From positions 78,799 through 114,465 of the forward strand of contig QEXY01000005.1 of assembly GCA_003130875.1 (NCBI GenBank): a stretch of DNA of 35,667 nt. Direction: 5' to 3'. Of the stretch, positions 1 to 35,667 are shown piece by piece. Source of the DNA: Ardenticatenia bacterium (GTDB lineage: Bacteria; Chloroflexota; Anaerolineae; 4572-78; NAK82). The position numbers were made by a program, and so were the translations under genes. How positions within the stretch are numbered: the first letter of the stretch is position 1; each line of letters begins with the position of its first letter. A model generated the notes under the pieces. It saw only the letters and a program-made list of their open reading frames with translations. It was not told the origin of the DNA and searched no databases.

Positions 1-1
1 C

Positions 2-2395
2 GATGGGCACGTGCAGGAGATATCCGCCCGCGACTTGGTGCCGGGAGATATCGTGTTCCTTGAGGCGGGAGCTCTGGTGCCGGTTGATGGGCGGTTGATC
101 GAGAGTGTCAACCTGCAAGTCCAGGAAGCGGCTCTGACAGGTGAGTCGTCCCCGGTGGAAAAAACGACCGAAGTGCTTCCGGATGCGCAGCTGGCCCTGG
201 GTGATCGACGCAATATGGTGTACATGGGCACCGTGGTTACCTATGGTCGGGGTACAGTGGTAGCTACCGAAACGGGCATGCGTACCGAGCTGGGGCGCAT
301 CGCCGACATGATCCAAGCGGTGAAGCAGGAACAAACGCCCCTGCAACGACGGCTGGACCAGCTCGGACGTGGCCTCGCCATCGCTGCACTGGGAATTGTG
401 GCACTGGTTTTCTTCTTAGGCGTCTTACGTGGAGAGGAACTGCGGCTGATGTTCCTCACAGCCATCAGCATGGCAGTGGCAGCGGTGCCGGAGGGATTGC
501 CGGCGGTGGTGACCATCGCGCTGGCGCTAGGGGCACAGCGGATGCTGAAGCGCCATGCCCTCATCCGCAAGCTGCCCGCCGTGGAGACGCTCGGCTCAGT
601 CACCGTGATCTGCTCGGATAAAACCGGCACCCTGACCGAAAATCGTATGACGGTTACCGTGTTGGACGTTGCCGGACACACGGTAAACTTGACAGAAATG
701 CTAGAGCGCAAAGGCACCGTATGGACAGATATTACCTACACGCCTCATTCAGAACCGGACGCTACCCTACGTCTGGTATTAACCGGTGCCGCGCTCTGCA
801 ACGACGCCATTTTGGAAAGCGTGGAGGACGAGGGCAAAAGGTTGCGTGCCTTGGGTGATCCTACTGAGGGGGCGTTGTTGATCGCAGCAGCTCAATTTGG
901 TTTGCTAAAACCTCAGCTGGAGCGCGTGATGCCACGCGTCGCCGAGGCTCCCTTCACTTCGGAACGCAAGCGCATGAGTGTGGCGGTCAGAAATCCCCTG
1001 CCAAGTAATATGGACGAAGCGCAAAACGATCCTGCCACACTCGACCTGCAACGCTATGGTTTAGAGGACACTTCGTGGACCGTTTTCAGCAAAGGTGCTG
1101 TGGACAGTTTGCTAGAAGTATCAGAATGGGTGTGGGTCGAGGGGAAAGCGCAACCACTGAATGCAGAGTGGCGACAGCGTATCATAGCAGCGAACGACCG
1201 GTTGGCTCAAGATGGGATGCGGGTTCTGGGAGTTGCGTTTCGTCCCCTCCATTCCCCGCCGAAAGACGGTGCGGTGGATGTGTTGGAACGTGATCTGATT
1301 TTCGTGGGACTGGTGGGGATGATCGACCCACCACGCCCTGAGGTCAAAGATGCCGTCCGCTTGTGCAAAACGGCCGGCATTCGACCGGTGATGATCACCG
1401 GTGACCATCCTCTGACTGCGCAACATATCGCCCGCGCGCTGGATATTGCCTCCGACGGCCGGGTGTTGACCGGTCAGGAACTTGACCGTGTCTCCCCCGA
1501 GGAGCTGGAGAGCATTGTCGAAGAAGTACCGGTCTACGCGCGTGTCTCGCCGGAACACAAGCTCAAGATTGTCGAGGCATTGCAGAGCAGAAACCACATC
1601 GTGGCGATGACGGGGGATGGGATCAACGATGCTCCCGCGCTCAAGAAGGCAGATATCGGGGTCGCCATGGGCATCACCGGCACCGATGTCTCGAAGGAAG
1701 CTGCCGATATGGTGCTCTTGGACGACAATTTCGCCACTATCGTGGCTGCTGTAGAAGAGGGCCGCACCATCTTCGACAACATTCGTAAATTCATTAAGTA
1801 CACGATGACCTCTAACACAGGCGAGATATGGGTGATGTTACTGGCTCCCTTCCTGGGCATGCCCCTTCCTCTGTTGCCTCTTCAGATATTGTGGGTCAAC
1901 CTGGTAACGGACGGCTTACCCGGACTGGCCATGACGGTGGAGATGCCCGAGCGAAATGTGATGCGTCGTCCGCCATATCATCCCCAAATGAGCATCTTCG
2001 CTCAAGGCTTGGGGCGTCATGTTATCTGGGTTGGGCTGTTGATGGGATTTGTTTCCTTGGCGATGGGCTATTGGGCATGGTGCACAGGACATGCTACGTG
2101 GCAGACAATGGTTTTCACGACACTAACTCTATCTCAGATGGGTCACGCACTAGCAATCCGCTCTGGACACGATTCGCTGTTTAAGATCGGTTTGTTATCG
2201 AACAAAGCGATGCTCGGTGCTGTGTTGTTAACCTTTGTTCTGCAGCTGGCCGTGGTGTACGTTCCATTTTTGCAAGACATTTTCAAGACCGTTGCTCTGC
2301 CTGTTGAGGACCTACTTATCAGTCTTGTTCTGAGCACGGTGGTCTTTTGGGCAGTTGAGGCAGAGAAGTGGTGGTTACGCCGTAGCAACCCCTAG
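2..2395 (+). CDS. Cation-transporting P-type ATPase, SERCA-like Ca2+ pump (5' truncated)
   Basis: The reading frame is open from the window edge (codon at 2), so the N-terminus (first membrane pair and start of the actuator domain) lies outside; about 797 residues of an expected ~900 are visible. Seen, numbered from that codon: actuator TGES (46-49), M4 PEGLP with E164, phosphorylation motif DKTGT with D206, an N-domain KGA motif, hinge TGDGINDAP around D539, and six C-terminal membrane segments. By analogy with SERCA, the Ca2+-site residues are all present: M4 E164, M5 N605 and E608, M6 N633, T636 and D637. This points to a P2A Ca2+ exporter in the cytoplasmic membrane rather than a Na+/K+ or Mg2+ pump. 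The GTG at 11 is internal to the domain and is not the true start. It stands alone, followed by a 324-nt spacer. Confidence 0.93.
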
Positions 2396-2538
2396 CATCC
2401 ACACCACGTCCTATGTTAACCCGAGTCGCTACCAAAGGAAGCTGAGAACTATAGACCGGCATAAGAAGCATGGCTCTTAGCTCCAGCTTATGGAGGATTA
2501 CCGCGTGGATCGATTGACTCGAAATGGTAACCAGCATA

Positions 2539-2620
2539 TCCGAGCCGCGACCGTGAGGGAGCGGTGACAATGCCGCTTGTACGGGCGACCGGCGGGTCGC
2601 CCCTACGCGCGCGGCTCGGA
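2539..2620. repeat. Intergenic nested palindrome, REP-like
   Basis: The 324-nt gap 2396-2719 holds no convincing gene. It contains an outer perfect 11-bp inverted repeat, TCCGAGCCGCG at 2539-2549 and CGCGGCTCGGA at 2610-2620. Nested inside is a perfect 8-bp hairpin, GGGCGACC (2583-2590), loop GGCG, GGTCGCCC (2595-2602). This GC-rich, self-complementary make-up resembles dispersed intergenic palindromes of many bacteria. Whether it is repeated in this genome cannot be judged from one copy. No U-run follows, so it is not a standard terminator of the upstream ATPase gene. Confidence 0.6.
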
Positions 2621-2719
2621 TTGAGTCAAAGGTGGCAACTTAAGTTATGCTATGATGAAAGTATCGATCGAGCCAAAGAGCAAGCAGAGTCAGGGAGGGG
2701 TTGTGATAAGGAGTTCGAG

Positions 2720-3250
2720 ATGGCGAATAGGGTGACAGACATCCATTCCTCGCGCATCACCGTGGATGCACTTGGTCGGCCAGGGGAACGCGTTTTTCTA
2801 TTGCAAGCCAGCGAAGGCAATTCCACCTTCACTTTCAAGATCGAGAAACAACAAGCAGCCGTGCTGGCACTGAGCATCGACCGCATGCTCGAGGAGCTTG
2901 CCCAGCGTTTCCCGCACGAGATATCCGAGCTGGAAGAGCCTCTCAGCTCCGACCTGATGTTGCATGAGCCCTTCGAGATATCATTTGTGGTTGGACAGAT
3001 GGGGATGGGATACGATCGATCCGAAGATGCCCTGGTGCTCGTGTTGCAGGAGTTAATGGTGGAGGAAGAAACGGACAGGGATGCACAGGTAGCGCGTATC
3101 TGGGCCTCGCGCGCGCAGATGAAAGCGCTCAGCCGTCAGATCAAAGAGGTCATCAGCCGTGGACGTCCCACCTGTTCGATGTGCGGTCAGCCGATTGACC
3201 CGGATGGTCACTTCTGTCCCAGGAGCAATGGTCGCGAACGCATCCACTGA
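2720..3250 (+). CDS. DUF3090 family protein with C-terminal zinc-ribbon-like motif
   Basis: A 176-residue soluble protein of the DUF3090 family (TIGR03847 type), biochemical role unknown. The ATG at 2720 was chosen because AAGGAG sits at 2708-2713 with ordinary spacing; the frame is open further upstream, but that part crosses the palindromic repeat and does not look coding. The body is mixed alpha/beta with an acidic middle. The C-terminus carries CSMCG, then a third cysteine in HFCPRSNG, the family's characteristic putative metal-binding tail. Its last 23 nt overlap the start of the SCO1664-like gene, so the two are translationally coupled. In Actinobacteria these families co-occur with each other and with a histidine-phosphatase-type protein; that third partner is not seen here. 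Confidence 0.85.
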   Translation: MANRVTDIHSSRITVDALGRPGERVFLLQASEGNSTFTFKIEKQQAAVLALSIDRMLEELAQRFPHEISELEEPLSSDLMLHEPFEISFVVGQMGMGYDRSEDALVLVLQELMVEEETDRDAQVARIWASRAQMKALSRQIKEVISRGRPTCSMCGQPIDPDGHFCPRSNGRERIH

Positions 3251-4031
3251 GCAGGGATTGGAGGCGCACTCCCAGTCGGGAGACAAGCAAGCAGGTGCGC
3301 CGCAGGTATTGAGCGTGCACCAGGCGTTGGAGCTCCTGCAATATGGCACGATGCACGAGGTGTATGGCCTGATACCCTGGAGCTCCAATTACACCTTTCT
3401 GGTGACAGTCCAGTACCAGAAGACCGAACTGCTCGCCGTTTACAAGCCGATTCAGGGTGAGCGTCCACTTTGGGATTTCCCCCATGGCAGCCTGGCGCAG
3501 CGCGAGGTCGCTGCCTTCCTGGTCAGCGCGGCGCTGGGCTGGCATCTTGTCCCGCCAACAGTGTTGCGCGAGGGCGTCTATGGTCCAGGTGCCGTGCAGC
3601 TCTTCATCGAACACGACTTCGAGGAGCACTATTTCACGATGCGTGAGCGACCGCCCGAGGTATTTATGCGGATTGTTGCCTTCGATGTCATCACCAACAA
3701 TGCCGACCGCAAAGCTGGGCACATCCTCCGCGACCGCACTGGGCGCATTTGGGTGGTAGATCACGGACTGACCTTCCATATCCAACCCAAACTGCGCACG
3801 GTGCTGTGGGACTTCGCCGACCAACCGTTACCCCCTGACGTTCAGGAGGATCTGCGTCAGCTGCTCAAGGTATTGCGTGACTCGGAAAGCGCTCTGGTGA
3901 CCCAGCTGACGCGCTTGATTAGCGTGCCTGAAATCGCGGCATTTCGGAGTCGCGTTGCTCAACTGCTGCGCGCCGGACACTTTCCTCTTCCCAGCAACAA
4001 TAGACGTTGCGTGCCCTTCCCGCCGGTGTAG
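3228..4031 (+). CDS. SCO1664-family protein, PI3/4-kinase-like fold
   Basis: About 267 residues. The start is taken at ATG 3228 (AGGAG at 3221-3225, close spacing), inside the 3' end of the DUF3090 gene; ATG 3204 is an alternative. The sequence matches the SCO1664 family (TIGR03843 type), described as distantly related to phosphatidylinositol 3-/4-kinases. Kinase-like landmarks visible: a YKP-containing strand that could supply the ATP-binding lysine, a catalytic-loop-like NNADRKAGH, and a metal-binding-loop-like VVDHGLTFH. Known of the family: conserved partner of DUF3090, substrate unknown. Inferred: an ATP-dependent kinase or adenylyl-transferase-like enzyme working with the upstream protein. 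It converges on gyrA, with 36 nt between the stop codons. Confidence 0.82.
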   Translation: MVANASTEQGLEAHSQSGDKQAGAPQVLSVHQALELLQYGTMHEVYGLIPWSSNYTFLVTVQYQKTELLAVYKPIQGERPLWDFPHGSLAQREVAAFLVSAALGWHLVPPTVLREGVYGPGAVQLFIEHDFEEHYFTMRERPPEVFMRIVAFDVITNNADRKAGHILRDRTGRIWVVDHGLTFHIQPKLRTVLWDFADQPLPPDVQEDLRQLLKVLRDSESALVTQLTRLISVPEIAAFRSRVAQLLRAGHFPLPSNNRRCVPFPPV

Positions 4032-4035
4032 GAAG

Positions 4036-4068
4036 GCGCTTCGCATCCAAGCGACGTGCGCGAAGCGC
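4036..4068. terminator. Hairpin between convergent genes
   Basis: Perfect 9-bp inverted repeat GCGCTTCGC (4036-4044) and GCGAAGCGC (4060-4068), loop 15 nt, lying between the convergent SCO1664-like gene and gyrA and touching the gyrA stop codon. It could act in both directions. No U-tract is visible on either side, so a classic intrinsic terminator is not proven. Confidence 0.45.
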
Positions 4069-6524
4069 TACAGAGTGCCCGTTCCGTTCTGAGATCTCAG
4101 CAACGCTACTGCAGCAACGGTGTCCCCTTCGCGTAAGCGCATGACGAGTGTGCCCCGTGCATTGCGTCCTTGTCGTGCGATCTGCGCAACTGGCACGCGT
4201 AACACCATGCCCTCTACCGAGATCAGCGCGATCTCATCCTGCTCATCCACAACGCACAGGCCAACAATTGGCCCTGTCTTGGTCAGCGCGTCGCGGCTCA
4301 GAGCGCGCACGCCGACGCTAGGACGCTGCCGAGTAGGGAATTCGACCAAGGGGGTGCGCTTGGCGTAGCCGTGCGCGGTTACGATCAGCGCATCATAATC
4401 GCCATGCACGATGTCAGCAGTGGTGACAACATCATTTGTGCTTAAGCGCATCCCAAGAAGACCAGCCGCCTGGCGGCCCATTGCACGCACGTCGGAGACC
4501 GCGATGCGCGACGCCATGCCATGCTGGCTGATCAGGATGATCTCATCCGTCTCGCGCGTCCATCTCGCCCAGATTAGCGCATCCCCTTCTTCCAAGTTGA
4601 TAGCAATCAGACCTGTGGAGCGTACCAAAGCGAACTCTGTCAGGGGCGTGCGTTTGATCCGCCCCCGTCGAGTAACCATTGTGAGATGGCCCGATACATC
4701 GAGCCTGGGCAACGCTACAGCCGCCGTCACGTGCTCATCCGGCGCAATATTGATCAGGTTGACCAACGGGATGCCCTTGCCGGTGCGAGTTGAATCGGGC
4801 ACACGGTATGCCTTCTCGGCATAGACCTTGCCGCGGTCGGTGAAATACAGGAGGGTGTCCAGCGTGCTGGCAGTGAACAGGATCTGCACCGCATCCTCAT
4901 CCCGGGTGACCATTCCGGTGACGCCACGACCTCCGCGCGATTGCGCACGGTAGGTGTTCACCGGCACGCGTTTCACATAGCCACGCCGGGTGATCGAGAT
5001 AAGCACCTCCTCATGCGCCACCAGATCTTCTTCGCCGAGCTCTTCTGCCGCGTCCGCGATGATCTGGGTGCGTCGCTCGTCGGCGTATTTCTCTTTGAGC
5101 TCTAGCACTTCCTGTCGGATCACACCCAATATCTTGGCTGGGTCGCCTAACAGCTCCTGGAGGTGGGCGATTATCTGTTGCGTGAGAGCATACTCCTCTT
5201 CGATTTTCTGACGTTCCAACGCCGCCAACCGCCTCAGCTGCATATCCAAAATCGCCTGGGCCTGCGTCTCACTGAGCGCAAACTGTCCCATCAGCCGGTC
5301 ACGCGCTGCGTTGGCGTCAGGGGACTCGCGAATGATCGCGATGACTCGATCTAGGTTGTCCAACGCGACTAAGAGCCCTTCTAGGACATGTGCCCGCTGA
5401 CGCGCGCGATTCAGCTCGAACTGGGAGCGGCGCGTGACCACCTGTCGTCGATGTTCAATATACACCTGTAAGGCGCGCTTGAGCGACAGAACGCGCGGCT
5501 CACCGTCCACCAAAGCCAGCATGTTGACGCCGAAAGTGCTCTGGAGCGGTGTATACTTGTAGAGCTGATTGAGCACGGCGTTGGGGTGTGCCCCGCGTTT
5601 GAGTTCGATCACGATAGAGAGGCCGTGGCGGTCACTCTCATCACGCAGGTCGGCGATGTCTTTGATCTTGTCCTCGCGCACCAGCTCGGCGATGCGCTCC
5701 ACCAGTTGCGCTTTGTTCACCTGATAGGGGATCTCGGTGATAACGATGCGGTGGCGGCTACCTTTCATCTCCTCGATGCGCGCCACGGCACGCATCACGA
5801 TGCGACCCTTGCCTGTGCCGTATGCTTGTTCGATTCCTTCCCGTCCGAGGATCAACCCACCTGTGGGAAAGTCAGGCCCTTTCACGAAATGCATCAGGTC
5901 GGCGACAGCGATATCGTCATACTCCTGGTAGTGTTCTACCAGGTAGGCGATTGCGTCGCAGATCTCCCCCAAATTGTGGGGCGGAATGTTGGTCGCCATA
6001 CCAACGGCGATGCCGGAGCTGCCGTTCACCAACAAGTTGGGCAGACGTGCTGGGAGCACCTGTGGCTCCTGCAACGAGGCATCGAAATTGTCCACCCAGT
6101 CCACGGTGTCCTTATCGATGTCTACCAGCATCTCCTCGGCGATGCGTGTCAATCTGGCCTCGGTGTAGCGCATGGCAGCAGGACTGTCGCCGTCGATCGA
6201 ACCAAAGTTGCCCTGCCCGTCCACCAGTGGGTAGCGCATGGAAAAGTCCTGGGCCATGCGCACCATGGTTTCATAAACAGCTGCATCGCCATGGGGATGG
6301 TACTTGCCAAGCACTTCACCAACAATGCGGGCGCTTTTCCTATAGGGAGCCGTGGGGCGCAGTCCCATGTCGTGCATGGCATAGAGGACGCGCCGATGCA
6401 CCGGCTTGAGCCCATCGCGCGCATCGGGCAGGGCACGGGCAACGATGACGCTCATAGCATAGTCCAAATACGCCACGCGCATTTCGTTTTCGATATCAAC
6501 TTGACGAACTGTTCCGATGTCCAT
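4068..6524 (-). CDS. gyrA: DNA gyrase subunit A
   Basis: 818 residues, full length for GyrA. With GyrB (not in the window) it forms the A2B2 gyrase that introduces negative supercoils. Visible: the N-terminal winged-helix/tower breakage-reunion domain with catalytic Tyr120 in [11 protein letters not shown], then the coiled coil, then a six-bladed C-terminal DNA-wrapping domain. The GyrA box, QSRGGRG at 528-534, separates it from topoisomerase IV ParC, although Ser replaces the usual first Arg. The quinolone-pocket helix reads HGDAAVYE, so the positions equivalent to E. coli Ser83 and Asp87 are Ala81 and Glu85. The start at 6524 gives the normal N-terminus. The upstream gap (6525-6656) carries a weak promoter candidate. 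Confidence 0.97.
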
Positions 6525-6575
6525 AGGAGATTACCTGACCCATTGAATTAGAGCATAAAGCCGTTGGATGGAGAT

Positions 6576-6604
6576 ACTGTACCAGAGCCTCTGCGCGAGG
6601 CCAA
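6576..6604 (-). promoter_or_regulatory. Weak candidate promoter for gyrA
   Basis: On the minus strand, TTGGCC (6599-6604) and TACAGT (6576-6581) are separated by 17 nt. Each hexamer matches 4 of 6 sigma70 consensus positions. It lies about 50 nt upstream of the gyrA start. The match is weak. Confidence 0.3.
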
Positions 6605-6656
6605 ATTGGGAATCTGGATAACGTCGGGGCTTTTGTGCGCAGTTCCTTTTGCTGTT

Positions 6657-8906
6657 CTACTTGTCTTGATTCTCCCACCAGCGCATCAGAGCAGCAAAGG
6701 GTAATGCTTGTCCCTTGGGCCGCTGGTCATCGGAGCCTGTGTTCCAGGTGATGATCAGCTCCCTACGTGCACGGGTGATGCCGACATAGAACAGGCGCAA
6801 CCGCTCAGCGGCGTAATCCAGGCGTGCTTGTTGGGTGGCAGCGCCCTCCATATATGCTGAAGGTCTCCCTTCACACAGCACACGCAGTTGTTCCAATGCC
6901 TCAGCTTGTAGATTGAGGCGGTCACGTATGTACCAGGGTTCGGCTATGTAGGTGTCTTCCGGCTGGGCCGAGGGAAAATCGTAGTGATTCACCGAGGTCA
7001 GGTAGACGCGATCCCACTCCAGGCCTTTGGCACGGTGCATCGTGGCGACTGTCACCTCGCCAGGGCGCGGCTCATAAGCGGTTTCGCTGAAGCCCATAAA
7101 ACGGCGCTCATTGCGCGCGATTGCTTCCAGTTCCCTTGCCAGCTCCTCCAACCGCCAATCAAAGTTCAGCATTTGGAGGGTGCGCAGCTCGACCGCCAGC
7201 TTATGCGCTAGTGCCAGATCGGCCGGTTCGGTGAAGAGGTCATTGGCCACCATCAGCATCAGCTGGTCAACTGGCAATATGGCCGCTGCCTGCCAGCGCC
7301 GCACTCGTTCGCGGAATCCTGCCAGCAAGCTAGCCGTGCGAGCATCGCTTTGCACTTCCGATGGCAGGCTTCCCTCGCCGGTATTCCCGTCTATGGGCCA
7401 GAGGTATCCCTCAATGTAGCGCAGGCGCTCCAGCCAGGCGCTGATAGCACGCCCATGTTCCAGGGGGATGAACGTGTCAGCACGGGTGCTTTGCCAGTCC
7501 TCAAACACCTTTTTCAGGTGAAGGCCCTCGGTCGGTTTGCTGAGATGGCGCAGCACATGGCCCAGGATCTCGGCAGCGGAACGCGTGGCCGGCGGGTTGT
7601 CCAGCAGCTCAACAGTTTTGATACCCGCTTGGCGCAACGCATCGGCCATTTGCGCTCCGCGCCGATTGCTGGGCACCAGCACGGCTACGGTTGCACCTGG
7701 ATGTGCCTCGGCTTGCGCCATCCAGTGGCGCACCGATTTGACGACCGCCTGCAGCTCTTGTTCCGGCGTGTAGGCATAGCTAACCAGGTATACCTGTGCC
7801 GGCGCATCAGGTGGATTGGGCTGCGGGTCACCTGGCGGCGATGGCTCGATGAGAGGAGGAGTCAACGCGTCGCGCAATGCAGCCACTGGATGCGCCCGCT
7901 GAGTCCATTCGATCAGCGCATTGGCCAGACGGATGATCGACGGTTGAGAACGACCGGAATGGGGCAGTTCCCAACAACGCACGCCCGGCTCGCGCATAAA
8001 GTTGCGCAAGTACTGAGGACTGGCATTGGTGAAGGTGTAATAGATTGACTGATTGGGATCACCGACGCGCACCCATCCACCTTCGGGATGGTCAGCCAAC
8101 AAGCGCAGTATATCCTCTTGGGAACGACTGCTGTCCTGGGCTTCATCTTCGAGTATGTAGGGCCATTGGCGACGCAAGCGCGCCAGAAAGTCGGGATCTA
8201 TCGTGAGGATATGGTGGGCCAGGCGGATCAGATCATCGAAATCCACCCCACCGCGCGCGGCCAGGCGATGCTGGTAATCAGCGTAGACCTCCGCACCCAT
8301 GCGGGCAAGCGGGAGATCAACAGACGCAGCGGCCAAGTATCCTTGCAGTTGCTCGACGGTTACCCGCCAATCCTTGGCGCGCTTAATAAATGCACGTGCG
8401 ATATCACGCATGAGCTCTGGCCATTTTTCCCTTAAGACCCATCTTCGGCTTTTCGCGCTCATATCTTCGCGCGTCAGATAATACTCGGAGAAGTCAGGAT
8501 TGGCATAGCACCAATCCTGCACAGTGTCCTCCAGAATGCGCGCTGCTTCGCCTTCGTCTACGATGACGAAATCCTCCGACAATCCGGCCAATCCAGGGCG
8601 TTGGCGCACGATATCATGCGCCAGGCCATGCAATGTGCGCACGCGGTATCCCATACCCGGCAGCAGGTTCATCTCCTTGATGAAGCTGGCAATGCGCAAG
8701 CGGAAATTGTCCACCGCCGCGTTAACCAGGGTGACAATCAGCACTTCCTGGTCCTCGGTGATTTTGTTGACCACCAGCTGGGCAGCCAGATAGGACAGGG
8801 TATGTGTCTTGCCACTGCCCGGCACAGCGCTGATGGCCATCTTACCGCCGTTGGCCAGGTAGTCTTCCACAACCTCCAGTTGACGCAGGCGCGGGATAAA
8901 GGTCAT
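6657..8906 (-). CDS. UvrD/PcrA-like SF1A DNA helicase
   Basis: 749 residues. An ATP-dependent 3'-5' DNA helicase of superfamily 1A. Motifs in order: Walker A AVPGSGKT (27-34); TLHGLA (Ib); DFDDLI near 222-227; motif II EDEAQD with D254/E255; motif III VGDPNQSIYYTF (281-292); motif V TMHRAKGLEWD from about 622; motif VI RLFYVGITRARRELI near the C-terminus. The protein ends soon after motif VI, so there is no RecB-type nuclease domain. Its ATG directly follows the TAG of the gene upstream (TAGATG on the minus strand), implying strict translational coupling with the degenerate UvrD-like partner. Inferred role: repair or recombination helicase acting as a heterodimer. It is not a canonical UvrD, since that is normally a lone gene. 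Confidence 0.9.
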   Translation of the reverse strand: MTFIPRLRQLEVVEDYLANGGKMAISAVPGSGKTHTLSYLAAQLVVNKITEDQEVLIVTLVNAAVDNFRLRIASFIKEMNLLPGMGYRVRTLHGLAHDIVRQRPGLAGLSEDFVIVDEGEAARILEDTVQDWCYANPDFSEYYLTREDMSAKSRRWVLREKWPELMRDIARAFIKRAKDWRVTVEQLQGYLAAASVDLPLARMGAEVYADYQHRLAARGGVDFDDLIRLAHHILTIDPDFLARLRRQWPYILEDEAQDSSRSQEDILRLLADHPEGGWVRVGDPNQSIYYTFTNASPQYLRNFMREPGVRCWELPHSGRSQPSIIRLANALIEWTQRAHPVAALRDALTPPLIEPSPPGDPQPNPPDAPAQVYLVSYAYTPEQELQAVVKSVRHWMAQAEAHPGATVAVLVPSNRRGAQMADALRQAGIKTVELLDNPPATRSAAEILGHVLRHLSKPTEGLHLKKVFEDWQSTRADTFIPLEHGRAISAWLERLRYIEGYLWPIDGNTGEGSLPSEVQSDARTASLLAGFRERVRRWQAAAILPVDQLMLMVANDLFTEPADLALAHKLAVELRTLQMLNFDWRLEELARELEAIARNERRFMGFSETAYEPRPGEVTVATMHRAKGLEWDRVYLTSVNHYDFPSAQPEDTYIAEPWYIRDRLNLQAEALEQLRVLCEGRPSAYMEGAATQQARLDYAAERLRLFYVGITRARRELIITWNTGSDDQRPKGQALPFAALMRWWENQDK

Positions 8907-11099
8907 CTAACGCACCCTCCGCAATGCGGACTGGATCGCACGCAGGAGAGGGCCACGCTGCTCATAGCCCTGTTCGTTGAGATCACTAATGCCTATATAG
9001 ATACCGCGACGGCAGCGATAGGCCAACCCGACTACCAGGCGATATAATGCTTCCTGACGCGTGTTGAACTCGTCTTCGTCGTTCCATGGCCGGCCCACTT
9101 CCCACTCGCGCCGCAACACGTAGGGATGGGTAAGGGGTTGATAGATGCGCTCCCACCAGCCCATGCTGCTGACATCCAGCCAGAACTGGTAGTCCACAAA
9201 CCGATTAGTCATCAAAAAACTATAAGCAGGTGCCAGCAGCACGGCTTTCTTTGATGTGTCTCGCTCATCTGGCAGATAGGTGGCCGCCAACAATCGACGT
9301 TGAACCATCTGGATAAAGCGTACACCCGGGGGGAGTGCGTCGGACAGGCCGGGCACCATCTCAAGTGCTTGGCGGAATTTGCGTGCCGATTCGATCAACT
9401 GCGCAGCGACGCGCGCGTTGTCCAGTGCGTGCGAAGTACCGGGTGCGGCAGGAGGGATGGCAACATAGTGATGGAAACCATATCCGTGATGGGAGAGGAC
9501 TTCGCCGAACAGGCGGCCCAAAAAGTGATCCACCATTTCCTCGCCTGCAGGACAGGTGTGCTGATAGTTCAACAGCCATTCGCGCAACACTTCATAGCGT
9601 TCGCCAACCGAAGGGGTGATGCGTTCGCGCGTATCACCTTGGACGTTCCGAAAGGAGCTCAACCACGGCGTCTGATGGGGCCGATAGACCACTTCGGTCA
9701 ACAGCCAGGCGCGCACCAGGTCCAGCCCGGCGACCGCTTGCATCAGCGCGAGTATCACATCAAATTTAGGTGGCTGCATCTGCCAGTGTGGGTGCGCCAG
9801 CTGGGTCAGCGTCAGCATGCAGCGCGCTGCCGGCTCATCCCACAGGGCACGCGAGGGACGATGGGAACGAGCCGGGATTGCTCGTGCGACCAGCCGCTCC
9901 AGGAGCGAAAAGCGGAGTGCATCATCTACAAAGGGCGCCAGCACAACGATTTCACCGGGCGACACACCCTCTCTCCGGATCAGACACTCAATTTGTTCTG
10001 CCACCCAGTCCAGCATCTGGGGGTGGAAACGACACTCCTGATCGCCCGGGGCGTGCAGGATGCGCCGGAAGTCGGGAGCGGCTGTCTCGTCCAGCCAGTG
10101 CAATATATGAGCGCTGTCACGGTTTAGACTCAATCCAATTTGGTAGGCCAGGTGGAGCACATCTGGCGATGCGACCAATGGACGCGAAAACTCCCAACGA
10201 TATGCGCATGTGTCAGACAGGCGCACGGCACTATGCGGATCTGCACCCAAGAAGATGCGATGACCTCCCGATTCATCGTACACGATAAAGGCGGATTCGC
10301 AGTGGCGTACCCATTCGCTCAACAGATCGTGCATGATAGGAGTTTCCTCCTCCAGATTGTCCACGATCAGATGACGATAACGCTCGAAGAGATACGCTTG
10401 CACCGCCGGCTGCGGATACAGATGCTGCACAAACGTATGGATCTGTAACGAGAAGTCGAGTAAATTATGCGCCAGACAATAGCTCCGGAATCGCTGCACA
10501 CATTCGCCGACCTGGTCGAACACGCGTCGGTGCGCTGCCTCTCCTGTCCATGCACTCTTCAGTCGTTCCGCCACCTCGGACAAGGGGATGCCGGTCAACG
10601 CCGCTTTGTTCAAGTTGTCGAGTAATTGGCTGAGAAGGCGGCTGCGCTCGATGGTGATGCCCTCGAAGTAGCGTTCTCGCTCTATCAAAGGGGCGACAAT
10701 GTGGTCCATGAAATATTGCGCCGTCTCCACAGTGAGAAAGACAGGAGGACGTGTGGGATGGGCGAAGCCAGCACGCTCACCGATCAATGGCCAGAACAGG
10801 CGAATGACACGGCGCGCCAGTCCATCGAACGTCAAGATGTCCACCGCGCCGGCTGGACCAAGCGTCGGATCCCGCAGAGCCTGGTAATAGGGTGTAGCAA
10901 GCAGCCTTTGTGGCAACAATACCAAAATAGCTGTCGTCGGCATGCCTTGACGCAGTAGATAGCGCAACCGCTCGACCGCCAATGTGGTCTTGCCGCTGCC
11001 AGGTGGTCCCTGCACAAACATTTTGACGCGGGGACTCCAGAGGAGCGCCTGTTGCTCTGGATTGAGGATGTCCAATTCTGTCGCTTCAAAAGTCGCCAT
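8907..11099 (-). CDS. UvrD/AddB-superfamily ATPase with degenerate helicase motifs
   Basis: 730 residues from ATG 11099; the frame extends 29 codons upstream to 11186, but that part overlaps the divergent gene and its promoter. Seen: NPEQQALL (Q-motif-like, 13-20), intact Walker A GPPGSGKT (31-38), and TFDGLARRV (motif Ib-like). At the motif II position the sequence is IVDNLEEETP, so the usual D-E pair is D-N. The motif III equivalent is the unusual YDESGGHRIFLGADP. The motif VI equivalent near the C-terminus is EALYRLVVGLAYRCRRGIYI, recognisable but lacking the T-R-A signature. There is no nuclease domain and no Fe-S cysteine set as in AddB. Inferred: a structural or DNA-recognition partner of the active helicase encoded immediately downstream, an AddAB- or RecBC-like arrangement without nucleases. 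Confidence 0.72.
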   Translation of the reverse strand: MATFEATELDILNPEQQALLWSPRVKMFVQGPPGSGKTTLAVERLRYLLRQGMPTTAILVLLPQRLLATPYYQALRDPTLGPAGAVDILTFDGLARRVIRLFWPLIGERAGFAHPTRPPVFLTVETAQYFMDHIVAPLIERERYFEGITIERSRLLSQLLDNLNKAALTGIPLSEVAERLKSAWTGEAAHRRVFDQVGECVQRFRSYCLAHNLLDFSLQIHTFVQHLYPQPAVQAYLFERYRHLIVDNLEEETPIMHDLLSEWVRHCESAFIVYDESGGHRIFLGADPHSAVRLSDTCAYRWEFSRPLVASPDVLHLAYQIGLSLNRDSAHILHWLDETAAPDFRRILHAPGDQECRFHPQMLDWVAEQIECLIRREGVSPGEIVVLAPFVDDALRFSLLERLVARAIPARSHRPSRALWDEPAARCMLTLTQLAHPHWQMQPPKFDVILALMQAVAGLDLVRAWLLTEVVYRPHQTPWLSSFRNVQGDTRERITPSVGERYEVLREWLLNYQHTCPAGEEMVDHFLGRLFGEVLSHHGYGFHHYVAIPPAAPGTSHALDNARVAAQLIESARKFRQALEMVPGLSDALPPGVRFIQMVQRRLLAATYLPDERDTSKKAVLLAPAYSFLMTNRFVDYQFWLDVSSMGWWERIYQPLTHPYVLRREWEVGRPWNDEDEFNTRQEALYRLVVGLAYRCRRGIYIGISDLNEQGYEQRGPLLRAIQSALRRVR

Positions 11100-11129
11100 G
11101 CTACAATAATGCCCAACCCGCAGCTCGAT

Positions 11130-11159
11130 AGTATATACGACTTGGTTGCAGAACCACAA
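11130..11159 (-). promoter_or_regulatory. Candidate promoter for the helicase pair
   Basis: Minus strand: TTGTGG (11154-11159) and TATACT (11130-11135), spacer 18 nt, predicted start about 24 nt upstream of ATG 11099. The -35 box overlaps the start codon of the divergent NUDIX gene, so the two genes may compete for polymerase or be co-regulated. Confidence 0.45.
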
Positions 11160-11629
11160 TGAGCGCTCGTTACACGGTATATCCACGTACCTTGGTTTTC
11201 TTGATCAGGGGGGATGAGGTGCTCCTCATTCGACGTCCCGCCGATGCGCGTCTGTTCCCTGGCTTGTTCAACGGTGTTGGCGGGCATATGGAACGGGGTG
11301 AGGATGTTCTTTCCGCAGCGCTCCGGGAGGTAAAGGAAGAAACCGGTTTGCGCGTTGAGACACTACAATTGCGAGCCATCCTCAGTGTCGCGCACTCGCA
11401 GCTCACTCGGGATGATGGGGAACGCACAAGTGATGATGAGCCAGGGGCGTTGGTGTTCATCTTTGTCGGGTATGCGTCGGTGGGTGAGATAACCTCGGGG
11501 GAGGCAGGCGCGTCATCCTGGGTGCCGCTAGATCGTTTGGGCGAGCTGCCGGTGGTGCCGGATCTACACGACCTTTTGCCGCGCATTCTCGGGCATCACG
11601 ACACAATGCCTCTCTTCCTGAGTGCATAA
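11159..11629 (+). CDS. NUDIX hydrolase (MutT-like)
   Basis: 156 residues, typical NUDIX length. The Nudix box is complete: G, five residues, E, seven residues, then REVKEETGL (GHMERGE followed by the REVKEETGL segment, about residues 42-64). These acidic residues bind Mg2+ for hydrolysis of a nucleoside diphosphate linked to another moiety; the substrate (8-oxo-dGTP or another) cannot be told from sequence. No clear Shine-Dalgarno precedes ATG 11159. It is divergent from the helicase pair with overlapping promoter space, and lies 60 nt upstream of the Clp-like gene on the same strand, so co-transcription with it is likely. Confidence 0.9.
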   Translation: MSARYTVYPRTLVFLIRGDEVLLIRRPADARLFPGLFNGVGGHMERGEDVLSAALREVKEETGLRVETLQLRAILSVAHSQLTRDDGERTSDDEPGALVFIFVGYASVGEITSGEAGASSWVPLDRLGELPVVPDLHDLLPRILGHHDTMPLFLSA

Positions 11630-11689
11630 TTGTCGACCGAAGAGGCTGATACCGGAGAGATTTCATTGTACGATGGGAGGTCTCGCCAG

Positions 11690-13930
11690 ATGGCGGATGG
11701 GACGCACGCGCGTGGTACACTTAACCCCAAGCTGGTGAGCAAAGAACTGGAGCTCACCCTCAACGCAGCTGCGGTACGATTGGACGCGCTCGGTCATAAG
11801 GTCTTGACCCCGGAAATCTTGCTCCTCACCTTTGTCGAAAGCCCTCAGGCAAACGCTCATCGGATGTTACAGCAGTTGATTGTGGTGCGTGGCCATCGTT
11901 GGGAACGTTTCGTGGAGGAGGTTTCTGCACTTGCCCGCGGACGTACCGCGCCGGATGTGGAATTTGATTGGGTCGCATATGGTAACCGGCGTGTGCCTCT
12001 ATCGGATGAGCTGCTGGTCGTACTAGACGAAGCGCTCACCCTGGCGCGTGCCCGTGAGGAAGTGTACATCGGAACCGAGCATGTCCTGGTAGGCATGACC
12101 GACCGACGCGTCGCAGCAGCCCGCCTGCTCGACAACTATGGGATCACACCCCGTGCCGCTCAGGATATGCTCGCCGTTCTCAGCGCTGCACGCGATACGA
12201 CCACGACCGACTACGTCGCGTTGGCGAAGCAAGGAGAGATTACCCCGGTATACTTCCGGGAACGTCTGTTGCGTGACCTGATCGGTCTGCTCACTCTGAA
12301 AACCCATCGCAATGTGATACTGGTCGGCGCGGCGGGGGTGGGAAAGCGTTCGCTTGTTTACAGCCTGGCACTCCTCATAGCGGAAGGCAAAGGCCCGCCT
12401 GGGCTGAAAAGCGTGGTAGTGATCAATGAACAGGCGTTGCTCGACAACGCCCTAACTGCTGTGCAGAGCGGGTTGCGTCGTGCCAAAGGGGGTATCCTGT
12501 TCGTGCCGCACATCGCGCGCTTCTTCGGTGGATTGCACAGCGAGTTTCCAGAGACGGCAGGCAGGGAGCTGCAGAAAGCGTTTCTCGATGACGAAATCGC
12601 CGTCATCGGCAGCGCTACAGAGGCCGAATCCACAGAGCGTCTCCAGCCCAACACCGTGCTCAGCGAGCGTGCGCATGTATTGCGCGTCGAGCCTGCCACA
12701 CCGGAAGAAACGGTCGCCATCCTAGATGTCATCCGGCCACGTATTGCTGCGGATTATGGGGTGTGTCTCGCCGAGGAGAGCTTGCGGGAAGCTGCCAAGC
12801 TGGCCGGGCGCTATTTGAGCGATACTCCACTGCCGGCCAGCGCCGTGTATCTGTTGCACCGCACGTGTGCAATGGTTCATATGGGCCTGCACTCCGGTGT
12901 GAGCTGGCAGCCTGAATCGGCCCGAGACGAGACAGTGGATGCTGAAGATGTCATGCTCATGGTCAGTCAGCTGACTGGCATACCGGTCCGGCGGCTTGGC
13001 GCTGATGAGCGTGCCCGCTATGCCAACATGGTAGAGCATTTACGAGAACGTGTCATCGGACAGGATGAGGCGGTGTTGGCAGTAAGTCGCGCCGTCAAGA
13101 TGGCACGGGCCGGCCTCAAAGATCCACGCCGCCCGGTCGGCTCTTTCTTCTTCCTGGGTCCTACCGGGGTGGGCAAAACGGAGTTGGCCAAGGCGCTGGC
13201 AGAGTTCCTGTTCGGCAGTGAGGAGGCTATGGTCGTGCTCGACATGACCGAGTTCCAGGACGAGAATGCGGTGAGTCGACTGATCGGTGCGCCGCCCGGC
13301 TACGTGGGCTACGAAGAAGGTGGCCAGCTTACCGAAAGGGTAGCAAGGACGCCTTACGCGGTAGTGTTGTTCGACGAGGCAGAGAAGGCGCATCCGCGCG
13401 TCTTGGACGTGCTGTTGCAGGTCATGGAAGAAGGAAGGCTGACGGATGGCAAGGGACGCACTGTCAACTTTTCCGAGACGGTGATCATCCTCACCAGCAA
13501 TATCGGCAGCCAGTACTTATCGGATCCTCAGCTGCCTGTCACGGTCGCACGCGAAGCCGCGCAGGAGGAATTGAAACGCCACTTCCGACCGGAATTTCTC
13601 AATCGCTTCAGCGAGATTGTGTTTTTCAACCGCCTGGACGAGACAACTTTGCGTGCGATTTTGGATTTGCAGATCCATAAGGAGATCGCCTTAGCGGCGG
13701 AGCGCGCCATCACGCTGGAAGTCACCGAGATGGCGCGCTCGTGGTTGTTGCGGCAGAACGATCAACCTGAATGGGGCGCCCGGCCGTTGCGGCGCATTAT
13801 CGAGCGCTATATTCGTGAGCCTCTGGCGGACTGGATCCTGCGCCAAAATCCTGCGCCGGGTGCCATAGTGCGGATCGATGTAGAAGCAGAGCGCCTGGTA
13901 CTCCTGCCGACGCGGAACGAGCCCATCTAA
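11690..13930 (+). CDS. Clp/Hsp100 AAA+ protein with a degenerate first ATPase domain
   Basis: 746 residues from ATG 11690, chosen for GGGAGG at 11675-11680; the frame also opens at TTG 11630, directly after the NUDIX stop. Order: double Clp-N repeat (about 10-165), AAA-1, AAA-2, C-terminal D2-small domain. AAA-1 keeps Walker A GAAGVGKRS (213-221), but its Walker B reads ILFVPHIARF, so the D-E pair is P273-H274 and ATP hydrolysis there should be lost. AAA-2 is intact: GPTGVGKT (490-497), LFDEAEKAHP with D562/E563, sensor TSNIGS. There is no ClpB/ClpC coiled-coil middle domain (only a short linker before LTGIPVRRL) and no obvious IGF/VGF ClpP-docking tripeptide in the D2 loop. Inferred: a divergent unfoldase or disaggregase, perhaps independent of ClpP. 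Confidence 0.85.
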   Translation: MADGTHARGTLNPKLVSKELELTLNAAAVRLDALGHKVLTPEILLLTFVESPQANAHRMLQQLIVVRGHRWERFVEEVSALARGRTAPDVEFDWVAYGNRRVPLSDELLVVLDEALTLARAREEVYIGTEHVLVGMTDRRVAAARLLDNYGITPRAAQDMLAVLSAARDTTTTDYVALAKQGEITPVYFRERLLRDLIGLLTLKTHRNVILVGAAGVGKRSLVYSLALLIAEGKGPPGLKSVVVINEQALLDNALTAVQSGLRRAKGGILFVPHIARFFGGLHSEFPETAGRELQKAFLDDEIAVIGSATEAESTERLQPNTVLSERAHVLRVEPATPEETVAILDVIRPRIAADYGVCLAEESLREAAKLAGRYLSDTPLPASAVYLLHRTCAMVHMGLHSGVSWQPESARDETVDAEDVMLMVSQLTGIPVRRLGADERARYANMVEHLRERVIGQDEAVLAVSRAVKMARAGLKDPRRPVGSFFFLGPTGVGKTELAKALAEFLFGSEEAMVVLDMTEFQDENAVSRLIGAPPGYVGYEEGGQLTERVARTPYAVVLFDEAEKAHPRVLDVLLQVMEEGRLTDGKGRTVNFSETVIILTSNIGSQYLSDPQLPVTVAREAAQEELKRHFRPEFLNRFSEIVFFNRLDETTLRAILDLQIHKEIALAAERAITLEVTEMARSWLLRQNDQPEWGARPLRRIIERYIREPLADWILRQNPAPGAIVRIDVEAERLVLLPTRNEPI

Positions 13931-13948
13931 GTCGCATCCTGAGCGGGG

Positions 13949-14602
13949 TTATGATTCCTCTTCTTCCTCACGCTCCGGTCGTCGTCGGACGAGCTCGGGT
14001 TCCTCAGTCGGTGCTTCTTCGACCGCCTCTTCTACCACCTCGGCAATCCGCGGTGCCTCGATGCGCGCGATCATAGTTTCGGGCTCTGTCAAGACGGTGA
14101 TCGCCTCCGGCAGCTTCAGATCGCCGACGGTGATGGCATCGTGGATGCGCTTCAGCACACTTAGATCCACCTCGATCGCAGCCGGCAGGTCGGCCGGGAA
14201 ACAATGTACCTCGACATGGTCGATGCCATACACCAGAATGCCCCCGAAGTCTTTCACCGCTGGTGCCTCGCCGATGAGATGCAGCGGTACCTCTGCGGTG
14301 ATCTTTTCGGTCATGACCACCTGTTGGAAGTCGACGTGGATAATATGATGCCGCAGCAAATCGCGTTGCACCTCGCGCGTCAGCACCGAGATGGGCTCCC
14401 GGCCGGCGATCTGAAGTCTGATCAACTTACTCCCGCCTGCGCGGGCGAGGGTTTTTTGGAGCGCTTTAGCTTCCACCTGAATCGGGGTGGTGGGATAGTG
14501 GCTGCCATACACCACCGCCGGCACCCATCCTTGTGCCCGGAGCTGCTGCACCTGCTTGCCAAAGTGTGTGCGTAGGTCCGCACGCAACTCGATTTGATCC
14601 AT
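13949..14602 (-). CDS. rplY: 50S ribosomal protein L25, Ctc/TL5 type
   Basis: 217 residues: N-terminal L25 beta-barrel that binds 5S rRNA (about 1-92), then the TL5/Ctc C-terminal domain (about 93-180), then a low-complexity Glu-rich tail (EEAVEEAPTEEPE and a terminal EREEEEES). Length and two-domain layout match the general-stress-protein Ctc form, not the short enterobacterial L25. The start at 14602 is supported by AGGAG on the minus strand (14612-14616) 9 nt upstream, and by a well-placed promoter. It converges on the Clp-like gene with only 18 nt between stops, and is divergent from sodB. Confidence 0.95.
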   Translation of the reverse strand: MDQIELRADLRTHFGKQVQQLRAQGWVPAVVYGSHYPTTPIQVEAKALQKTLARAGGSKLIRLQIAGREPISVLTREVQRDLLRHHIIHVDFQQVVMTEKITAEVPLHLIGEAPAVKDFGGILVYGIDHVEVHCFPADLPAAIEVDLSVLKRIHDAITVGDLKLPEAITVLTEPETMIARIEAPRIAEVVEEAVEEAPTEEPELVRRRPEREEEEES

Positions 14603-14640
14603 CGCTATCTGCTCCTAATAATGAGGAATCCGAATTTCCT

Positions 14641-14669
14641 ATGATAATCGCCCAAGCGAATCCCGTCAA
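14641..14669 (-). promoter_or_regulatory. Promoter of rplY
   Basis: Minus strand: TTGACG (14664-14669) and TATCAT (14641-14646), spacer exactly 17 nt, about 40 nt upstream of the rplY start codon. Both boxes match 5 of 6 sigma70 consensus positions. Confidence 0.7.
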
Positions 14670-14691
14670 CTTTTGATAGTCGCGATAGATT

Positions 14692-14719
14692 TTGACGATT
14701 CGGGCAAAAGCCGTATACT
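14692..14719 (+). promoter_or_regulatory. Promoter of sodB
   Basis: Plus strand: TTGACG (14692-14697) and TATACT (14714-14719), spacer 16 nt. The predicted start near 14726 gives a leader of about 107 nt before sodB. Its -35 box lies 22 bp from the -35 box of the divergent rplY promoter. Confidence 0.7.
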
Positions 14720-14832
14720 GAGCCATAGAGACTAAACCGGTCGAGTTTTTCCGCAGAACGCAAGGCAGATCGGGATTAGAGAATCAGTTGTTTCTTTGGA
14801 CTGATCACATAGGAAAGCAAAAGGAGGAATCG

Positions 14833-15441
14833 ATGAGCAACCAAAGCGGTATCCACACATTACCCCCGTTACCCTATGCTGAGAACGCGCTGGAGCCGGT
14901 CATTTCCGCCACCACGATCAGTTTTCACTACGGCAAGCATCATCGTGCTTATCTGGACAACACGAATAAGCTCATTGCAGGCACTGAGCTCGCGGACCTG
15001 AGCTTAGAGGATCTCATCCGCACAGTGGCAGGCAACCCGGACAAGGTGGCCATCTTCAACAATGCCGCCCAGACCTGGAACCACACTTTCTACTGGAACA
15101 GCTTGCGGCCGAACGGCGGTGGTGAGCCACCGGCGGCTCTGAAGCAAGCTATTCAAGCGGCATTCGGAGATATGGAAAAGTTCAAGCAAGAGTTCGCCAA
15201 TGCCGCGGTGACCCAATTTGGCAGTGGCTGGGCTTGGTTGGTGCGCGATGGCGACACGTTGAAGATCGTCAAGACGGGCAACGCAGAGACCCCCTTGGTA
15301 TCCGGGATGAAGCCTCTGCTCACCATCGACGTATGGGAGCATGCCTATTACCTGGACTATCAGAATCGGCGCGCCGACTATGTCAATGCTGTTATTGACA
15401 AGTTGCTGAACTGGGAGTTCGCGCTGGCAAATTGGGGGTGA
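14833..15441 (+). CDS. sodB: Superoxide dismutase, iron type
   Basis: 202 residues; cytoplasmic enzyme converting superoxide to O2 and H2O2. Metal ligands by alignment with E. coli SodB: H32 (in FHYGKHH), H84 (in WNHTFYW), D166 and H170 (in DVWEHAYY). NNAAQTWNH places Gln80 where Fe-SODs have it; Mn-SODs instead carry Gln later, in the second domain. GSGWAWLV is the family signature. ATG 14833 is chosen because AAGGAGG lies at 14821-14827; an in-frame upstream extension to 14788 has no such site. The gene is monocistronic, with its own promoter and a strong intrinsic terminator. A cambialistic enzyme cannot be excluded. Confidence 0.96.
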
Positions 15442-15464
15442 GGCGCGAATGATAACCCAGATGA

Positions 15465-15504
15465 CGAAAAGCGCGAAAGGAGATTTCGCGCTTTTCGTTT
15501 GTTT
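15465..15504 (+). terminator. Intrinsic terminator of sodB
   Basis: Perfect 14-bp stem CGAAAAGCGCGAAA (15465-15478) and its complement (15484-15497), loop GGAGA, followed by TTTGTTT. It lies 24 nt after the sodB stop. The A/T-rich stem base could also serve the convergent epimerase gene. Confidence 0.92.
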
Positions 15505-15576
15505 GGCGATGGTTGACTCCCAAGGGCACGCAAATGTCTATTTCCTCTTATGCTGTATGGCAGAGCGTGATATGCC

Positions 15577-16563
15577 TTATAGCATCTTATGGGCACGGTA
15601 CCAGTGCCAGGCATCCACCACCGCCTGTCGGAAGGGGGTCTGAAGTAATCCCAGTTCGCGGATCGCCTTGGCGCAATTGTAATAGAAGTACTTACCGCCC
15701 AACCGCACCTGATCACCAGTGACCAGGGGATCACGGGTGCGTGTCAAAGTATTGAGGGCGTCGACCAGACGTGCCACGATGGGTAGCGACCACGTAGGCA
15801 GGGTAAGCAACGGTGGCGGCGCGCCAGTGACCTCGGCGATGATCTCTGCTGCACGGCGATGGGTGAGGTTCTCACCGCCCAGGATGTAGCGCTCACCAGT
15901 GCGCCCCCGTTCAGCGGCGGCGATGTGGCCTACCACCACGTCCTGCACGTGGACTAAATTACTACCTCCCGGTGGCAGGATACGCAGCTGCCCACGCACG
16001 GCTGCACGGATGGCACTGCCTGAGACGAAATTCAGATCACCTGGGCCCAGCACAATGGTCGGATTGACAATCACAGCGGAGAGACCCAGCTCCACCCCGC
16101 GTTGCACCTCTTGTTCAGCCAGCAGTTTGCTGTGGCCATAGACGAACCAGTGGAGAGACTCGGGCAGCTGCTGCGTCTCGTCCGCCGGCGCGCCAGGATG
16201 TGGCGCCGGGCCAATGGCGGCGGATGAGCTGGTGTACACCAGGCGCTCCACACCACATTGCAAAGCGATTTGCACCACATTGCGCGTTCCTTCAACGTTG
16301 ACGCGATACACCCATTCCGCGTGATTGCGCCAGTACTGCGCCACGGCGGCTACATGAAACACCAGTGTGCAACTCTGCATCGCCGCACGCAACGAATCGG
16401 GGTTGAGGATGTCCCCGACAACACGTTCTACAGATAGGCCCTCGAGAGCATCCAGGCGCGACGTGGGGCGGCATAGTACACGCACGCGCTCGCCACGTTC
16501 TAACAACGCCCGCGCTAGGTTGGCTCCGACAAACCCGGTGGCACCCGTGATCAGCACTTGCAT
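15577..16563 (-). CDS. NAD(P)-dependent epimerase/dehydratase, HpnA/dihydroflavonol-reductase-like
   Basis: 328 residues from ATG 16563 (GAGGG just upstream on the minus strand; a further in-frame ATG at 16602 adds 13 residues outside the fold). An extended SDR: the Rossmann motif TGATGFVG opens the protein, VFHVAAVAQYW follows beta-4, the Ser/Thr-rich YTSSSAAIG strand carries the catalytic Ser, and VYGHSK is the YxxxK active site. This layout is closest to hopanoid-associated sugar epimerases (HpnA) and dihydroflavonol reductases. The substrate is probably a nucleotide sugar or related carbonyl compound; it cannot be fixed. No hopanoid or polysaccharide genes are adjacent. It converges on sodB. 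Confidence 0.87.
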   Translation of the reverse strand: MQVLITGATGFVGANLARALLERGERVRVLCRPTSRLDALEGLSVERVVGDILNPDSLRAAMQSCTLVFHVAAVAQYWRNHAEWVYRVNVEGTRNVVQIALQCGVERLVYTSSSAAIGPAPHPGAPADETQQLPESLHWFVYGHSKLLAEQEVQRGVELGLSAVIVNPTIVLGPGDLNFVSGSAIRAAVRGQLRILPPGGSNLVHVQDVVVGHIAAAERGRTGERYILGGENLTHRRAAEIIAEVTGAPPPLLTLPTWSLPIVARLVDALNTLTRTRDPLVTGDQVRLGGKYFYYNCAKAIRELGLLQTPFRQAVVDAWHWYRAHKML

Positions 16564-16807
16564 TGCGTTATCCCTCACGATAAGCCGGTGGCATAAGTTC
16601 AATAAGGTGGATTACAGCACGTTAGGCGGTCGCCATCAGAGGACAATGCTCGGAAATATTGCAGGATAACAGAAATCTGTCTCACCGGAGACACCATCGT
16701 CAGCGTGCCCGTTCACGACTCGCCTGGTAAAGGCGATCGGCCAGCTCGGTGATCGTGGTGCACATAGCCAGATCTCGGAGCTGCACAAGGCAAGGATTAT
16801 AGGGTCT

Positions 16808-16879
16808 ACAGAGGAAAAGTCAATGTATAAGGGAAGTGGAAAGGAACAGATCTTCTCACTTCCCAAATGCTTCCTCTGT
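16808..16879. other. Nested imperfect stem-loop upstream of the island
   Basis: Outer arms ACAGAGGAA (16808-16816) and TTCCTCTGT (16871-16879) are perfect complements over 9 bp. Inner arms GGGAAGTG (16831-16838) and CACTTCCC (16857-16864) are perfect over 8 bp. A central AGATCT lies inside. The element lies upstream of the 16931 promoter, so it is not in that transcript. It could be an operator pair, a small RNA, or a terminator of an unseen transcript. Confidence 0.5.
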
Positions 16880-16930
16880 GACACCTCCCTTTATTTATGA
16901 TGGGAACCAAAAAAAGTCCGTGAGTCGCTA

Positions 16931-16960
16931 TTGACAAGCCACTCACTCATTTGGTATAAT
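16931..16960 (+). promoter_or_regulatory. Perfect-consensus sigma70 promoter of the catabolic island
   Basis: TTGACA (16931-16936) and TATAAT (16955-16960), both exact, spacer 18 nt. The predicted start near 16967 gives a leader of about 70 nt before the first dehydrogenase. Immediately after the -10 box is GTCATATGATAT (16961-16972), 11 of 12 identical to a segment after the second island promoter (29774-29785), suggesting a shared regulator. Confidence 0.85.
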
Positions 16961-17036
16961 GTCATATGATATGATGTATAACTAACGATGCAGGGTTATC
17001 CCTTTCCTTGTCTCACCTGGCTGGAGCCATAATGGT

Positions 17037-18074
17037 TTGAAAGCGTTGATACTGAAGGCATACAATTGCCTGGAGTACGCAGAATTTCCAGATCCCCAAA
17101 TCGCCCCAGATGAAATCCTGTTGCGCGTCAAAGCATGCGGTATCTGCGGCAGTGATGTGCACGGAATTGACGGGAGCACAGGGCGACGCATCCCTCCGAT
17201 TATTATGGGCTATGAGGCAGCTGGCGTTATCGCTCAGGTCGGAGCCTTAGTGCCTGAATGGAAGGTGGGTGACCGGGTTACATTTGACATAACTCTTCAC
17301 TGTGGGATGTGCTATTTCTGCCGACGTGGCATGTTCAATTTGTGCAAACAGAGGCGCATTGTTGGCGTGTCCACGCCGGCGTTCCGCGTGCATGGAGCAT
17401 TCGCAGAATACGTGGTTGTTCCCCACCGTGTGTTGTATCGGCTGCCCGACAATCTCTCCTTCGAACACGCTGCTTTGATGGAACCCCTTTCTGTGGCTGC
17501 ACATGCCATCCGGCTTGTCTCGATTGGGTTGTGCGACACAGTAGCGGTGATTGGCGCAGGTGTGATTGGTTTGTTGCTCGTACAGCTGCTGCGACTGGCG
17601 GGGTGTGAGCAGATCATTGCTGTGGATGTGGAGCAGGAACGTTTACAACGCGCTCTGGCATTAGGAGCAGACGTGGCCTTGTTGTCCGACCCGGGCAAAG
17701 TATCGGATGAGGTTCACCGACATACCGAGGGACGTGGTGCTGATGTTGTTTTCGAGGCAGTAGGTCTTACGCAAACCGTTCAAATGGCAGTCGAAAGCGT
17801 ACGTGAGGGAGGTACGGTGGCGTTGATTGGCAATCTATCAGCTACGGTGGATCTGCCATTACAGAAGGTGGTGACTCGGCAGCTGAATCTGATCGGTAGC
17901 ACCAATGCCGCTGGCGAGTCGGAAGCTTGCCTGAGAATGCTGGCCTCCCAGGTAGTGCGCGTGGATTCTCTCATCAGCGCGGTCGCTCCTCTCTCAGAAG
18001 GGGCGAGCTGGTTCTGGCGGCTGTATGCGCGTGAACCCGGTCTGATAAAGGTCATTCTGGTGCCGGAGGATTAA
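17037..18074 (+). CDS. MDR-family zinc-type dehydrogenase (sorbitol/threonine-dehydrogenase-like)
   Basis: 345 residues, NAD(P)-dependent alcohol/polyol dehydrogenase fold. It starts at TTG 17037, which gives the family's usual MKAL N-terminus; GGAG is at 17023-17026. Seen: CGICGSDVH with Cys37 as catalytic zinc ligand; structural zinc cysteines C89, C92, C95, C103; Rossmann motif VIGAGVIGLLLVQLL; a family-like C-terminus. Oddity: the usual second catalytic ligand motif GHE reads GYE (58-60), so the His ligand is Tyr. Activity may be altered or use another ligand set. Also, a two-codon frame ATG-GTT-TGA (17032-17040) overlaps the TTG start. First gene of the island, directly behind the strong promoter. 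Substrate unknown; context suggests a sugar alcohol, cyclitol or sugar acid. Confidence 0.87.
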   Translation: MKALILKAYNCLEYAEFPDPQIAPDEILLRVKACGICGSDVHGIDGSTGRRIPPIIMGYEAAGVIAQVGALVPEWKVGDRVTFDITLHCGMCYFCRRGMFNLCKQRRIVGVSTPAFRVHGAFAEYVVVPHRVLYRLPDNLSFEHAALMEPLSVAAHAIRLVSIGLCDTVAVIGAGVIGLLLVQLLRLAGCEQIIAVDVEQERLQRALALGADVALLSDPGKVSDEVHRHTEGRGADVVFEAVGLTQTVQMAVESVREGGTVALIGNLSATVDLPLQKVVTRQLNLIGSTNAAGESEACLRMLASQVVRVDSLISAVAPLSEGASWFWRLYAREPGLIKVILVPED

Positions 18075-18097
18075 GGCTATGAGATTAATGGGATGAA

Positions 18098-18113
18098 TCA
18101 CACTTGTGTGTGA
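18098..18113. promoter_or_regulatory. Candidate operator upstream of E1 alpha
   Basis: Inverted repeat TCACAC (18098-18103), four bases, GTGTGA (18108-18113), about 65 nt upstream of the E1 alpha start. No clear promoter accompanies it. Regulator unknown; a chance palindrome is possible. Confidence 0.3.
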
Positions 18114-18178
18114 GGCTGCTGTGTACACCCTGTCGTCTCTACAGGACGAAGAACAAATCAGAGCGGGAGGAACAGATC

Positions 18179-19138
18179 ATGGAAATAAGCAGGGAAACGA
18201 CGTTGGAGATGTATCGCCGTATGGTGCGCATTCGAGAGTTCGAGCTAGCGGCGATCGATCTTTTCAAACGCGGTATGGTCAAAGGGGCCATCCATGCCTA
18301 CATTGGGCAAGAAGCGTCCGCAGTAGGGGTATGTATGGCGTTGCGCCATGATGACCTCATCGCGGGCACACACCGCAGCCACGGCCACAATATTGCCAAA
18401 GGTGCCGACACCAAGAAGATGATGGCCGAAATCCTGGGCAAGGAGACCGGATACTGTAAAGGCCGTGGCGGTTCCATGCACATCGCGGCATTTGAGACGG
18501 GTAGCTTGGGAGCACTGGCCGTGGTGGGCGCCGGCATCCCTATCGCGGTAGGCGCTGCACTGGCCTTCAAGCTGCGTGGTGAGGATCGCGTGGCCGTGCC
18601 TTTCACCGGCGATGCTGGCTGCAACACTGGCAATTGGCACGAGGGCCTCAATATGGCCTCGATCTGGGATCTGCCGGTTGTCTTTGTCCTCGAGAACAAT
18701 CAGTACGGTGTCTCGACGCGCATCACCAACAGCTGCAAAATCAAAGACCTTTCGCTACGTGCTCAATCTTACGGGATCCCAGGCGTGCGTGTGGATGGCT
18801 TCGACGTGCTCGCAGTGTATCAAGCGGCTAAAGAGGCAGTGGAGCGTGCACGTCGGGGTGAAGGACCCACCTTGCTGGTGACCGAATCATATCGCTTCGA
18901 AGGGCACTACGCTGGCGAGCCAGAGGTCTATCGCGACCGGGCGGAGGTGCAGGAGTGGCGCAAGAAAGACCCTATCCCGCGCTTCCGCAATTACCTGCTT
19001 GAGGAAGGAATAGCGAGTGAAGGTGAGCTAGCTGCAATCGAGGCCGAAGTGAGACAAGAGATCGCCGATGCGGTGAAGTTCGCCCAAGAGAGCCCACAAC
19101 CCGATCCCGCTACCGCAATGGACTATATTTACGCTTAA
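18179..19138 (+). CDS. 2-oxoacid (pyruvate/acetoin-type) dehydrogenase E1 alpha subunit
   Basis: 319 residues from ATG 18179 (GGGAGG at 18165-18170). TPP-dependent decarboxylase subunit of a pyruvate-, acetoin- or branched-chain 2-oxoacid dehydrogenase complex. Seen: THRSHGHNIAKG (64-75), the conserved phosphorylation-loop-like segment; GRGGSMH; and the TPP-binding region starting GDA at 144-146 and ending LENN at 171-174. Most relatives have GDG, so Ala146 is a mild variant. E1 beta follows 13 nt downstream and the E2 gene lies 2.1 kb on. Length and the heterodimeric form fit the Gram-positive/AcoA-like class, not the single-chain AceE. Pyruvate versus acetoin cannot be decided; the sugar-catabolic context favours pyruvate or a sugar-derived 2-oxoacid. 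Confidence 0.92.
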   Translation: MEISRETTLEMYRRMVRIREFELAAIDLFKRGMVKGAIHAYIGQEASAVGVCMALRHDDLIAGTHRSHGHNIAKGADTKKMMAEILGKETGYCKGRGGSMHIAAFETGSLGALAVVGAGIPIAVGAALAFKLRGEDRVAVPFTGDAGCNTGNWHEGLNMASIWDLPVVFVLENNQYGVSTRITNSCKIKDLSLRAQSYGIPGVRVDGFDVLAVYQAAKEAVERARRGEGPTLLVTESYRFEGHYAGEPEVYRDRAEVQEWRKKDPIPRFRNYLLEEGIASEGELAAIEAEVRQEIADAVKFAQESPQPDPATAMDYIYA

Positions 19139-19151
19139 TAGCAGGAGATAG

Positions 19152-20231
19152 ATGATGGCCACAGTGGAAAAGGACGCGGTATCACTGGGCATTACCAAGC
19201 CCATCATGTCACCCGATCTCATCGTGCAGGTACCACCGGGTGTGCCTGCCAAGGAGATGTCCTATCAGGAAGCAATCCGTGAGGCACTCCGTGAAGAAAT
19301 GATGCGCGATCCCAGCGTTTTCCTGCTGGGTGAAGACATAGGCAAACATGGGGGCGCCTTTGGGGTGACGCGTACGTTATATGATCAGTTCGGTCCAGAA
19401 CGCGTGCGCAACACCCCCATTTCGGAAAACACCATTGCCGGTGCTGCCATTGGTGCCGCGCTGGTGGGGATGCGGCCCGTGGCAGAAATCATGTTTGTCG
19501 ATTTCTCCGGACTGGCGATCGATCAGATCGCAAACCAGGCGGCCAAGCTGCGTTTTATGACAGGTGGACAGTGCAAAGTGCCTATGGTGGTGCGCATGCC
19601 CCAGGGTGGCGGCGCCGGCAAGAGCACAGCTGCCCAACATTCGCAGAGCTTGGAGGTCTGGTATGCTCATATCCCCGGCTTGAAGGTGGTGTTTCCTTCC
19701 ACGCCATACGATGCCAAGGGTCTGCTCAAAGCGGCAATTCGGGATGACAACCCGGTCGTCTTTCTGGAACATAAGTTCCTCTATTCATTCCGCGGTCTGG
19801 TGCCGGAAGAAGACTATGTGTTGCCCCTGGGCAAATGCGATGTCAAACGTCAGGGGTCCGACGTCACTGTGGTCGCCTCCGGCTATATGGTATGGCACGC
19901 TATGGCCGCGGCAAAACAGCTAGAACAAGAAGGCATCAGCGTCGAGGTGGTGGATGTGTGCACTATCAGCCCACTGGACGAGGAGACAATTGGGCGCTCT
20001 GTGCGAAAGACAGGCCGCGCAGTGGTAGTGGCAGAAGCAGTACGCTCTTACGGGCCGGCGAGTGAATGGGCGATGGTGATCATCGAGCAAGCGTTCGATT
20101 ACCTCAAAGCCCCGATCGTGCGTCTGACGGGACGTTTCGCCCCTGTGCCCTTTGCCGATAGCATCGAAAAGGGGTTCTGGCCAGACACCGGCGACGTGGT
20201 ACAGGCAGTGCGCCAAGTGATGGCATACTAA
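19152..20231 (+). CDS. 2-oxoacid dehydrogenase E1 beta subunit
   Basis: 359 residues. Partner of E1 alpha in the TPP-dependent E1 heterotetramer. Conserved features: SYQEAIREALREEM, LLGEDIGKHGGAFGVT, the catalytic-site segment TPISENTIAGAAIGAALVGMRPVAE, FEHK-like FLEHKFLY and C-terminal DVCTISPLDEETI. Adjacent ATGs occur at 19152 and 19155; AGGAG at 19143-19147 suits 19155 slightly better. Compared with typical E1 beta proteins, which begin near MSYQEA, there is an N-terminal extension of about 36 residues rich in Val, Pro and Ser; its role is unknown. An IolO-like gene follows after 29 nt, where E2 would be expected. Confidence 0.93.
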   Translation: MMATVEKDAVSLGITKPIMSPDLIVQVPPGVPAKEMSYQEAIREALREEMMRDPSVFLLGEDIGKHGGAFGVTRTLYDQFGPERVRNTPISENTIAGAAIGAALVGMRPVAEIMFVDFSGLAIDQIANQAAKLRFMTGGQCKVPMVVRMPQGGGAGKSTAAQHSQSLEVWYAHIPGLKVVFPSTPYDAKGLLKAAIRDDNPVVFLEHKFLYSFRGLVPEEDYVLPLGKCDVKRQGSDVTVVASGYMVWHAMAAAKQLEQEGISVEVVDVCTISPLDEETIGRSVRKTGRAVVVAEAVRSYGPASEWAMVIIEQAFDYLKAPIVRLTGRFAPVPFADSIEKGFWPDTGDVVQAVRQVMAY

Positions 20232-20260
20232 CTTTAGCGCAGTTAGGGCGGGAGAGTCCG

Positions 20261-21094
20261 TTGATCAAGATTGCCGCCACCATTGGAACACCGGATTTGC
20301 GCACGGAGCCCCTGGCGCTCTACAGCGGGGATGTTGCTACCGCGGTGCGTAAGGTATCTGCACTCGGATATGACGGTGTCGAGTTCATGATGCGCGATCC
20401 TGCCCAGCTGAATGGCATGCAGCTGCGACGTTGGCTGGATGAGCATGGCCTGCAATTGGCAGCGATTTGCACCGGCCACGTCTATGGCGAAGATGGCCTG
20501 GGGTTGGTGAGCCCTGACGTGCAGGTGTGTCGACAGGCAATGCAGCGCATGAAGTCCATCGTCGACTTCGCAGCTGCCTATTTCGAACCAGGTACGATTG
20601 TCACGATTGGCCGCTCGCGAGGCCCTGGCTATCCAAATGATCCAGATCGATCGCTGGCAGAGATGGAAGCGGCCTTCGGCGAGCTGGCCGACTACGCTGC
20701 GCCACGAAGGATTCGCCTGGTGCTCGAGCCCATCAATGTGCATCAGGCACGCTATATCCATACCACTCAGGAAGGCATCGCGATGGTGAGGCAGCTCAAT
20801 CGTCCTAACTTTGGGCTGATGCTGGACGTCTATCACATGAACATTGAGGACGCGAACATTTACGACAGCTTTCGCGAGGCGGATGGCTTGTGCTGGTTCG
20901 TGCACCTTGCCGACAACAATCGTCATTGGCCAGGCAGCGCTCATCTCGACTTCGAGCAGATTGTGCGCGTCCTCAACGAGATAGGTTATTCGGGTTACGT
21001 GTCCACCGAGATTCTGCCCTGGCCCGACCCTGATACAGCAGCTCGGGCCACGATTGAGTCGCTGCGACGCTATATTCCTGGCAGAACCAGGTAG
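20261..21094 (+). CDS. Sugar phosphate isomerase/epimerase family TIM barrel, IolO-like (copy 1)
   Basis: 277 residues from TTG 20261 (GGGAG at 20250-20254, 6 nt away). AP-endonuclease-2-type TIM barrel binding one divalent metal. Predicted ligands: E156 (LEPIN), D189 (LMLDVYHMN), H215 (VHLADNN), E250 (STEILP). The pattern MRDPAQLNG, TGHVYGEDGL, LEPIN, DVYHMNIED and ADNNRHWPG resembles Thermotoga maritima IolO, the 5-keto-L-gluconate epimerase of its inositol pathway (recalled family knowledge, not computed). A clear paralogue lies at 29826-30641. Position between E1 beta and E2 ties it to the same transcript. Likely role: epimerising or isomerising a keto-sugar or keto-acid intermediate. Confidence 0.85.
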   Translation: MIKIAATIGTPDLRTEPLALYSGDVATAVRKVSALGYDGVEFMMRDPAQLNGMQLRRWLDEHGLQLAAICTGHVYGEDGLGLVSPDVQVCRQAMQRMKSIVDFAAAYFEPGTIVTIGRSRGPGYPNDPDRSLAEMEAAFGELADYAAPRRIRLVLEPINVHQARYIHTTQEGIAMVRQLNRPNFGLMLDVYHMNIEDANIYDSFREADGLCWFVHLADNNRHWPGSAHLDFEQIVRVLNEIGYSGYVSTEILPWPDPDTAARATIESLRRYIPGRTR

Positions 21095-21117
21095 GACAGG
21101 TGACGGAGTGGATACCC

Positions 21118-21318
21118 ATGGCCAAAATGACCTCGCGTGAACGTGTCCGGGCGGCCATTCATCATCGGGAGCCCGACCGGGTTCCACTGGATATCGGTGG
21201 TGGCAACAGCACCACGATGGTAGTGGAAAGCTATGAGCGGCTGAAACATTTGAACGGAGGAGTGGATGGCAACCGAGATTTTCATGCCCAAAATGACCGA
21301 CCATATGGAAGCTGGTGA
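21118..21318 (+). pseudogene. Truncated uroporphyrinogen-decarboxylase (URO-D) family remnant
   Basis: From ATG 21118 the frame encodes MAKMTSRERVRAAIHHREPD, then VPLDIGGGNSTTM and ESYERLKHLNGG, the standard N-terminus of URO-D-domain proteins (MtaA/CmuA-like methyltransferase and HemE relatives, normally about 330-400 residues). The similarity stops near 21261, where the E2 ribosome site and start codon begin; the frame then runs out of phase through the E2 gene to 21318. About 48 of some 350 residues survive. Interpretation: a deletion removed the rest of the gene and brought E2 next to it. Overlap with the start of a functional gene and loss of all catalytic residues argue against function. 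Confidence 0.75.
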
Positions 21319-22648
21319 AATCATCCGCTGGCTGGTCAAGGAAGGGGACAGGGTGGAACAGGGACAGGTGATCATGGAGGTGATGACGGACAAGGTCGTG
21401 GCGGATCTTGAGGCACCAGCTTCCGGCATTCTGAAGGGCATCCGTCCGGGCGCTGTGGACGGTGCCATCATTCCGGTCGGTGAGACATTCGCCTTCATCG
21501 CTGAACCGGATGAGGAGGTGCCTGTACTGCCCCCATTGGTAACGCAAGCCACCTCTGTCCCTGGAAAGTCCCTCACCGTTGCGGAAATGACAGATTCCGC
21601 ACCCGTTCCTAAGGAACCGGGACAAGTGCTCGCCACCCCAGCTGTGCGGAAGCTGGCGAAGGATTTAGGTGTGGATCTAGCCCTCGTGCGCGGCAGCGGC
21701 CCCGGCGGACGTATTCGCGAGGAGGATGTGCACGCTTTTGTTGAAGCGCGAAAGCCTCAAGCCGCTGTTGAAGAGTTCGAGGCTGTACGCGCTTCCCCTC
21801 TCGCCCGCCGTCTTGCCCGTGAGCTGGGCGTGGATCTCATCCAAGTGCGCGGTAGTGGCCCTGGTGGGCGCATCCGTGAGGAGGATGTGCGCGCGTTTGC
21901 TGAAGCACAACAAGCTACCAAGGTCGCTATTCCAGCAGCTCCGGCAACTACAGCTACGCAGGCCGAGTGGATGGATCTGACCCCTGTTCAGCGTCTCACG
22001 GGCCAACGCATGCTCGAAAGTGTGCATCAAGCCCCTCAATTCACTCTTCATGTCACCGCCGACACCACCAACCTACTCTGGCTGCGCGAAGCGTTGATGG
22101 AGCGCATCCTGGCCGAGACGGGTGAACGTCTCTCGATCACGGCGCTGCTGGTCAAGATCGTCGCGATGGTGCTGAAAGAGCACCCACGCGTAAATGCCTC
22201 GTTTGAGGGGGGGCGCATCCGGCTCTATCGCGAGATCAACGTCGGTGTCGCAGTTGGGAGTGATGACGGTTTGGTGGTGCCGGTCATCAAGGGAGCGAAT
22301 CAGAAAAGCCTCGGCCAAGTCGTTCAAGAGCTCAAGATGTTTCAGCAGAAGGCACAGGTCATGCGCTTCACCAGCGAGGATCTCTCAGGGGGGACTTTCA
22401 CCATCTCCAATTTGGGCATGTACGGGATCGAACATTTCGAGGCCATCATCAATCCACCCCAGGCTGCCATCCTGGCAGTGGGGCGTATTATCAAGACGCC
22501 TGTGGGAATGCCGGATGACACGGTTGCCCTACGGCCGATGATGGGTCTCACGCTCACGGTAGATCATCGAGTGTTAGATGGCGTGCAGGGAGCCCGGTTT
22601 CTGTGTGCAATCAAGGAAAAAATCGAGAAGCCCTATTTCTTGCTCTGA
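21266..22648 (+). CDS. Dihydrolipoamide acyltransferase (E2) with two tandem subunit-binding domains
   Basis: 460 residues from ATG 21266 (GGAGGAG at 21256-21262). Core of a 2-oxoacid dehydrogenase complex; transfers the acyl group from lipoyl-lysine to CoA. Order: lipoyl domain (1-80) with lipoylated Lys43 in MTDKV; Pro-rich linker; peripheral subunit-binding domain 1 (about 121-162); a near copy, domain 2 (about 174-215); Ala/Thr linker; catalytic domain (about 228-460) with active-site H434 and D438 in DHRVLDG. Both binding domains carry GSGPGGRIREEDV. Most E2 proteins have a single such domain. E1 alpha and E1 beta lie upstream; no E3 (dihydrolipoamide dehydrogenase) gene is in the window. 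Confidence 0.95.
   Translation: MATEIFMPKMTDHMEAGEIIRWLVKEGDRVEQGQVIMEVMTDKVVADLEAPASGILKGIRPGAVDGAIIPVGETFAFIAEPDEEVPVLPPLVTQATSVPGKSLTVAEMTDSAPVPKEPGQVLATPAVRKLAKDLGVDLALVRGSGPGGRIREEDVHAFVEARKPQAAVEEFEAVRASPLARRLARELGVDLIQVRGSGPGGRIREEDVRAFAEAQQATKVAIPAAPATTATQAEWMDLTPVQRLTGQRMLESVHQAPQFTLHVTADTTNLLWLREALMERILAETGERLSITALLVKIVAMVLKEHPRVNASFEGGRIRLYREINVGVAVGSDDGLVVPVIKGANQKSLGQVVQELKMFQQKAQVMRFTSEDLSGGTFTISNLGMYGIEHFEAIINPPQAAILAVGRIIKTPVGMPDDTVALRPMMGLTLTVDHRVLDGVQGARFLCAIKEKIEKPYFLL
21671..21888 (+). repeat. Intragenic tandem duplication of the E2 subunit-binding domain
   Basis: The DNA segments at about 21671-21729 and 21830-21888 encode near-identical domain ends (GVDL, then VRGSGPGGRIREEDV) and are offset by 159 nt, exactly 53 codons. 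Synonymous differences are spread over the copies, so the duplication is not very recent. Confidence 0.85.
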
Positions 22649-22666
22649 GATGGGGGGAGAGATCCA

Positions 22667-23419
22667 ATGCGCCTCAAGGACAAAGTCGCGATTATCACCG
22701 GTGGTGGTTCGGGGATCGGGCGTGCCAGCGCCGAACTGTTTGCACGCGAAGGTGCCAAAGTTGTGGTGGCCGACTTCAATGAGAAGGCAGGTCAGGAAAC
22801 GGTCACAGCCATCCGTCAGGCAGGCGGTGAAGCTATCTTTGTGCAGGTGGACGTTTCGGACTCGGTGCAAGTGCAGCGCCTGGTAGATACAACTCTCCGG
22901 GCCTACGGTGGGATTGACATTCTGGTTAACAATGCCGGTATTCTTCTCTTCGGGACAGCCCTCGACACCAGTCAGCAAGACTGGGAACGGGTGATCGCTG
23001 TTAATCTGACAGGCACATTCCTGGTCAGCAAAGCGGTGCTCCCCTATATGATCGCGCGCGGGGGCGGTTCTATTGTCAATTTGACCTCTTCCACCGGTGC
23101 ACACGATGCAGCAGCTAACACCGTGGCCTATGTCACTTCCAAAGGGGGAGTAGCGCTGTTGACCAGAGCTATGGCGATTGACCATGCAAAGCATAATGTA
23201 CGGGTCAATGCGGTCGCGCCGGGACCTACAGATACCCCAATGCTCCGGGATGCTATGTCGCCTGAACAACTGTCAGCCTTTGCTGCCACTTTCCCGATGG
23301 GGCGTTTGGGGCGTCCGGAGGAGCTGGCGCGAGCGATTTTATTCCTGGCCTCGGATGAAGCTTCTTTCATCACTGGGGCAATTCTGGCTGTAGATGGGGG
23401 ACAGACCGCTCAAGTGTGA
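22667..23419 (+). CDS. Short-chain dehydrogenase/reductase (FabG/glucose-dehydrogenase-like)
   Basis: 250 residues, classical SDR of typical length, NAD(P)-dependent. Seen: cofactor motif TGGGSGIG (11-18), NNAG (88-91), catalytic Asn113, Ser142, Tyr155 and Lys159 (Y-V-T-S-K), and C-terminal PEELARAILFLASD with a final GGQTAQV. ADF at the end of beta-2 (35-37) favours NAD(H) over NADP(H). Start ATG 22667 has GGGGAGAG upstream, 18 nt after E2, so it is co-transcribed. Such enzymes are annotated as 3-oxoacyl-ACP reductase by default, but context (sugar uptake, epimerases, transketolases) suggests oxidation of a sugar, sugar acid or polyol. Confidence 0.88.
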   Translation: MRLKDKVAIITGGGSGIGRASAELFAREGAKVVVADFNEKAGQETVTAIRQAGGEAIFVQVDVSDSVQVQRLVDTTLRAYGGIDILVNNAGILLFGTALDTSQQDWERVIAVNLTGTFLVSKAVLPYMIARGGGSIVNLTSSTGAHDAAANTVAYVTSKGGVALLTRAMAIDHAKHNVRVNAVAPGPTDTPMLRDAMSPEQLSAFAATFPMGRLGRPEELARAILFLASDEASFITGAILAVDGGQTAQV

Positions 23420-23474
23420 GCGCAGTCAGGGCATGGCTGTTATAGGTTTGGGGTAACAAGGCTATTCCAGGATT

Positions 23475-24215
23475 ATGGACGTGGCGGATCTATTCCATTC
23501 AGTAGCTCCGGAAGGACGTCTGGTTGATCTTGTCGTCAGCCAAATCCAGCGTCTCATCGTGGATGGACAGCTGCGCGTTGGCACACGACTGCCCTCAGAG
23601 GTGGAACTAGCGGCACAGTTGGGCGTGAGTCGCACGGTCATCCGCGAAGCGGTGCGTATCCTGACGGCCAAAGGCCTGCTGGAGACACGCCCCGGAGTGG
23701 GCAGCATCGTGCGTCAGATGACCCGCGATCAGGTGGTTGAACCGCTGGGACACTTGCTGCGCACACATAATGTCACTCTGGACGACTTGCACGAAGTGCG
23801 CGGCATCTTGGAAGTGGAGATCGCCGGGATGGCTGCTCAACAGGCTGATGCGGAAGACATTGCTAAACTCAGGCAAGCTGTGGAGGCGATGACCAGAGCG
23901 ACGAATGACGCCAAAGCATTAGCGGCTCACGATGCCGAATTCCATCGTGCCTTAGCGCAGGCTACCCACAATCCTTTGCTGGTTATCCTGTTGGACTCGA
24001 TACGCGACCTTATGCAGGAGGTGCGTCTGCGTGTCAGCAGCTATCCGGGCATTGCAGAGGTCATTGTACCCGATCACCATCGGATTTTGAACTGTGTTGT
24101 GGCACGTGATGGGGAAGGTGCACGGCACGCTATGCGCGAACACATAGACCACGCACGTGAATTCCAACGGGCTGTGTTTCCGCAGGGGGAGAGAAGATCT
24201 GAGACAACCGACTGA
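23475..24215 (+). CDS. GntR-family transcriptional regulator, FadR/FCD subfamily
   Basis: 246 residues. N-terminal winged helix-turn-helix (about 14-80) with the GntR signature RLPSEVELAAQLGVSRTVIREAVRIL, here split as LPSEVELAAQLG and VSRTVIREAVRIL, and the wing GVGSIVR. C-terminal all-helical FCD ligand-binding domain (about 100-230) with metal ligands D153, H157, H201 or H202, and H223. FCD regulators usually respond to small carboxylates such as pyruvate, lactate, uronates or gluconate, releasing DNA when the inducer binds. Located between the SDR and the second MDR on the island strand; likely local repressor. The UxuR/ExuR-like palindrome at 29780-29789 is a candidate target. Confidence 0.92.
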   Translation: MDVADLFHSVAPEGRLVDLVVSQIQRLIVDGQLRVGTRLPSEVELAAQLGVSRTVIREAVRILTAKGLLETRPGVGSIVRQMTRDQVVEPLGHLLRTHNVTLDDLHEVRGILEVEIAGMAAQQADAEDIAKLRQAVEAMTRATNDAKALAAHDAEFHRALAQATHNPLLVILLDSIRDLMQEVRLRVSSYPGIAEVIVPDHHRILNCVVARDGEGARHAMREHIDHAREFQRAVFPQGERRSETTD

Positions 24216-24252
24216 TGGGCGGGCATCGCATCCCACATACGAACCTTGGGCA

Positions 24253-24262
24253 CCAATATTGG
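24253..24262. promoter_or_regulatory. Palindrome CCAATATTGG upstream of the second MDR gene
   Basis: A perfect 10-bp palindrome in the 94-nt gap between the GntR gene and the next dehydrogenase, with TTGG also just upstream (24246-24249). It could be an operator for autoregulation. No good promoter hexamers accompany it, and a short palindrome can arise by chance. Confidence 0.25.
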
Positions 24263-24309
24263 GATGGCCTTGCCCTACAACCTGCGCGTGAATGAACAAG
24301 GAGGTGCAT

Positions 24310-25344
24310 ATGAAAGCCCTGGTCAAAGAGAAACCTGGTCCAGGCCTCTCACTCTTAGAAATCGAGAATCCTCGCATCGAGAATCCAGACGATGTCCTCT
24401 TTAAGGTCGAGTATTGCGCTATATGTGTCGGCGAGACCAAGGCATATGAATGGGATGAATGGGCTGCCAATGACAAGACATTTCGTTTGCCCACTGTGTT
24501 GGGACACGAGGCGTCGGGGATTGTGGTAGATGTGGGAAGCGCGGTGAAGCGCTTCAAACCCGGCGATCGCATTGTGAACGATCCGCTCATCTATTGCGGA
24601 TACTGCCGAACCTGCCGCAGCGGCTTCACCAATATGTGCGAAAACCGTGAGATCTATGGCAAGCGACGTGGCGCGTTCGCTGAATATGCCGTGTTGCCGG
24701 AGAGAGTCATTTGCCCTCTGCCGAGCAAGCTCAGCTTAGAGGAGGGCGCTGTGCTTGAGAATTTCGGCATCGCCGTGCACGCAGTGGAAGTGGAGCGACG
24801 CGACCCAGGTGACTGGGCCGTCATCATCGGTGCAGGTCCTATCGGTATTCTAGCTGCTCAGACCTTGGTAGCCTGGGGTGTCAATACGGTGATCACGGAG
24901 CTCGCGGAGCCACGCCTGGAGATGGCACGTCATTATGCTAACGGGGCCATCGTAGTGGACGCAAGTCGCGAGAACCCTGTAGAGGCAGTGTTGGAGCTGA
25001 CCCACGGCCACGGCGCCGATTTGGTGATCGAGATGGGAGCCACTCAGACGGCACTCGACCAGGCCTTTGACATGGTGCGGCTGTGCGGCACAGTGGTCAC
25101 CATCGGTACTTTTAGCCGGCCAGTAACTTTTAATCCGTTCTTCAAGATGACGCGGCGCGAGATCAAGTTGCTAAGTGTTATGGGGCGCACTTGGGAAACC
25201 TGGCGCAGGATGAATCAACTGATTGAGGCGGACAAAGTGCAGCTGAGACCGCTCATTTCACACATCCTTCCGCTGGAAGAGTATGAAAAAGGTTTCGATC
25301 TGGTGAAGAGCGCTGGTGTCATGAAGGTGTTGTTGAAACCTTAA
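24310..25344 (+). CDS. MDR-family zinc-dependent dehydrogenase, L-threonine 3-dehydrogenase-like
   Basis: 344 residues from ATG 24310, preceded by AAGGAGGTG (24299-24307); a nearer in-frame ATG at 24292 would put that ribosome site inside the gene. Seen: CAICVGETKAYEWDEWA, which resembles the Tdh segment ending Y-x-W-D-E-W-A; intact zinc-ligand motif GHE; structural zinc cysteines in CGYCRTCRSGFTNMC; cofactor motif IGAGPIGILAAQ. Unlike the first MDR gene, the catalytic GHE is intact, though Cys-Gly-x-x-Asp is Cys-Val-Gly-Glu. Family members oxidise threonine, sorbitol, galactitol phosphate or related polyols with NAD. Island context favours a polyol or sugar acid. It follows the GntR gene by 94 nt. 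Confidence 0.87.
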   Translation: MKALVKEKPGPGLSLLEIENPRIENPDDVLFKVEYCAICVGETKAYEWDEWAANDKTFRLPTVLGHEASGIVVDVGSAVKRFKPGDRIVNDPLIYCGYCRTCRSGFTNMCENREIYGKRRGAFAEYAVLPERVICPLPSKLSLEEGAVLENFGIAVHAVEVERRDPGDWAVIIGAGPIGILAAQTLVAWGVNTVITELAEPRLEMARHYANGAIVVDASRENPVEAVLELTHGHGADLVIEMGATQTALDQAFDMVRLCGTVVTIGTFSRPVTFNPFFKMTRREIKLLSVMGRTWETWRRMNQLIEADKVQLRPLISHILPLEEYEKGFDLVKSAGVMKVLLKP

Positions 25345-25395
25345 TGTACCACACGTCACAAGTCTTACGGCAGATCGGTTTTGAGGTAAAGCCAC

Positions 25396-25470
25396 ATGCC
25401 GGACGAAACCCCTGAGTTAATCATCGCCAGCACCAAGCGTGTCTGGAAGGAAACATGGTCACTTGTTTGA
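25396..25470 (+). CDS. Possible 24-codon small ORF upstream of the long transketolase
   Basis: MPDETPELIIASTKRVWKET plus four residues, with GAGG at 25383-25386, 9 nt before the ATG. It lies in the 152-nt gap between the second MDR and the transketolase. No family recognised. It might be a leader peptide, a remnant of a gene start or chance; TTGACA at 25467-25472 overlaps its end but lacks a matching -10 box. Confidence 0.2.
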   Translation: MPDETPELIIASTKRVWKETWSLV

Positions 25471-25496
25471 CATAACTTCTATTCAATCAAGGGGTG

Positions 25497-27863
25497 ATGC
25501 TCGTGGTAGCAGCCACTGAAGACCAGACAGTACAGCGTGCTCATGCGCTGTGGCAGCATTTTCAACATTGGGAAAAAGTGAAGGACCTGGTCGATAACTT
25601 GATCGATCTGATCCTTAATTATCGTCAAAGCGGCCATCCGGGCGGCTCACGCTCTAAGGTTTACATGCTGATCAGTTTGTTGCTGAGCGGAGCGATGCGA
25701 TGGGACATCCGCCATCCGGAAAAGCGCTTCGGCGACCGATTCATCTTGGGCGCCGGGCACACGGTACCGCTGGTCTATTGCACACTTGCGGTGCTGAACG
25801 AGGCGCTACGCGTGAAGTACAGGCAGACCAGTGACACCCGTTACGACCTATCCCATTTGGGCAAGCATGTGTTGTATTGGGAAGATCTGTTGAATTTCCG
25901 TCATCGCGGTGGACTCTCTGGTCACGCCGAGATGGAAGGCAAGACCCTGTTCCTCAAATTCAACACTGGCCCCTCAGGCCATGGAAGCCCGGCTTCAGCG
26001 GGGGAGGCACTGGCACTCAAGCGTGCCGGTGCTGAGGGTGTAAAGGTGTTTGTCATCGAGGGAGAGGGAGGTCTGACGCCCGGCGCGAATTACGAGACCA
26101 TGAACTCGGCCTGGGGATTAGCATTGGACAACCTGTACCATCTGATCGACTGGAATGACTTCGGCATTGACGACCATCCTATCAGCAGCGTCGTATATGG
26201 TGCGCCAGGCGATTGGTACGCAGCGCACGGTTGGCGCGTATTCGGCACTGAAAACGGCGAGGACTGGGGCGCGGTGACACACGCGATCCTCTCCATGGTG
26301 CTGACGGACAATCCGGAACGTAGGCCCACAATGGCCTGGTTCAAGACACGCAAGGGACGAGGCTATCTGAAATATGACAATGTGGTGCACGGTGTCCCAC
26401 ACAAGCTCAACTGTGAGCTGTTCTGGGAGACAAAGCGCCCATTTGCCGAGAAATACGGAGTGAAGTTCGTCAATTTCGGTGGATGCGCACCCGACGATCC
26501 CGTTGCGCTGCGCGCCGAATTCGAAGCCAATCTCCGCGCTGTTATCGATGTGTTGCACCGTGACCAGGCACTGATCGATTATCTGGCCGATCGTCTGGTA
26601 GAATTGGGCGATTCAGTCCCTCGTGAGATACCCTCTTTCTGCCTGGGAAAGAGAGGCAATCCCTTTCAGGATGAGCGATTGTATGACTACCGCAATTACC
26701 CGGCCGATCTGTACGTCAAGCCCGGTGCTGTAATCGCCAACCGAATGGCGCTGGCGAAGTGGGGAGCCTGGGCCAACGCGTTCGGAGCCCGGGAATACGG
26801 TCGGCCTCTGTTTATCGCCTGTTCTGCTGATCTGGCCGGCTCGACCAACATTATCGGTTTTGCTCAGTCCTATGGCGACTTTCCAGGCTATGGGTGGTAT
26901 GAGCGCTACGGGTCGCCCGAAGGTGTGTTGTTGCCTCAAGAGATCACCGAGTTCGCCAACGCAGGCATCTTGGTCGGCATGGCAACAGTGAACTTCGCCC
27001 TCAATCCGGAAGAGGAATTTGACGGGTTCTGGGGTGCTTGCTCCACATATGGATCCTTCTCCTATCTGAAGTATGGGATGTTTCGCCTGTTCAGCCAGCT
27101 GGCGCAAGATTGCCAATGGAAAGTGGGCAAGGTATTGTGGGTTGCCGGCCACTCCGGACCTGAAACGGCAGAGGACAGCCGCACGCATTTCGGCATCTTC
27201 GCACCTGGGGTGACCCAGCTGTTCCCAGAAGGTTCTGTCATTAACCTTCATCCATGGGAATACAATGAAGTACCGGTGTTGCTAGGTGCAGCGCTCAAAC
27301 AATCAGTACCTATCGTAGCGCTGCACCTGACTCGTCCCCCAATTGAGGTGCCGGATCGTGAAAAGTTGGGCATCCCGTCGCATTTTGAGGCTGCACGCGG
27401 TGCCTATGTGATCCGCGATTATCGCGCCGATCAGCCGCGTGGCGGTGCATTGATTGTGCAGGGCACTAGCGCAGTGGGCAACATGCTCCAGCTGTTGCCG
27501 GAGCTGGACCGGAGAGAACTGAACGTGAAAATTGTGTGTGCCACCAGCCCGGAGCTGTTCGCACTCCAACCGGAAGAGTATCGCCTGCGTGTGTTGTCTC
27601 CCGCGGACCGCCTTGATTCCACCGTTATCACAACACAAGCGCGCCGCTTGATGAGCGATTGGCTGTTCAATGAACTGGCCAGGGAATATGCTCTGTCCAG
27701 TGATTGGGACAATCGCTGGCGTACAGGCGGGAGTGTATCGGAAGTTTTGGACGAGGCACATCTGACACCTGAATGGATTTTGAAAGGCATTGAGCGCTTT
27801 GTGGGCGAGCGTGCGTCGCGTTTGGAACGTTTGCGCACCTGGCTGGACGAGGCTTCTCGCTAA
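25497..27863 (+). CDS. Atypical full-length transketolase-family TPP enzyme
   Basis: 788 residues (transketolases are about 620-670). Possible starts: GTG 25494, ATG 25497, GTG 25503; AGGGG at 25490-25494 fits the last one best by spacing. N-half: SGHPGGSRS, GAGHTVPLVY and GPSGHGSPASAGEA match the three conserved transketolase His/Gly segments; the TPP motif reads GEG (189-191) in place of GDG, then ALDNLYHLIDWND. Middle domain: CSADLAGSTN; TEFANAG in the position of the catalytic R-E-H motif, so the Glu is kept; AGHSGPETAEDSRTHFGI equivalent to the THDS...GEDGPTHQP loop; LHPWEYNE. A C-terminal transketolase-like domain follows. The altered active-site segments suggest a different donor or acceptor, possibly unphosphorylated. 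Followed 21 nt later by a split transketolase. Confidence 0.85.
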   Translation: MLVVAATEDQTVQRAHALWQHFQHWEKVKDLVDNLIDLILNYRQSGHPGGSRSKVYMLISLLLSGAMRWDIRHPEKRFGDRFILGAGHTVPLVYCTLAVLNEALRVKYRQTSDTRYDLSHLGKHVLYWEDLLNFRHRGGLSGHAEMEGKTLFLKFNTGPSGHGSPASAGEALALKRAGAEGVKVFVIEGEGGLTPGANYETMNSAWGLALDNLYHLIDWNDFGIDDHPISSVVYGAPGDWYAAHGWRVFGTENGEDWGAVTHAILSMVLTDNPERRPTMAWFKTRKGRGYLKYDNVVHGVPHKLNCELFWETKRPFAEKYGVKFVNFGGCAPDDPVALRAEFEANLRAVIDVLHRDQALIDYLADRLVELGDSVPREIPSFCLGKRGNPFQDERLYDYRNYPADLYVKPGAVIANRMALAKWGAWANAFGAREYGRPLFIACSADLAGSTNIIGFAQSYGDFPGYGWYERYGSPEGVLLPQEITEFANAGILVGMATVNFALNPEEEFDGFWGACSTYGSFSYLKYGMFRLFSQLAQDCQWKVGKVLWVAGHSGPETAEDSRTHFGIFAPGVTQLFPEGSVINLHPWEYNEVPVLLGAALKQSVPIVALHLTRPPIEVPDREKLGIPSHFEAARGAYVIRDYRADQPRGGALIVQGTSAVGNMLQLLPELDRRELNVKIVCATSPELFALQPEEYRLRVLSPADRLDSTVITTQARRLMSDWLFNELAREYALSSDWDNRWRTGGSVSEVLDEAHLTPEWILKGIERFVGERASRLERLRTWLDEASR

Positions 27864-27884
27864 AGGATAAAGGAGGTGGTGGGT

Positions 27885-28775
27885 ATGCACTATCATTCTG
27901 AATCGCTCATCCGTGACCTTTCTGCGAAGGCACAGTCTTTTCGCATCCAAGCACTCAAGATGGTCTATAACGCCCAATCCGGGCATTTGGGTGGTGCCTT
28001 TTCGGTGGCCGAGATTTTGACTGCGTTGTTCTTTCACCACCTGCGATTGGATCCTGCACGTCCTGATTGGCCGGAGCGTGATCGCCTCCTGTTCTCTAAG
28101 GGGCATGCATGCGCCATGCTTTACACAGCAATGGCCTATCGCGGTTTCTTCCCAGTCGAAGAACTGATGACCTTCCGCCAGCTGGACAGCCGACTGCAAG
28201 GCCATCCTGACCGCGTCAAACTTCCCGGTGTGGAGATGTGTGCTGGGCCGTTGGGCCAAGGTGTTGCCATCGGCGTCGGAATGGCACTGGCCCTGAGGAT
28301 GGACCAGCCGAAGCCCTCCGCCGTGACGGCACCTTCCGCACGCGCTTCGCGCGCCCGCGTCTATGTGGTGCTAGGGGATGGTGAGATCAATGCTGGTGTC
28401 GTGTGGGAAGGTGCTATGGCAGCTGCCAAGTACCGTCTGGGCAATCTGACTGCCATCTTAGACTATAATGGCGTCCAACAAACTGGCGCTGTCGCCGATG
28501 TCATGCCAATGGAACCGGTCGTTGCCAAGTGGGAAGCATTCGGCTGGCACGTCCAGGAAATAGATGGCCACAATATGGGCGAGATCCTCAACGCGCTCGA
28601 CCGCGCCGACGAGGTGCACGCGCGTCCCAGCATTATCATCGCTCATACCACGAAGGGCAAGGGGGTTAGTTTTATGGAATATGACAACCGTTGGCACGGC
28701 ATGCCGCCTAATCAGGAGCAATATGAACGAGCATTGGCTGAGCTGGAGGAGGGATTGAAGGCATGGCAGAACTGA
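27885..28775 (+). CDS. Transketolase N-terminal subunit (split transketolase)
   Basis: 296 residues from ATG 27885 (AAGGAGG at 27870-27876). Carries the TPP pyrophosphate domain: SGHLGGAFSVAEI, FSKGHACAMLY, CAGPLGQGVAIGVGMAL, then GDGEINAGVVWE ending in LDYNGVQQ. Intact GDG, unlike the long transketolase upstream. A short Ala/Ser-rich insertion (QPKPSAVTAPSARASRA) precedes the TPP motif. Its 3' end overlaps the C-terminal subunit gene by 13 nt, so equimolar synthesis is expected and the two form one enzyme moving two-carbon units between ketose and aldose. Split transketolases are common in archaea and in dedicated catabolic operons such as the apiose (AptAB) and sulfoquinovose (SqwGH) types. 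Confidence 0.93.
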   Translation: MHYHSESLIRDLSAKAQSFRIQALKMVYNAQSGHLGGAFSVAEILTALFFHHLRLDPARPDWPERDRLLFSKGHACAMLYTAMAYRGFFPVEELMTFRQLDSRLQGHPDRVKLPGVEMCAGPLGQGVAIGVGMALALRMDQPKPSAVTAPSARASRARVYVVLGDGEINAGVVWEGAMAAAKYRLGNLTAILDYNGVQQTGAVADVMPMEPVVAKWEAFGWHVQEIDGHNMGEILNALDRADEVHARPSIIIAHTTKGKGVSFMEYDNRWHGMPPNQEQYERALAELEEGLKAWQN

Positions 28776-29704
28776 TCCTGATGCGCAAGGCCTACGGTGA
28801 GGCGTTGGTGCAGCTGGGACGCGACAACCCAGATGTGGTGGTGCTCAGCGCGGATGTTTCCAACTCCGACTTCAGCTATATGTTTCAGGAAGCCTTCCCA
28901 GATCGCTTTTTCAACGTGGGCATCGCCGAACAGTGTCTGATAGATGTTGCTGTCGGTCTCGCTTATTGCGGCAAAATCCCCTTTGCAAATTCCTTCGCTT
29001 TTCTGCTGGCAACACGTGCGTTGGAGATGGTACGCACACACTGCTGCTATGGTGAAGCAAATGTCAAGCTGATGGCAGCCTATGGGGGTATCTCCGACTC
29101 GTTCGACGGACCGACGCATCATGCCATCACCGACATCGCCATCATGCGCAGCTTGCCCAATATGACCGTGGTGGTGCCGAGCGACACAGTAGCGGTCGTC
29201 AGGCTATTGCCCCAAGTGGCTGCATGGCGGGGGGCGGTGTACTTCCGCATGAATCGCAATGAGGTGCCCGTGTTATTCGATCACACCTACGAACCCCAAA
29301 TTGGCAAGGCAGTGGACGTAAGACCTGGTAAGGATGTTACGCTAATCGCAACAGGATTAATGCTCAGCCGATGCCTGGAAGCAGCTAATGTGTTGGTCAG
29401 CGAGGGAATTGATGCCCGGGTTGTGGAAATACACACGATTAAGCCTCTGGACGCCGACGCAGTGGTGCGGGCAGCACGTGAAACAGGGGCTCTAGTCACT
29501 GCGGAGGAGCACAACATCATAGGCGGGCTGGGCGCTGCGGTGACCGAGGTCGTAAGCGATGCTTACCCGGTTCCGGTAAAGCGAGTGGGCATTCCGGACC
29601 GTTTCGCGGAGACAGGACCCTATGCTGCCTTATTGGACCGCTACGGCATGGCAGTGACGGATGTGGTGAGAGCAGCACGCGCTGCGATCGCTGCAAAGAG
29701 GTGA
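28763..29704 (+). CDS. Transketolase C-terminal subunit (split transketolase)
   Basis: 313 residues; ATG 28763 lies inside the end of the N-terminal subunit gene. Pyrimidine-binding domain: VLSADVSNSDFSYMFQEAFP, then FNVGIAEQ in which the Glu is the catalytic residue that protonates TPP, ANSFAFLLATRALEMVR, GPTHHAITDIAIMRSLPNM and VVPSDT. The C-terminal domain has VEIHTIKPLDADAV, TAEEHNIIGGLG and a final variable segment. Length and order match TktB-type split subunits. It also resembles the matching halves of DXS and E1 beta, but pairing with the N-subunit settles the assignment. Followed by a 121-nt gap that holds a strong promoter, so transcription of the downstream transporter genes can be independent. 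Confidence 0.93.
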   Translation: MAELILMRKAYGEALVQLGRDNPDVVVLSADVSNSDFSYMFQEAFPDRFFNVGIAEQCLIDVAVGLAYCGKIPFANSFAFLLATRALEMVRTHCCYGEANVKLMAAYGGISDSFDGPTHHAITDIAIMRSLPNMTVVVPSDTVAVVRLLPQVAAWRGAVYFRMNRNEVPVLFDHTYEPQIGKAVDVRPGKDVTLIATGLMLSRCLEAANVLVSEGIDARVVEIHTIKPLDADAVVRAARETGALVTAEEHNIIGGLGAAVTEVVSDAYPVPVKRVGIPDRFAETGPYAALLDRYGMAVTDVVRAARAAIAAKR

Positions 29705-29737
29705 ACAAAAAATTTCTTGAAAACAGGCTTTTGGGGA

Positions 29738-29766
29738 TTGACATGAACACGAAGATGAGGTATAGT
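29738..29766 (+). promoter_or_regulatory. Strong sigma70-like promoter before the second IolO-like gene and transporter
   Basis: TTGACA (29738-29743), 17-nt spacer, TATAGT (29761-29766): 6/6 and 5/6 consensus matches. The predicted start is near 29773, directly at the edge of the operator-like palindrome. It splits the island into two transcription units. Confidence 0.82.
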
Positions 29767-29772
29767 GCAATT

Positions 29773-29796
29773 GGTCATATGGTATACCAGCATACC
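29773..29796. promoter_or_regulatory. UxuR/ExuR-like operator palindrome
   Basis: Perfect 10-bp palindrome TGGTATACCA (29780-29789), extended symmetrically by GGT (29773-29775) and ACC (29794-29796). It starts at the predicted transcription start, where a bound repressor would block initiation. The core matches the known E. coli UxuR/ExuR consensus (FCD-type GntR regulators of hexuronate catabolism). The island's own GntR/FCD regulator at 23475-24215 is the natural candidate binder; this link is inferred. Confidence 0.65.
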
Positions 29797-29825
29797 TTGA
29801 TCTTTGGCGCACGAGAGATTCGACA

Positions 29826-30641
29826 ATGAAGCCGGGGGTAGTCGTGAACGGACCTGACGTGATTTATGGTCCACTGGCCCTACTCAGTGGTACGTTCGAG
29901 GAGAAAGTGGCCAAAGCCGCTCGCATGGGCTACCGCGGCATCGAGTTCATGGTGCGGGATCCATCCGGGTTAGATTGGGCGTGGGTGAAAGCCACCGTTC
30001 AGGACGCCGGTCTTGAGGTTCCTCAAGTCGTCACAGGCGAGCTCTTCGGCGCAGATGGTCTGTGCCTGGTGACCGCAGACGACGCGCTATATCGTAAGGC
30101 AGAGGAGCGCACGCGTTCGGTGATCGATCTGGCTGCCTATCTGGGTGCTATGGTTAACATTGGGCGGCTACGTGGTCAGCTCAAATTGCTAGGTGAGGTA
30201 GCAGATCCTTATCATATCGCAGTGGAACGTCTGCGTAAGGTGGCGCTCTATGCCGCAGAGCGTGGCGTTAAGATCACTTTAGAGCCACTCAATCGTTATG
30301 AGAGCGACTTTATCCCCAATGCACTCGAAGGCCGCCGATTTATTGAAGCAATGGGCTGTGACAATGTCGGCCTGATGCTTGATCTGTTCCACATGAACAT
30401 CGAAGATGCCTCGATCGAGGAAGGGCTACGTCAGGCGGGAGAGCTCTTGTGGCATCTTCATATTGCCGACACAAACCGACGCTATCCAGGTAGTGGACAC
30501 ATGAACTACGACAGCATCTTCGCCACCTTGCGAGAGATGGATTACCAAGGGTATGTCTCAGCTGAAATGCTACCGCTGCCAGATCCGGATACGGCTGCAC
30601 AAAAGACGATAGAGTTTTTGCGCCGTTACATCTCGATGTGA
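29826..30641 (+). CDS. Sugar phosphate isomerase/epimerase family TIM barrel, IolO-like (copy 2)
   Basis: 271 residues, ATG 29826, weak GAGAG upstream. Same family as the gene at 20261. Predicted metal ligands: E153 (LEPLNRYESDF), D186 (LMLDLFHMNIED), H212 (LHIADTN), E247 (SAEMLPLP). FMVRDPSGLDWAWVK, TGELFGADGL, GRLRG and LEPLNRYESDFI follow Thermotoga IolO (5-keto-L-gluconate epimerase producing D-tagaturonate) even more closely than copy 1, by recall of the family. First gene after the second promoter and followed by the ABC transporter, so its expression is linked to uptake. Role inferred: epimerisation of a keto-aldonate or keto-uronate. Confidence 0.87.
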   Translation: MKPGVVVNGPDVIYGPLALLSGTFEEKVAKAARMGYRGIEFMVRDPSGLDWAWVKATVQDAGLEVPQVVTGELFGADGLCLVTADDALYRKAEERTRSVIDLAAYLGAMVNIGRLRGQLKLLGEVADPYHIAVERLRKVALYAAERGVKITLEPLNRYESDFIPNALEGRRFIEAMGCDNVGLMLDLFHMNIEDASIEEGLRQAGELLWHLHIADTNRRYPGSGHMNYDSIFATLREMDYQGYVSAEMLPLPDPDTAAQKTIEFLRRYISM

Positions 30642-30898
30642 AAGGGGGTGAGGCGACCGGCATCACGGTCTACTTTTGAGCAGGCATGCGGGACAACGAA
30701 CACCCAGACCAGTGACGGAACGATCAGCAAGGTCTCTGAGTTTGGCCAACTCGGGGCCGCGGATTGCTCAGAAGTTGGGTTGAAATCGCTCAAAGGTGAT
30801 CTTTCAGGAGGTAAGACTGGCCGAACCGAGAAGTTGAACAATTGGTAAACAGTGCAGTTGCTCAACCTTTAGATACTCAATGATGGAGGAAGATCCCA
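30642..30898 (+). other. 257-nt spacer before the binding-protein gene
   Basis: The gap between the second IolO-like gene and the binding protein is unusually long for this operon. An open frame across it (30648-30848) has no family match and an atypical composition. A small hairpin, GAGTT/AACTC, lies around 30738-30752. No riboswitch consensus (T-box, SAM, TPP or glycine) was recognised. Confidence 0.4.
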
Positions 30899-32383
30899 AT
30901 GAGTACCAGGATGTTCAGGATTTTCAGCGCCTTATTAGCAGTTGCCATGCTGCTTGGTCTGGTGGTTCCGGTTGCACATGCGCAAGGGCCTTGCCAGGGG
31001 AGCTCGTCCCAATGTGCTGTAGAAGCGGCTAAGCAGTTTGCCGGAACTACCATCAATTACGTGCGTGAGGCCGGCTTGCAGGCACAGGATCCACTGACAA
31101 TGGCCCCAATCTGGGAAGAGCTGACCGGCATCAAGGTTAACGTGATCGAGCTCGCCTACTTGGACATGTACACCAAGCCTCTGCAGGATCACCTGACCGG
31201 TGGTGGCGCTTATGATGCGATTGACCTGTCCCCAATGTGGATGCAAGATTACGTTAACGCGGGTGCTTTGGAGCCGTTGGATCCCTACATCGAGAAGTAT
31301 ATGAACCCGGCCGATATGGAAGACTTCTTGCCGGTTTACCGCTCTGAAGGGGTCATGAAGATCAACGGCGTCACCTACGGTCTTTACGATGACGGCGATG
31401 TGTTCATCCTCTACTATCGCAAGGATTTGTTTGAGGATGAGACCAACAAGGCCGAGTTTAAGGCGAAGTACGGTTATGAGCTGACGCCGCCTGAGACGGA
31501 GCAGCAGATGTACGACGCAGCTGAGTTTTTCACCAACAAGTATGCTCCTGAGCTGTACGGGCTGGCAATGCAGCGGATGGAGGGCCAGGCCTACTCCTGG
31601 TTTGTCGGCCCCTTTAGCGGTCGTGGTGGCCAGTTCTTCGATGAGAATATGAAGGCAACCATCAACAGTGAGATCGGCGTCCAACTGCTTACCGATATGG
31701 TGAAACAGAATAAGGTAATGCCGCCTGGCGTCGAGAAGTGGGGCTTTATGGAAGTCCTGAGCGCCTGGATGGATGGCAAAGTGGCCATGATTGTCACTTG
31801 GCCGCCGATCGGTCGCTGGTCCGCCGGCTACGGCGATACGGCCAAGCAGCTGGCCTGGGTGCCGGCCAGTAAAGTGGTCGGCAAGGTGGGCTACATGCCG
31901 CAGCCGGGTGGCCGTCCCACACTGGCCGGTGGTTTCAATATGTGCATTTCCGCGAGCAGCAACAATAAAGAGGCCGCTTACCTGTTCATCCAGTGGATGA
32001 CCAGCCCGGATATCAGCTTGCAGCGCGTGATGCTGCCCTTTGCTCTGCGCGACCCCTATCGCCTGTCTCACTTCAACTCGCCGTTGTATCGTTCCGCCTG
32101 GCCTGAGGCAGGCGAATATCTGGACACACTCAAGAAGGCTGCTATGGCCGGGCAGTATGAGCTGGGTATTCCAGGTGCGCGCGAGTATATGGAAGCCATC
32201 GATAACGCGCTCACAGCTGCCTATGCAGGCAAGGATCCGAAGGAAGCCTTGGACGAGGCGGCAGCGAAATGGGACGCCATCACCGAGCGGTTGGGTGTCG
32301 AGAATCAGAAGAAGGCCTACGAACAATGGCTGAAGAACCCCTGGAACCGGCTCGGGCCCAAAGTGGAAGTCCCTGCTGAATAA
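30899..32383 (+). CDS. ABC transporter extracellular sugar-binding protein (family 1)
   Basis: 494 residues from ATG 30899 (GGAGGA shortly upstream). Residues 1-28 form a secretion signal: basic start, hydrophobic core, cleavage AHA before Gln29. There is no lipobox, so it is either free in the cell-wall space or held otherwise, unusual for a monoderm where such proteins are mostly lipoproteins. The mature part shows the family-1 pattern: IWEELTGIKVNV, YDAIDLSPMWMQDYVNAGALEPLD, VTYGLYDDGDVFILYYRKDLF, GGFNMCISASSNNKEAAYLFIQWMTSP. Trp- and Tyr-rich stretches (WFVGPFSG, WPPIGRWSAGYG) are typical of carbohydrate contacts. Two MalF/MalG-type permeases follow. Substrate inferred from context: sugar, uronate, cyclitol or polyol. 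Confidence 0.92.
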   Translation: MSTRMFRIFSALLAVAMLLGLVVPVAHAQGPCQGSSSQCAVEAAKQFAGTTINYVREAGLQAQDPLTMAPIWEELTGIKVNVIELAYLDMYTKPLQDHLTGGGAYDAIDLSPMWMQDYVNAGALEPLDPYIEKYMNPADMEDFLPVYRSEGVMKINGVTYGLYDDGDVFILYYRKDLFEDETNKAEFKAKYGYELTPPETEQQMYDAAEFFTNKYAPELYGLAMQRMEGQAYSWFVGPFSGRGGQFFDENMKATINSEIGVQLLTDMVKQNKVMPPGVEKWGFMEVLSAWMDGKVAMIVTWPPIGRWSAGYGDTAKQLAWVPASKVVGKVGYMPQPGGRPTLAGGFNMCISASSNNKEAAYLFIQWMTSPDISLQRVMLPFALRDPYRLSHFNSPLYRSAWPEAGEYLDTLKKAAMAGQYELGIPGAREYMEAIDNALTAAYAGKDPKEALDEAAAKWDAITERLGVENQKKAYEQWLKNPWNRLGPKVEVPAE

Positions 32384-32397
32384 GATATGACCGCGTC

Positions 32398-32436
32398 GGG
32401 GCGCCCCTGGCCCGCATTCTGCCTTTGGGGCGCCCC
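32398..32436 (+). terminator. Hairpin between binding protein and permease genes
   Basis: Two copies of the self-complementary GGGGCGCCCC (32398-32407 and 32427-32436) can pair as a 10-bp GC stem with a 19-nt loop, 15 nt after the binding-protein stop. No U-run follows. Such hairpins commonly stabilise the upstream mRNA or attenuate transcription so the binding protein is made in excess over the permeases. Confidence 0.6.
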
Positions 32437-32475
32437 ATTCCATTGGTGGGATTGTTCAAAGGAGATTGGGAGACT

Positions 32476-33396
32476 ATGGTAGCCACGACAGAGGCTCTAA
32501 CCCTGAAATCCAAAACGCCTCGTCGTAAACGACGTGAGCTCATCCCATGGATGTTCGTAGCCCCCTGTATAATGGTCATCTTGTTGGTGACGGTATTCCC
32601 TACCGTCTATTCCCTCGGCCTTAGCTTGACCAAGTGGGAAATCGGCTTGCAGGAGCGGCCTTTTATCGGGCTGGGCAATTACATTGAGCTGTTCAGCACA
32701 GCCCGATTCTGGCATTCCTTGCTCATCACCTTGCTAGTAGTGGTCGTTGGGGTGAGCATCGAGTTTCTTTTGGGCTTTGGCTTGGCTCAGACGTTATCGA
32801 GCCAGATGAAGGGCAAACGGGTCATCGTCGCAGCACTGCTCCTACCGGTGATGGTGATGCCGGTGGTGGTCGGCTATACGTGGCGTCTGTTATGGGATGC
32901 CCAATACGGGCCGATCAATCAAATCATCGGCTGGATCATTGGACAGCCTTTTACTTATACCTGGCTGGCCAAAACTGAAACGGCGTTGTTGGCCATTCTG
33001 GTGACGGAGATCTGGCAGTGGACACCTTTCATGTTTCTGGTCCTCTTATCCGGCCTGGCCGTGTTGGATCCGGAAATATTCGAAGCAGCTGAGATTGACG
33101 GCGCTTCTGGATGGGCTAAGCTGTGGTATATGACGCTTCCCTTAATGCGTCCCATCATTATAGTGGCACTGCTCATCCGCGGTCTGGATGCTTTGAAGTT
33201 TTTTGACATCATCTTTACATTGACGGGCGGCGGGCCAGGTAATTCCACTGAAACACTTTCTTTCTATATTTACCAGATGGGCTACCAGTTCTTCCGGCTA
33301 GGTTATGGCGCCGCGGCCTCATTTGTGCTGCTCGTATTCTTGGCAGTGTTTCTGACTTATTTGCTCAAAGCTTTTAAATCCGCTGTGGGAAGCTGA
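32476..33396 (+). CDS. ABC sugar transporter permease, MalF/UgpA-like
   Basis: 306 residues from ATG 32476 (GGGAG at 32468-32472). Six predicted membrane helices: IPWMFVAPCIMVILLVTVFP (first), then segments around LLITLLVVVVGVSIEFLLGF, VIVAALLLPVMVMPVVVGY, ALLAILVTEIWQWTPFMFLV, PIIIVALLIRG and SFVLLVFLAVFLTYLL. The cytoplasmic EAA loop EAAEIDGASGWAKLWYMTLP, which docks the ATPase, is intact. C-terminal LTGGGPGNSTETLSFYIYQM is typical of MalF-type sugar permeases. An in-frame upstream frame to 32425 lies within the hairpin and is not used. Partner is the MalG-like gene 106 nt downstream. Confidence 0.93.
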   Translation: MVATTEALTLKSKTPRRKRRELIPWMFVAPCIMVILLVTVFPTVYSLGLSLTKWEIGLQERPFIGLGNYIELFSTARFWHSLLITLLVVVVGVSIEFLLGFGLAQTLSSQMKGKRVIVAALLLPVMVMPVVVGYTWRLLWDAQYGPINQIIGWIIGQPFTYTWLAKTETALLAILVTEIWQWTPFMFLVLLSGLAVLDPEIFEAAEIDGASGWAKLWYMTLPLMRPIIIVALLIRGLDALKFFDIIFTLTGGGPGNSTETLSFYIYQMGYQFFRLGYGAAASFVLLVFLAVFLTYLLKAFKSAVGS

Positions 33397-33502
33397 GGAG
33401 CTGCGCAATTGCTCTTGGACTGTCGATCATCACTCTATGGATCAAGGGGTTGGTTTGGACTTGACCAGATGTCTCCATTAGCATTGTGATGAGAGGAGCG
33501 CT

Positions 33503-34330
33503 ATGGGATTACGGACACGTAAGTTTTTGGCAAGCTCTGCGCGATATGCGGTCGCGTTGCTCGCCCTGGCATTCTTTCTGTTCCCAATCGTTTGGATCAT
33601 GTTAACTGCCTTCAAGACGCCAAGTGAGTTCTTGAAGAGCCCGCCAGTCTGGATCCCTCAGACACCCAGCTTGGTATATTTTGAGCACGTAATCCAAACA
33701 GGTGGACTCAAAGCGCTGGGCAATACCCTGATCATTTCCACTTCGACCACACTCTTGGCACTGCTGATAGGCTCCTTGGCTGCTTATGCCCTGGCACGTT
33801 ATCGGGTAGGTGGAGACAACCTTCCCTTCTTCATCCTCTCCCAGCGCTTTATGCCTCCGGTGGCCGTGATCTTTCCGTTTCTGCTTTTCTTCAAGGCGTT
33901 GAGATGGATGGACACCCATCAAGCTTTGATCCTCATCTACCTCACCTTCAACTTGCCATATGCGGTGTGGATGATGCGTGGTTTCTTCATGGAAATACCA
34001 CGTGAAATTGAGGAATCAGCCTTGGTGGACGGGTGCTCACCATTGGGTGCCTTCTGGCGCATTGCGTTGCCATTGGTCTCGCCAGGGTTGGTCGCCACCG
34101 GGGTCTTCTGTTTCATATTTTCATGGGCCGAGTTCTTCTTCGCAATTGCTATTACCAAGTCTCAAGCGGTTACATTGTCAGTTTATATCGTAAATTTCTT
34201 CGGCAAGATGATGGTGCAATGGGGTGAGATCGGTGCAACCTCTATCGTATCTATGGTGCCGCTGTTCATCCTCAGCTTCTTGGTGCAGCGTTACCTGGTA
34301 CGCGGCCTAACGCTTGGTGCAGTCAAATAG
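33503..34330 (+). CDS. ABC sugar transporter permease, MalG/UgpE-like
   Basis: 275 residues, ATG 33503 with GAGAGGAG upstream. Six membrane helices, first YAVALLALAFFLFPIVWIML; the MalG signature SLAAYALARYRVGG; and the EAA loop EESALVDGCSPLGAFWRIAL followed by P-L-V. C-terminal LVQRYLVRGLTLGAVK is the usual end of this subfamily. Together with the MalF-like gene it forms the membrane channel. No ABC ATPase (MalK/MsmX type) gene is present up to the window end; in many bacteria one shared ATPase elsewhere serves several such importers. Confidence 0.93.
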   Translation: MGLRTRKFLASSARYAVALLALAFFLFPIVWIMLTAFKTPSEFLKSPPVWIPQTPSLVYFEHVIQTGGLKALGNTLIISTSTTLLALLIGSLAAYALARYRVGGDNLPFFILSQRFMPPVAVIFPFLLFFKALRWMDTHQALILIYLTFNLPYAVWMMRGFFMEIPREIEESALVDGCSPLGAFWRIALPLVSPGLVATGVFCFIFSWAEFFFAIAITKSQAVTLSVYIVNFFGKMMVQWGEIGATSIVSMVPLFILSFLVQRYLVRGLTLGAVK

Positions 34331-34349
34331 AAAGGATGATGTCTGAGCC

Positions 34350-34988
34350 ATGCCTCGCATCGTCGATCTGAGTCTGACTTTGCGCCCCGGGATGCAGGGA
34401 GTGGACTATGAAGATCAATCCACCTTTGCTTCTAAGGGCTGGCATACGCGATTATTGCATCTTCACTCCCACGCCGGCACACATCTGGACGCGCCCAGCC
34501 ACTTCCTTGAAGATGGCCTAAACCTGGAGGGTGTGGCACTGGAGAAGTGCATCGGCCCAGCGTGGGTGATCGACCTGAGCTTCCTTCAACCGCGCGAGAT
34601 TATCACTGTGGAACATCTCGCCCCGTATTCTGAACGGGTGACCCGTGGAGCGCGTTTGCTGTTGAAAACCGGTTGGAGCACCCACGCCGATATGCCAGAT
34701 TACCGCACGCATTTCCCGCGTGTGAGCTTGTCCTTGGCGCAGTGGTTAGCCCAACGTGGTATTTTCTTGCTCGGTGTCGAGACACCCGCTGTGGCTTCGA
34801 TGGACGATCGAGAGGAGCTGATCTCTGTGCACCAAGCTCTGCTGCGTGCTGAGATTGTCATTGTAGAGGGGTTGGCAAATCTGGATGCTCTCTCGACAGA
34901 CTATGTGACGTTCATTGCTCTACCACTGAAGCTGAAAGACGGCGACGGATCACCCGTGCGTGCAGTTGCGATTGAAGGGCGACTGTAG
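34350..34988 (+). CDS. Cyclase-family metal-dependent hydrolase (kynurenine-formamidase-like)
   Basis: 212 residues of the PF04199 cyclase/kynurenine formamidase family. The metal-binding motif HAGTHLDAP (41-49; pattern H-x-G-T-H-x-D-x-P) is intact, with His51 close by. RIVDLSLTLRPGMQG at the start and a final LKLKDGDGSPVRAVAIEG are typical. Known members hydrolyse amide, lactam or lactone bonds (formylkynurenine, isatin); the name cyclase is historical. It lies 19 nt after the MalG-like permease, so is co-transcribed with sugar uptake; tryptophan breakdown is not suggested by any neighbour. Inferred: hydrolysis of a cyclic ketone, lactone or ester in sugar-acid catabolism. Confidence 0.85.
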   Translation: MPRIVDLSLTLRPGMQGVDYEDQSTFASKGWHTRLLHLHSHAGTHLDAPSHFLEDGLNLEGVALEKCIGPAWVIDLSFLQPREIITVEHLAPYSERVTRGARLLLKTGWSTHADMPDYRTHFPRVSLSLAQWLAQRGIFLLGVETPAVASMDDREELISVHQALLRAEIVIVEGLANLDALSTDYVTFIALPLKLKDGDGSPVRAVAIEGRL

Positions 34989-35085
34989 GCAGCGAGCGAT
35001 GTATCTCCATAATCTTGGGGCATTTCTCATCGGAGATTGCGTTACCGTATATCAAAGCAGAAATTTTCAAAGGGGGTTTTGAACC

Positions 35086-35667
35086 TTGATCTTCTGCACA
35101 GGGCTCAGTGTACCTGAAGGACCGGTGCTCTTGTCGGATGGCAGCTTTTTGGTGGTCGAGATGGGAGCGGACCGCGGATGTGTGACCCACATCAGTTCCG
35201 ATGGGAAAGAAAAACGGGTCATCGCCAAAACCGGACGCCCTAATGGCCTGGCCCTGGACCGATACGGCAACATCTGGGTGGCCGAATCGGGCAATCTGCC
35301 TGCATTGCTGCGTGTCACGATGGATGGCCAGGTTGAGGTGTTCGTGACCGAGTGCGATGGTGAACCGTTCCTATTTCCCAATGACCTTGCCATTGGTCCG
35401 GATGGTGAGATTTACATGACCGATTCGGGCATCCTGGCCAAAGACTTTGCGCCGGGTGGAAAAGTGCGACCCGATTGGGCTACTTGTCCGATGGATGGAC
35501 GGGTCTACAGGATCAATCCTAAGACTCGTCGGGTGGTCAAGATCGACTCGGGGATGAAATTTCCCAATGGGATTGCCTTTGGGCCGGATGGAAATCTCTA
35601 CGTCAACGAGATGATCCCAGCGATTGTATGGCGCTACGAGTGGCAAGATGGGCATATTATCAGTGGA
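35086..35667 (+). CDS. SMP-30/gluconolactonase/LRE-type lactonase (3' truncated by window end)
   Basis: 194 codons visible, open at the right edge; about 300 residues would be normal. Start TTG 35086 with AGGGGG at 35071-35076, 9 nt away, and the family's N-terminus (LSVPEGPVLL). Six-bladed beta-propeller repeats: RPNGLALDRYGNIWVAE, FPNDLAIGPDGEIYMTD and FPNGIAFGPDGNLYVNE. Likely Ca2+/Zn2+ and substrate residues by family analogy: E11, N99, N161. Such enzymes open aldono-lactones formed by sugar dehydrogenases. It fits with the dehydrogenases and the cyclase-family hydrolase upstream, 97 nt away. Substrate unknown. Confidence 0.9.
   Translation, partial: MIFCTGLSVPEGPVLLSDGSFLVVEMGADRGCVTHISSDGKEKRVIAKTGRPNGLALDRYGNIWVAESGNLPALLRVTMDGQVEVFVTECDGEPFLFPNDLAIGPDGEIYMTDSGILAKDFAPGGKVRPDWATCPMDGRVYRINPKTRRVVKIDSGMKFPNGIAFGPDGNLYVNEMIPAIVWRYEWQDGHIISG

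Follow-up and report, generated by a model that had tools for sequence, protein, structure and literature searches.

A conserved Chloroflexota Hsp100 protein with a degenerate first ATPase ring, an intact second ring, and no ClpP-docking loop

The Hsp100 gene at this locus raises the question of whether a seemingly dead first ATPase ring is a local accident or the mark of a distinct subfamily, and what such a ring could still do. The window, which is the whole stretch of DNA that was analyzed, comprises 35,667 nucleotides of an Ardenticatenia bacterium (contig QEXY01000005.1). The coding sequence (11690..13930, + strand) encodes 746 amino acids from the ATG at 11690, and the relatives align from the start at RGTLNP. 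An alternative in-frame TTG at 11630, with which the 766-aa reading frame would directly abut the upstream NUDIX gene, is the less likely start.

The AlphaFold model (mean pLDDT 87.5, pTM 0.59) comprised two four-helix Clp-N repeats, a complete AAA-1 with its lid, and AAA-2 with a small domain; the placement of AAA-1 relative to AAA-2 is unsure because of the pTM value. The N-terminal double Clp-N domain (11690..12199, +) has helices at residues 18-34, 41-50, 55-66, and 71-84 in the first repeat and 106-121, 129-135, 143-149, and 154-165 in the second, and only the second repeat was matched by Pfam Clp_N. The degenerate AAA-1 (D1; 12209..12919, +) was modelled with a complete AAA+ fold, and it matched the lid AAA_lid_9 and not the AAA core among the Pfam models for Clp AAA-1. 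Over the whole protein, the Pfam matches were Clp_N, AAA_lid_9, AAA_2 (2e-62), and ClpB_D2-small (2e-17), while the AAA core PF00004 matched AAA-2 only. The top fold matches of the model were ClpC, ClpB, and ClpA structures. Pfam, the model, and the fold matches all agree with the Hsp100/Clp class I layout of two AAA+ modules, a Clp-type AAA-2, and a D2-small domain. The class is also defined by two ATPase-competent modules, and here AAA-1 has lost the Walker A threonine and the Walker B D-E.

The preliminary description had regarded the Walker A motif of AAA-1 as intact, which proved to be wrong. The motif reads GAAGVGKRS (12326..12352, +) versus the canonical AAA-1 GxPGVGKT, with arginine in place of the magnesium-binding threonine. 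This threonine was replaced in all of the 150 non-redundant relatives (R 147, K 2, Q 1), and the lysine position was occupied by K in 117 and by R in 33 of them. The three glycines of the P-loop were invariant or near-invariant. The replacement of the Walker B D-E by P273-H274 was confirmed together with its coordinates, since the strand ILFVPHIARFFGG (12494..12532, +) carries P-H followed by R-F. The idea that the orthologues keep D-E at this position failed, as the pair was present in 0/150 relatives. The pairs found were P-H (75), P-N (34), P-D (13), and others; the Asp position held P in 136, A in 10, S in 2, D in 1, and R in 1, the Glu position mostly held H, N, or D and E in 0/150, and the following R-F was invariant.

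Two further losses in AAA-1 had been overlooked. Alignment with ClpB and ClpC indicated that pore loop 1 (GAKYRGEFE type) is deleted (region 12401..12472, +), and this stretch had exactly 24 residues in 150/150 relatives, approximately six fewer than in ClpB. The arginine finger is lost as well, with SERAH aligned to ERRFQ (12656..12688, +), and among the 150 relatives the finger of ERRF was replaced by H, N, or, in 13 cases, R. Judging from these residues, AAA-1 is without the means for ATP hydrolysis by the known mechanism and without a pore loop. With the P-loop glycines and mostly the lysine retained, it may nevertheless hold nucleotide statically.

The catalytic motifs of AAA-2, all on the + strand, are intact. 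These are the Walker A motif GPTGVGKT (13157..13180), the pore loop GYVG with an invariant Tyr (13298..13309), the Walker B motif VLFDE (13361..13378) with D-E in 143/143 relatives, and the sensor 2 motif GAR (13775..13783). Walker A, D-E, GYV, TSN, FRPEFLNR, and GAR were near-invariant across the relatives. The stretch between sensor 1 (TSN) and the arginine finger (FRPEFLNR; 13493..13606, +) contains no ClpP-docking loop. The reported absence of an IGF/VGF-type loop was thus upheld by sequence comparison and also by the model, which has a short link and a helix at the loop position. In 139 of the 142 relatives with a complete region (eight fragments without it were left out), the 39-45 residues from TSN to FRPEFLNR were devoid of the tripeptide [LIVM]G[FLY]. 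The exceptions were a chance VGL in L029 and inserts of approximately 100 additional residues at the loop site in L025:187-2733 (-) and L027:1471-4008 (+). Both ClpCs of the same genome served as positive controls, having 49-55 residues with TLGF or AIGF, while the ClpB of this genome had no docking loop in the same stretch. The loop comparison therefore supports the earlier proposal that the protein would act without ClpP.

The reported absence of an M-domain was also borne out. The spacing from the AAA-1 Walker B to the AAA-2 Walker A was 207-239 residues in the family (median 220), compared with 212-213 in ClpA types, 266-269 in ClpC, and 330-334 in ClpB. Accordingly, both model and spacing place no M-domain within or near the AAA-1 lid and the linker between the rings (12893..13006, +), and the model contains no coiled-coil insert. 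Since the M-domain is absent, DnaK is probably not needed.

When 41 related genomes were searched with the N-terminal half of the protein, a clean group emerged at 206-728 bits, with ordinary ClpB and ClpC below 97 bits. An AAA-1 profile found one copy each in 94 of the 298 genomes of the class and in 64 of the 189 good-quality ones (about a third). This count is less biased than a pattern scan of 84,980 species, because the patterns, conserved family stretches including a P-containing Walker B, were drawn from the family itself. The scan returned 107 relatives, and the best 80 of the 107 were Chloroflexota by title, except for two titles that seem to come from misnamed bins. L101 and L129, titled Pleurocapsa minor and Bacteroidetes, also hold the Hsp100 gene; these are probably misassigned bins, since the L129 protein and the Chloroflexota copy L103 share 96% identity. 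To the extent that their origin could be judged, the 150 non-redundant relatives are all from Chloroflexota, and mostly from the class Anaerolineae, a class name taken from the titles of the records. In the wider phylum, just two further genomes, from another class, contained relatives (153 and 160 bits). The distant relatives L265 and L266 (G570, G503) have the same AAA-1 losses (GRR; LPDLHQFFGG). In these two proteins, AAA-1 is flanked on both sides by long low-complexity linkers, and the family reaches beyond the class of the window. L291 (G322), considered as a third distant relative, was rejected because it retains DE as well as a ClpP loop and is a canonical ClpC.

In a first AAA-2 tree, which contained the long branches TssH, ClpL, L236, L238, and L027, 29 family members were placed behind one branch with a support of 100/99, the stem being 0.81 changes per column long. 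In a second tree, from which the long-branch rows were dropped and to which the two distant relatives were added, the 16 dead-AAA-1 rows formed one clade (100/99). The family is therefore a single clade apart from ClpA, ClpB, ClpC, and ClpK, in trees that did not include ClpE, and because this clade comprises the two distant relatives, a single loss of AAA-1 function is enough. The median dN/dS values over 26 close pairs were 0.087 for AAA-1 and 0.087 for AAA-2; two of the pairs duplicate others and synonymous distances reached about 1.5, so that the ratios are rough. Since the value of AAA-1 is as low as that of AAA-2, the dead ring is maintained and not decaying. The view of a distinct subfamily is thus well supported by monophyly (100/99), by the degenerate motifs that the 150 relatives have in common, by the single copy number, and by purifying selection.

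The host genome also encodes ClpB, two ClpC, ClpX, one typical ClpP, and at least two DnaK proteins, and consequently the protein is an extra, specialized Hsp100. Between its AAA-2 and that of the host's own ClpB, the identity is 56%. Across the loci of the relatives, no shared operon partner was found, and the neighbors (GH3 hydrolase, phosphomannomutase, TilS, NUDIX, L25) vary by lineage, so that no partner points to a substrate. A viral scan with the protein, bearing on a phage origin, gave no match. Two adjacent UvrD/Rep-like helicase proteins (window positions 6657-8906 and 8907-11186, - strand) are divergent from the NUDIX-Hsp100 pair. The second is very diverged, matching only Pfam UvrD-helicase (5e-13), and fragments of it adjoin the Hsp100 in L010, L011, and L031. 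In 30 loci (e.g., L139:7739-8329, +), a protein of approximately 196 aa that matched no Pfam family is encoded downstream of the Hsp100.

We consider it probable, with moderate confidence, that the protein is a two-ring and presumably homohexameric Hsp100 that unfolds or remodels its substrates, in which AAA-2 is the only drive and AAA-1 is a passive collar, as in Pex1/Pex6. The double Clp-N domains would capture the substrate. The AAA-1 ring, which keeps the AAA+ fold and the P-loop glycines, would support assembly as a collar and form a passive channel, since it has neither hydrolysis by the known mechanism nor a pore-loop grip. From what is known of the family, the AAA-2 ring with its full catalytic motifs and GYVG loop would pull the chain through, and the unfolded chain would be set free and not degraded because the ClpP-docking loop is absent. 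As one AAA-1 Walker B mutation abrogates disaggregation by ClpL (PMC11006417) and an AAA-1 Walker B mutation lowers that of ClpG about 20-fold (PMC8024975), a naturally dead AAA-1 may mean that less force is generated or that the task is not disaggregation. By analogy, the protein may remodel its substrates more gently instead of disaggregating them. A broader proposal, for and against which we see the case as evenly balanced, is that this separate Chloroflexota subfamily evolved its selection-kept, non-catalytic, and non-gripping collar independently of Pex1/Pex6 and repurposed it for a new selective or regulatory role, such as filtering substrates or acting as an anion-locked gate at the invariant R-F-F and the Walker A Arg.

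The evidence for maintenance of AAA-1 would also suit a static nucleotide sensor, in which ATP/ADP or another anion is held without magnesium or turnover and gates AAA-2. The conserved P-loop glycines, the retained Lys/Arg, and purifying selection equal to that on the live ring are consistent with this reading, whereas the change of the magnesium-binding Thr to Arg in 147/150 and the loss of the Walker B acids and the arginine finger argue against it, and we regard it as unlikely. The presence of ClpB, two ClpC, and ClpX in the same genome, together with the 56% identity of AAA-2 to that of ClpB, might instead suggest a regulatory subunit that mixes into ClpB or ClpC hexamers and tunes them. 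This is distinctly improbable, as AAA-2 has a complete set of catalytic motifs and an arginine finger of its own, the AAA-1 sequence has moved far from those of ClpB and ClpC, and the gene is unlinked to clpB or clpC.

Protease docking, either to ClpP via a divergent loop or to another peptidase, would find a typical ClpP in the genome and inserts of about 100 aa at the loop site in L025 and L027. It is nevertheless at least as improbable, given the short stretch without the tripeptide in 139/142 relatives and the model without a loop. That the gene is a ClpB or ClpC copy in decay, or an artifact of assembly, might be suspected because the data come from metagenome-assembled genomes. However, the 150 relatives have open frames and identical motif losses and come from many independent projects, some on very long contigs, and dN/dS is about 0.09 in both rings, so that the probability of this explanation is practically negligible. 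Local mutation, pseudogene formation, and assembly error are ruled out on the same two grounds.

A search of open-access papers, a scope outside of which most subscription journals and preprints lie, found no description of a dead-AAA-1 Hsp100 group, and this well-conserved Chloroflexota group is apparently undescribed so far. In the disaggregases ClpG and ClpL both rings must be live, to which a naturally dead AAA-1 forms a contrast. The conserved dead ring thus offers a ready-made test of the role of AAA-1 beyond hydrolysis and of single-ring threading, and the protein would be a bacterial counterpart to Pex1/Pex6.

Among known Hsp100 proteins, ClpA shares the two AAA rings, the Clp-N domain, the missing M-domain, and an about equal ring-to-ring spacing. 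Consequently, the missing M-domain alone does not separate the protein from ClpA; what is novel is the combination of features. In ClpA, AAA-1 is live and a ClpP loop is present, the AAA-2 trees separate the two proteins, and the NCBIfam ClpA score was 421 against a cut-off of 993; of the two ClpA rings, D2 acts as the main motor and D1 is auxiliary (PMC9663308). ClpB likewise has no ClpP loop and gave the highest NCBIfam score (TIGR03346, 531 against a cut-off of 1232 bits), but it carries a long M-domain, which is missing here, where AAA-1 is also dead. ClpC shares the double Clp-N domain and is among the top PDB fold matches, whereas the present protein has a dead AAA-1 and neither the short M-domain nor the [LIV]GF loop of ClpC/ClpE, with a spacing of 220 against 266-269 residues. 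ClpL and ClpG are stand-alone disaggregases (PMC11006417, PMC8024975), and ClpL and ClpG/ClpK work without ClpP, as predicted here, but they have an M-domain and depend on a live AAA-1, and both ClpL traits are missing in the present protein. The scores for ClpG (381) and ClpK (365) were far below the cut-off of 1900 bits, and that for TssH was 398 against 885. The closest mechanistic likeness is to the eukaryotic type II AAA+ motor Pex1/Pex6, in which the D1 ring is inactive and without traditional aromatic pore loops and D2 is the sole motor (PMC9265785). The sequence motifs of the present protein follow the same pattern, with a D1 devoid of hydrolysis motifs and aromatic pore loop and a complete D2. 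Pex1/Pex6 is a classic-clade heterohexamer with unrelated N-domains, in contrast to a presumably homohexameric Hsp100 with Clp-N domains, and the likeness is thus one of mechanism, arrived at independently, and not of membership or homology.
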